Shown here piece by piece: positions 1 through 48,197 of a stretch of DNA of 48,197 nucleotides. The stretch comes from an uncultured Atopobiaceae bacterium (GTDB lineage: Bacteria; Actinomycetota; Coriobacteriia; Coriobacteriales; Atopobiaceae), in assembly GCA_947625405.1 (NCBI GenBank), contig CANQOF010000014.1, forward strand, positions 1-48,197, in the 5' to 3' direction. The first letter of the stretch is position 1, and the number at the start of each line of letters is the position of its first letter. Both the position numbers and the translations under genes were made by a program. The notes under the pieces were generated by a model, which saw only the letters and a program-made list of their open reading frames with translations, searched no databases and was not told where the DNA came from.

Positions 1-180
1 GTGAAAGCCGGTAACCCGAATGGGCGGGAACCGGGCTCCGGGGACTATAGGCACCCCCGACCCCAGATGGCATTCCAGCGCGGGGACTATAGGCACCCCC
101 GACCCCAGATGGCATTCCAGCGCGGGGACTATAGGGACGCCGACCCCAGATGGCATTCCAGCGCGGGGACTATAGGCAGC
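1..180. repeat. Tandem 42-bp repeats (about 3.5 units)
   Basis: Units beginning GGGACTATAGG start at 41, 83, 125 and 166. The first two periods are 42 bp and the third is 41 bp. Each full unit continues through ACCCCAGATGGCATTCCAGC. The third unit has GGGACGCC where the others have GGCACCCCC. Bases 1-66 are a near match to 38162-38227 in the same orientation, so this is a dispersed family that has expanded here. No coding potential is evident, although one frame stays open through it. Confidence 0.9.
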
Positions 181-227
181 ATCGACTCCAGGAAACCCGC
201 AGGTAGAACCCCATATTCAGAAATATT

Positions 228-266
228 GTCAACTTTGGTTGACTTTCAGGTTGCGCAACGTATACT
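228..266 (+). promoter_or_regulatory. Promoter and operator-like palindromes of the feo operon
   Basis: TTGACT (239-244) and TATACT (261-266) are separated by 16 bp, close to a consensus housekeeping promoter. GTCAAC-TTTG-GTTGAC (228-243) is a perfect inverted repeat overlapping the -35 box. GTTGCGCAAC (250-259) is a perfect palindrome filling the spacer. A repressor sitting on these would block RNA polymerase. By context (feoA, feoB) an iron-responsive DtxR/IdeR-type or Fur-type regulator is plausible, but the motif does not identify which. Confidence 0.7.
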
Positions 267-314
267 GTGCTTCGAGAAGAAAGTTAACCGGCGAGAACTT
301 TTAGGAGCCAGAGC

Positions 315-593
315 ATGGAAGCGGTTCTCTCTGCCACCACGGGTAAGAACGCGGCCCCTGCGATCGTCCACGGTGCGTCGCTGCCCCTTTCCATGGTCCC
401 CACGGGAAAGACCGTCCAGGTCGCGCGCGTGCGCGGCAAGGAGGACTTCACGCGCCACCTCGCGAACCTCGGCTTCGTCGAGGGTGCGCAGGTGCGGGTC
501 GTGAACCAGGTGAACGGCGACACCATCGTGAACGTGAAGGGCTCGCAGCTGGGCCTCGATCGCGACACGGCCCGTCGCATCGTCACGGCGTAA
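315..593 (+). CDS. feoA: FeoA-domain protein (first copy)
   Basis: Small cytosolic FeoA protein of 92 residues. FeoA proteins have an SH3-like fold and assist the ferrous-iron transporter FeoB. The C-terminal 60 residues show the family pattern, a glycine-rich turn around NLGFVEGAQVRVVNQ followed by an invariant-looking G-D-T-I-V-N-V-K-G strand and a final R-R-I-V. The first 30 residues are an Ala/Thr-rich extension. An AGGAG (303-307) lies 7 bp before the ATG. It is first in a feoA-feoA-feoB operon behind a strong promoter. The 141-bp gap to the second feoA has no obvious terminator with a T-run. Confidence 0.9.
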   Translation: MEAVLSATTGKNAAPAIVHGASLPLSMVPTGKTVQVARVRGKEDFTRHLANLGFVEGAQVRVVNQVNGDTIVNVKGSQLGLDRDTARRIVTA

Positions 594-734
594 GCGCTCC
601 GCGCCCGGATTCTAGGCCCGGGCGTTTCATTTCCCAATTCATCCGGCAATGAGAGAGGCCTCGAAGCGGGGTCGGCGTTCGCGTGGCCAAAGCTCGGTTG
701 AGCGGCCTTGTGGCGCCCTGAGAGAGGAGAACCC

Positions 735-980
735 ATGGCGGAGGTTCCCGTGGAAAAGACTCTGAAGGACGTGCCCGTGGGCGCGAGCTGCGTGGTGAAG
801 AAGCTTACTGGCACCGGCGCGGTGAAGCGCCGGATCATGGACATGGGGCTCACGAAGGGCACGCGCGTGACGGTGCGCAAGGTGGCGCCGCTCGGCGACC
901 CCATCGAGCTCACGGTGCGCGGCTATGAGCTCTCCATCCGCAAGGACGAGGCCGCACGCGTCGAAGTCGAGGATGCGTAG
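735..980 (+). CDS. feoA: FeoA-domain protein (second copy)
   Basis: Second FeoA-domain protein, 81 residues. The ATG at 735 was chosen because AGAGGAG sits at the right distance and the family match begins shortly after it; an upstream in-frame ATG at 708 has no such site. The pattern VGASCVVKKLTG..KRRIMDMGLTKGTRVTVRKVAPLGDPIELTVRGYELSIRKDEA is spread over residues 15-75 and is typical of FeoA. It ends 9 bp before feoB, so the two are surely co-transcribed. Two FeoA proteins per FeoB occur in several Gram-positive lineages. Whether both bind FeoB cannot be told from sequence. Confidence 0.93.
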   Translation: MAEVPVEKTLKDVPVGASCVVKKLTGTGAVKRRIMDMGLTKGTRVTVRKVAPLGDPIELTVRGYELSIRKDEAARVEVEDA

Positions 981-989
981 GGGGAGACC

Positions 990-3632
990 ATGGCACGTGA
1001 AAAGCTCAACATCGCCCTTGCGGGCAACCCGAACTGCGGCAAGACGACGCTCTTCAACGAGCTCACGGGCTCGAACGGCTACGTGGGCAACTGGCCGGGC
1101 GTCACGGTGGAGAAGCTCGAGGCGCCGCTCAAGGCCGACCCCGACGTCGTCCTCACGGACCTTCCCGGCATCTACTCGCTCTCGCCCTACTCGCCCGAGG
1201 AGGTCGTCTCGCGCGACTACCTCGTGAAGACGCGCCCGGACGCGGTCATCGACCTCGTGGACGGCACGAACCTCGAGCGCAACCTCTACCTCACGACGCA
1301 GGTGCTCGAATGCGGAACGCCGAGCGTCGTGGGTCTGAACATGGCCGACGTGCTCGCCAAGCGAGGCGATACGATCGACCTTTCCGCGCTCTCCGCGCGC
1401 CTCGGCGTGCCCGTGGTGGAGATCTCCGCGCTGCGCGGCACGAACGTCGACGCGCTTGTCGACGCTGCCGTGAAGGCGGGAGAGGACGGCGCGAGCCGCG
1501 AGCCCATGCACTGGTTCTCGAGCACGGTGGAAGGGGCGCTTGACGAGATCGCCGACATCATTTCCCCGAAGGTGGCCGATCCCGCGACCCTTCGCTGGTT
1601 CTCCATTAAGGCCTTCGAGCGCGACGAGGAGGCGCTTTCCGCGCTCAACCTCAGCGAGGGAGAGCAGTCGGCGGTCGAGGCCATCGTCTCGGCCGTGGAG
1701 GACGAGCTCGACGACGACAGCGAATCCATCATCACCACAGAGCGCTACGACTGGATCGAGGGCGTGGTGGATGAGTGCGTGCAAAAGGCGCCGGCCAAGC
1801 TCTCCACCTCGGAAAAGATCGATCGCGTGATCACGAACCGCATCCTCGGGCTCCCAATCTTCGCGGCGATCATGATCTTCGTGTACTACGTCTCCGTCTC
1901 CACCGTGGGCACCATCGGCACCGACTGGGCAAACGACGGAGTCTTTGGCGATGGCTGGTTCCTCTCGCCCGCCTCCGCCGCAGCCTACGACGAGGCCGCC
2001 GGCGCCTATGCGGACGAGGACTACCCCACACAGCTGGACGCCTTCCTCGCGGCCGCGGGCGACGCGGGCCTCGACACGAGCGAGGTCCTGGGCGCGATCG
2101 AGGACGGCGACACCGCCGAGATCGAGGCCTTCGCCGGCGAGGCCGAGGCCGCAGGCGTGGTGGCCGAGGACGTGCCATGGCTCGACGCCGACGGCAACTA
2201 CCTCGACACCGAGGGCAACGTCGTGCTCGTGGACGCCAACGACGAGCCGATGCTCGCCGCCGGCCAGGAGCTCGCGACGCACGACCCTATCACCGCGACG
2301 GAGTTCCTCTCCGCGGTGAACGCCGAGGAGCCCATCCCCGGCGAGTACGGATGGTTCGTGCCGGGCGTGCCCGTCGTCATCGGCGAGTGGCTGGAATCCG
2401 CGGGCGCCTCGCCCGTCGTGCAGTCCCTCGTGCTCGACGGCATCGTGGGCGGCGTGGGATCGATCCTCGGCTTCGTGCCGCAGATGATCGTGCTCTTCCT
2501 CTTGCTGTGCTTCCTCGAGGACTGCGGCTACATGAGCCGCGTGGCCTTCGTGATGGACCGCGCCTTCCGCCGCTTCGGCCTCTCGGGCAAGAGCTTCATC
2601 CCCATGCTCATCAGCTCCGGCTGCGGTGTGCCCGGCGTGATGGCCACGAAGACCATCGAGAATGAGCGCGACCGGCGCATGACCATCATGCTCACGACGA
2701 TGATCCCGTGCGGCGCGAAGCTGCCCATCATCTCGCTTCTCATGGGCGCCCTCATCGGCGGCATCGAAGGCTGGTGGATCGCGCCGCTCTTCTACCTCCT
2801 CGGCGTGGCGTGCGTGATCATCTCCGCGATCATGCTGAAGAAGACCCGTCCCTTCGCCGGGGAGCCCGCGCCCTTCGTGATGGAGCTTCCCGACTACCAC
2901 CTGCCCGCGCTCAAGAGCTATCTCCTCCACGTGTGGGAGCGCGTGTGGGCCTTCATCTCCAAGGCGGGCACGATCATCTTCGTCGCCTGCGTGGGCGTGT
3001 GGTTCCTCTCGAACTTCGGCATCGCGGGCTGGGAAGGCGGCAGCGGCGCCTTCGGGTTTTTGCCGGAGATGGCGGACGCGCCGGCGAACGCCATGGACTA
3101 CTCCGTGCTCGCGGGCGTGGGCTCGGCCATCGCGTGGATCTTCGCGCCGCTCGGCTTCGACAACTGGCAAGCGGCGGCCTCGAGCCTCTCCGCGCTCATC
3201 GCGAAGGAGAACCTCGTGTCCACCTTCGGCGTGCTCTACGGCCTCGGCGAGGTGGGCGAGGGTTCGACCGTCCTCTGGGCGAGCTTCGCGCAGATGTTCA
3301 CCACCGCCGGCGTCGTGCACCTCGGGGCGATGTTTGCCTTCGTGGCCTTCAACATGCTGGACGCGCCGTGCTTCGCGGCGGTGGGCACCATCCGGCGTCA
3401 GATGGACTCGTCGCGCTGGTTCTGGTTCGCCATCGCCTACGAGTGCGCGTTCGGCTGGGTGGTCGGCCTCATCATCAACCAGCTCTGGGAGTTCTTCGCG
3501 CTCGGCAACTTCGGCTTCTGGACCATCGTGGCCCTCGCCGCGCTCGTCGCGATGCTCTATCAGCTCTTCAAGCCCATGCCGAAGTACGGGGAATCGGCTG
3601 GGGAGCAAGCGCCAATGGGCGAGGTCGCTTAG
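990..3632 (+). CDS. feoB: Ferrous iron transporter FeoB
   Basis: Inner-membrane Fe(II) transporter with an N-terminal GTPase, 880 residues. G-protein motifs are visible: G1 GNPNCGKT (12-19), G3 DLPG (57-60), G4 NMAD (117-120) and G5 SALRG (146-150). The membrane core starts near residue 287 and includes the conserved FLEDCGYMSRVAFVMDR and GCGVPGVMATKTI segments. Between the first membrane helix and the next (about residues 318-455) is an acidic Ala/Glu/Asp-rich insertion of roughly 120 residues, which makes the protein about 100 residues longer than common FeoBs. The start follows GGGGGAGA. A GC-rich hairpin terminator follows the stop. Confidence 0.97.
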   Translation: MAREKLNIALAGNPNCGKTTLFNELTGSNGYVGNWPGVTVEKLEAPLKADPDVVLTDLPGIYSLSPYSPEEVVSRDYLVKTRPDAVIDLVDGTNLERNLYLTTQVLECGTPSVVGLNMADVLAKRGDTIDLSALSARLGVPVVEISALRGTNVDALVDAAVKAGEDGASREPMHWFSSTVEGALDEIADIISPKVADPATLRWFSIKAFERDEEALSALNLSEGEQSAVEAIVSAVEDELDDDSESIITTERYDWIEGVVDECVQKAPAKLSTSEKIDRVITNRILGLPIFAAIMIFVYYVSVSTVGTIGTDWANDGVFGDGWFLSPASAAAYDEAAGAYADEDYPTQLDAFLAAAGDAGLDTSEVLGAIEDGDTAEIEAFAGEAEAAGVVAEDVPWLDADGNYLDTEGNVVLVDANDEPMLAAGQELATHDPITATEFLSAVNAEEPIPGEYGWFVPGVPVVIGEWLESAGASPVVQSLVLDGIVGGVGSILGFVPQMIVLFLLLCFLEDCGYMSRVAFVMDRAFRRFGLSGKSFIPMLISSGCGVPGVMATKTIENERDRRMTIMLTTMIPCGAKLPIISLLMGALIGGIEGWWIAPLFYLLGVACVIISAIMLKKTRPFAGEPAPFVMELPDYHLPALKSYLLHVWERVWAFISKAGTIIFVACVGVWFLSNFGIAGWEGGSGAFGFLPEMADAPANAMDYSVLAGVGSAIAWIFAPLGFDNWQAAASSLSALIAKENLVSTFGVLYGLGEVGEGSTVLWASFAQMFTTAGVVHLGAMFAFVAFNMLDAPCFAAVGTIRRQMDSSRWFWFAIAYECAFGWVVGLIINQLWEFFALGNFGFWTIVALAALVAMLYQLFKPMPKYGESAGEQAPMGEVA

Positions 3633-3674
3633 GGCGGCCTGAGGTCTCCACAAAACCTCGTCCTCTCCGATCTC

Positions 3675-3710
3675 GGGGCGCCGCCTGTGGGCATCAGGCG
3701 GCGCCCCTTT
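3675..3710 (+). terminator. Rho-independent terminator of the feo operon
   Basis: GGGGCGCCGCCTG (3675-3687) pairs perfectly with CAGGCGGCGCCCC (3695-3707) and is followed by TTT. This isolates the feo operon from the next promoter at 3790. Confidence 0.85.
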
Positions 3711-3758
3711 CCCATGGCCACGCTCGTCCCGGGACGCGCTGCTTCCTAGCGCAAACGC

Positions 3759-3796
3759 GTAACATTTACGAGAAATATCAGAAACATACTTGAAAC
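3759..3796 (+). promoter_or_regulatory. Four 11-bp-phased GlnR-like boxes
   Basis: GTAAC (3759), GAGAA (3770), GAAAC (3781) and GAAAC (3792) are each separated by exactly 6 bp, giving an 11-bp period on one face of the helix. This layout resembles the gTnAc-n6-GaAAc arrangement described for actinobacterial GlnR. The last box overlaps the -35 hexamer of the promoter at 3790-3818. A further GAAAC (3802) is out of phase by one base. That a GlnR-type regulator binds here is inference. Confidence 0.55.
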
Positions 3797-3818
3797 AAAC
3801 AGAAACCTTGTGTATAGT
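3790..3818 (+). promoter_or_regulatory. Promoter of the putative small RNA
   Basis: TTGAAA (3790-3795), a 17-bp spacer, and TATAGT (3813-3818). It is among the best promoter matches in the window. No conventional gene follows on this strand before the terminator near 4003. Confidence 0.75.
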
Positions 3819-3823
3819 GAGCA

Positions 3824-4005
3824 GCGAGAAGAAAAAGGTACAGGTTTCCTCGCGAAACCCCGGGCCAGGAAGAGTGTTTTGGGGAGAAAGGTGATCATCA
3901 TGGCATGGCGCGTCCCCGAGAGGCACTAGTCCTCCCAATGAAAGGCTTCGCCAAGTAGCGCGAAGCCGCTGAGGTCAGGCCCCGTGAGCGCAACGGGGCC
4001 TGTTG
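3824..4005 (+). ncRNA. Candidate nitrogen-linked small RNA antisense to the glnA 3' region
   Basis: The unit is bounded by the promoter at 3790-3818 and a 10-bp perfect hairpin CAGGCCCCGT/ACGGGGCCTG (3976-3985, 3993-4002) followed by a weak T-stretch. A second hairpin GGCTTCG/CGAAGCC lies at 3944-3967. The only open frame with a ribosome site is nine codons long (3900-3929, MAWRVPERH), so this may be a non-coding RNA or a leader-peptide RNA. It converges with glnA and its 3' half would be complementary to the glnA 3' untranslated region. No known RNA family was recognised. Confidence 0.5.
3940..3970 (-). terminator. Probable glnA terminator
   Basis: Read on the minus strand, GGCTTCG and CGAAGCC pair around a 10-base loop and are followed by TTTCATT. 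The position, about 60 bp past the glnA stop, fits a terminator. The same bases form the upstream hairpin of the plus-strand small-RNA candidate. Confidence 0.55.
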
Positions 4006-4029
4006 CCTTGCCAAACCGCGAAAACGGGT

Positions 4030-5364
4030 TTAGTAGCCGCCGTAATAACGAATGAGCTCCCAGTCGGTGACGGAGGCGTTGTAGCTCTCCCACTCCTGTT
4101 GCTTTTCCTCGAGCAGGAACTCGTAGATGTGGTCGCCGAGGACCTCGCGCATGAGGGCCGAGCCCTTGAAGGCGTCGATGGCCTCGCCGAGGTCCTCGGG
4201 CAGGCGCTCGAAGCCGGCCTTCGCGAGCGAACGCGGGTCCACGCCGAGATCGGGAGTGTACTCGGGCGGGAGCTCCAGGCCCTCCTCGATGCCGCGAAGG
4301 CCCGCGGCGATCGACGCGGCGATCGCGAGATACGGGTTCGCGGAGGGATCGACTATGCGAAGCTCGACGCGCGACGAGAGGTGCTTGTCGGGCTTGTGGA
4401 TGGGAATGCGCACGAGCGCGGAGCGGTTGCGACGCCCCCAGGTGGCAAACGTCGGCGCATCGCCTCCGGGAACGAGGCGCTTGTAGGAGTTCACCGTGGG
4501 GTTCGTCACGAGCATGTACTCCGGCGCGTAGGCGATGAGGCCCGCGATGTAGGAGCGCGCGATGTCGGAGATGTGGTAGACGGGATCAGAGCCCCAGAAG
4601 ACGTTCTCGCCGTCGTGATCGAAGAGCGACTGATGGAGCGGCATGGCGCTGCCAGCGCAATCGGGAAGCGGCTTCGGCATGAAGGAGGCGTAGTAGCCGT
4701 GCTGAAGCGCGATCTGCTTCACCACGAAGCGCGCCGTCATGAGGTTGTCCGCGCAGGAGGGCGCCTCGGCGTAGCGAAGCGAGAGGCCGTGCTGCGAGGG
4801 GCCCATCGCGTGGAACGAGTACTCGATGGGGATGGACACCTGCTCGAGGGTGAGCACCGTCTCGCGTCGAAGCTCGCGCGCGTCATCGGTGGGGGTGAGG
4901 TCGAAGTAGCCGGCCACGTCGAGCGGCTTGGGGTCTTGATCGTCCACGAAGTAGAAGTACTCGAGATCGGGGCCCACATTCGGCACGAAGCCCGCGGCGT
5001 CCGCGCGCATGAACACGCGGCGAAGCGCCTCGCGGGGATCCCCCTCGAAGGGCTCGCGCGAGGGGGTCTGGATGTCGCAGAAGATGCGCGCCACGGCGTG
5101 CTTCGTCGGCCGCCAAGGCAGGATCTGGAACGTCTCGGGGTCGGGCACGGCGAGCATGTCGGATTCCACCACGGACACGAAGCCGTCCACCGCGGAGCCA
5201 TCGAAGCCCACCCCCTCGAGGAAGGCCTGTTCGAGGTCCTCGGGCGAGATCGCGAAGGACTTCAGGTTGCCGAGCACGTCGGTGAACCAGAGGCGAATGA
5301 ACCGGATGTCGCGCTCCTCGACGGTTCGGAGCACGTAATCGATGTTGCGATCGTTGAGTGACAT
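4030..5364 (-). CDS. glnA: Glutamine synthetase, type I
   Basis: Makes glutamine from glutamate, ammonia and ATP; a cytosolic dodecamer. The protein has 444 residues, the length of the shorter GSI-alpha form. Conserved stretches are visible: GPDLEYFYF, the HAMGPSQHG metal/ATP region, the NPTVNSYKRLVPG region, GRRNRSALVRIP, and ELRIVDPSANPYLA near the C terminus. The NLYDLP-type adenylylation site of GSI-beta was not found. The ATG at 5364 was preferred over longer starts because the family match begins there with MSLNDRNIDYV. The upstream region has GTTTC repeats and a TATCAT -10 box. It lies near a GlnR-like regulator and phased boxes, which suggests nitrogen control. Confidence 0.96.
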   Translation of the reverse strand: MSLNDRNIDYVLRTVEERDIRFIRLWFTDVLGNLKSFAISPEDLEQAFLEGVGFDGSAVDGFVSVVESDMLAVPDPETFQILPWRPTKHAVARIFCDIQTPSREPFEGDPREALRRVFMRADAAGFVPNVGPDLEYFYFVDDQDPKPLDVAGYFDLTPTDDARELRRETVLTLEQVSIPIEYSFHAMGPSQHGLSLRYAEAPSCADNLMTARFVVKQIALQHGYYASFMPKPLPDCAGSAMPLHQSLFDHDGENVFWGSDPVYHISDIARSYIAGLIAYAPEYMLVTNPTVNSYKRLVPGGDAPTFATWGRRNRSALVRIPIHKPDKHLSSRVELRIVDPSANPYLAIAASIAAGLRGIEEGLELPPEYTPDLGVDPRSLAKAGFERLPEDLGEAIDAFKGSALMREVLGDHIYEFLLEEKQQEWESYNASVTDWELIRYYGGY

Positions 5365-5411
5365 GGCCCCTCGCACTCCCTGGAAAATCGCCCGCTCGGC
5401 ACGTTTGAGGC

Positions 5412-5460
5412 CATGATAGCCGAGCGCGCCACGCGGGCGAAACAATGGAAACGAGCGGGA
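5412..5460 (-). promoter_or_regulatory. glnA promoter region with GTTTC repeats
   Basis: On the minus strand TATCAT (near 5412-5417) is a fair -10 box, but no good -35 lies 16-18 bp upstream. Two GTTTC elements (GAAAC on the plus strand, at about 5438 and 5447) and a third diverged one lie there instead. A weak -35 next to repeated boxes fits an activated promoter. This is inference from spacing. Confidence 0.4.
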
Positions 5461-5470
5461 AAAGTGCGAG

Positions 5471-5656
5471 CTATGAGGTCTTGTGAAGCGCTTCGGCCAC
5501 GCGGTTGGAGAGCTCGTCGGAATCCATGTGGGCGGCGGCGCAATGCGCCCCATGGCCGCAGCTCGCGCACGAGCCCTTGGAAAAACTCTTGGCGATCGAC
5601 CTCACCGCGAGGCAAACACCCGCGACGACAAAGGCGATAATGATACCGTCAACCAC
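5471..5656 (-). CDS. FeoB-associated Cys-rich membrane protein
   Basis: A 61-residue protein starting at GTG with AAGGAAGAGG upstream. It has one N-terminal membrane helix (IIIAFVVAGVCLAV), then A-[IV]-R-S-I-A-K-S and a short Cys/His cluster (SCASCGHGAHC). This matches the small FeoB-associated Cys-rich family usually encoded beside feoB, thought to serve in Fe(II) uptake. Here it is separated from feoB by glnA and is on the opposite strand. The C-terminal 20 residues are an acidic/polar tail not typical of the shortest members. Confidence 0.8.
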   Translation of the reverse strand: MVDGIIIAFVVAGVCLAVRSIAKSFSKGSCASCGHGAHCAAAHMDSDELSNRVAEALHKTS

Positions 5657-5764
5657 GAGCGCCTCTTCCTTCCAAGCATCGGTAGCTTTGGTGGCTGAAT
5701 GTTAACCAAGGCTTACTATACCCCGGAAGCGGCGCGAATCGCAACGTTCCACGAAAGGAGCACC

Positions 5765-6544
5765 ATGTCCGGATCCGACATCCAAACCCCCGAGACCATG
5801 ACGCTGGTCCTCATCCGCCACGGCGAGAGCGAGTGGAACAAGGCGAACCTCTTCACCGGTTGGGCAGACGTCGATCTCTCCGACCTCGGCAAAGACGAGG
5901 CCTATAACGGTGGCCGCGCCCTCAAGGACGCCGGCTACGACTTCGATCTCTGCTACACCTCCGTGCTCAAGCGCGCCATCCACACCCTCGACCTCGTGCT
6001 CGACGCCATGGACCGCGTGTGGCTGCCCGTGAAGAAGAACTGGCACTTGAACGAGCGCCACTACGGCGCCCTCCAGGGCCTCAACAAGGCCGAGACCGCC
6101 GCGAAGTACGGCGACGAGCAGGTGAAGATCTGGCGCCGCAGCTTCGACGTGCGCCCGCCCGCGCTCGAGCCCGGCGACGAGCGCGACGCCCACAGCTGGC
6201 CTGCGTATCGCAATGTCGATCCCGAGAACATTCCCTACTGCGAGTGCCTCGCCGACACCATCGAACGCGTGTGGCCGTGGTTCTGCAAACACGTCGAGCC
6301 GCGCATGCGCAAGGGCAAGAGGATCCTCATCGCCGCGCACGGCAATTCGCTCCGCGCCCTCGTGAAGCAGTTCGACAAGCTCACCGACGACGAGATCCTC
6401 GAGGTGAACATCCCCACCGCCGTGCCGCTGGTCTACACCTTCGACAAGGACATGAACGTCATCAAGAAAGAGTACATCGGCGACCCCGAGTGGATCGCGG
6501 CTAAGATCGACGCCGTGGCGAATCAGGGCAAGGCCAAGAAGTAG
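5765..6544 (+). CDS. gpmA: 2,3-bisphosphoglycerate-dependent phosphoglycerate mutase
   Basis: Glycolytic enzyme interconverting 3- and 2-phosphoglycerate; cytosolic. It has 259 residues. The phosphohistidine motif [10 protein letters not shown] lies at residues 16-25, with His19 the phosphoacceptor, followed by [12 protein letters not shown]. Further signatures are the [11 protein letters not shown] block and the second catalytic His in [13 protein letters not shown]. The start at 5765 follows AAAGGAGCACC; the longer frame from 5699 lacks this site. The C terminus is lysine-rich. Downstream lie a large palindrome and a hairpin terminator, and the next gene converges. Confidence 0.97.
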
Positions 6545-6563
6545 CGTAGTCGACGCTGCGGCA

Positions 6564-6655
6564 CTCTGGTGCACCCCATCTACGCGCGATCTCGGACGCT
6601 CACGTACTTAGTACGTCTCGCGTCCGAGATCCCACGTATCTGGGGCACCCCAGAG
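6564..6655. repeat. Long imperfect palindrome between convergent genes
   Basis: Outer arms CTCTGGTGCACCCCA (6564-6578) and TGGGGCACCCCAGAG (6641-6655) enclose perfect inner arms GATCTCGGACGC (6588-6599) and GCGTCCGAGATC (6620-6631). The apex is ACGTAC-TTA-GTACGT (6602-6616). A related element with a similar GTAC-TAAG-GTAC apex is at 10014-10093. It could be a repeated extragenic palindrome or bidirectional termination signal. Confidence 0.85.
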
Positions 6656-6732
6656 CGCCTCGCTGACGTTTTTTGGTTCCCTAGTTCACCGTTTGTTGTG
6701 GTAAAGATGCAAGCAGAGTCCAAGTGAAGTCG

Positions 6733-6765
6733 CAGGCCGGATCCCTCGGGGTCCGGCCTGTTTTC
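6733..6765 (+). terminator. Terminator downstream of gpmA
   Basis: CAGGCCGGA (6733-6741) pairs with TCCGGCCTG (6752-6760) and is followed by TTTTC. It reads on the plus strand, between gpmA and the convergent regulator gene. Confidence 0.8.
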
Positions 6766-6786
6766 GTTGGTGGAGTAGATGTCTCG

Positions 6787-7458
6787 CTAGATTTTGAAGA
6801 GGTAGCCGACGCCGCGGACAGTGATGATGTGGGAAGCCACCTGCGGGCCGACCTTCGAGCGCACGCGACGGATGTGCACGTCGACCGTGCGCGTGCCGCC
6901 GCAATACTCGAAACCCCACACGCGGTGCAGGAGCGCCTCGCGGGAATAGGCGCGGCTTGGGTGCGTGGCCAAAAACGACAGGAGCGAGTACTCCATCAGC
7001 GTGAGATCGACGGGCTTCTCGTCCACGAGCACTTGATAGGTGGCGAGGTTGATCGTCATGTTGTCGATGGAGACGAAGTCGTCGGCCGAAGTCTCCTCGC
7101 CCGGCCAGAGGAGGTGCGTGAGACGCGCCTCGAACTCCGCGTCGGAGGCGCTCACCACCATGAAGTCGGCTCGCGCCTTCACGGGCAGCGTGAGCGAGGC
7201 GAGGTCGTTCTCGGTGCAGATCACGAGCTCGGCGATCGCGTTTTCGTGCGCGTAGTCTTCGATGTCGCTCTGCGAGGCATCGTCGACGCTCGAAAGGTCG
7301 AGCACGACGAGATCGAAGTCGTGGCCCTGGCCGATGGCCTCGCGGAAGGCATCTGGATAGGCCAAGAGCGCCGAGACGTCGAGCGTCTTCGAGAGCGCGC
7401 GCATCTTGTCCTGCAGCGTGGCCGAACGGGAGATGAAGAGCACATTCTTGTGGTGCAT
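6787..7458 (-). CDS. Atypical OmpR-family response regulator, GlnR-like
   Basis: DNA-binding regulator of 223 residues. Residues about 125-223 form an OmpR/PhoB winged helix (LTLMEYSLLSFLATHP, REALLHRVWGFEYCGGTRTVDVHIRRVRSK, then VRGVGYLF). The N-terminal receiver-like half lacks the paired acidic residues expected after the first strand (NVLFISRSA), and only Asp54 could be a phosphoacceptor. No sensor kinase is adjacent. This layout, an orphan atypical receiver with a GGTRTVDVH wing, is shared with actinobacterial GlnR, the nitrogen regulator. The nearby glnA and phased GAAAC boxes support that reading, but other orphan OmpR-type regulators look similar, so the function is inferred. Confidence 0.75.
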   Translation of the reverse strand: MHHKNVLFISRSATLQDKMRALSKTLDVSALLAYPDAFREAIGQGHDFDLVVLDLSSVDDASQSDIEDYAHENAIAELVICTENDLASLTLPVKARADFMVVSASDAEFEARLTHLLWPGEETSADDFVSIDNMTINLATYQVLVDEKPVDLTLMEYSLLSFLATHPSRAYSREALLHRVWGFEYCGGTRTVDVHIRRVRSKVGPQVASHIITVRGVGYLFKI

Positions 7459-7561
7459 GGTGCTCCTCCCTTCGCCGCACCTTCTCGCGAAAAGCCTACC
7501 ACACGCCTCGATCGATAAAGCTAAAACGAACTCACGCGGGCTCCAAGCAGCCGTTCCAGCC

Positions 7562-8428
<867 letters not shown>

Positions 8429-8433
8429 GGGGA

Positions 8434-9846
8434 TCACGCTCCTTCCCTGGCGAGCGGAACGAAGACGGGACGCGAGAGCTCGGGGTCGGGGAGGGCCTCG
8501 GCGTGGGCGGCTTGGGCGAGCGCGTCCTGCGCGTAGTCGAGCTCCACGTCCTCGGCGGACACGGTGCCTCCCTTGGGTCGCGGGCCCTGGCCGCTCTCGG
8601 AGCGCGCGATGCGACCCTCGACGAGGGTGATGAGCTTGATGAGCGGGAGCGTGACGATGAGGTAGAAGATGGCGGCCGTCATGTAGGGGGTGATGTTGCC
8701 CGTGATGGCGGTCATGTTCTTCGCGTACATCATGAGCTCCATCACGCCCACGCTCGAGAGCAGCGACGTGTCCTTGTAGCTCGTGATGAAGTCGCTCGTG
8801 ACGGTGGGGAGCACGCGACGTATGGTCTGCGGGAGGATGATCGAGACCATCGTGCGCATGTGGCCCATGCCGAGCGAGGCGGCGGCCTCGTATTGGCCCA
8901 CGGGGATGGACTGGATGCCCGCGCGGAAGATCTCCGCGAGATAGGCGGAGCTGTTGATGGCCATCACCGCGCAGCCGAGGATGTAGACGTTGATCTGGAT
9001 CCCCAGCATGGGAAGGCCGAAGAACGCGATGTAGATCTGCAGGAAGAGCGGCGTGCCGCGCAGGATGTTGATGTAGGTGACGGCGATCGCGCGCACCACC
9101 ACGAACTTGCTCATCTTCATGAACGCGAAGCAGAGGCCGAGGAGGATCGCGAACGGGTAGGCCACGAGCACGATCGCGAGGCACACGAGCCAGCCCGGGA
9201 AGAGCGAGGCGAACGAGCTCACGAGGATCTGCGGCTTGAAGAACATGTTGAGAAACGGGTTCGAGTTCCACGCCTCCACCCACGGCTGCTGGTCGAGCCA
9301 ATTCACGAGCCCTTGCACCGGCGTGTTTTGGATCACGGAGATGGCGGGGGAGGAGGGAAGCGCCTGCTCGCCGAGCTGGTTTTCGTAGGTGCCCTCGATG
9401 GTGTAGTCGCCGTCGGCGTTGGGGAAGGCCACGCCCGTCACCTCGAGGCGCACGAGCGACCCCGCGGGAATGGGCTCGTCGAAGACCACCTGGAGCGCGG
9501 TGCCCGCGGGGGTGGCCACGGAGTCGACGTTTTGGCGGTTGAGTCCGTCGAGCACGGTCACGCGCGTGCTCGAGCCCTCGAAGGTGCCGCCCTCGGGCAT
9601 GGTGAGGCTGATGGAGGTGAGCTCCTCGTCCTCGCCCACGGTGCCCTCCCAGGTGAGGCGGGTGGGAAGGCCGCCGATCACGCGATCGCCGCCGTCCTCG
9701 TTCGGGCGCGCGGTGGTGCTCTTCACCTCGAGCGCCTCGGCCCGCGTGGGGGCGGCGAGGCAGACGGCGCCGAGGGCGACGATGAACACGGCCACGAGTG
9801 CCAAAAGGCGCGTGACGCGCATCCTCTCGGTGTTCTTCGCTTTCAT
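8434..9846 (-). CDS. Amino acid ABC transporter permease with N-terminal secreted domain
   Basis: 470 residues. The N terminus is a signal peptide ([21 protein letters not shown], then ALEV), followed by about 130 residues of Thr/Gly/acidic, strand-like sequence that would lie outside the cell. Only after about residue 170 does the usual permease begin, with TM helices, [15 protein letters not shown] and the EAA loop [21 protein letters not shown]. The C-terminal 55 residues are a hydrophilic cytosolic tail. Normal HisM/GlnP-type permeases have about 220 residues. GGGAGGATCT precedes the ATG. It lies between the binding lipoprotein and the ATPase genes, so it is the membrane subunit of the same importer. 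Confidence 0.9.
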
Positions 9847-10013
9847 AGATCCTCCCTCAGCGCCTTGAATACCGGTTCTCAGTTTACGTGGCGATCGATG
9901 AGCAGGTTCTCCAACCCTAGGGCACGGAAGCCTACAAGACGAAAGAACCATCCCTTTTGTCTTGCGTTTAATTCTGCAGGTAGATCAGGTAAACGACAGC
10001 GAGGCTTTTCAGG

Positions 10014-10093
10014 GTGCCTGAGATAGGCCCGATCGCGGAGGCGCGGCGTACTAAGGTACGTAAGCCTCCGGGATCGGGCCTAGATCAGGTGCA
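10014..10093. repeat. Long palindromic element related to 6564-6655
   Basis: AGGCCCGATC (10025-10034) pairs with GATCGGGCCT (10072-10081), CGGAGGC (10036-10042) with GCCTCCG (10064-10070), and CGTAC (10047-10051) with GTACG (10056-10060) around TAAG. Outer GTGCCTGA and TCAGGTGCAC also pair imperfectly. It sits in the gap between the binding-protein and permease genes, where it could reduce read-through so the lipoprotein is made in excess. Confidence 0.8.
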
Positions 10094-10113
10094 CTGGGAA
10101 GCCGCAGCGTCAA

Positions 10114-11052
10114 TTAGCTTGCGGAACCAAACCACTTGTTCTCAAGTTCGGTAAGAGTGCCGTCCTCTTGCAGCTCGGCCAGGGCCTTGTTCACGGCCTC
10201 GGTGAGGGCGGGGTTGTCCTTGGAGATCACGAGCCCGTACTGCTCGCCGGTGGGGATGGCGGCGACTACCTCGAGGTCGGCGTAGCTCTCCTGGCAGTAG
10301 TAGGCCATCACGGGATAGTCGGCGATGACGGCGTTGTAGAGGCCACTCTGGAGGCCGGTGAGGCACTGGATGGCGTCAGCCAGCGGCACGGTCTCGGCGT
10401 TCGTGAGATTCTCCTGGCTCCAAGCCTCGCCGGTGGTGCCGGACTGCACGGCCACCTTCACGCCGGCCACGTCGAGGACGGACTTCACGGCGTCGAGGCG
10501 CTCGGTGCCGGCCACGTCCTGGGAGGCGTCGAAGCCCGGGATCTCAGCCGCGGCGGCCTTCGTCATCACGATGCCCTGGTTGGAATCCATGTAGGAGTCG
10601 GAGAAGTCGATCTCCTCGAGGCGCTCGTCGGTGATGGTGAAGGAGGAGGCGCCCATGTCGACGGTGCCGCCCTGTTTCACGGCCGGGATGATGGTGTCGA
10701 ACTGCACCTGCTGCCACTCAACCGTGAGGCCGAGCTTCTCGGCGATGGCATTCACGAGGTCGACTTCGAAGCCCTCGGCGTCCTCGGAGGTCTTGCCCTC
10801 GGGCACGTACTCCATGGGCGCGTAGGCGAGGTCGGACTGGACGATGAGCTTGCCATCCTCGATGGTCTTGAGCTCGGTGACGGCGGGCTCCTCGGTTTGC
10901 GTCTCCTCTGTGGCGGCGGGCTCGGCGGCTTGGCCGCCGCAGCCGGCCATCACGGCCACGCAGAAGACGGCGAGCATGGAACAGAAGAGGGCAAGGAAGA
11001 GGTGCTTTGACTTCGGCTGGACACCGGCACCCTCGGTCGTGGACCACTTCAT
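10114..11052 (-). CDS. Amino acid-binding lipoprotein of the ABC importer
   Basis: Extracellular solute-binding protein, family 3, 312 residues. After a charged N terminus the hydrophobic helix ends in the lipobox VMAGC, making Cys38 the lipidation site. A Glu/Thr/Pro-rich linker follows, then the binding domain with VQSDLAYAPMEY, GFEVDLVNAIAEKLGL, DMGASSFTITDERL and the hinge segments VAVQSGTTGEAW and VISKDNPALTEAVNKAL. The ligand is probably a polar amino acid, which one is unknown. AAGGAGAACACC precedes the ATG at 11052. It is the first gene of the importer operon, followed by the palindrome at 10014-10093 and then the permease. Confidence 0.94.
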   Translation of the reverse strand: MKWSTTEGAGVQPKSKHLFLALFCSMLAVFCVAVMAGCGGQAAEPAATEETQTEEPAVTELKTIEDGKLIVQSDLAYAPMEYVPEGKTSEDAEGFEVDLVNAIAEKLGLTVEWQQVQFDTIIPAVKQGGTVDMGASSFTITDERLEEIDFSDSYMDSNQGIVMTKAAAAEIPGFDASQDVAGTERLDAVKSVLDVAGVKVAVQSGTTGEAWSQENLTNAETVPLADAIQCLTGLQSGLYNAVIADYPVMAYYCQESYADLEVVAAIPTGEQYGLVISKDNPALTEAVNKALAELQEDGTLTELENKWFGSAS

Positions 11053-11145
11053 GGTGTTCTCCTTCGAACGTTGGGCGCCCCGCGAGTGGCACTGTGCCCT
11101 GCGCGTTCGCGTCAAAGGGCGGGGGCGCGATCCTTCGATGCGAGT

Positions 11146-11173
11146 AGTCTAGCGCCCTGATTTCATATTGCAA
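11146..11173 (-). promoter_or_regulatory. Promoter of the amino acid importer
   Basis: On the minus strand TTGCAA (11173-11168) and TAGACT (11151-11146) are 16 bp apart. The surrounding 11160-11250 is unusually AT-rich and repeats GCATAAA/TTTATGC-type words, which may be regulator sites. Confidence 0.5.
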
Positions 11174-11334
11174 GGCATAAACTCAAACAAAATCGCATGA
11201 GGATGGTGATTTATGCATAGATAAGAAAAGGAATGCTTTTATTATGCGTTGGATCGACCAGCTCCCGCGCGCCATGCCTCGCCACGCGCGGTGGTGCCAC
11301 GCGGGAAAGCGAGCGATTGACGCGCGGGGGGAGG

Positions 11335-12141
11335 CTAGTGGGCGAGCTGGGTGCCGAACCAGCGCGCCTCGAAGGAGGCGATCTCGCCGGAATCCTCGAG
11401 CGAGACGATGGAAGCGCTCACGGCATCGAGGAGCTCGGCGTTCGCCTCCTCCGCCACGTAGGCGAAGCTCTTTCCCGAGGGCTCCATGAGGCCCTCGACG
11501 AGCGTGGAGTAGACGGAGTTCAGGTAGTAGAGCGCCTCCGGGCGCGTGAGCACGCAGAAGGGCACCGTGCCCGCGCGTACGGCGTTCAAGATCGCGAGCG
11601 GATCCGCCTCGTAGGCGACGTGGAGCTTGGAGAAGGTGGCCTCCACCCACTCGCGCACGATCGGTTGGTCGATGGCGAGGATAGAGGTCTCGGGCACGTC
11701 GAAATCGCCGAAGTCCTGCTCGCGGAGCATCGCTTTCGAGACGAGCGAGATGTTGCAGGGCATGACGGGCTCGCTGAGGATGAAGCCCTCGGGGATGGAT
11801 TCGCTGTTGGCGATGATGCCGCCGAGATCCGCCGTGCGCGCGCGGAGGGCCTCGTAGACCTCTTCTTCCGTGGCGCAGGAGAGCGGCGTGATCTCGAGGC
11901 CGAGGTCCTCGCCGATGGTTTCGCACATGGTGACCCCGAGCCCCATGGCCTCGCCATCTTGGTCGATGACGAAGGGAGGCCACGAAACGGCGGAGATGAT
12001 GGTGAGCGCGCCGGGTTGAAGGGTTTGGTCGCTATAAGGCGGCGTCGATCCGCCGCATCCGGCGAGGCTCGAGGCGAGCCATGCCATGGCGGGGGCCGCG
12101 AAGGCATAGCCCGCGAGTCGGAGCGCGGTCGCGCGGCTCAC
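11335..12141 (-). CDS. Solute-binding lipoprotein, family 3 (orphan)
   Basis: 268 residues. The GTG at 12141 gives a compact signal sequence (ATALRLAGYAFAAPAMAWL) and lipobox SLAGC with Cys29 as lipid site; a longer frame to 12243 would add 34 residues ahead of it and is unlikely. GGAGAGAGA lies upstream. The binding domain shows SWPPFVIDQDGEAMGLGVTMCETIGEDLGL and later RAGTVPFCVLTRPEALYYL and FEARWFG, as in the amino-acid-binding family. It is less conserved than the neighbour at 10114, and no permease or ATPase of its own is next to it. It may share the adjacent importer or act as a sensor. Confidence 0.85.
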   Translation of the reverse strand: MSRATALRLAGYAFAAPAMAWLASSLAGCGGSTPPYSDQTLQPGALTIISAVSWPPFVIDQDGEAMGLGVTMCETIGEDLGLEITPLSCATEEEVYEALRARTADLGGIIANSESIPEGFILSEPVMPCNISLVSKAMLREQDFGDFDVPETSILAIDQPIVREWVEATFSKLHVAYEADPLAILNAVRAGTVPFCVLTRPEALYYLNSVYSTLVEGLMEPSGKSFAYVAEEANAELLDAVSASIVSLEDSGEIASFEARWFGTQLAH

Positions 12142-12330
12142 GCACCGTCTCTCTCCCGTCTCGCACCCCACGCTGCCCCCTGCGGTCTCAAAACGAAGAT
12201 CCTCGAACACGCATTCTACGGCGCCGCAGGTAGAGCCAAGCATTCAGGTTGCCTTCAACCTTATGCTTTTTGGCGCGCCCGAAGGCGGATAATGGAGCCG
12301 CATCAACGGGCAGCGAGGGAGGAGCGGATC

Positions 12331-13140
12331 ATGGCAAGCGAGCTCCCGCAGGCGGAAATCGGCATCTTCGGCGGATCGGGCTTCTATTCGCTCTTCGAGG
12401 GCGACTACGAGGAGGTGCTCCTCGACACGCGCTTCGGGCGTCCGTCCGACACCTACACGATCGGCACCATCGCGGGCAAGCGCGTGTGCTTCCTGCCGCG
12501 CCATGGGCGCAACCACTCCATTCCCCCCGCGGAGGTGAACTACCGTGCGAACCTCTATGGCATGCGGATGCTCGGCGTGAGGAAGGTCATCGGAACGTGC
12601 TCGGTGGGGTCGCTCTCGCTCGACATCCATCCCGGCGACGTGGTGGTGTGTGATCAGTTCGTGGATCGCACGAACGGCCGTAAGGACACGTTCTTCACGC
12701 ATCGCGAATCGCTCGTCGTCCAGCACCTCTCCTCGGCCGAGCCCTACTGCCCTGAGCTTCGCCAGGTGGCGATCGACTGCGCGCATGGGCTCGGGCTCAC
12801 GGTGCACGAGAAGGGCACGGTCGTCACCATCCAGGGCCCGCGTTTCTCCACGCGCGCCGAGAGCGAGTGGTTCAGCTCGATGGGCTGGTCGGTCGTCTCC
12901 ATGACGGCGTATCCGGAGGGTTGGCTCGCGCGCGAGCTCGGCATGCACTACGCGAACGTCTCGCTCGTCACCGACTACGACGCCGGCCTCGGCGAGTACG
13001 CGGCCGTCACCTGGGAGGACGTGCAGCGCGTCTTCGCCTCGAACATGGAGCATGTGCGCGCGCTCGTGGGCGCCATCGTGGAGGCGATGCCCGCAGAGCT
13101 TCCCTGCGCTTGTGGCGAAGCCGCGGACTTCGTGCGCTAG
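12331..13140 (+). CDS. mtnP: S-methyl-5'-thioadenosine phosphorylase
   Basis: Cleaves methylthioadenosine with phosphate, feeding adenine and methionine salvage; cytosolic. 269 residues. Family signatures are the phosphate loop IGIFGGSGFYSL, PRHGRNHSIPPAEVNYRAN, the CSVGSL block with DIHPGDVVVCDQFVDRT, GPRFSTRAESEWF and MTAYPEGWLAREL followed by TDYD. The MTAYPE segment and TDYD are typical of MTA phosphorylase rather than of purine nucleoside phosphorylase. GAGGGAGGAG precedes the ATG. It is divergent from the lipoprotein gene at 11335-12141. A related substrate such as methylthioinosine is possible. Confidence 0.9.
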   Translation: MASELPQAEIGIFGGSGFYSLFEGDYEEVLLDTRFGRPSDTYTIGTIAGKRVCFLPRHGRNHSIPPAEVNYRANLYGMRMLGVRKVIGTCSVGSLSLDIHPGDVVVCDQFVDRTNGRKDTFFTHRESLVVQHLSSAEPYCPELRQVAIDCAHGLGLTVHEKGTVVTIQGPRFSTRAESEWFSSMGWSVVSMTAYPEGWLARELGMHYANVSLVTDYDAGLGEYAAVTWEDVQRVFASNMEHVRALVGAIVEAMPAELPCACGEAADFVR

Positions 13141-13239
13141 CTAAGGCCGCGAAGTCTGCTTCGCGCATTCGCTCGCACCAGCTCTACGCTCGGGCGATGA
13201 TGGCATCTATGGAGCTTGAGTGAAAAAACCTAAGTGCGA

Positions 13240-13268
13240 TTGTGTGAGATTTTCGCGCTTTCTATACT
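13240..13268 (+). promoter_or_regulatory. Promoter of tatA
   Basis: TTGTGT (13240-13245), a 17-bp spacer and TATACT (13263-13268), about 80 bp before the tatA start. A small hairpin GCGAAG/CTTCGC (near 13149-13164) follows mtnP upstream of it. Confidence 0.55.
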
Positions 13269-13350
13269 AGCTCGGGCCGCAAAAAGGGCCTATTCTTACG
13301 GGGCATGCTGCAAAGAGCGGCTGAGCACTGCGCTCACGAAGGAGATAGAT

Positions 13351-13626
13351 ATGAAGTTCTTTGGAATGGGGATCTGGGAACTCCTCATCATCCTTTTTGT
13401 CATCCTGCTGATCTTTGGCCCCAAGAACCTCCCCAAACTCGGCTCTTCGATCGGCAAGACCGTGAAGAACATCCGTGAGGGGATGGATTCCACGACGCCG
13501 AGCTCCGACGCCACGACCACGACGACCACCACGACCACCACCGAGGCCCCGTCTCAGATCGAGGGCGCGAACGTCGTCGACGTGAAGGAAGAGACGACGA
13601 CCACCACGACGAACGTCAACCAATAG
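13351..13626 (+). CDS. tatA: Twin-arginine translocase subunit TatA/E
   Basis: 91-residue pore-forming subunit of the Tat export system for folded proteins. It has the short N-terminal membrane helix (IWELLIILFVILLIF), the FGPKNLPKLG hinge and an amphipathic helix ending near residue 45. The tail is unusual, with two threonine runs (ten and six residues) coded mostly by ACC and ACG and separated by an acidic stretch. AAGGAGATAGAT precedes the ATG. No tatB or tatC is nearby, so it is a stand-alone copy. Confidence 0.93.
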   Translation: MKFFGMGIWELLIILFVILLIFGPKNLPKLGSSIGKTVKNIREGMDSTTPSSDATTTTTTTTTTEAPSQIEGANVVDVKEETTTTTTNVNQ

Positions 13627-13669
13627 CACCTCCGAACCCGTCCCCGTCACCCGAAAGGCTCACGCGCCC

Positions 13670-14149
13670 ATGGCCGACACGCACATCTCCCTCACGCCGG
13701 AAGGCTACGCGAAGCTTAAGGAGGAGCTGAAGTACCTCGAGGGCGAGAAGGCCAAGGAGATCACCGAGGCCATCCGCCAGGCGAAGGACTTCGGCGACCT
13801 CTCCGAGAACGCCGAGTACGACGCCGCGCGCGACGAGCAGGCCCGCAACATGGCCCGCATCGCCGAGATCAACGCGATGCTCGCGAGCGCCACGGTGATC
13901 GAAGCCTCCGAGGACGTGTCGAACGTCTCGCTCGGCTGCCGCGTGACCGTGCGGGAGAAGGGGAAGGACGAAAGGGAAATCACCTTCACCATCGTGGGCA
14001 CCACCGAAACGGATTCCCTCGCCCATCGCATCTCCAACGAATCCCCGATGGGCAAGGCGCTTACGGGCCTTTCCGTGGGCGACACCTGCACGGTGAAGAC
14101 CCCGAACGGCAACGAGCGCTCCTACACCGTCATCTCGATCGAGCGTTAG
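13670..14149 (+). CDS. greA: Transcription elongation factor GreA
   Basis: Rescues backtracked RNA polymerase by stimulating transcript cleavage; 159 residues, the usual length. The N-terminal coiled coil carries AIRQAKDFGDLSENAEYDAARDEQ, with the acidic tip at DLSENAEY, and the C-terminal FKBP-like domain shows ESPMGKALTGLSVGDTCTV. The ribosome site (GAAAGG) is weak. It lies 43 bp after tatA, possibly in the same transcript, and is followed by a hairpin terminator before lysS. Confidence 0.97.
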   Translation: MADTHISLTPEGYAKLKEELKYLEGEKAKEITEAIRQAKDFGDLSENAEYDAARDEQARNMARIAEINAMLASATVIEASEDVSNVSLGCRVTVREKGKDEREITFTIVGTTETDSLAHRISNESPMGKALTGLSVGDTCTVKTPNGNERSYTVISIER

Positions 14150-14190
14150 GAGCGGCCCGAGGCGCACCACGCGACAACCCCCGCACATCC

Positions 14191-14225
14191 GAGCGCCCCG
14201 GAGCCAAAGGCACTGGGGCGCTTTC
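14191..14225 (+). terminator. Terminator after greA
   Basis: AGCGCCCC (14192-14199) pairs with GGGGCGCT (14215-14222) and is followed by TTC. It separates tatA-greA from lysS. Confidence 0.75.
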
Positions 14226-14273
14226 ATCAAGAGACGAAAAAATACGAGCTACCGGCCCACAGACGAGGATCCC

Positions 14274-15866
14274 ATGGAGAAGAGCGAGCACATAGAAGCC
14301 ATCCGCGATTCCGAGAGCGCCGAGGCCGCCGCGCCCGAGGCCGCCGCCCTGAGCGAGCGAGAGGTGCGCCAGGCCAAGCGCGAGGCCATGCTCGCGGCGG
14401 GCGAGGAGGCCTACCCCGCCACGTTCGATCGCGGCCTGGCCGGCGAGGATTTCGGACGCAACGTCGCCCAGCTCAAGAGCCGCTACGCTGATCTTTCGGA
14501 TGGCGCCTCCTCTGGCGAGGACCACACCGTCGCCGGGCGCGTCCGTTCCATCCGCCGCCACGGCAAGATGGCCTTCATCGACCTCGAGGATTCGACGGGG
14601 CAATGCCAGCTCTTCTGCCGCGCGAACGTCGTGGAGCCGAAGAGCTGGGAGCTCATCGGCTCGCTCGACGTGGGCGACATCGTGTCCGCGACGGGCGAGG
14701 CCATCCGCACGCGACGAGGCGAGTTCTCCATCGCGCCCGAGAAGGTCACGCTCCTCTCGAAGGCGCTGCGCCCGCTCCCCGAGAAGTTCCACGGGCTCGC
14801 GGACCCCGAGACCCGCTACCGCCAGCGCTACGCGGACATGATCGTGAACCCCGAGGTGCGCGACACGCTCCTCGCGCGCTCGCTCATGGTCTCGGCCATC
14901 CGGCGCTACATGGAGGGGGAGGGCTACGTCGAGGTGGAGACCCCGATGCTCCAAGAGACCCTCGGCGGCGCGAACGCGCGCCCCTTCCGGACGCACCATA
15001 ACGCGCTCGACACCGACTTCTACCTGCGCATCGCCACGGAGCTCCACCTGAAGCGCCTCGTGGTGGGCGGCATCCCGCGCGTCTTCGAGCTCGGGAGGCA
15101 ATTCAGGAACGAGGGCATGGACGCCACGCACAACCCCGAGTTCACCACGCTCGAGGCCTATCGCGCCTTCGCGGACCTCGAGGACATGAAGGCGCTCGCC
15201 GAGGGCATCTTCCGCGCGGCCGCGCTCGAGGTGCTCGGCACGACGGAGATCGAGTACCAGGGCACGGCGCTCGATCTCGGAAGGCCCTGGGAGAGCGTGG
15301 CGATGTCCGACCTCGTGAGCCGGAGGGTGGGTGAGAACGTGTCCATGGACACGAGCGTGGAGAGCCTCCGCGCCATCCACGAGCGCCTCGGGCTCGAGTT
15401 CGAGGAGAGCTGGGGCGCAGGGCGCCTCATCTTCCACCTCTACGACGAGCTTTGCGAGGGCGAGATCGTGGGCCCCACGTTCGTGTGCGACTACCCCGTC
15501 GAGGTGTCGCCGCTCGCCAAGCGCAAGGCGGAAGACCCTCGGCTCACCCACCGCTTCGAGCTCGTGATCTGCGGCCACGAGTACGCGAACGCGTTCGCCG
15601 AGCTCAACGACCCCGTAGACCAACGGGAGCGCTTCATCGCCCAGCTTGCCGCGAAGGACGCGGGCGATGAGGAGGCCATGGACTACGACGCCGACTACGT
15701 CCGCGCCCTCGAGGTGGGCTTGCCGCCCACCGGAGGCATCGGCATCGGCATCGATCGTTTGGCCATGCTAGTAACCAACCGGGCTTCCATCCGCGACGTG
15801 ATTGCCTTCCCATCGCTGCGTCCGGAGAGGCGAGCCTCAGCAAGGAGGGACGAGAATGTTCGATAA
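14274..15866 (+). CDS. lysS: Lysine--tRNA ligase, class II
   Basis: Charges tRNA-Lys; 530 residues. An OB-fold anticodon-binding domain (GRVRSIRRHGKMAFIDLEDSTG region) is followed by the class II core with FRNEGMDATHNPEFT (motif 2) and GIGIGIDRLAMLVTN (motif 3), ending in IRDVIAFPSLRPE. A 50-residue Ala/Glu-rich N-terminal extension precedes the domain. The last 11 bases overlap the start of clpC, so translation may be coupled. The gene opens a long run of tightly packed same-strand genes reaching to the tRNA-Thr. Confidence 0.97.
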   Translation: MEKSEHIEAIRDSESAEAAAPEAAALSEREVRQAKREAMLAAGEEAYPATFDRGLAGEDFGRNVAQLKSRYADLSDGASSGEDHTVAGRVRSIRRHGKMAFIDLEDSTGQCQLFCRANVVEPKSWELIGSLDVGDIVSATGEAIRTRRGEFSIAPEKVTLLSKALRPLPEKFHGLADPETRYRQRYADMIVNPEVRDTLLARSLMVSAIRRYMEGEGYVEVETPMLQETLGGANARPFRTHHNALDTDFYLRIATELHLKRLVVGGIPRVFELGRQFRNEGMDATHNPEFTTLEAYRAFADLEDMKALAEGIFRAAALEVLGTTEIEYQGTALDLGRPWESVAMSDLVSRRVGENVSMDTSVESLRAIHERLGLEFEESWGAGRLIFHLYDELCEGEIVGPTFVCDYPVEVSPLAKRKAEDPRLTHRFELVICGHEYANAFAELNDPVDQRERFIAQLAAKDAGDEEAMDYDADYVRALEVGLPPTGGIGIGIDRLAMLVTNRASIRDVIAFPSLRPERRASARRDENVR

Positions 15867-18459
15867 ATTCACCGAGAAAGCGCGCAAGGCGATGTCCCTC
15901 GCCCAAACCGAGGCCCGAAACCTCGGCCAAAGCTTCGTGGGTACCGAGCATCTCCTGCTCGGCCTCATCAAGCAGGAAGACGGCATCGCCGCCCAAGCGC
16001 TCGCCCGTCTTGAGATCACCTACGACGAGACGCTCGCGTGCGTGAAGAGCCTCACCACCACCGAGCCCGAGGACGTGCCGGGGGGCCACATCCCCTTCAC
16101 CCCGAAGGCGAAGCACGTGCTCGAGGGCGCGTTCCGCGAGACGATCGCCCGTGGGCAGACCTATATCTCCACCGAGCACCTGCTCCTCGGCCTCGTGCGC
16201 GAGGGCAACGGCCGCGCCATGGAGGCGCTCTCCCGCATGGGCGTGTCCGGGGACGCCGTGCGCAATGCCGTGAACGAACTCATCGCCCAGACGCCCGAGG
16301 GCAGGGGCCAGGCGCGCCCGCAGAACCCGGCGACGGGCATGCCGCTCGGCGGCCCCGACATGATGGGCGGCAAGCAACAGCAGGACGGGAAGTCGCTGCT
16401 CTCCGAGTACGGGCGCAACCTCACCTCGCTTGCCGCCGAGGGCAAGCTCGATCCCGTGATCGGGCGCGATCTCGAGGTGGAGCGCGTGATGCAGGTGCTC
16501 GCCCGCCGCCAGAAGAACAACCCGCTCATCCTCGGAGACCCCGGGGTCGGCAAGACCGCCATCGCCGAGGGCCTCGCGCAGCTCATCGCCTCGGGCAACG
16601 TGCCCGAGGTCCTGCGCGGAAAGCAGATCTGGACGCTCGACGTGGCCGCCATCGTGGCCGGCTCGAAGTATCGCGGCGAGTTCGAGGAGCGCCTGAAGCG
16701 CGTGATCAACGAGGTCATGAACTCCGAGAACGACATGCTCTTCATCGACGAGATCCACACGCTCATAGGCGCGGGCTCCGCCGAGGGCTCGGTGGACGCC
16801 GCATCCATCCTGAAGCCGCCGCTCTCCCGTGGCGAGATCCAGGTGATCGGCGCCACGACGGCGGACGAGTACCGCAAGCACATCGAGAAGGATTCCGCCT
16901 TCGAGCGGCGCTTCCAGCCGATCAACATCGGCGAGCCCTCCGTGGCGGACACGATCGTCATCTTGAAGGGCCTCCAGGAGCGCTACGAGGCGCACCACCA
17001 CGTGCACTACACGCCCGAGGCCATCGAGCAGGCCGTGGTGCTCTCCTCGCGCTACATCCAGGATCGCTTCCTGCCCGATAAGGCCATCGACGTCATCGAC
17101 GAGGCGGGCGCCCGCACGCGCGTGCACAAGGTGATCGTCCCCGACGACATCCAAGCCATCGACTCCGAGCTCGAACGCGTGGGCGAGGAGAAGGCCCGTG
17201 CCGCGAGCGCGCAGGAGTTCGAGCTTGCCGCGCGTCTGCGCGACGAGGAGAAGGAGCTCACGGAGCGCCGCGCCGAGCTCGAGAAGAAGTGGCACGAGGA
17301 GATGGATTCCTCGGTGGTGGAGGTTTCCGCCGACGATATCGCCGACGTGGTGTCCTCCATCACGGGCGTGCCCGTCTCGAACCTCACCGAGGCCGAGACC
17401 TCGAAGCTCCTTCGCTGCGAGGAAGTGCTCCACGAGCGCGTGATCGGCCAGAACGAGGCCGTGAGCTCGGTGGCGCGCGCCATCCGTCGCTCGCGCTCGC
17501 CGCTCAAGGACCCAAGGCGCCCCGGTGGATCGTTCATCTTCCTCGGCCCCTCCGGAGTGGGAAAGACCGAGCTCGCAAAGAGCCTCGCGGAGTTCCTCTT
17601 CGGCTCCGAGGACGCGCTCATCACCTTCGACATGTCCGAGTACATGGAGAAGTTCAACGTCTCCAAGCTCGTGGGCGCGCCTCCGGGATACGTGGGCTAC
17701 GACGAGGGCGGCGAGCTCACGAAGGCCGTGCGCAGCAAGCCCTACTCCGTCGTGCTCTTCGACGAGATCGAGAAGGCGCACCCCGACGTCTTCAACGTGC
17801 TCCTGCAGATCCTCGACGAGGGTCGCCTCACCGACGGTCAGGGCCGCAAGGTGGACTTCTCGAACACCGTCATCATCATGACGTCGAACATCGGCGCCCG
17901 CGAGATCGCCACGACCGCGCCCATGGGCTTCGGCACGCAGGGCACGGAGGGCCTCTCGCACCAAGAGATCAAGAGCCGCGTGAACGGCGAGCTCAAGCGC
18001 GTGTTTAGGCCCGAATTCCTGAACCGCGTGGACGAGATCGTGGTCTTCACCTCGCTCGGCACGGAGGAGCTGAACCAGATCGTCGACCTCATGGTGGCCG
18101 ATCTTCGGGATCGCCTCATCGCCGAGGGCATGTCCATCGAGCTCACCGACGCCGCGCGCGCCAAGCTCATCAAAGACGGCACCGACACCGTCTACGGCGC
18201 GCGTCCCCTGCGCCGCGCCATCCAGACGCTCATCGAGGACCCGCTCGCCGAGCGGCTCCTGGGCGGCGAATGGGGCCCCGGCCATATCATCATGGTGGAC
18301 GCCGAGGACGACGAGCTTGTGTTCACGGGCAAGAAGGGCGAGATCCCGGCTCCGCGCACGCGCGAGACCATGGAGCGCCCGAGGGCTCGCGAGAGCTGGA
18401 CGGTGCCCGCCACGCCCCGCGGCGTGGCGCCCGCGCAGGACGTTTCCCAGGAAGGCTGA
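15856..18459 (+). CDS. clpC: ATP-dependent Clp protease ATP-binding subunit ClpC
   Basis: AAA+ unfoldase that feeds substrates to ClpP; 867 residues. Two Clp-N repeats occupy about 1-145. The first ATPase domain has Walker A GDPGVGKT (near 227) and Walker B LFIDEIH, followed by a UVR-like middle coiled coil ([19 protein letters not shown], near 455) typical of ClpC. The second has GPSGVGKTE (near 564) and [14 protein letters not shown], with the pore segment [14 protein letters not shown] 40-residue C-terminal tail is rich in Arg and Pro. AAGGAGGGA precedes the ATG. The CtsR and McsA/McsB genes that often accompany clpC in Firmicutes are absent here. Confidence 0.97.
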
Positions 18460-18471
18460 GAGGGCGAGAGA

Positions 18472-19539
18472 GTGCCAGAGACCACCACAAACCCCACGCT
18501 GGAGGAGCGCTTCGATAAGGCCAAGCGCCTCACCGCGCCGGGCACGCCGCTTCGCCGCGCGCTCGACATGATCCTCTCCGGCCACCTCGGCGCGCTCATC
18601 TGCGTGGGGGATGTGGAGTCCGTCATCGCGGCGGGAAACGATGGCTTCCCCCTGAACATCGACTTCTCGGCGAACCGCCTCTTCGAGCTCTCGAAGATGG
18701 ACGGCGCCATCGTGGTGGATGAGGACCTCAAGCGCATCTACCGCGCGAACTTCCACCTGAACCCCGGCATGGACGTGCCCACCTTCGAAACCGGCATGCG
18801 CCATCGCACCGCGTCGCGCATCTCCTCGCAAACCGAGGCGATGGTGATCTCCATCTCCGAGCGCCGACAGGTGGCCCACGTCTACATCGACGGCGAGAGC
18901 TTCGTGATCCACACGATCGCCGAGCTCATGGCCCTCGTGAACCAACTCCTCATCACGCTGCAATCCACGCGCCAGGCCCTCGACAGGAGCCTTCTGCGCC
19001 TGACGTCGCTCGAGCTCGACAACTACGTGACGCTCGCGGACATCGCGGGGATCTTCGCGTCCTTCGAGGTGCTCATGACGGCCGCCGAGGAGCTGAACGA
19101 CCTCATCCTCCAGCTGGGCGACCAAGGTCGCATCGTGGCGATGCAGGAAGAGCAGCACCTCGGCGACATGGACCAGGAATACAACCTGATGATCCGCGAT
19201 TACGCGCGCGACAGCTCCGTGGCGAACGCGCGCGCCGTGCGCGCGGCCTTCCACGCGATGAACGACATCGACTTCCACGACCCCGCGCTCGTGGGGCGTA
19301 TGCTCGGCTACGAGCACCTTCGCGAGGATTCGATCGTCTCGCCGCTGGGCCTTCGCACGCTGAATCGCGTGAGTGTGGTGCGCCAGGGTATCGCGGACAA
19401 GATCGTCGACGAGTACGGCTCGCTCCAGGAGCTCCTCGACGACATCGAGGACAACCCGGCGCGCCTGAAGGACGCGGGCGTGCGCGAGCCCACGATCCTG
19501 GCGGACAGCTTGGATCGCATGAGGGTTCGGAGGGAGTAG
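18472..19539 (+). CDS. disA: Diadenylate cyclase DisA
   Basis: Makes the second messenger c-di-AMP from two ATP and scans DNA for damage; 355 residues, the standard length. The catalytic motifs DGA (77-79) and RHRTA (110-114) are intact. A long helical spine follows, and the C terminus has the helix-hairpin-helix region (QGIADKIVDEYGSLQELLDDI). It starts with GTG 12 bp after clpC, with GAGAGGGCGAGAG as ribosome site. radA, which often precedes disA in Firmicutes, is not present here. Confidence 0.97.
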   Translation: MPETTTNPTLEERFDKAKRLTAPGTPLRRALDMILSGHLGALICVGDVESVIAAGNDGFPLNIDFSANRLFELSKMDGAIVVDEDLKRIYRANFHLNPGMDVPTFETGMRHRTASRISSQTEAMVISISERRQVAHVYIDGESFVIHTIAELMALVNQLLITLQSTRQALDRSLLRLTSLELDNYVTLADIAGIFASFEVLMTAAEELNDLILQLGDQGRIVAMQEEQHLGDMDQEYNLMIRDYARDSSVANARAVRAAFHAMNDIDFHDPALVGRMLGYEHLREDSIVSPLGLRTLNRVSVVRQGIADKIVDEYGSLQELLDDIEDNPARLKDAGVREPTILADSLDRMRVRRE

Positions 19540-20310
19540 GTGCTCGCGCCCGAAACCCTCCCCAAGCGCATGGGCATGGCCGCGAGCTATGCCAAGGATG
19601 CGGCCTGCGTGGTGGTGTGCGGCGGGCGAGGCGAGCGCCTCGGCCTTCGGCAGGGCAAGGCGCTCGTGCCGATCCTCGGCATGCCGATGGCGCTTTGGAG
19701 CGTGCAGGCGGCCGCGGAGGCGCCCTCCATCGACCTCATCGTGGTGGTGTGTCGCCAAGACGACGAGGCCGCGCTCCTTCGCGCCCTCTCCACCATGCCG
19801 ATCACCGGCAACATCGTCATCGCGAAGGCCGGGCGCACGCGCCAAGCCTCGGTGGCCGCGGGGCTCTCGCTCGTGCCGGCGAGCGTGCCCTACGTGTGCA
19901 TCCACGACGGCGCGCGCCCGCTCGTGAGCCCGGAGCTCTTCGAGGAGACCCTCTCGTACCTGCGCGACGATTCGACGCTCTCGGGCGCGATCGCGGCCTA
20001 TCCCGCCACCGACACGCTCAAGGTGTGCGAGCGCGGCGTGATCCAATACACCCCCAAGCGCTCGAGGTTCTGGTACGCGCAGACGCCGCAGACCTTCCGC
20101 ACGCGCCACCTTCGCGAGGCGCTCGCGGAGGCGGTGGCCGAGGGCTGGGATTTCACCGACGACGCATCGGCCGTGGAGCGCTGGGGCGGCACCGTGGTCT
20201 GCGTGAAGTCATCGCCCGACAACCTGAAGATCACCGTCCCCGAGGATCTGGAGATGGCCGAGGCGCTCCTCTCCGAGCGCCTCACGCGGCAGTGGGAAGA
20301 GGAGTTCTAG
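19540..20310 (+). CDS. ispD: 2-C-methyl-D-erythritol 4-phosphate cytidylyltransferase
   Basis: Third committed step of the MEP isoprenoid pathway: joins CTP and MEP to give CDP-ME. 256 residues. The nucleotide loop GGRGERLG and GKALVPILG are followed by the RTRQASVAAGL substrate segment, HDGARPLVS, and QTPQTF with DDASAVE. SSPDNLKITVPEDL is near the C terminus. It starts with a GTG directly after the disA stop, using GGAGGGA inside disA; later ATGs (MGMAAS or MAAS) are also possible starts. The next gene, ispF, starts directly after its stop. Confidence 0.95.
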   Translation: MLAPETLPKRMGMAASYAKDAACVVVCGGRGERLGLRQGKALVPILGMPMALWSVQAAAEAPSIDLIVVVCRQDDEAALLRALSTMPITGNIVIAKAGRTRQASVAAGLSLVPASVPYVCIHDGARPLVSPELFEETLSYLRDDSTLSGAIAAYPATDTLKVCERGVIQYTPKRSRFWYAQTPQTFRTRHLREALAEAVAEGWDFTDDASAVERWGGTVVCVKSSPDNLKITVPEDLEMAEALLSERLTRQWEEEF

Positions 20311-20805
20311 ATGCGCATCGGAAACGGAGTCGATGTCCACGAGCTGGTGTTTGGGCGTCCGCTCATCCTCGGCGGCGTGCGGCTCCCCTCAGACCTCGGG
20401 CTCGCGGGTCACTCCGACGCGGACGTGGTGTGCCACGCGCTCATGGACGCCCTCCTCTCGGCCGCGCGCCTGCCCGACATCGGCGAGCTCTTCCCCGATA
20501 GCGATCCCTCGCTCGAGGGCGCGAGGTCGCTCGACCTCCTCGCGCGCGTGGCGAGGAAACTCGACGAGGCGGGCTTTCGCGTGGTGGATTGCGATGTGAC
20601 GCTTTGCGCCGACGCCCCGAAGGTCGCGCCCTACAAGCGGGAAATGCGCGGCAACATCGCCCGAGCGCTCGGCGTATCCCCGGATCGCGTGGGCCTCAAG
20701 GCCACGACCTTCGAGGGCCTCGGCTTCGTGGGCGCCAAGGAGGGCATGGCGGCCATCGCCACCTGCCTTCTTGGCGAGATCGCGTCCGAGACGCCCCACG
20801 CGTAG
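20311..20805 (+). CDS. ispF: 2-C-methyl-D-erythritol 2,4-cyclodiphosphate synthase
   Basis: Cyclises CDP-ME-2-phosphate in the MEP pathway; a trimer with a zinc site. 164 residues. The metal ligands Asp8, His10 (GVDVHEL) and His42 (ADVVCHALMDALL) are present, as are GHSDAD at 33-38, DIGELFPDSDP and the KATTFEGLGFVGAKEG signature. It abuts ispD without a gap, so the two MEP-pathway enzymes are translated from one message. Confidence 0.97.
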   Translation: MRIGNGVDVHELVFGRPLILGGVRLPSDLGLAGHSDADVVCHALMDALLSAARLPDIGELFPDSDPSLEGARSLDLLARVARKLDEAGFRVVDCDVTLCADAPKVAPYKREMRGNIARALGVSPDRVGLKATTFEGLGFVGAKEGMAAIATCLLGEIASETPHA

Positions 20806-20828
20806 GCGCGACGGCTAGACTCAGCCGC

Positions 20829-21525
20829 ATGTTTGCGAGAACGAAAGAGGACATCGAGGCGTTTCGGCAGCGCGATCCCGCGGCCACGTCGACGCTCTCG
20901 ATCATGCTGAACTCCCCAGGCATGCGCGCGATATGGGCGCATCGTCGCGAGCATTGGATGTGGACGCACGGGCTCAAGGGCCTCGCGCGCTACTGCTCCA
21001 CGCGCGCTCGCAAGAAGTTCGGCGTGGAGATCCACCCCGCGGCCACCATCGGGCGCCGCTTCGTGATCGACCACGGCATGGGCATCGTGATCGGCGAGAC
21101 CACGATCATCGGCGACGATTGCATGCTCTACCAAGGCGCCACGCTCGGCGGCACCGGCAAGGAAACCGGCAAGCGCCACCCCACACTCGGAAACCACGTG
21201 GTCGTGGGCGTGGGCGCGAGCGTGCTCGGCAACGTGACCATCGGCGACTACGCGAAGGTGGGCGGAGGCGCCGTGGTGGTGAAGGACGTGCCGCCGCGCT
21301 GCACCGTCGTGGGCGTGCCCGGACACGTGACCACGAACTGCGGCGTACGCGTCCGTCGCGCGGCAGACGACCTCGGCGAGCCCGTGGGGCCCGAGTCCGC
21401 GCGACGCCGCCAATACCTGCCCGACCCCATCGACCAAACCATCGCCATCCTCGAGGCGAGGATCGCCCAGCTCGAGCGCCAGCTCGAGGCTCAGGCGAGT
21501 GCGCGAGTGGAGGAGGATCGCGAAG

Positions 21526-21539
<14 letters not shown>
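20829..21539 (+). CDS. cysE: Serine O-acetyltransferase
   Basis: Acetylates serine for cysteine synthesis; 236 residues. The left-handed beta-helix hexapeptide region begins with GVEIHPAATIGRRFVIDHGMGIVIGETTIIGDDCMLYQG and includes the catalytic GGTGKETGKRHP segment. The C-terminal 50 residues form a short helical tail (QTIAILEARIAQLERQLEAQ) beyond the core. The ATG at 20829 starts the family match. The first codons of cysS overlap the end of this gene by 14 bases, so cysteine synthesis and cysteine charging are linked in one transcript. Confidence 0.94.
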
Positions 21540-23016
<1,477 letters not shown>

Positions 23017-23017
23017 C

Positions 23018-23971
23018 ATGGCCGCTTCTCGAAACGCCAAAGGTTCGGGCCCCAAGGGCTCGAGCGCCCGCCGAGGCGCGAGGGGCCCGGCGCGAGGCGG
23101 CAACGTCTCTCGTGGCGCGCGCCCGCAGGATCGCGCGCACCGCAGGCCGGAGGACCCGCGTTCCCGGCGTCCACGCCCGCGCGCGGCCTCGCAGAAGGCG
23201 ACGCTCACGGGCGATGTGGTCTACGGTCGCCGCTCCGTGGCGGAGGCGCTCGAGGCCGAGCTCCCCGTGCGCCAGGCCTTCGTGGCCGAGGCGCCACGCG
23301 GCCGAGATGCCACGCTCGCGCGGCTGATCTCTAGCCTCGAGGATCGCGGCGTGGAGGTGAAGGCCGTCTCCAAGGCCACGCTCGACGGCTTCGCGTTCGG
23401 CGGAAACCACCAGGGCATCCTCCTCGAGATCGAACCCTTCGGCTACTCCGAGCTCGGAGATCTCGTGGCGAGGGCGGGCGAGGGGGATGCTCTCGTCGTG
23501 CTACTCGACCACGTGCAAGACGAGGGCAACCTCGGCGCCATCGCGCGCTCTGCCGAGTGCGTGGGCGCGAGCGGCCTCGTCATCGCCAACCGTCGGGCCG
23601 CGGGAGTGGGGCCCGGCGCCTATAAGACGAGCGCGGGGGCCCTCGCGCACCTCCCCGTCGCGCAGGTGCCGAACCTCGCGAGCGCCATCGACGAGCTCAA
23701 GAAGGCGGGCTTCTGGGTGGTCTGCGCCACGGAGCACGCCGACGCGAGCCTTTGGGAGAGCGATCTCTCCGGGCGCATCTGCCTCGTGATGGGCTCCGAG
23801 GACAAGGGCGTCTCGCGTCTCGTGCGCGAGCATGGCGATCTCTCCCTCGCGCTTCCCATGGTGGGTCGCATCGAATCGCTCAACGTGGCCCAGGCGGCGA
23901 CGGTCTTTTGCTACGAGTGGCTGCGCCACACTCTTGGCGAGCTCGACGCGCGGCCCTTCGAGAGGGCATGA
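23018..23971 (+). CDS. rlmB: 23S rRNA (guanosine-2'-O-) methyltransferase RlmB
   Basis: SPOUT-class methyltransferase, 317 residues, of the TrmH/RlmB family that 2'-O-methylates a guanosine in the 23S peptidyl-transferase region. The substrate-binding domain (VVYGRRSVAEALEA to GGNHQGILLEI) is followed by the trefoil-knot motifs NLGAIARSAECVGASGLVI, CLVMGSEDKGVSRLV and LPMVGRIESLNVAQAATV. The first 65 residues are an Arg/Gly-rich basic extension likely to bind RNA. In Firmicutes it sits in the same cysS-(mrnC)-rlmB-yacP order, which supports the call over other TrmH paralogues. Confidence 0.92.
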   Translation: MAASRNAKGSGPKGSSARRGARGPARGGNVSRGARPQDRAHRRPEDPRSRRPRPRAASQKATLTGDVVYGRRSVAEALEAELPVRQAFVAEAPRGRDATLARLISSLEDRGVEVKAVSKATLDGFAFGGNHQGILLEIEPFGYSELGDLVARAGEGDALVVLLDHVQDEGNLGAIARSAECVGASGLVIANRRAAGVGPGAYKTSAGALAHLPVAQVPNLASAIDELKKAGFWVVCATEHADASLWESDLSGRICLVMGSEDKGVSRLVREHGDLSLALPMVGRIESLNVAQAATVFCYEWLRHTLGELDARPFERA

Positions 23972-24556
23972 GTGGCGAACGCGCGCTCGCTTCCCCTTCT
24001 CGTGGTAGATGGCTATAACGCCATCTACGCGAGCGACGCGTACCTCTCCCTCGTCAACGAGCCACGCACGGAGCCTCGCGCCGCGGCGAGCCGGCTCTCC
24101 ACCGACCCCTTCGATCGCGCGCGGGAGGCGCTCCTCGCCGATGTGGCCACCTTCGCCGCGGGGAGCTTCGAGGCGGTGATCGTCTACGACGGCGCGCGCA
24201 ATCTCTCCATCGAGCGTCCCGAGCGCGTGATCGGCGGGGTTCGCGTGGTGTTTTCGCGCGAGGGGCAGTCGGCTGACGCAGTGATAGAGAAGATGGTCAC
24301 GCAAGCGCGCGACGCGGGGCGTCCGGTCACGCTTGTGACCTCGGATAACACCATTCGCGCCACGGTGGCGGGCGTGCCCGTCTCGCTCATGTCGAGCGCG
24401 CTCCTCGCCCGCGAGGTGGACGCGATCGAGGACGAGCGCGCAAGCGATGAGCGCCTCCCGGGAAAGGGGAGAATGGCGCTCGAGGATCGCCTGAGCCCGG
24501 CGAGTCGCGCGGCGCTCGACGCCATCATCGGCCGCGCGAAACGAGGCGATTCCTAA
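23972..24556 (+). CDS. NYN-domain ribonuclease, YacP/Rae1 family
   Basis: 194 residues, starting with GTG immediately after the rlmB stop. The NYN (PIN-like) nuclease fold is marked by LLVVDGYNAIYA with the first catalytic Asp, VIVYDGARN, FSREGQSADAVIEKMV, and VTLVTSDNTIR. In Bacillus subtilis the homologue Rae1/YacP is a ribosome-associated mRNA endonuclease. The neighbour order rlmB-yacP is the same as in Firmicutes. About 60 bp downstream lies the tRNA-Thr gene. Confidence 0.88.
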   Translation: MANARSLPLLVVDGYNAIYASDAYLSLVNEPRTEPRAAASRLSTDPFDRAREALLADVATFAAGSFEAVIVYDGARNLSIERPERVIGGVRVVFSREGQSADAVIEKMVTQARDAGRPVTLVTSDNTIRATVAGVPVSLMSSALLAREVDAIEDERASDERLPGKGRMALEDRLSPASRAALDAIIGRAKRGDS

Positions 24557-24600
24557 GCATGCGCGTCCGAGTGCGCGTCATCCGCTACCATGGAGCCCAC

Positions 24601-24675
24601 GCCGAAGTGGCTCAACGGTAGAGCAACTGATTTGTAATCAGTGGGTTGCAGGTTCGATTCCTGTCTTCGGCTCCA
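24601..24675 (+). tRNA. tRNA-Thr (anticodon TGT)
   Basis: Acceptor arms GCCGAAG and CTTCGGC pair perfectly, the D arm is GCTC/GAGC, and the anticodon stem ACTGA/TCAGT closes the loop TTTGTAA with anticodon TGT. The T arm GCAGG/CCTGT has the loop TTCGATT with one G-T pair. A CCA end is encoded. It reads ACA codons. Confidence 0.97.
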
Positions 24676-24687
24676 CGGGTACTCGAA

Positions 24688-24711
24688 GGGCGCCGCGTAT
24701 GGCGCCCTTTT
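24688..24711 (+). terminator. Terminator after tRNA-Thr
   Basis: GGGCGCC (24688-24694) pairs with GGCGCCC (24701-24707) and TTTT follows. It ends the plus-strand transcript directly before the convergent YhgE/Pip gene. Confidence 0.85.
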
Positions 24712-24714
24712 CGT

Positions 24715-26904
24715 TCACTCTTTGAAGATGAGGTGCGAGGCCTCGAGCTTCTCGTCCACGTAGTCGTTCAGCTTGATGATGGGCCTCCTGAGCGCGAGGC
24801 CGATGAGCAAAAACGGGATGAGGAAGGCGGCTAGGCTCGCGAGCGCCATAGCGAGCTGGTTGCCGTAGATGCCCGCGATGCAGCTCTCGAAGGCGAGCAT
24901 GGAGTGCGAGAACGGAAGCCACGGATAGAGCGCGATGAAGAAGGGCCCCGACACCTGCACCGGGAAGACCCCGCCCGCGCCCGCGATCTGCGCGACGAGC
25001 CCCACGATGACGAGCGCCTCGCCCACCCTCCCGAAGGAGAGCACGAGCGTGTAGATGATGTTCGAGAAGACGATCGACGCCACCCAGCCGCTCGCGATGA
25101 GGAGGAGCGGATGGATGCACTGGATCCTCAGGAAGAGGATCGCACCGAGCATGAGGATCGTCGTCTGGCAGAGGGAGATGAGGGCGAAGGTGAGGTAGCG
25201 GCCGAGGTAGCACTGGTTGGCGGTGAGGCGTCTGCCGGTGGCCGCCTCGACTTTCGCCCGACGCGCGCTGGAGACGCTCGTCTGCACGAGCGCCACCTCG
25301 AAGATGCAACCGATCCATATCGCGAGCGAGAGGTAGAAGGGCGCCATCGCGCTGCCGTTGTTGGCCATCGGGAAGACCTCGTGGCGCACGAGCTGCGTGG
25401 GCGATGAGAGGAAGCTCGCGAGGCCGGCGGGATCCGAGCCGATGATGGTGCGGATCTGCTCGAGGTCGCCCGAGGCGAGCGCCTGGGCGAGCTGGTCGCG
25501 CGCGGTGGCGAGATGCTCTCGGGTGGAGCTCAGGGTCTCGGCCATCGCGTCGAGCGAGCCCTCCACGAGCGAGAGATCGCCAGAGAGGGTCTCCGCGGTG
25601 GTGGAGAGCCCTTCTACCTCGGACGATGCTTGCTCTCCAAGGGCGAGGGCCCCGTCGCGGAGCGCCTGGAGCCTCTGCTGGAGGGCCTTCGCGTCGGAGG
25701 CGATGGTGCCCGCCGCGGAGTCTTGGAGCGCGTCGATCGCCTCGCGCGCGGAGGCGATCTCCCCTGCGACCTTCGCGCGGTCGGCTTCCACATCCGCGGC
25801 CCCCTGCCCGAGGTCGGTGGAGGCTTGGGAGAGATCGTCGGAGAGCGCGTCGAGCACGGCGATGGCCTGGTCGATCGCGGCGAGGGCTGGGCTCTCGGGG
25901 TTGATGGCCGCCACGGCCGCGCGAAGGTCGGCGTAGGCCGAGGCGAGCCTCGACGCGTCGTCGGCGGCATCGTCGAGCACCCGCTGGTTCGCGGGAACGG
26001 CGTTTTCCCCGGCGTCGAGCACGCCGTTCGCGGCGGCGGCGAGTGCGTTGAGCTCGACTTGCGTCTCGGAAAGCGCTGAGCTGAGGATGTCCTCCACGCT
26101 CCCGAGCGCCGTAGCGCCTTCGGAGAGCCCGTCCTGCGCCTCGTCGAGGAGCGGCTCCAAGGTCTCGTCGAGCGAGCCGAGATCGTCGAGCACGTTGCCC
26201 GTGGCCTCGAGGAGCGAGGAGCACGAGCCGGCGAGGTCCGCGAAGGCGCTCGTGCCCGCGGTGGCCTCGTCGAGGTCGGCGAGGGTTTCGTCGAGCACCG
26301 AGAGGAGGCGCGTGCCGTAGTTGCCCACCCCCTCGCCGTCCATGAAGCTCATGAGGTCGGTGACGGTGCCGAGGGCCACGTCGGCCACCACCTTGGCGAA
26401 CTGCGTGTTCACCTCATGCTGGAGGTCGAGGGCCCCTTCGCTCGTGAGCTCGGGCGCCACCGCGTTCGTCTTCTGGTTCACGTAGTAGTCGATGGTGGAT
26501 CCCGCCTTGGAGGCGCGCGGATCCGAGAACACCTGCAGCATGTTGCGGCTGAAGTCCTCGGGGATCACGAGCGCGGCGAAGTACTCGCCCGAATCCACGC
26601 CCGCCACGGCGTCCTCGGGCGTGGTGAAGACCCAGTGGAACTCGTCGTTTCCCCGAAGCGCGTTCACCACGGCATCACCGGTGTTCACTCGCGTGGGGAA
26701 GAGCTCGCTCTCGTAGCCCTCGTCGGCATTCGCGACGGCCACGGCGAGCTCGTCGGTGCGCGCGTAGGGGTCCCAGAAGGCGAGGAGGCTGAACCACGCG
26801 TAGAGCGATGCGGTGAGCAAGAGCCCCATGGCCACGATGGCGGCGATCACGTTCGCCTTGAGAGAGGTGAGGTCTTCCACGAAGAGGCGCCAGATGTTAC
26901 GCAT
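24715..26904 (-). CDS. YhgE/Pip-family membrane protein
   Basis: 729 residues. One N-terminal membrane helix (VIAAIVAMGLLLTASLYAWFSLLAFW) is followed by an extracytoplasmic domain with VAVANADEGYESELFPTRVNTGD and DYYVNQKTN, the pattern of the YhgE/Pip (phage infection protein) family. A long Ala/Asp/Leu-rich helical, coiled-coil-like region spans about 190-530, and five or six C-terminal helices resemble ABC-2 permeases. Its first eight bases overlap the stop of the gene at 26897-29566, so the two are co-translated. Proteins of this family are linked to phage adsorption and to type VII secretion accessory EsaA/YueB. The precise role here is unknown. Confidence 0.85.
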   Translation of the reverse strand: MRNIWRLFVEDLTSLKANVIAAIVAMGLLLTASLYAWFSLLAFWDPYARTDELAVAVANADEGYESELFPTRVNTGDAVVNALRGNDEFHWVFTTPEDAVAGVDSGEYFAALVIPEDFSRNMLQVFSDPRASKAGSTIDYYVNQKTNAVAPELTSEGALDLQHEVNTQFAKVVADVALGTVTDLMSFMDGEGVGNYGTRLLSVLDETLADLDEATAGTSAFADLAGSCSSLLEATGNVLDDLGSLDETLEPLLDEAQDGLSEGATALGSVEDILSSALSETQVELNALAAAANGVLDAGENAVPANQRVLDDAADDASRLASAYADLRAAVAAINPESPALAAIDQAIAVLDALSDDLSQASTDLGQGAADVEADRAKVAGEIASAREAIDALQDSAAGTIASDAKALQQRLQALRDGALALGEQASSEVEGLSTTAETLSGDLSLVEGSLDAMAETLSSTREHLATARDQLAQALASGDLEQIRTIIGSDPAGLASFLSSPTQLVRHEVFPMANNGSAMAPFYLSLAIWIGCIFEVALVQTSVSSARRAKVEAATGRRLTANQCYLGRYLTFALISLCQTTILMLGAILFLRIQCIHPLLLIASGWVASIVFSNIIYTLVLSFGRVGEALVIVGLVAQIAGAGGVFPVQVSGPFFIALYPWLPFSHSMLAFESCIAGIYGNQLAMALASLAAFLIPFLLIGLALRRPIIKLNDYVDEKLEASHLIFKE

Positions 26905-29566
26905 GGCGATCCTCCCCGCGGGCGTGCTTGGCTTTCTTGGGGCTCGGGGAAGGCGCGGGCGTGGCGTCGAGCACGCTCGTGTCGTCAAGGCGCGACGTGC
27001 CGTGATACGTCGCGGGGTTCGGCGCGGAGGCCACGCTCTGTCGCACCTCCTCGGGATCCATCTCGGAGAGTGCGAGCTGGCTCTCGAGGTTGCGCTCCAT
27101 GAACTCCACGACGATGAGGTAGACCGCCACGGAGATGATGCCGAGCACCATGAGGGTGAGGAGGATGACCTTCGTCTCCGCGTCCGCCGAGGCGGCGAAG
27201 GCGAGGGCGAGCGCGGCCACCGGCAGCGCGGCGATGGCGATCCACCCGATCTTCAGGAGCAGGGGATAGGTTTCGTGGAACTTCTCCACGCGCGCCTCCA
27301 CCCATGAGCGATACCCCTGGATGTCGAGGAGCGCGCGCAGCACGTGGCGGATGCGGAAGTGCTGCACCTGCGCGCCGGGGTCTTCGGAGACGAGGAGGTC
27401 GGTCTCGGAGAGCTCCTCGTCGAAGAGCGCGTTCAAATTGAAGGCGTAGCGCCCGGCCACGAGCCCCACGAGAAGCGCGATCGCCACGAAGGGAAGCATC
27501 GCGCACAGGCAGGCCCAGTAGCGTCCGTCGTAGAAGCCGCCGATGGCCTCGCGCATGGCCTCGATGCTGTAGGTGAAGGGCAAGAACGGGTGAATCGCCT
27601 GGAAGAAGGGCGGCATCATCTGCACGGGGAACTCGCCCGAGGACCCCGGGATCTGCACGATGATGAGAACGACGCCGATGGCGCGCCCGAGGTGGCGCAT
27701 GGTGAAGACGAGCGCGTAGAGGATGTTCACGTCCACGAACACCGTCACGAGCCCAGCGAAGACGTAGGCCACGGGAGAGAGGCACTGGATGCCGATCACG
27801 AGGTCGCCCACGCAGACGATGAGGCCCTGCAAGAGGCCGAGCACCATGAAGAGGATCCAACGCCCGAGGTAGGCCTGCGTAGTGGTGAGCGGCGGGAGAT
27901 CCTCGAGGCCCTCGTCGTCCACGCCCACCTTGAGCACGGCCGTGAGCACGAAGCCCGACACCCAAAGTGCGAGGTTCGTGTAGAAGGGCGCGACGCTGCT
28001 CCCGTAGTTCTTCACGGGATAGCGAGCGATGGTGGTGATCTTCACCGGCGAGCCCATGAATTCGCCCACCTCCTCGGGATCGAGCCCGAGGTAGGTGGCG
28101 AGTTCCTCCATCGAGGAGGAGGTGGCGAGCGCCTGGAGGTCGGTCGAGGCGTCGGAGAGCACGCTCTCGATGGAGGCGAGCGAGGAATCGGTGGCGCGTG
28201 CCGCCGTCTGCGCCTGGGCGAGCGTGGAATCGAGGAGCCCGAGCGTGGAGATGGTGTCATCGACGATGGGCTCGAGCGAGACGATGGCGCCGTGGAGGGT
28301 GCCGAGCGCGTCGGCAAAGGAATCAAGGCTCCTCGCAAGGGCGGGGAGCGTCGTCGTTTGGAGGGTGGCGGCGTCCTTCTCGAGCTGCGACGCGGCCGCT
28401 TCGGCGGCGTCTGCCACCTCGCTCGTGGCGCCCTCGAGCTCGCTCACCACGTCCTCGAGGGAGGAATCGAGGCCCTGAAGCGCGCTGACGGTCTGGCCGA
28501 GCTCGTCGTTTTCGGCTTCGAGACGCGAGATCACCTGCTCGAGCGCGGGATGGTCGTGGGCGAGCGCCTCGAGCGTCGAGAGGATCTGCCCGTTTTGCGT
28601 GACGAGGCGTTTGGCTCCCGCGAGCGCGGCACTCGTGGCGCCCTCGGCCTTGGTGATGGCCCCTTCCACCTTGCTTGCTGCACTCTCCGCGGCGGCCGCG
28701 GCTTGGCCGAGGTCGAGCCCCACGTTGGCGAGCGAGCCGGTGAGCTGCGTGCCGTAGATGTTGAGTTCGTCGCGAAGCGATTCGAGATCGCGTTTCGCGC
28801 TCTCCACGTCGCTCGCGAGCCCCGGGAGGTCTCTGAGCAGCGCGTCGAAGGCCGTGCTCGCGCGCTCCACCTCGCCCTGCGCGGAGGTGAAGCTGCCCGA
28901 GAGGTCGGCGAGGGTTTGGCGCGTGGAGGAGATCACATCCCGTGCACGCGTGACTCCGTTCGTGAGGGAGCCCTCGGCGTGCTGCGCGCCGGCCTCGACG
29001 CCGGTTCCCGCCTGTTGCGCGAGCTTCATCACGGTCTCGCTCACGATCGTCACGAACGTCTGGTTGATCTCGTCGTCGATCACGGTGGCGCCCTCGTCGG
29101 TGAACTCCGGCGCGGTGTCGCTCACCTTCTCGTTCACGTAGTAGTCGAGCTGGGGCCGCGTGAAATCGCCGGTGAGCACGCTCAGGAAGTCCTCGCTGAA
29201 GTGCTCGCCCACCACGAAGGCCGCGTAGCACTCGCCCGATTCCACGAGCCTCATGGCCTCGTCCTCGTCCACGAACCGCCAGTCGAAGGCGGGGGTCTTC
29301 TTCATCTCCTCCACGAGGAGATCTCCGACGTTGATCGTGCCGACGAGCGGGTTTTCGGCTCCCTTGTCGCCGTTTGCCACCGCGACCTCGAGGGCGCCGG
29401 TGTTTCCGTAGGGGTTCCAGTTCGCGATGATCGTCGTCCACGCGTAGAGCGAGGGCATGAGGCAGCAACCGAGCACGATGATGAGCGCGATGGGGTTCGT
29501 CACGAGACGATGGACGTCGCGACGAAAGACGCGCAAGGCTATGGAGATGTCTCTTCTGAGCGCCAT
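26897..29566 (-). CDS. YhgE/Pip-family membrane protein, larger paralogue
   Basis: 889 residues, paralogous to its neighbour: N-terminal helix (ALIIVLGCCLMPSLYAWTTI), WNPYGNTGALEVAVANGDKGAENPLVG domain, DYYVNEKVSD, then a long coiled-coil-like region (about 215-500) and six C-terminal helices. Unlike the neighbour it has an extra C-terminal cytosolic stretch with two more membrane helices (IGWIAIAALPVAALALAFAA and VILLTLMVLGIISVAVYLIV) and a polar tail. The ATG at 29566 starts at MALRRDIS. The pair may assemble as a hetero-oligomer spanning the envelope, since they overlap in one operon. Function in this lineage is not established. Confidence 0.85.
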   Translation of the reverse strand: MALRRDISIALRVFRRDVHRLVTNPIALIIVLGCCLMPSLYAWTTIIANWNPYGNTGALEVAVANGDKGAENPLVGTINVGDLLVEEMKKTPAFDWRFVDEDEAMRLVESGECYAAFVVGEHFSEDFLSVLTGDFTRPQLDYYVNEKVSDTAPEFTDEGATVIDDEINQTFVTIVSETVMKLAQQAGTGVEAGAQHAEGSLTNGVTRARDVISSTRQTLADLSGSFTSAQGEVERASTAFDALLRDLPGLASDVESAKRDLESLRDELNIYGTQLTGSLANVGLDLGQAAAAAESAASKVEGAITKAEGATSAALAGAKRLVTQNGQILSTLEALAHDHPALEQVISRLEAENDELGQTVSALQGLDSSLEDVVSELEGATSEVADAAEAAASQLEKDAATLQTTTLPALARSLDSFADALGTLHGAIVSLEPIVDDTISTLGLLDSTLAQAQTAARATDSSLASIESVLSDASTDLQALATSSSMEELATYLGLDPEEVGEFMGSPVKITTIARYPVKNYGSSVAPFYTNLALWVSGFVLTAVLKVGVDDEGLEDLPPLTTTQAYLGRWILFMVLGLLQGLIVCVGDLVIGIQCLSPVAYVFAGLVTVFVDVNILYALVFTMRHLGRAIGVVLIIVQIPGSSGEFPVQMMPPFFQAIHPFLPFTYSIEAMREAIGGFYDGRYWACLCAMLPFVAIALLVGLVAGRYAFNLNALFDEELSETDLLVSEDPGAQVQHFRIRHVLRALLDIQGYRSWVEARVEKFHETYPLLLKIGWIAIAALPVAALALAFAASADAETKVILLTLMVLGIISVAVYLIVVEFMERNLESQLALSEMDPEEVRQSVASAPNPATYHGTSRLDDTSVLDATPAPSPSPKKAKHARGEDRHA

Positions 29567-29745
29567 GGGGTGTGTTTCAGCTGCGTGGGGGCTCTATGTG
29601 CCACGATCATAGCGCGAGAGCGCGTCGCTGCGCCCTCGGATTTGGCGAGCTATCCCCCGCACGTCGATGCGGTAGACGTGGCGCCATTGCGCGCGCGTCC
29701 CCATCTCTCCTTGCGTCCCCGTGGCCTCGCCCTGCCGCGCGTGTG

Positions 29746-29927
29746 CTTGCGGTGTATTTCGTGCCACGTGGGGGCTTGGGGTGTAGCGAAAAGCGCCGCG
29801 GGTGCCCTTGCGGTGTAGGAAACGGGCGGGAATCGAGCGTTTTTGCCCCTTTCCGCTACACCGCAAGGGCATCCCCGCCATGAGATACACCCCAAGGCAA
29901 GCCGCGACGGCGTTGATACACCCCAAG
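29746..29927. repeat. Six-box symmetric array, left copy (CTTGSGGTGTA)
   Basis: 11-bp boxes CTTGSGGTGTA point right at 29746, 29775 and 29807, and point left (TACACCSCAAG) at 29857, 29886 and 29917. Spacings are 29, 32, 50, 29 and 31 bp, so the array is nearly mirror-symmetric around 29837. The centre can fold as a hairpin through CCCTTGCGGTGTAG and CTACACCGCAAGGG. The layout suggests multiple copies of one protein binding with a dyad. Confidence 0.85.
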
Positions 29928-30057
29928 GCGCCACGAGGCATCCCGGCAGCGTCGGCACCCTTCTTTGGCGCAGGGCACGTCGCGGTGCGGGAGCTCTGTA
30001 AGCGGCGGTGCGCGTGGGCGGACCACGAAAAAGGACCCGCCGGAGCGGGTCCTTGGA
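29761..30057 (+). repeat. 297-bp inverted repeat, left arm
   Basis: This segment is the reverse complement of 31613-31909 over 297 bp. I see one difference, GGAAACGGG here against GGAAAAGGG in the other copy. It contains five of the six boxes of the left array and, at its inner end, the terminator hairpin at 30028-30054. No transposase or recombinase is encoded within it. The remainder of the 29567-30098 gap holds no gene that I can support. Confidence 0.93.
30028..30054 (-). terminator. Outward-facing terminator, left arm
   Basis: AAGGACCCGC (30031-30040) pairs with GCGGGTCCTT (30045-30054). On the minus strand a run of T follows. It ends the transcript of the 107-residue gene at 30099. Confidence 0.85.
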
Positions 30058-30098
30058 GGGGGCGATTGAGGCTGCCGAAGCAGCCAGGCGGATGGCGC

Positions 30099-30422
30099 TT
30101 ACGCGGCGAGGAGCTCGAAGCGACGCCCGTCGGAATCGATCACGACGGGGGTGAGCTCGCCGCGCACGAGTTCGCTCGTGAGGAGCGCGTCGCGGCCGAA
30201 GCCGTCGGCGATGCGCTTCGATCCAAGGCCATCCAGGCGCGCGTCGAAACCACCGGGGAGCACGAACGTCCGCGCCTGCTCATCCTCGCCGAGGGGCTGC
30301 CATGAGCCATTCACGAGGTAGAGGTCGGTCGTGTGGTGGACGTTCTCGCCGTGCCAGTCGAGCTTCCAGCCGCGCATGGGGAGAACCGCATACGCGGACT
30401 CGGAGAACTTCTTCGTGTCCAT
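30099..30422 (-). CDS. Uncharacterised 107-residue protein
   Basis: No family was recognised. The protein has no signal peptide or membrane helix. It is moderately acidic and strand-rich looking, with WKLDWHGENVHHTTDLYLVNGSW, LPGGFDARLDGLG and LVRGELTPVVIDSDGRRFELL as notable segments. Start choice is secure: AAAGGAGACCGAG precedes the ATG and a good promoter lies at 30501-30529. It is transcribed outward, towards the left 297-bp repeat, and ends in the terminator inside that repeat. It is the only gene on this strand within the repeat-bounded segment. Confidence 0.75.
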   Translation of the reverse strand: MDTKKFSESAYAVLPMRGWKLDWHGENVHHTTDLYLVNGSWQPLGEDEQARTFVLPGGFDARLDGLGSKRIADGFGRDALLTSELVRGELTPVVIDSDGRRFELLAA

Positions 30423-30500
30423 CTCGGTCTCCTTTCTTTCTCCGGGAACGCGTGGGTGTCTTTCGTTTCGTGTGTGGGGTTCTGCGTTCCTTGCGTGCGC

Positions 30501-30529
30501 ATTCTATACCCACGATAGGACTAATTCAA
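30501..30529 (-). promoter_or_regulatory. Promoter of the 107-residue gene
   Basis: On the minus strand TTGAAT (30529-30524) and TAGAAT (30506-30501) are 17 bp apart, a near-consensus promoter. One arm of the 12-bp inverted repeat (30514-30525) lies in the spacer and touches the -35 box, so binding there would repress. Confidence 0.7.
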
Positions 30530-30596
30530 TATGAAGAAATTGTGAATGAACGATTAACTCGGATGATGTATGACTATGCATTTGATTAGTCCTATC
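30514..30596. promoter_or_regulatory. 12-bp inverted repeat, operator-like
   Basis: GATAGGACTAAT (30514-30525) and ATTAGTCCTATC (30585-30596) are perfect inverted copies, with partial similarity extending inward. They bound a strongly AT-rich stretch of about 60 bp in an otherwise GC-rich region. The 71-bp centre spacing could allow looping. Confidence 0.7.
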
Positions 30597-30609
30597 TCAT
30601 GCCACAAGA

Positions 30610-30710
30610 AAAGGTCGGGACGACGTCGTAGGCAAGGTTTAGAAACCTCTCGAGAGGTCTCCGGGAAAACCGCTGAACTGCGGTTGCCGTGGTGTCGTCC
30701 ATCGACCTTT
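30610..30710. ncRNA. Candidate cloverleaf-like structured RNA
   Basis: A 15-bp closing stem is formed by AAAGGTCG and GGACGAC (30610-30624) with GTCGTCC (30694-30700) and CGACCTTT (30703-30710), interrupted only by a 2-base bulge. Inside are AGGTT/AACCT (30635-30648), ACCTC/GAGGT (30645-30658) and AACCGC/GCGGTT (30668-30685). The first two inner hairpins share bases, so they exclude each other, as in a switch. The strand is unknown. It matches no RNA family I can name. Confidence 0.45.
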
Positions 30711-30808
30711 GTCTTGCTTATTCCTCTTCCGCCCCTCGTCCTTTCACCGCGCACGCCGCCACCACCGTTTGCCCACAATTCCCCGCAAGACGAGGGGATG
30801 GTCCCGCG

Positions 30809-30886
30809 ATGGGCGGCCAGGGCGAGGAGTTCGGTACGGCTGCCAACGGCCACCACCTCTTCGTGAACGGCGAGCAGGTGCTCTGA
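30809..30886 (+). CDS. Possible 25-residue small protein
   Basis: MGGQGEEF to the NGEQVL end, 25 residues, with CGAGGGG about 11 bp upstream and a terminator-like GC hairpin plus TTTT at about 30916-30942 downstream. No family recognised. It may equally be non-coding DNA. The rest of the 30423-30963 gap holds the promoter, operator and RNA candidate described separately. Confidence 0.25.
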   Translation: MGGQGEEFGTAANGHHLFVNGEQVL

Positions 30887-30963
30887 GCCGAAGCGGAGGT
30901 ATAGATTGGAGTCGTCGCCCGCCCGGGCGGCGGCTTTTATCGTTTTCAGCCAAAGGAGACGCC

Positions 30964-31305
30964 ATGCCCTTCATCAATCTCAAGACCACCGAATCGCTCG
31001 ACCAGGAGGCCAAGGATCGCCTTGCCTGCGAGTTCTGCCTTATCGCCCAGGATTGCCTCGGCAAGGGCGAAGCGTGGGTGATGTGCGGCTTCGAGCCCGA
31101 GGCGTCGCTGCGTTTCCGCGGCTCCGCCGATTCCATTTGCTATGTGGAGGTGAAGGCCTTCGGCTCGCTCTCCGCAAACGGCACGAACGCCATGACGGGG
31201 CGGCTCACCTCGCTACTCGCGGGAGAGTTCGGCATTTCGCCTGATCGCATCTACGTGTCGTACTTCGACACGCCCAACTGGGGCTGGAACGGCGGCAATT
31301 TCTAG
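30964..31305 (+). CDS. MIF-like / phenylpyruvate tautomerase family protein
   Basis: 113 residues of the tautomerase superfamily, in which the N-terminal proline exposed after Met removal is the catalytic base. MPFINLKTT opens the protein, giving Pro1. SICYVEVKAFG and the C-terminal YVSYFDTPNWGWNGGNF fit the MIF pattern (the YFDxxxxxWGWNG end is a hallmark of MIF-like proteins). AAAGGAGACGCC precedes the ATG. The substrate is unknown. It lies in the segment bounded by the 297-bp repeats, upstream of the YegP-family gene. Confidence 0.85.
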   Translation: MPFINLKTTESLDQEAKDRLACEFCLIAQDCLGKGEAWVMCGFEPEASLRFRGSADSICYVEVKAFGSLSANGTNAMTGRLTSLLAGEFGISPDRIYVSYFDTPNWGWNGGNF

Positions 31306-31404
31306 CTTTGGTTGAGTTGCGTCCGCTCGTCGGCATGCAGGCCGCGCGAGGTGCGGGACTGCCTACATTCGAGCCAAGGCTCTCCGACGCGAAAGGACGC
31401 ATCC

Positions 31405-31590
31405 ATGGGCAAGTTCGAGGTCTCCGTAAACGACAAGGGCGGCTACCACTTCGTCCTCAAGGCCACCAACGGCCAGGTGATCGCCACCTCGCAGGTGTAT
31501 CAGAGCAAGGGCTCCTGCCTCGACGGCATCGAGAGCGTGCGCAAGAACGCCCCCGAGGCTGAGGTTGTGGATCTCAGCGTGGACGAGTAG
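31405..31590 (+). CDS. YegP-family (DUF1508) small protein
   Basis: 61 residues. The single repeat GKFEVSVNDKGGYHFVLKA, NGQVIATSQVYQSKG and GIESVRKNAPEAEVVDLS is the full DUF1508/YegP unit, a small beta-alpha fold of unknown function. GAAAGGACGC precedes the ATG at 31405. It ends in the terminator that opens the right 297-bp repeat. Confidence 0.9.
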   Translation: MGKFEVSVNDKGGYHFVLKATNGQVIATSQVYQSKGSCLDGIESVRKNAPEAEVVDLSVDE

Positions 31591-31612
31591 TCGTTTCGCA
31601 CGCGCACGGAAC

Positions 31613-31909
31613 TCCAAGGACCCGCTCCGGCGGGTCCTTTTTCGTGGTCCGCCCACGCGCACCGCCGCTTACAGAGCTCCCGCACCGCGACGTGCCCTGC
31701 GCCAAAGAAGGGTGCCGACGCTGCCGGGATGCCTCGTGGCGCCTTGGGGTGTATCAACGCCGTCGCGGCTTGCCTTGGGGTGTATCTCATGGCGGGGATG
31801 CCCTTGCGGTGTAGCGGAAAGGGGCAAAAACGCTCGATTCCCGCCCTTTTCCTACACCGCAAGGGCACCCGCGGCGCTTTTCGCTACACCCCAAGCCCCC
31901 ACGTGGCAC
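31613..31909 (-). repeat. 297-bp inverted repeat, right arm
   Basis: Reverse complement of 29761-30057 with one mismatch seen. It lies between the YegP-family gene and the end of the MFS gene. Its array of boxes is annotated separately. Confidence 0.93.
31616..31642 (+). terminator. Outward-facing terminator, right arm
   Basis: AAGGACCCGC (31616-31625) pairs with GCGGGTCCTT (31630-31639), followed by TTT. It is the same hairpin as 30028-30054 in mirror orientation and ends the tautomerase/YegP transcript. Confidence 0.88.
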
Positions 31910-31924
31910 GGCGTACACCCCAAG
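31743..31924. repeat. Six-box symmetric array, right copy
   Basis: CTTGSGGTGTA boxes point right at 31743, 31774 and 31803 and left at 31853, 31885 and 31914. Spacings are 31, 29, 50, 32 and 29 bp, the mirror image of the left array. The outermost box (31914) lies outside the 297-bp identity but is kept, as is its left counterpart at 29746. Confidence 0.85.
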
Positions 31925-31929
31925 CCAGC

Positions 31930-33201
31930 CTATGGCAGGGGTGGAGTCTCGGCGCGCTTCCACACGCGGCGGCCAAAGAGGAGCGCGAGGGCGGTGATGG
32001 CGCTCGAGAGCACGCAGAACGCGAGCGCGATTGCGGGGATGAAGGCCTTGGAGATGGCGTCGATGAGGAGGCCGCCGAAAAACGCCGAGCCGGCCTTGCC
32101 GATGTCGGCGAAGAAGAAGAGCTCGCCATTGACGGCGCCCCAGTGCTCCTTCGGGGTCTTCTTCGCGATGAGGGCCTTGATGAGGGGCGAGGTGGTGCCC
32201 ACGGTGATGCCGTAGCCGATGGCGGCGAGGATGAGCGTCGCGAAGCTCGGCCAGAGCGCGAAGAAGACGAATCCGATGATCTCCACTGATTGCAGCGGCA
32301 AGAGCAGCCACGTCTTGTCGCTGTCGAAGACCTTCCCGCCGCCGAGGCGGCAGAGGAGCGTCGCGATCCCCGTGGCCACGAAGAACGCGGCGCCCACCTT
32401 GATGCCCGCGTACTTCGCGAAAATGAGGATGAAGGTTACGCAGAAGCCCTTGGGGATGCGTCGCGCGAGGGAGATCACCATGAAGGGGAGCGCCTCGGGA
32501 ATGAGGAAGGGCGCGACGAAGCGCTTGAGGGCGCTCTCCTTCGGGGCGGAGGGATCGCCGCCATCGGGCTTCGGGTTCGCGGCCACGGTGGCAAGCGAGT
32601 GCCGCTTCTTCTGTAGGAGCAGGATCGCGGCGATCGAGGCCACCATAAGGAGCGCGTAGAAGGCGTAGAACGCCTGGTAGCCGATGCCGTCGATGAGGCC
32701 GGTGGAGATGAGCGCGCCGAACATCGTGCCGAGCGAGGTGCCGGCGCCCTTGATGCCGAGGCGCTTCCCGAACTGCTTCTTCGAGGACGAACCGAGCACC
32801 GCCACCGTCATCACGTTCGTGGCGATGGCGAAGGCGCCGCCCTGGAGCACGCGCGCGAACATCGCCATGGCGAAGCCGTCCCAGATGGCGGGGAGCGCCA
32901 CTCCGACGAACATCACCGCAAGGCTCAAAAGCAGCACGCGGTAGTGCGAGAACCAGTCGGTGATCTGCCCGCCCACGAGGCGCATGACCATGCTCGAGAG
33001 CGTGAAGACCGCCACGAACGTGCCGCCGACCGCCGCCGAGTAGCCGACGGTGTCGTAGTAGTAGGGGATGCCCGTGTTCAGGCCCTGCATGTAGAGGTTC
33101 GTGAAGAACGTGACGAGCACGAGCACGGCAAGTGTCACGTTCTCCGCGCGCATCCCGCGCGGAGCCCGAGCGATCCTCTCCTCTTTCCGCTGCTCCCCCA
33201 T
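31930..33201 (-). CDS. Major facilitator superfamily transporter
   Basis: 423 residues, about 12 membrane helices in two halves joined by a cytosolic linker (KKRHSLATVAANPKPDGG). The loop after helix 2 shows GGQITDWFSHYR, a typical MFS motif A variant, and a RVLQGGAFAIATN segment follows. The substrate is not evident; the ALDH gene just upstream on the same strand hints at import or export of an aldehyde-related or aromatic compound. The start at 33201 is 9 bp after the ALDH stop; a start at 33153 (MRAENV) is also possible. The 3' end runs to 6 bp from the outermost box. Confidence 0.85.
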   Translation of the reverse strand: MGEQRKEERIARAPRGMRAENVTLAVLVLVTFFTNLYMQGLNTGIPYYYDTVGYSAAVGGTFVAVFTLSSMVMRLVGGQITDWFSHYRVLLLSLAVMFVGVALPAIWDGFAMAMFARVLQGGAFAIATNVMTVAVLGSSSKKQFGKRLGIKGAGTSLGTMFGALISTGLIDGIGYQAFYAFYALLMVASIAAILLLQKKRHSLATVAANPKPDGGDPSAPKESALKRFVAPFLIPEALPFMVISLARRIPKGFCVTFILIFAKYAGIKVGAAFFVATGIATLLCRLGGGKVFDSDKTWLLLPLQSVEIIGFVFFALWPSFATLILAAIGYGITVGTTSPLIKALIAKKTPKEHWGAVNGELFFFADIGKAGSAFFGGLLIDAISKAFIPAIALAFCVLSSAITALALLFGRRVWKRAETPPLP

Positions 33202-33209
33202 GCGCGGCC

Positions 33210-34670
33210 CTAGTGCGGCATCAGGGCCTTGAGCAGCCAGAACTTGTCTTTGAAGGGGGGATTTCGGATGGGTACCTCGAGCCAGGTGCCTTTCGTGAGA
33301 ACGCTTTTGTAGTGCGTGAAGGTGTCGAATCCGCGCTTTCCGTGGTACTCGCCGAGGCCGGAGTTCCCGAGCCCGCCGAAGCCGAGCGCGTTGTTCACGA
33401 TATGGGTCACGCAGTCGTTCACGCAGCCGCCGCCGTAGGGGAGCTCGCGGATGATGCGCTGCGACACCTCCTTGTCCTCGGCGAAGACGTAGCACGCGAG
33501 CGGGTGCGGCTGCGCCTTCTTCACCGCGAGGATCTCGGAGAGATCCGTCCACGTGATGACGGGAAGCACCGGCCCGAAGATCTCCTGGCCCATGAGCGGA
33601 TCGTCGAAGGTGACGCCCGTCACGCAGGTGGGCTCGATCTTGAGGTTCGCCTCGTCGCCGTTCCCGCCGAAGGCGATCTTCGACCCCTCGGGGCGGTTTT
33701 GGATGAGCCCCATCACGCGCTGCCAGTGGTGGTCCGAGATCATGTGCGGCCACCACGGGCACTCGAGCGCGTTTCCGTAGTAGCGATGGAACGTGTCCTT
33801 GAGGAGTTCCACGAGCTCATCGGTCACGTCGGCGTGCACGAGCAGGTGGTCGGGCGCCACGCAGGTCTGCCCTGAGTTCAGCCCCTTGCCCCAGGCGATG
33901 CGCTTCGCCGCCACCTTGAGGTTCGCGGACTTGTCCACGAAGCACGGGCTTTTCCCGCCGAGCTCGAGCACGACGGGGGTGAGGTGCTCGGCCGCGGCGC
34001 CCATGATCTCCTTGCCGACCCTCGCGCTTCCGGTGAAGAAGACGAAGTCGAAGTGCGGCTTCAAGAGCCAGTCGTTCATGTTGGCCGAGCCGGGGAAGCC
34101 GCACACGAAGCCGGGGTCGAAGATCTCGCCCAAGAGCTCGCAGAGGAGCGTGCCGGTGGCGGCGGAGGTGCGCGAGGGCTTGAGCGCCACGCAGTTGCCG
34201 GCGGCGATGGCGTCCACGAGCGGCACGAGCGCGAGCTGGAGCGGGTAGTTCCACGGCGAGAGTACGAGTGCCACGCCAAAGGGCTGGGGGTAGATCTTCG
34301 AGGACGAGGGGAAGTGGTAGAGCGGCGTCGGCACGCGCCTCGGCCTCGACCATGCGCCGAGGTGCGCCACGCAGGTGTTGATCTCGTCGTAGACGAGCGC
34401 GAGCTCGGATTCGTAGCCCTCGAAGTGGCTCTTGCCGAGATCTTTTTGGAGCGCGTCGAGCACCTTCGTCTCGTTCGCCTTGAGTTGGGACTTCAAGCGC
34501 CTCAGCGCGGCGATGCGAAACGCGGGGTCGAGGGTGGCGCCCTGCTCGAACCATTGGCGCATGCGCGCGGCCTGATCCATCACGTCCTGGAGGCTTTCAA
34601 AGGTGGGTCGGACGATGCTCGCCCGGCTGGCGGGCAGAGAGGGCGCGCTGACGGCTGCGGTCGTGGCCAT
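33210..34670 (-). CDS. Aldehyde dehydrogenase, class 3-like
   Basis: NAD(P)-dependent oxidation of an aldehyde to the acid; 486 residues. The fold is recognisable by SPWNYPLQLALVPLVDAIAAGN, FFTGSARVGKEIM, the ELGGKSPCFVDKS block with the general-base Glu (near 235), and NSGQTCVAPDH with the catalytic Cys (near 269). EIFGPVLPVITW follows. The C-terminal end (HGKRGFDTFTHYKSVLTKGTWLEVPIR) resembles the class 3/fatty-aldehyde (YwdH-type) branch. It is divergent from the acyltransferase gene and is followed by the MFS gene, probably one transcript. Confidence 0.93.
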   Translation of the reverse strand: MATTAAVSAPSLPASRASIVRPTFESLQDVMDQAARMRQWFEQGATLDPAFRIAALRRLKSQLKANETKVLDALQKDLGKSHFEGYESELALVYDEINTCVAHLGAWSRPRRVPTPLYHFPSSSKIYPQPFGVALVLSPWNYPLQLALVPLVDAIAAGNCVALKPSRTSAATGTLLCELLGEIFDPGFVCGFPGSANMNDWLLKPHFDFVFFTGSARVGKEIMGAAAEHLTPVVLELGGKSPCFVDKSANLKVAAKRIAWGKGLNSGQTCVAPDHLLVHADVTDELVELLKDTFHRYYGNALECPWWPHMISDHHWQRVMGLIQNRPEGSKIAFGGNGDEANLKIEPTCVTGVTFDDPLMGQEIFGPVLPVITWTDLSEILAVKKAQPHPLACYVFAEDKEVSQRIIRELPYGGGCVNDCVTHIVNNALGFGGLGNSGLGEYHGKRGFDTFTHYKSVLTKGTWLEVPIRNPPFKDKFWLLKALMPH

Positions 34671-34792
34671 GAGGGCCTCGCTTCCTCGAACAAGGGATGG
34701 TGCTGACTACAATCCACTTGTACCCCGATCTCCGAGGCGCTTCGGAGTTCTGGGCGGATGGGCAATCCAAGGCGCGAGAGGAGGTGCGGCAC

Positions 34793-36823
34793 ATGGCGAC
34801 GAGGCGCTCGAGGATTGAGGGGCCTTCGAGGCAGCGTCGTCCGCGTGATGCGCGCGCCTCCATGAGTGGCGAGGTCGCGGCCCTTGCCGCGCCTCCCGCT
34901 CCCGTTCGCGAGGCGCCGAGGGCCTCGCACATGCCCTACGTGCCCGCGCTCGACGGCCTTCGCGCCTTCGCCGTCATCTGCGTCGTCCTCTACCACCTGA
35001 AGGCCGTCTGGGCGCCCTGCGGCCTTCTCGGGGTGACGATCTTCTTCGTGCTCTCGGGCTACCTCATCACGTCGCTCATCGTGGACGAGTGGAGGCGCAC
35101 GCACCACCTCGATCTCAAGCTCTTCTGGATCAAGCGCCTGAGGCGCATCATGCCGGCGATCGCGTTCCTCTTGCTCTGCCTCGTGCCGCTCTGCGCGATC
35201 TTCTCGCCGGTGATGCTCACGAAGCTTCGAAACGACTTTCTTCCGAGCCTCTTCTTCTACAACAACTGGTGGCAGATCTTCCAAAACGTGAGCTACTTCG
35301 AGAACCTCGGCTCGCCGAGCCCCGTCACGCACCTCTGGTCCCTCGCCATCGAAGAGCAGTTCTACATCGTGCAGCCGCTCGTGCTCATCCTCCTCTTCAA
35401 GCTGCGCGCGTCGAGGCGCGGCATCGCCAACGTGCTCGGCGTCCTCGCGATCGCCTCCGTGGTGGAGATGGCGATCCTCTACCAGCCGGACGCCGACCCC
35501 TCGCGCGTGTACTACGGCACCGACACGCGCGCGTTTTCGCTGCTCATCGGCGCGTGGTTTGCCGTGATGCTGCCCGCGGCGAGGATCCGCTCCCGGCGCT
35601 TCACGCGAGACTTCGGCCTCTGGGCCGAGATCGCCGCCCTCGCCTCGCTCGTGGCCATACTCTGGATGGTCTTTACCGTGAGCGCCTACGAGCCCTTCCT
35701 GTATCGCGGGGGCTTCTTCCTCGTGTCCGTCTTGAGCGGCGTCGCGATCGTGGGGCTCTGCTCCGAGCGCGGGATCCTCGCGAGGGCCTTCGCACTCTCG
35801 CCGATCGTGTGGCTCGGCAAGCGCTCCTATGGCCTCTACCTCTGGCACTACCCGCTGCTCCTGCTCATGAATCCGCCGACTAACTTCGAGGAGCCGTCGC
35901 TAGTGATGGTCATCTGCCAAGTGGTGGTCATCCTCGCGGTGACGGAGTTCTCGTATCGCTTCATCGAAACCCCGATCCGCCATGGCGTGATCGGCCGCAC
36001 CTGGCACGCGCTCCTCGATCGCCGCGCGACTCCCGCCGACATCGTGCGGACGCATCCCGCCTACGCGGCTTCGGCCGCGGCGCTCCTCGTGGCCGTCGTC
36101 GTGTGCTGGATCGTCGTGCCGCCCACCCTCGCGGTGAACATGGGGGAGGGCTCCGCGCCCGTGGATCCCGCCGCCGTCGTCGCCCGGCAAAACGCCGAGC
36201 AGGGCGACGAGGAGGTGGCGGCCTACGCCACCGCGGCGGAGCGCCTCGCCTCGCTTCCCGACGATCCTTGGCAGTGGAACGTGCTCCTCGTGGGCGATTC
36301 GGTGGCCGAGACGGCGACCAACGAGTTCAAGGAGTACTTCGTCCACGGCGCGATCGACGCGGTCGTGGGGCGCGACCTCGAGCAGGGCCAGGAGGTCCTC
36401 CAAGACTGGATGGACAGCGGCTGGAGCGGCGATTGCGTCGTGCTCGTGCTCGGCACGAACACGTACGTGGCATCGAGCGAGTTCGAGCGCGAGTACACGG
36501 AGCTCCTCGACACCGTGCCCGAGAACGTGCCGATCTTCGTGCTCACGAACCGAGACCCGCTCATCGAGGGCTCGCCGAATAACGAGATCATCACGAAGCT
36601 CTCCCAGGAGCGCGACAACGTCTACCTCATCGACTGGTACGCCATCACCGCCGACCACAGCGATTGGTTCGAAAAGGACGGCGCGCACGTGACGGTGGGC
36701 GACGGCGCGGTGCAATTCCTCACGACGATCGTCGACGCCATGAAGAGCGAGCACGAAAACGCGCGGGCCACGGTGCCGCAGGCCTCAGAGACCACCGCTC
36801 CCCAAGATGGATCCGCAAGCTAG
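34793..36823 (+). CDS. Membrane O-acetyltransferase with SGNH domain (OatA-type)
   Basis: 676 residues. Ten or so membrane helices form an acyltransferase-3 domain, starting with ALDGLRAFAVICVVLYHL (the conserved His in VLYH). Beyond about residue 430 an extracytoplasmic SGNH hydrolase-like domain has VLLVGDSVAE (near 497), VLVLGTNTYV and the KDGAHVT dyad (near 630). This architecture transfers acetyl groups to cell-wall sugars, as in peptidoglycan O-acetyltransferase OatA. The 34793 ATG follows GAGGAGGTG; a longer start at 34697 lacks a site. The gene is divergent from ALDH. Which polymer is modified is unknown. Confidence 0.9.
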   Translation: MATRRSRIEGPSRQRRPRDARASMSGEVAALAAPPAPVREAPRASHMPYVPALDGLRAFAVICVVLYHLKAVWAPCGLLGVTIFFVLSGYLITSLIVDEWRRTHHLDLKLFWIKRLRRIMPAIAFLLLCLVPLCAIFSPVMLTKLRNDFLPSLFFYNNWWQIFQNVSYFENLGSPSPVTHLWSLAIEEQFYIVQPLVLILLFKLRASRRGIANVLGVLAIASVVEMAILYQPDADPSRVYYGTDTRAFSLLIGAWFAVMLPAARIRSRRFTRDFGLWAEIAALASLVAILWMVFTVSAYEPFLYRGGFFLVSVLSGVAIVGLCSERGILARAFALSPIVWLGKRSYGLYLWHYPLLLLMNPPTNFEEPSLVMVICQVVVILAVTEFSYRFIETPIRHGVIGRTWHALLDRRATPADIVRTHPAYAASAAALLVAVVVCWIVVPPTLAVNMGEGSAPVDPAAVVARQNAEQGDEEVAAYATAAERLASLPDDPWQWNVLLVGDSVAETATNEFKEYFVHGAIDAVVGRDLEQGQEVLQDWMDSGWSGDCVVLVLGTNTYVASSEFEREYTELLDTVPENVPIFVLTNRDPLIEGSPNNEIITKLSQERDNVYLIDWYAITADHSDWFEKDGAHVTVGDGAVQFLTTIVDAMKSEHENARATVPQASETTAPQDGSAS

Positions 36824-36915
36824 CGCGCCTGCGTGTGTAAAGCGCGCGTGGCGGGGGTACCAGCTCATTGAGGAAACAGCCAAAGCGAAATCGCTTGCTG
36901 CATAAAGGAGGAGCT

Positions 36916-37947
36916 ATGTGCACCGCTGTCCGCTTCGTTGACAAGGCCGGGAACTTCTATTTCGGGCGCAACCTCGACTGGGGGTGTGGCTTCGGCGAGC
37001 AGGTTTGCATCGTCCCGCGCAACCATCCGTGGAAGAGTGCCTTCTCCGGCGACATGACCACCAAGAGCGCCATCATCGGCTCCGCCGTCGTCATGCCCAC
37101 CGACGAGATCCCGCCCCTCTTCTTCGACTGCGCGAACGAGGACGGGCTTGCCGTGGGCGGTCTCTCCTTCGCCGGCTACGCGAAGTACTCCGACGGCCCC
37201 GAAGACGGCAAGACGAACGTGGCCACCTACGAGCTCCCGCTCTGGATCCTCACCCAGTTCACCACGGTGGACGAGGTGGAGGAAGTGGCGAAGAACATGA
37301 ACCTCGTCGCCGTGAAGATCGGCGGCATGGACCCCACCCCGATGCACTGGATCGTCACGGACAAGGAGCGCTCCATCGTCATCGAGCAGACCGAGGCCAA
37401 CGGCTTCAAGGTCTATCACAACGACTTCGACGTGCTCACCAACCAGCCCACGTTCGACTGGCACGTCCAGAACCTTCGCAACTACATCAACGTCGACCAC
37501 GATTGGCACAAGCCCGTCACGTGGACCCGCGGCGAGCTCGCGCCCTACGGCGTGGGTCCGCAGATGCTCGGCCTCCCCGGCGACTGCGGCGCCGTCGCCC
37601 GCTTCGTGCGCGTGGCCTACATCAACGCCATGAGCCCGGTCTTCGGCGAGGACGACCTCGACAAGAACGCGAACGAGAACATCATGCGGCTCTTCCACAC
37701 CCTGAACAACGTGGCGATGGTCAAGGGCATGGGCGCCATGGCCGACGGCTCCTACGAGTACACCGTCTACACCGGCGGCTACGCGAGCGGCATCAAGACC
37801 TACTTCTGGAACACCTACGAGGATCCGACTCTCAACTCCGTCACCATCACCGAGGAGCTCGCCACCGCCAAGGGCATCCAAACCTTCTCCCCCAAGGACA
37901 AGGAGGCCTGGGGCCGTCAGGCGTTCGCTTCGGACGTGAGCGAGTAG
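36916..37947 (+). CDS. Choloylglycine (bile salt / penicillin V) hydrolase family protein
   Basis: 343-residue N-terminal nucleophile hydrolase. Cys2 (MCTAVRF) is exposed after Met removal. Arg18 and Asp21 (FGRNLDW), Asn176 (LTNQPTF) and Arg229 (GDCGAVARFVR) match the catalytic set. The oxyanion-loop Asn of bile salt hydrolases (AGLNFPG pattern) is Ser84 here (GGLSFAG). AAAGGAGGAGCT precedes the ATG, and no signal peptide is present, so it is cytosolic. Bile salt deconjugation is likely for a gut bacterium, but acyl-homoserine lactone or penicillin V cleavage is possible. A strong terminator follows. Confidence 0.88.
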   Translation: MCTAVRFVDKAGNFYFGRNLDWGCGFGEQVCIVPRNHPWKSAFSGDMTTKSAIIGSAVVMPTDEIPPLFFDCANEDGLAVGGLSFAGYAKYSDGPEDGKTNVATYELPLWILTQFTTVDEVEEVAKNMNLVAVKIGGMDPTPMHWIVTDKERSIVIEQTEANGFKVYHNDFDVLTNQPTFDWHVQNLRNYINVDHDWHKPVTWTRGELAPYGVGPQMLGLPGDCGAVARFVRVAYINAMSPVFGEDDLDKNANENIMRLFHTLNNVAMVKGMGAMADGSYEYTVYTGGYASGIKTYFWNTYEDPTLNSVTITEELATAKGIQTFSPKDKEAWGRQAFASDVSE

Positions 37948-37971
37948 CAGCCAAGAAAACCCGAACAAACG

Positions 37972-37999
37972 AAGGCGCTCCCACGGGGGCGCCTTTTAT
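37972..37999 (+). terminator. Terminator after the choloylglycine hydrolase gene
   Basis: AAGGCGC (37972-37978) pairs with GCGCCTT (37989-37995), followed by TTTT. Confidence 0.88.
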
Positions 38000-38021
38000 G
38001 CGATGAGACAACGACTCTCGA

Positions 38022-38224
38022 GGGGCGGGGGTGCCTATAGTCCCCGGAGCCCTGTGGGAGCCGCAAAAGAGAAGGCCCTTTTTCTCGGCCCTTGAGGAGT
38101 GGTCCGCCGGAACCAAAGCCCGTATGCCAGCTGGAGGTGTGTCACCCGAGAAAAAGGGCCGGTGAAAGCCGATAACCCGTACGAGCGGGAACCGGGCTCC
38201 GGGGACTATAGGCACCCCCGCCCC
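38022..38224. repeat. Nested inverted-repeat element
   Basis: A perfect 31-bp inverted repeat (38022-38052 and 38194-38224) surrounds a second perfect 15-bp inverted repeat GGCCCTTTTTCTCGG (38074-38088) and CCGAGAAAAAGGGCC (38146-38160). The inner loop has a CCAGCTGG palindrome. The right arm and its flank (38162-38227) closely match bases 1-66 of the window. No gene lies inside. It could be a MITE-like element or a structured RNA. The rest of the 37948-38265 gap contains only the terminator at 37972. Confidence 0.85.
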
Positions 38225-38265
38225 CAGTCGACATTCCAAGAAGGTGCCCTATGCACCCGCCTTCC

Positions 38266-38658
38266 TCAGTACCTCACCTTGAAGCCCGTTTCTCCCGGTA
38301 TGGGGTCTTCGGCGGTGGCCTTGTCGATCTGGAAGGCGAAGCGGTAGCGCTGGTAGGCGGCGAAGAGCTTCTGCATGAAGCGGCGGATGCCCGAGGAAGA
38401 TCCCTGGATCTCGAGCTCCACGGAGCCGTCCATGTGGTTGCGCACCCAGCCGGAAAGTCCAAGTGAATCGGCGATGGAGGCGGAGGTGTAGCGAAAACCC
38501 ACGCCTTGGCAGCGCCCCGTGAAGGTGGCGTGCAGGCGGTTCAGGCCGGTGGGGTTGGGGAGTGGCAGGCGGTTCACGTCCACGAGCGGCGCGGAGGGCT
38601 CGCTCGAGCTGTTCGAGCCCTTGGAACCTTGGCCGGTGAGGCGATCGAGGAATCCCAT
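38266..38658 (-). CDS. Acylphosphatase
   Basis: Hydrolyses acyl phosphates; 130 residues. The catalytic motifs are intact: GRCQGVGFR (Arg56, phosphate binding) and GWVRNHMDG (Asn74). The C-terminal strand region FQIDKATAEDP is also typical. A 40-residue Ser-rich N-terminal extension precedes the 90-residue core that is the usual size of the family. It is 6 bp downstream of the glycosyltransferase gene and probably co-transcribed with it. A paralogue lacking the catalytic residues lies at 41183-41521. Confidence 0.9.
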   Translation of the reverse strand: MGFLDRLTGQGSKGSNSSSEPSAPLVDVNRLPLPNPTGLNRLHATFTGRCQGVGFRYTSASIADSLGLSGWVRNHMDGSVELEIQGSSSGIRRFMQKLFAAYQRYRFAFQIDKATAEDPIPGETGFKVRY

Positions 38659-38664
38659 GGCTCC

Positions 38665-39957
38665 CTACTCGCCTTCTGGCGCGGCATCGGCTTCGGGCGT
38701 CTCCTCGCTTGCGGCCTCGACCTCCCAGAAGGTGGAAAGGCCCGCCTCGGCGCGCTTTGCGTTCAGCGCGTCGAGGGCAAGCGCGAGCGCCTCGGCGCGT
38801 TCGGCTTCGCTCTTGAGCTCGTCGCGCGCTTTCTGCGCCTCGGGACTGAGGTCGGGGCGGATGCGCCAGGCGACGCCCGCGATCTTCTTCGCCGGCGCGC
38901 TGGAGAGCACGCGCGTCACCGGCCCCTCGATGAAGGGACGGGGACCTTCGTTCACGATCGTGTGGTAGTAGAAGAGGCCCTTGCGCCCGGGGCCCGCGGA
39001 AAGCGCGCGGTCCTTGAGGACGGCGCGCGCGAAGGCGGCGAGCGTGCCCTTCTCGGCGCACCACTCGTCAAGCCGCGCGCGATCGAAGAACGTCTCGAGC
39101 GTGCAGGCGAGGTAGGTGAGCATTTGGCTGCGCTCGGGGTTTTCGAGCTTCAGGATGTCGGCCACGGTGAAGTCGATGGCCCAGAAGAAGATCTCGCGGC
39201 CCCAGCGCTCGAGGAAGCCCGCGCCCTGCCAGTCGCGAAGCACGTGCTCCACGATGCGCACGTGGTCGTGCGAGCGAAGCGCGAGGTCTTGGAAGCGCCC
39301 CGCCATGAGCGAGCCCGCGCGGTCGGCGCGATAGACGTAGGGCTTCGCGGAGATCACGGAGATGAACGAGGCGCGCGGATAGAGCCCGAGCATGAAGGCC
39401 TGATCCTCGCCGAAAGCGAGATCCTCGTCGAAGCGCAGGCCGCTTTCCACGAGGAGCTTGCGCGAGACGGCGAGGCGCCACGCGAAGGGGCGCGTGCCCT
39501 CGTCGAGGAGGAGGCCCTCGCAAAAGCCCTCGTAGTTGCAGGTGCGCGGCGAGAGCACGCGATCGAGCCACCAGTAGGAGGCGCCCTCCGGCCACACGCG
39601 CGCGCCGAAGACGAGGACGTCGATGTCGCCCGGGGCGAGGGCGTCGAAGATCGTCCGCGCGTACGTGGGCTCCACGAAGTCGTCGGAATCCACGAAGGCC
39701 ACGTAGTCGCCCGTGGCGGCTTCGATGCCGGCGTTGCGCGCCGACGAGAGGCCGCCGTTCTCCTTGTCGACGATCACGATTCGCGGGTCCACCTCGCTGA
39801 AGAGGCCGAGGATCTGGCGCGAGAGATCCGGCGAGCCGTCGTTCACGCAGATGATCTCGAGATCCTCGGAGCCCTCCTGCGAGAGCAGCGAGTGGAGACA
39901 CTGCGGGAGGTATTCCTCCACCTTGTAGACGGGCACGATGACGGAAAGGCGGGGCAC
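38665..39957 (-). CDS. Family 2 glycosyltransferase
   Basis: 430 residues. The GT-A fold shows LSVIVPVYKVEEYLPQCLHS, VNDGSPD, NGGLSSARNAGIE, and the metal-binding DSDDF. A hydrophilic C-terminal region of about 230 residues is not assigned. GT2 enzymes use nucleotide sugars to build cell-surface polysaccharide. It lies 15 bp after the second GT2 gene and 6 bp before acylphosphatase on the same strand. Confidence 0.92.
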   Translation of the reverse strand: MPRLSVIVPVYKVEEYLPQCLHSLLSQEGSEDLEIICVNDGSPDLSRQILGLFSEVDPRIVIVDKENGGLSSARNAGIEAATGDYVAFVDSDDFVEPTYARTIFDALAPGDIDVLVFGARVWPEGASYWWLDRVLSPRTCNYEGFCEGLLLDEGTRPFAWRLAVSRKLLVESGLRFDEDLAFGEDQAFMLGLYPRASFISVISAKPYVYRADRAGSLMAGRFQDLALRSHDHVRIVEHVLRDWQGAGFLERWGREIFFWAIDFTVADILKLENPERSQMLTYLACTLETFFDRARLDEWCAEKGTLAAFARAVLKDRALSAGPGRKGLFYYHTIVNEGPRPFIEGPVTRVLSSAPAKKIAGVAWRIRPDLSPEAQKARDELKSEAERAEALALALDALNAKRAEAGLSTFWEVEAASEETPEADAAPEGE

Positions 39958-39972
39958 GTTGCCTCCTTCGAG

Positions 39973-41055
39973 CTACCGGGTGATGCGATCGGTCACGGAG
40001 CGAGCGAGCGCGCGGGCCACGTAGGGGGCGCCGCCGCGATCGTAGTAGGCCTTGAAGGTCTTGAGCTTGCCGGGATCGCCCGAGGTCGCGCGCTCGTGCA
40101 TGATCTCGAAGAGCTCGGGGCTCTCCTCGATGAAGCGGCGATAGCGCCAGGCGCCCGACGCGAAGAGCGTGGGGTCGGAGATGCCGGCCTCGTCCTCAGC
40201 CTTGAAGTCCTCCACCATCCTCTCGCAAAAGTCGTGGCGAAGCTCGGGCGCGAGGCGCTCGTAGTTCCAGAGGTAGGTGTCGTAGCGCATGCGGCTCGTC
40301 GTGGCGCGGAGCCATTCTCCGAGCTCGGGGTGCTCGTCGAGCCAGCTCAGCATGCCGGCGTACTCGTCGCAGACGCAAAGCGCCTTCGCGGGGGAGTTCA
40401 CCGACGAGGCCTCGTTGTCCTGGCGATAGTGCACGAAGGCGCGGTTCACGAGGAAGACGCGCTCGGCCTTCGCGAAGGCGCGGAACGAGAAGCCGGTGTC
40501 TTGGTAGGAGGCGCCGGGGGTGGGCAGGCAGGCGATGTCGCCTTCCTCGAGGAACGAGCGCCGGTAGAGCGCGCTCCAGATGCTCGGCTTGCGGAAGAAC
40601 ACCTCGCGGTCGCACCGCGGCCACACGAGCCCCGAGAGGCACTCATCGCACCAGCGGAAGCGCTTGTGGTAGGAGCCGAGCGTCCATGCGAGGAAGAAGT
40701 CCGCCTTCACGAGGTTCACGTCGTGCCGCTCGCCGGCCGCGACCATCACCTCGTAGGCGTCGGGCTCGATGAAGTCATCGGATTCGAGGATCGTCACCCA
40801 TTCCCCCCGCGCTTGGGCGATGCCCTTGTTGAGCGAGTCCCCGTAGCCGGAGTTCTCCTTCGAGAGGATGGTGAAGCGATCGTCGGCTTGCGCATAGCGC
40901 TCGAAGATCGAGAGCGTGGAGTCGGTGGAACCGTCGTTTACGCAGATGACCTCGAGGTCTTTGAGCGTCTGCGCGGCGAGCGACGAGAGGCACTCCTCGA
41001 GAAACGCCTCCGCGTTGAAGGCCGGCACGATCACCGAGACGCGCGGGTTTGCCAC
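39973..41055 (-). CDS. Family 2 glycosyltransferase
   Basis: 360 residues. GTG at 41055 is preceded by AAGGAGG at proper spacing; an upstream start at 41115 would add 20 residues without a site. Motifs are VSVIVPAFNAEAFLEECLSS, VNDGSTDST, NSGYGDSLNKGIAQARGEW and ESDDFIEPD. The acceptor region contains WSALYRRSFLEEGDI, YQDTGFSFRAFAKAERV. It is the first gene of the GT2-GT2-acylphosphatase run. No flippase or polymerase is nearby. Confidence 0.92.
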   Translation of the reverse strand: MANPRVSVIVPAFNAEAFLEECLSSLAAQTLKDLEVICVNDGSTDSTLSIFERYAQADDRFTILSKENSGYGDSLNKGIAQARGEWVTILESDDFIEPDAYEVMVAAGERHDVNLVKADFFLAWTLGSYHKRFRWCDECLSGLVWPRCDREVFFRKPSIWSALYRRSFLEEGDIACLPTPGASYQDTGFSFRAFAKAERVFLVNRAFVHYRQDNEASSVNSPAKALCVCDEYAGMLSWLDEHPELGEWLRATTSRMRYDTYLWNYERLAPELRHDFCERMVEDFKAEDEAGISDPTLFASGAWRYRRFIEESPELFEIMHERATSGDPGKLKTFKAYYDRGGAPYVARALARSVTDRITR

Positions 41056-41106
41056 GGAGATCCTCCTTTGCGAGCCGCGATCCGGCGCCCGAGTGCGCGC
41101 CGTCTG

Positions 41107-41137
41107 AAAAAACACCCCGGAGACGAGGCCTCCGGGG
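41107..41137 (-). terminator. Terminator of the degenerate acylphosphatase gene
   Basis: On the minus strand CCCCGGAG (41137-41130) pairs with CTCCGGGG (41122-41115), then TGTTTTTT. It lies between the acylphosphatase-like gene and the start of the glycosyltransferase genes. Confidence 0.88.
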
Positions 41138-41182
41138 CGAGATCGTCACGATCTAATGATATGGGAAGCGCGTGGCGCGCGG

Positions 41183-41521
41183 TTAGAAATCCTGGCGCGC
41201 GAACGACTTCTCGTTCTGGACCGGCTTCAGCTCCTCGAGGTCGGCGAGGTTGTAGAGCACGCCGGAGGCCTCGTTGTCGGTCATCGTCTTTTGGTAGGTG
41301 CTCACCTTCGACGCGGGGCCCTGCACCACGAGATCGGCGATGCCGTGGTATGCGCGGGTGATCCAGCCCGTAAGGCCCAATTTCTCCGCCTCCTGGGTGG
41401 CGGTGTAGACGAACTGGCCGGTGTTCACTTGGCCCGCGTAGGAAAGGTGGACGCGACGGGTGGGTTCCGTGGTTTGAAGGTGCCGAGGATTGATCGCGGT
41501 CATCGGGCTCGTCTTTTTCAT
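41183..41521 (-). CDS. Degenerate acylphosphatase-like protein
   Basis: 112 residues. Aligned by eye with the paralogue at 38266: YAGQVNTGQFVYT for FTGRCQGVGFRYT and LGLTGWITRAYHG for LGLSGWVRNHMDG. Thus the catalytic Arg is Val38 and the catalytic Asn is Arg56, and the glycine-rich loop is also changed, so enzyme activity is unlikely. A binding or regulatory role is possible. The ATG at 41521 follows GGAAG. It is monocistronic, ended by the hairpin at 41107-41137. Confidence 0.75.
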   Translation of the reverse strand: MKKTSPMTAINPRHLQTTEPTRRVHLSYAGQVNTGQFVYTATQEAEKLGLTGWITRAYHGIADLVVQGPASKVSTYQKTMTDNEASGVLYNLADLEELKPVQNEKSFARQDF

Positions 41522-41830
41522 AGTGCTACTTCCGTTCTCGGAGCGCACATTGGAGGAAGGTGCGCGCGTTCCTTGACTGATTTTGAGGTCAACGAGCACG
41601 CAAAAGTGACAGGAAATCGTGGGGTTTGGGTGAAAGGAACGACGTATTCCGAATTCGGCGCCTTGGGGTCGGTGAGCGGCGAAAATGATGGAAAAATCGT
41701 GGGGAATTCGTTGCGGAAACGTGGCGGCCGGAGGGCGAGCGGCGGAAGGATACGCTTAACGCACGCGCGCGGGCTTGGGGAGAGGGCTCAGGGCGCGGAA
41801 GTCGCCGGCATCGCAAGGGAGGGGCGTTCG
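41522..41830. other. Non-coding gap with a short direct repeat
   Basis: This is a 309-bp gap between divergent genes. It contains AAATCGTGGGG twice (about 41609 and 41695), each in an AT-richer context, and GAATTC words. No credible gene was found; a minus-strand frame of 75 codons is Arg/Pro/Ser-rich in the manner of a GC-skewed chance frame. Confidence 0.5.
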
Positions 41831-42532
41831 GTGGCGTTTATCGAGTTCAGGGACGTGCGCAAGGTCTACGCCATGGGCGACGTCGAGGTGAATGCCGTGA
41901 ACGGCATGGATTTCGACATCGAGGAGGGCGAGCTCTGCGTGATCGTGGGGCCCTCCGGCGCCGGCAAGACGACCGTGCTCAACATGCTCGGCGGCATGGA
42001 CCAAGCCACGGCCGGCACGATCAAGCTCGGAGATCGCATGGTGAGCGCGATGGACGAGCGCGAGCTCACCCTCTATCGCCGCCACGACATCGGCTTCGTG
42101 TTCCAGTTCTACAACCTCGTGGCGAACCTCACGGCGCTTGAAAACGTCGAGCTCGCAAGCCAGATCTGCGACGATCCGCTCCCCGCGGAGGACGTGATGG
42201 AGAAGGTCGGGCTCGCGCATCGCATGCACAACTTCCCCTCTCAGCTCTCGGGTGGCGAGCAGCAACGCGTGGCCATCGCCCGCGCGCTCGCCAAGAACCC
42301 CAAGCTCATGCTCTGCGACGAGCCCACGGGCGCGCTCGACTACAAGACGGGAAAGCAGGTCTTGAAGCTCCTCCAAACGACCTGCCAAGACTATGGCCGC
42401 ACCATCGCCATCGTGACGCACAACCTCGCGTTCACCGAGATCGCGGACCGCGTGATCCACGTGCACGAGGGACGGGCGAAGCGGATCGAGACGAACGCGC
42501 ACCCCGCCGACGCGCTCACCGTGGAGTGGTGA
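41831..42532 (+). CDS. ABC transporter ATP-binding protein, MacB/LolD type
   Basis: 233 residues. Walker [10 protein letters not shown] (40-48), signature [15 protein letters not shown], Walker [13 protein letters not shown] and switch His in [12 protein letters not shown] at 41831 with GGAGGGG upstream starts at the family match ([13 protein letters not shown]). Paired with the 1140-residue FtsX-type permease 12 bp downstream, it should drive export or mechanotransmission rather than import. Confidence 0.95.
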
Positions 42533-42544
42533 GAGAGGCTCGCC

Positions 42545-45500
42545 GTGGGATCGCGACGCAGCCATAGCCCCTTCGTCATCGAGATCCTGCGCTCGGTGAG
42601 CCATTCGCTCGGGCGCTTCATCGCGATCGCGGCGATCGTGGCCATCGGCTGCGGCTTCTTCGCGGGCCTTCGCATGACGGGCACCGGCATGCGCAAGGCG
42701 GCCGACATCTACTACGACGGCACCGAGCTCTACGACCTCCAACTCATCTCCACCCTCGGCATCACCGATTCCACGGTGGAGAAGGTGGCGAAGACCCCCG
42801 GCGTCACGGCGGTCATGCCCTCGCGCTCGGTGGACGTGATGGCGGCGCTTGGCGACCTGCAGATCGCGGCGCGCATCACGAGCTTCGAGGTGGAGGCGGC
42901 TAAGAACGCGGAATCGGACGGTCCGCGCGTGGTCTCCAACGACAGCGGCTACCTGAACCGCCTCATCCTCCGCACGGGGCGCTGGCCCGAGAAGGCGAAC
43001 GAGTGCGTGGTGCTCGAGGAACGCGTGGAGCACCTCGGCCCCGCGGACGAGGTGAAGGTGCTCTATGGCGCCACCGACCTCGACGGCGTGCTCGAGGTGC
43101 GCGACTTCGACATCGTGGGCACGGTGAGCTCGTCGTACTACGTGCAGTCCACCTCGCTTTCCACCACGACGCTCGGCTCGGGCATGCTCGAGCAGGCGGT
43201 GTACGTGCCCGAGGACGCGTTCGACCCCGATTCCCCCTACACGGAGCTCTTTATGCGCGTGGGCGACGCCACGGGCGAAGTGTCTGCCACCGACGCCTAC
43301 GAGGAGAAGGTGAACGAGGTCGAGGAGGAGCTCGAGGTGAACCTCGATTCCTTCGCCGACGAGCGCAAGGAGGAGATACGCGCGGAGGCGCAGGAGACGC
43401 TCGACGAGAATCGCGCGGACTTCGAGAGGGAGAGGGCCGACGCGCTGAGGGAGCTCGACGACGCGAAGGCCGAGCTCGACGACGCAAAGGCCGAGCTTGA
43501 GAGCGGCCAAGCCACCTACGAGGACGGCCTCGCGAGCTATCGGCAGGGCCAGCGCGAGATCGCCGACGCCGAAGCGCAGATCGCGTCGGGGGAGCGTGAG
43601 CTCGCGCAGAGCCGCGCGCGGCTTTCCTCCGCGGAATCCGAGCTCGCGAAGGGCGAGGAGGAGCTCGCGGCGAATCGCACGGCGCTCGAGGAGGGCCAAG
43701 CCGCCTACGAGAGCGGGCTCGCGGACTACGAGGCGTCCGAGGAGCAGGCCGTAGGCGCCATCGCCAGCCTCGAGGAAACGATCTCCGGGCTCAAAGGCCA
43801 GCTCGCGCAGATGGGGGAGAGCGATCCCGGGCGCGAGGCGTTGGAGGCCCAGATCTCCGAGCTCGAGGGCCAGGTGAGCGCCACCCGGGAACAGCTCGCG
43901 AGCGCGAAGGCCCAGCTCGACCAAACGGCCGCCGAGCTCGAGGCCGGTTGGGCGGCGCTCGAGCAGGGAGAGGCGCAACTCGAGGCCTCGCGCGACGAGA
44001 TCGCCGAGGGCTGGGCGCAGGTGGAGGCGGGCCAGGCGCGCATCGACCAATCGCGCGCGCAGCTCGCGAGCGCCCGCGCCGAGGCCGCCTCCGGAAAGGC
44101 CGAGCTTGACAGCGCGCAACGCGAGATCGAGAGCGGCTGGGCGGAATACGAGGACGGGCTCTCCACCTACGAGCGCGAGCGCGCGGACGCCCTCGAGAGG
44201 CTCGACGACGCCGAGCGGGAGCTCGACGACGCGCAGGCCGAGATAGACGACCTCGAGCGTCCCGACGTCTTCGTCCTCGACCGCACGAAGAACTACGGCG
44301 CCCAGAGCTACACGAACGACTCCGAGCGCATCGACGCGATCGCAAGCGTCTTCCCGCTCTTCTTCTTCATCGTGGCCGCGCTCGTGGCGCTCACCACGAT
44401 GACGCGCATGGTGGACGACGAGCGCTCGCTCATCGGCACCTATAAAGCCCTCGGCTATTCCACGCTGCAGATCTCCTCGAAATACCTCGTCTACGCCGCG
44501 AGTGCCTCGGGGATAGGCGCGCTCGTGGGGATCGCCTTCATGTCGCAGCTCTTGCCATGGGTGATCCCCGAGGCCTACGGCATCGTCTACAAGGTGCCGC
44601 AGCGGCCCTTCCCGCTTCCCATCGAGCCGGGCCCCGCCATGGCGGCGCTCCTGCTCGGGGTGGGCTGCACGCTCATCGCCACGCTCGCGGCCTGCGTGTC
44701 CTCGCTTCGCGAGACGCCCGCCGCGCTCATGCAGCCCAAGGCGCCGAAGGTGGGAAAGCGCATCCTCCTCGAGCGCATCGGGCCGCTTTGGCGAAGGATC
44801 ACGTTCTCGTGGAAGGTGACGCTCAGGAACATCTTCCGCTACAAGCGCCGCTTCTCCATGACGGTGATCGGCATCGCGGGGTGCACCGGGCTCCTCGTGA
44901 CGGGCTTCGGCGTGCGCGACGCCATCTCCGACATCATCGACATTCAGTACAACGACCTCGTGCACCACGACGTGGTCATCGGGCTCGCCGAGGGCTCCAC
45001 GCAAGGCGAGCTCGACGATGTGGTGGCCTACCTCGACGGTACCGGGGGCGCGGGCGACTGCGTGATCGCCGACACGCAAAACGTCGTGCTCCGCGACGCC
45101 TCGGGGGAGGGCGACGACCACTCGGTGCAGCTCCTTTGCCCGGAGGATCTCAGCGAGTTCCGCGAGATCCGCACCCTGCGCGATCGCCTGAGCCATGAGG
45201 AGATTCCCTTTTACGAGGATTCCGTCGTGCTCACGGAAAAGCTCGCGACGACCCTCGGCGTGAGCCCCGGCGACACCTTCCGCCTCTACGAGCCGAACGC
45301 CGTGGGCAACGTGACGGACCTCGGCACCGAGGTCACGCTCACGGGCATCACCGAGAACTACATCCAGAGCTATCTCTACCTCGGGCCGGGTGCCTTCGAG
45401 GAGGTCTTCGACGAGGCGCCCTCGTTCGACACCATCTACACCACGATGGTGAGGGATCCCGAGCTCAGGAGCGAGGTGGCCGAGCACCTCCAGGCCATGG

Positions 45501-45967
45501 ACGACGTGGACACGGTCGTCTTCGAGGACGACATGATCGAGACCTACTCCACGATGCTCCGCTCGGTGGATCTCGTGATGGTCGTGCTCATCGTCTCGGC
45601 GGCGGCGCTCGCGTTCGTCGTGCTCTACAACCTCGCGAACATCAACATCTCGGAGCGCGTGCGCGAGATCGCGAGCTTGAAGGTGCTCGGCTTCACGAGG
45701 CGCGAGGTGGACGCCTACGTGTTTCGCGAGATCATCCTCATCGTGATCGGCGGCGCGCTCGCGGGCCTCGTGCTCGGCTACTTCTTCGAGGCCTACGTGG
45801 TGGTGACGGCCGAGGTGGACGCGGCGATGTTCGGTCGCACGGTCCACGCGTTGAGCTACGTGTGGTCGTTTTTGCTCACGATGGCGTTCTGCGGGCTCGT
45901 GCTCCTCGCCATGGCGCCCAAGCTTCGAAAGATCGACATGGTGGAAAGCCTAAAGTCCGTGGAGTAG
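42545..45967 (+). CDS. FtsX/MacB-type permease with long coiled coil
   Basis: 1140 residues. An N-terminal membrane helix (FIAIAAIVAIGCGFFAGL) is followed by a periplasmic-type domain (about 60-245), then about 320 residues (250-570) of repeated Glu/Ala/Gln heptads, strongly coiled coil. The first FtsX membrane block follows (FFFIVAALVALTTMTRMVDDERSLIGTYKALGYS), and a second FtsX domain at the C terminus (VVLIVSAAALAFVVLYNLANINISERVREIASLKVLGF). Start is GTG. With the ATPase it makes a MacB-like system; the coiled coil would project from the cell surface. Substrate unknown. Confidence 0.93.
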   Translation: MGSRRSHSPFVIEILRSVSHSLGRFIAIAAIVAIGCGFFAGLRMTGTGMRKAADIYYDGTELYDLQLISTLGITDSTVEKVAKTPGVTAVMPSRSVDVMAALGDLQIAARITSFEVEAAKNAESDGPRVVSNDSGYLNRLILRTGRWPEKANECVVLEERVEHLGPADEVKVLYGATDLDGVLEVRDFDIVGTVSSSYYVQSTSLSTTTLGSGMLEQAVYVPEDAFDPDSPYTELFMRVGDATGEVSATDAYEEKVNEVEEELEVNLDSFADERKEEIRAEAQETLDENRADFERERADALRELDDAKAELDDAKAELESGQATYEDGLASYRQGQREIADAEAQIASGERELAQSRARLSSAESELAKGEEELAANRTALEEGQAAYESGLADYEASEEQAVGAIASLEETISGLKGQLAQMGESDPGREALEAQISELEGQVSATREQLASAKAQLDQTAAELEAGWAALEQGEAQLEASRDEIAEGWAQVEAGQARIDQSRAQLASARAEAASGKAELDSAQREIESGWAEYEDGLSTYERERADALERLDDAERELDDAQAEIDDLERPDVFVLDRTKNYGAQSYTNDSERIDAIASVFPLFFFIVAALVALTTMTRMVDDERSLIGTYKALGYSTLQISSKYLVYAASASGIGALVGIAFMSQLLPWVIPEAYGIVYKVPQRPFPLPIEPGPAMAALLLGVGCTLIATLAACVSSLRETPAALMQPKAPKVGKRILLERIGPLWRRITFSWKVTLRNIFRYKRRFSMTVIGIAGCTGLLVTGFGVRDAISDIIDIQYNDLVHHDVVIGLAEGSTQGELDDVVAYLDGTGGAGDCVIADTQNVVLRDASGEGDDHSVQLLCPEDLSEFREIRTLRDRLSHEEIPFYEDSVVLTEKLATTLGVSPGDTFRLYEPNAVGNVTDLGTEVTLTGITENYIQSYLYLGPGAFEEVFDEAPSFDTIYTTMVRDPELRSEVAEHLQAMDDVDTVVFEDDMIETYSTMLRSVDLVMVVLIVSAAALAFVVLYNLANINISERVREIASLKVLGFTRREVDAYVFREIILIVIGGALAGLVLGYFFEAYVVVTAEVDAAMFGRTVHALSYVWSFLLTMAFCGLVLLAMAPKLRKIDMVESLKSVE

Positions 45968-46027
45968 GACCTCAGGCTTCCAAGGGGTTCGAGGTGGGGG
46001 GATGGCGCGGCGCGTGCGGCTGGCGCG

Positions 46028-47056
46028 CTACTCCGTGGTGGCGTAGCGGCTGTCGTCGCTCGTGACTTCCATGGCGATGCGGTCGGGGATCGTCTTCATG
46101 TCGTTGTCGCGGCGGTCGGGCCCCCAGAAGCAGCAGCTGATCATCCCGGGTCCCACATGGCAGCCGATGGTCGGCCCGATCGAGCTCTCGAGGAACGGGA
46201 TGTCGAAGCCCGCCGCCTCGCGGAGCAGGTTCTTCAGGTGCTCGAGGTCGCGCGGGCAATCCGCGTTGCCCACGGCGGCGAGCGGCGTCCGGCGATCGTG
46301 GTGCTCGCGGTAGTAGTCCGCGAGGCGCTGGATGCCCTTCTTGCGCCCTCGCGCCACGCCGGCGAGGGTGAGCTTGCCGTCGAGGTCGATCGAGAGGAGC
46401 GGCTTCACGTTGAGCTTCGTGCCCACGAAGGCCACGCCCTGCGGGATCCTGCCTCCGCGCGCGAGGGCGTCGAGATCGTCGCACATGAACATCGTGTAGA
46501 TGTAGTAGTGCGCCTCCTCGGCCCACTGCACCATCTCCTCGGCCGTGAGGCCCCTATCGCGCTGGCGCACGGCCTCCCAGCAGGCGAGGTACTGCGGCGT
46601 CGACTCCTCCTTGAGATCCACCACGTAGAGCGGCGTGTCGCCGCCGCGCTCGGCCTTCAAGCGCTCGGCCGCCATCGCCGCCGCCTCGTAGCCGTTCGAG
46701 AGCCCGGAGGAGAAGCACAGGTAGACGACCGGCAGCCCCGCGTCGAGCGCCTGCGTGTAGACGCGCTCGAGCGTCATCGGGTCGGCGTAGGCCGTGTGCG
46801 GCGTCGCACCCTTGCGCATGGCGTCGTAGAACTCCTTCGGCGTGATGGACGCGTACATGTCGTCCTGCACGACCTCGTCGTTCATGGTGTAGGTGTAGGG
46901 CATCACGAAGACGCCGTGCTTCTTGCAGAAGGAAAGTGGCAGCTCGCAAGGCGAGTCCACGATGAGGCTGCACTTCGCCGTGGCGGGTGCGGGATCGGGC
47001 ACGTACTCGTCGAGGGGCGAGGTGGGGTTCGGCACCGCGTGGTCTTCTTGGCTCAT
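46028..47056 (-). CDS. DegV family fatty-acid-binding protein
   Basis: 342 residues. The DegV fold is seen in SLIVDSPCELPLSFCKKHGVFVMPYTY, ITPKEFYDAM, VYLCFSSGLSNGYEAAAMAAE, and C-terminal HVGPGMISCCFWG. Proteins of this family bind long-chain fatty acids, in some species supplying FakA/FakB fatty-acid kinase; no fakA is nearby. GAAGGAGAGTC precedes the ATG. A 35-residue acidic/Pro extension precedes the core. It is divergent from the Fic gene across a short palindrome. Confidence 0.9.
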   Translation of the reverse strand: MSQEDHAVPNPTSPLDEYVPDPAPATAKCSLIVDSPCELPLSFCKKHGVFVMPYTYTMNDEVVQDDMYASITPKEFYDAMRKGATPHTAYADPMTLERVYTQALDAGLPVVYLCFSSGLSNGYEAAAMAAERLKAERGGDTPLYVVDLKEESTPQYLACWEAVRQRDRGLTAEEMVQWAEEAHYYIYTMFMCDDLDALARGGRIPQGVAFVGTKLNVKPLLSIDLDGKLTLAGVARGRKKGIQRLADYYREHHDRRTPLAAVGNADCPRDLEHLKNLLREAAGFDIPFLESSIGPTIGCHVGPGMISCCFWGPDRRDNDMKTIPDRIAMEVTSDDSRYATTE

Positions 47057-47099
47057 GACTCTCCTTCGGTGACGGGTCTCTGGGCTCGTCGTGGGCAAA

Positions 47100-47112
47100 A
47101 CTGTGCCACAGT
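47100..47112. promoter_or_regulatory. 13-bp palindrome between divergent degV and fic
   Basis: ACTGTG-C-CACAGT is a perfect palindrome located 44 bp before degV and 76 bp before fic, so a regulator could affect both. Confidence 0.45.
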
Positions 47113-47188
47113 ATGAGTGTTCCCCTGAATGCGGTCGAGGTTGAGAGGTCAACTTCGCCGCTCTTGGAGCCCGGCGAAGGAGCCGATC

Positions 47189-47950
47189 ATGACGAAGCGC
47201 CAACCGAAGACCTACGAAGACGTGTGCAGGTGGTGGGAGGGGCTCGACCCCGAGACGCGCGCCCAGGAAATCGACGAGTTCGCGCTTGAGTTCGGCTACC
47301 ACTCCACCAAGCTCGAGCGCTCCGACGTGCACTTCGAGGAGGCGCGCGAGATCTTCGAGCGCGGCACCGTTACCGCCTACACCGGCGACGTGCGCAGCCT
47401 CACCTCGCTCGCGAACCAGCAGGTGGCCTTCGACCTCATCCTCCGCAACCTCGCCCGCGGCGAGCGCTTCGACGAGGAGCTCCTCCTGAAGGCGCATCGG
47501 CTCGTGGCCGGGGGCACCTTCTCACGCCGCCAGCTCGCCGATGGCGAATTCCCCGGCACCTACAAGCGCTCTGACTACTTCGTGCGCGAGACCAAGGAGG
47601 TGGGCGCGCTCCCCGAGGACTGCCCGACCCTCACCCGCGAGCTCCTCGCCGAGGTGGACGACGAGCTCGACAACCTCACCCCCTCGCGCGCGCTCACCGT
47701 GGCCGCGTACTTCCACAACCAGCTCGTCTCGATCCACCCGTTCTCCGAGGGCACGGGTCGCGTGGCGCGCGAGCTCTCGAACTACATCCTGCTCTGGGGC
47801 GGCCACGCGCCCATCTGCATCTACAAGGATGACCGCAACGAGTACTTCGGCGAGCTCGAGGCCTTTGACGAGACGGGCGACCTCGAGCCCTTCAAGGCGT
47901 TCCTACGCAAGGAGACGGTGAAGTCCTGGGAGACCCGCGTCCGCGGCTAG
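47189..47950 (+). CDS. Fic-domain protein with altered active-site motif
   Basis: 253 residues. Fic proteins transfer AMP or related groups to hydroxyl side chains. The core HPFSEGTGRVAR (183-194) keeps His183, Phe185, Glu187, Arg191 and Arg194, but Asn of the canonical HPFxEGNGR is Thr189. The flap GTYKRSDYFV (123-132) is present. Near the N terminus S39-TKL-E43 resembles the inhibitory (S/T)xxxE helix, with Arg where Gly or Asn usually follows. The ATG at 47189 follows GAAGGAG. There is no toxin-antitoxin partner next to it. Confidence 0.85.
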   Translation: MTKRQPKTYEDVCRWWEGLDPETRAQEIDEFALEFGYHSTKLERSDVHFEEAREIFERGTVTAYTGDVRSLTSLANQQVAFDLILRNLARGERFDEELLLKAHRLVAGGTFSRRQLADGEFPGTYKRSDYFVRETKEVGALPEDCPTLTRELLAEVDDELDNLTPSRALTVAAYFHNQLVSIHPFSEGTGRVARELSNYILLWGGHAPICIYKDDRNEYFGELEAFDETGDLEPFKAFLRKETVKSWETRVRG

Positions 47951-48030
47951 AGGCCCCAGGCCACGAACCAGACGACGAAGCCTTCCATGCCCTTGTCGGA
48001 CCATGATTCGACAGGGGCGAACCGCTCGCG
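47947..48030 (-). pseudogene. Possible C-terminal gene remnant
   Basis: A 27-codon open stretch on the minus strand ends at a stop overlapping the fic stop. It encodes a Trp/Phe/Val-rich end (EGFVVWFVAWGL) that looks like a protein C terminus. The frame is closed upstream by TAG at 48033-48031. No other gene is evident in 47951-48197, where the plus strand is pyrimidine-rich. Confidence 0.25.
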
Positions 48031-48197
48031 CTAGGTCAGCGCCTTTCGCGCAGATGGACGCGCATGCCGTGCCCTGCGCGCCTCGCCCATGCCTCGTTCG
48101 TTCAGGCCCCCTCTGCCTCACATCGCCTTCGCATCTCAGCACGCCCTCCTCGCATCGTCTCGCCATCTCCCCACTTCGCCCTCGCCCATGCCCCGGG

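Follow-up and report, generated by a model that had tools for sequence, protein, structure and literature searches.

Several families of short intergenic repeats, and several ways of inverting or exchanging the DNA next to them, have been described in bacteria. BOX elements of Streptococcus pneumoniae are modular, with distinct boxA and boxC ends and boxB between them (PMC3049150). Neisserial intergenic mosaic elements (NIME) are built around dRS3, a 20-bp palindrome-ended repeat, ATTCCC(N8)GGGAAT, that occurs about 700 times and flanks RS elements, and the mosaic elements have been proposed to promote rearrangement and DNA import (PMC3898611). REPIN/BIME sequences, associated with the Y1 transposase RAYT, are inverted short repeats dispersed between genes (PMC3116915). 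At the level of larger segments, invertons, which are flipped by site-specific recombinases (for example PsrA, PMC7096588), lie between inverted repeats and occur either way round. Minimal mobile elements, known from Neisseria, are blocks between conserved genes that are exchanged via flanking homology (PMC3898611). The locus analysed here shares features with each of these.

In the window, by which we mean the whole analysed stretch of 48,197 nucleotides from an uncultured Atopobiaceae bacterium of the gut, self-comparison revealed an inverted repeat of 329 bp with 96% identity (29730–30058 and 31612–31940). Its inner part, formed by a left arm at 29760–30058 on the forward strand and a right arm at 31612–31910 on the reverse strand, is 299 bp long and contains a single mismatch (C at 29823 versus 31847) that separates perfect matches of 63 and 235 bp, an identity far beyond chance. 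The inward end of each arm is a 24-bp palindrome, AAGGACCCGCCGGAGCGGGTCCTT (30031–30054 on the left and 31616–31639 on the right, neither assigned to a strand), followed on its outward side by TTTTTCG. Folding predicts a hairpin at this position, which is absent from the list produced by a consensus terminator scan, and the palindrome with its T run is likely the terminator of a gene inside the block. The arms are not unique DNA. When the arm was searched against its own genome, as the initial annotation had suggested, 40 matches were obtained, and the outer 180 bp proved to be a multicopy array that the annotation had missed. We refer to this repeat as a dyad array. The left array (29746–29927, forward strand) carries the box CTTGSGGTGTA in forward orientation at 29746, 29775 and 29807 and its reversed form, TACACCSCAAG, at 29857, 29886 and 29917, in steps of 29, 32, 50, 29 and 31 bp; the right array (31743–31924, reverse strand) is its mirror image.

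Between the arms lie three genes and a divergent promoter region. The first gene, DUF107 (30099–30422, reverse strand), encodes a 107-aa protein of no known family, without Pfam or NCBIfam matches; in the genomes searched it is confined to the genus, and a scan of genome contigs found it in three genomes, all of the genus. Its AlphaFold model, with a mean pLDDT of 50, was not used. The other two genes, both on the forward strand, encode a MIF-family tautomerase (30964–31305; PF01187, 1e-11), with a proline after the start methionine, and a YegP/DUF1508 protein (31405–31590; profile match 5e-23). Inside the promoter region, an operator-like 12-bp inverted repeat is formed by GATAGGACTAAT (30514–30525) and ATTAGTCCTATC (30585–30596), both given on the forward strand and also present in relatives. 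It is followed by a structured RNA candidate (30608–30712, candidate strand forward) with a folding z of -4.7, conserved across the genus. This candidate is single copy, was found only in the genus and was located in the block every time; changes on both sides that preserve the pair occur at 3 of its 39 pairs, and it has no Rfam match. In the predicted fold, a long closing stem bears three hairpins; the candidate is better conserved across the genus than the adjacent proteins. The RNA is not tied to the MIF gene, since other genes lie between the two in G005 and G002. In these two genomes a large secreted protein gene separates them (with a PF14262 match in G005), and only the tail of this carbohydrate-binding protein gene, at about 30800–30886 on the forward strand, is left in the window; judged by sequence comparison, the gene is deleted from the block in the window species. 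No recombinase-like gene was found among the block genes in the Pfam and NCBIfam annotation, nor was a transposase found inside. Much of what the initial annotation had read from the letters held up: near-identical inverted repeats, likely terminators at their inward ends, and a block with an unknown protein, MIF and YegP proteins, a putatively controlled promoter and an RNA candidate, but no recombinase.

We compared six genomes of one Atopobiaceae genus, G000 (the window genome) to G005, all draft assemblies and mostly or all metagenome-assembled genomes. In all six, DUF107 and MIF adjoin a YhgE/Pip pair, with MFS and ALDH genes on the opposite side, apart from G002, which has no MFS match and where ALDH is directly next; YegP had no match in G002 and G003. 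The block is single copy and occupies one place in all six species, including those without long arms, and by these comparisons it is a resident, genus-conserved module rather than mobile cargo. Its orientation differs: in two species, G000 and G005, DUF107 lies beside YhgE, and in the other four (G001–G004) it is found towards the MFS and ALDH genes. Because the block is interrupted by contig ends in G001, G004 and G005, orientation was read from each junction separately, and given the 235-bp exact repeat and short-read assembly, the orientation in G000 is less sure than those in G001 and G005. The contigs of G001 and G005, two different species, break at an identical DUF107 codon. Long inverted arms at the block are present only in G000, G001 and G005 and missing in G002, G003 and G004. 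The arms of G005 (498 bp, 94.6% identity) and G001 (369 bp, 89%) are built from boxes of a second family, arranged in the same way. In a four-protein tree with moderate support, the flipped species fall within the clade with long inverted arms; on this tree, the orientation designated B looks ancestral, and the history would comprise either two separate inversions or a single one that was later reversed.

The position of the crossover could be narrowed down by aligning both arms of G001 with both arms of G005. As far as column 486, the informative sites unite arms on the same flank; from column 538 onwards, they unite arms at the same end of the block. The exceptions are the single columns 321 and 544 and one further site that groups by species. 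The terminator sits between columns 486 and 538, so this switch in grouping places the crossover at the extreme inner end of the arm, at the terminator (in the window, the palindrome at 30031–30054). The earlier proposal that recombination between the arms would invert the segment without harming its genes is supported by these data, in that sister species differ in orientation with the breakpoint at the inner arm end, the harmlessness being our reading of the gene arrangement.

We consider it probable that the inverted arms are copies of a dispersed repeat, and that homologous recombination and gene conversion between them flip the resident block, with no need for a dedicated recombinase. Each arm would combine a dispersed intergenic dyad array with a palindrome that works as a bidirectional terminator, and the block would be a module that has internal promoters and is closed off by a terminator on either side. 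The terminators may have flanked the module first, with arrays later becoming established beside them in some species. Gene conversion between the flanks would then have made the arms alike, as suggested by the edges of arm identity in the window, which fall in shared sequence (the terminator on the inside and an array box on the outside). Recombination between the inverted arms or terminators would flip the module now and then; the flip is observed between species, and homologous recombination is the presumed agent. Such flips would be tolerated because transcription need not cross the module ends.

The repeat family to which the arms belong is sizeable. The box CTTGSGGTGTA occurs 71 times in the 1.72-Mb genome, compared with once for a reversed-pattern control. 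The 11-bp boxes, some forward and then some reversed, form some 17 to 18 arrays, found at about 16 loci besides the block and mostly between predicted genes, in which the number of boxes per side varies and the steps are strict (alternately 29 and 32 bp, with 50 bp at the centre, or 19 or 30 bp in a few). A second box family, CTTSSGCCGGT, with the same forward-then-reversed layout, is present in G001, G004 and G005, and a spacer motif, TTCGTGGCRCG, is common to the first family and the 29-bp unit of the second; from this shared sequence, the two families are probably related. The paired box was not found outside the genus among the family genomes searched (140 in all), and phage and plasmid records gave no match to the repeat family. 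One contig of a viral collection, the only such contig there, has a pair of boxes at 10332–10412. In an Rfam search only a tRNA elsewhere reached the gathering score, and sub-threshold matches were taken as chance; among the papers searched, none linked Atopobiaceae with such repeats. Two possible identities were set aside. As RNA-structure elements, the arrays are predicted to fold strongly (z about -5), yet the pairing observed in 16 distinct array cores equals that expected from column composition, without the compensatory changes of a structured RNA family. As REPINs, they would call for the Y1 transposase RAYT, which is missing from the genome (no PF01797 match, while control genomes gave the expected matches). 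Regarding MITE traits, array ends differ in box number, and the array-free site is too diverged for reading a target-site duplication. We read the dyad arrays as a new BOX/NIME-like repeat family.

The arrays might instead be binding platforms for a DNA-binding protein involved in chromosome organisation or regulation, with inversion as a side effect. That the boxes are conserved more than the spacers, that the steps are very regular and that array pairing shows no covariation beyond expectation would all fit such a role. It is nevertheless unlikely, though the least so of the alternatives weighed here, given that closely related species differ in whether an orthologous site has an array (the site upstream of a dinB-like gene has one in G000 and G004 but none in G001 and G005), that the two coexisting families differ in box sequence, and that steps of 29/32, 29/22 and 29/34 fail to keep one helical face.

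A site-specific inverton, in which the block serves as a switch and is flipped by a recombinase of the tyrosine or serine type, encoded elsewhere and acting on the boxes or the terminator palindrome, would account for the occurrence of both orientations, found here between species, and for a crossover at a short palindrome. Against this, the long arms differ between species and are drawn from two box families, the block holds no recombinase-like gene, and with all promoters inside, a flip switches nothing obvious. We regard this explanation as improbable, somewhat more so than the binding platform, and return to recombination between dispersed-repeat copies as the preferred account.

That account may extend to other array pairs in the genome. 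The most alike pairs are 98.4, 94.7 and 94.7% identical, the next being about 86%, and all three are physical neighbours (P about 3e-5, with 6 neighbour pairs among 153). Unlike the inverted pair of the window, the other two are direct repeats. On contig C10, the arrays (at about 6919–7131 and 18099–18311 within G000:C10:39000-58900; 94.7% identical, direct) bracket a complete CRISPR-Cas9 locus with cas9, cas1, cas2 and a CRISPR of 37 repeats with a period of 64. This locus has a lower G+C content. On contig C3, the arrays (at about 148–392 and 2698–2879 within G000:C3:1-12000; 94.7% identical, direct) bracket a BglII-family endonuclease and an MT-A70 methyltransferase. The SEC-C gene beside these restriction-modification (R-M) genes has an internal deletion relative to G004, where no R-M genes precede the SEC-C gene. 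At a further array, C6a, synteny with G001 and G004 is lost no more than about 2 bp from the outer box, and G000 lacks the gene that these two species have past the break. This break, like the variable array upstream of the dinB-like gene, speaks for the preferred account. A second local inversion, between G004:C78 and G000:C13, contains an array. Since arrays in direct orientation bracket foreign-looking CRISPR-Cas9 and BglII-type R-M segments, arrays in general probably act as portable homology where DNA is exchanged, inverted or gained. A stronger version, in which the dyad arrays serve an undescribed system as sites of recognition or exchange, and this system both spreads the arrays and uses them to swap, invert and import blocks, including whole defence modules, seems to us about as improbable as the inverton.

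Least credible of all is a mobile gene cassette or composite element, with the arms as ends and the MIF/YegP block as cargo moved between sites; the initial annotation had raised a cassette or mobile unit as a possibility. Foreign-looking DNA (CRISPR-Cas9 in one case, an R-M system in the other) does lie between two other near-identical array pairs, but the block is single copy, with the same genes in the same place in six of six species even where the long arms are missing (G002–G004), and no transposase was found inside. The annotation had proposed to abandon the cassette if the arms occurred singly, without pairing, and no strain showed gain, loss or inversion; the outer arm part does occur alone at many places, yet the segment is observed in inverted form, and three local pairs of arrays are almost identical.

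The novelty lies in the repeat family to which the arms belong and in its position at an inverting block and two defence modules. By comparing sister species, an inversion crossover at this natural locus could be placed within about 50 bp, and the locus is one at which inverted arms have stayed alike in several species despite arm sequences from different repeat families. Compared with BOX, the dyad arrays are likewise intergenic, interspersed and modular, with variable numbers of tandem units, mirror-like ends, tens of copies or more and hairpins that form on paper; however, they repeat a single 11-bp box, first in forward and then in reversed orientation with fixed 29/32-bp steps, have no distinct end modules and no composite boxA/boxB/boxC structure, and are unrelated in sequence as far as seen. 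With NIME and dRS3 they share short repeats in intergenic arrays, but they number only about 71 boxes in about 18 arrays, and their box sequences differ from the dRS3 form. From REPIN/BIME, which are likewise inverted short repeats dispersed between genes, they are set apart by n forward boxes followed by n reversed ones instead of alternating pairs, and by a genome with no Y1 transposase. Like a site-specific inverton, the block is flanked by inverted repeats and occurs either way round, but its arms are hundreds of base pairs long and vary between species, it contains no recombinase and no promoter is switched. If the direct pairs around CRISPR-Cas9 and the R-M genes mark the arrival of these modules, the arrays would offer a way into studying how gut Coriobacteriia exchange defence modules. 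The minimal mobile elements of Neisseria fit these C3 and C10 pairs, whereas the window locus departs from them in that its content is constant across species, gene loss apart.
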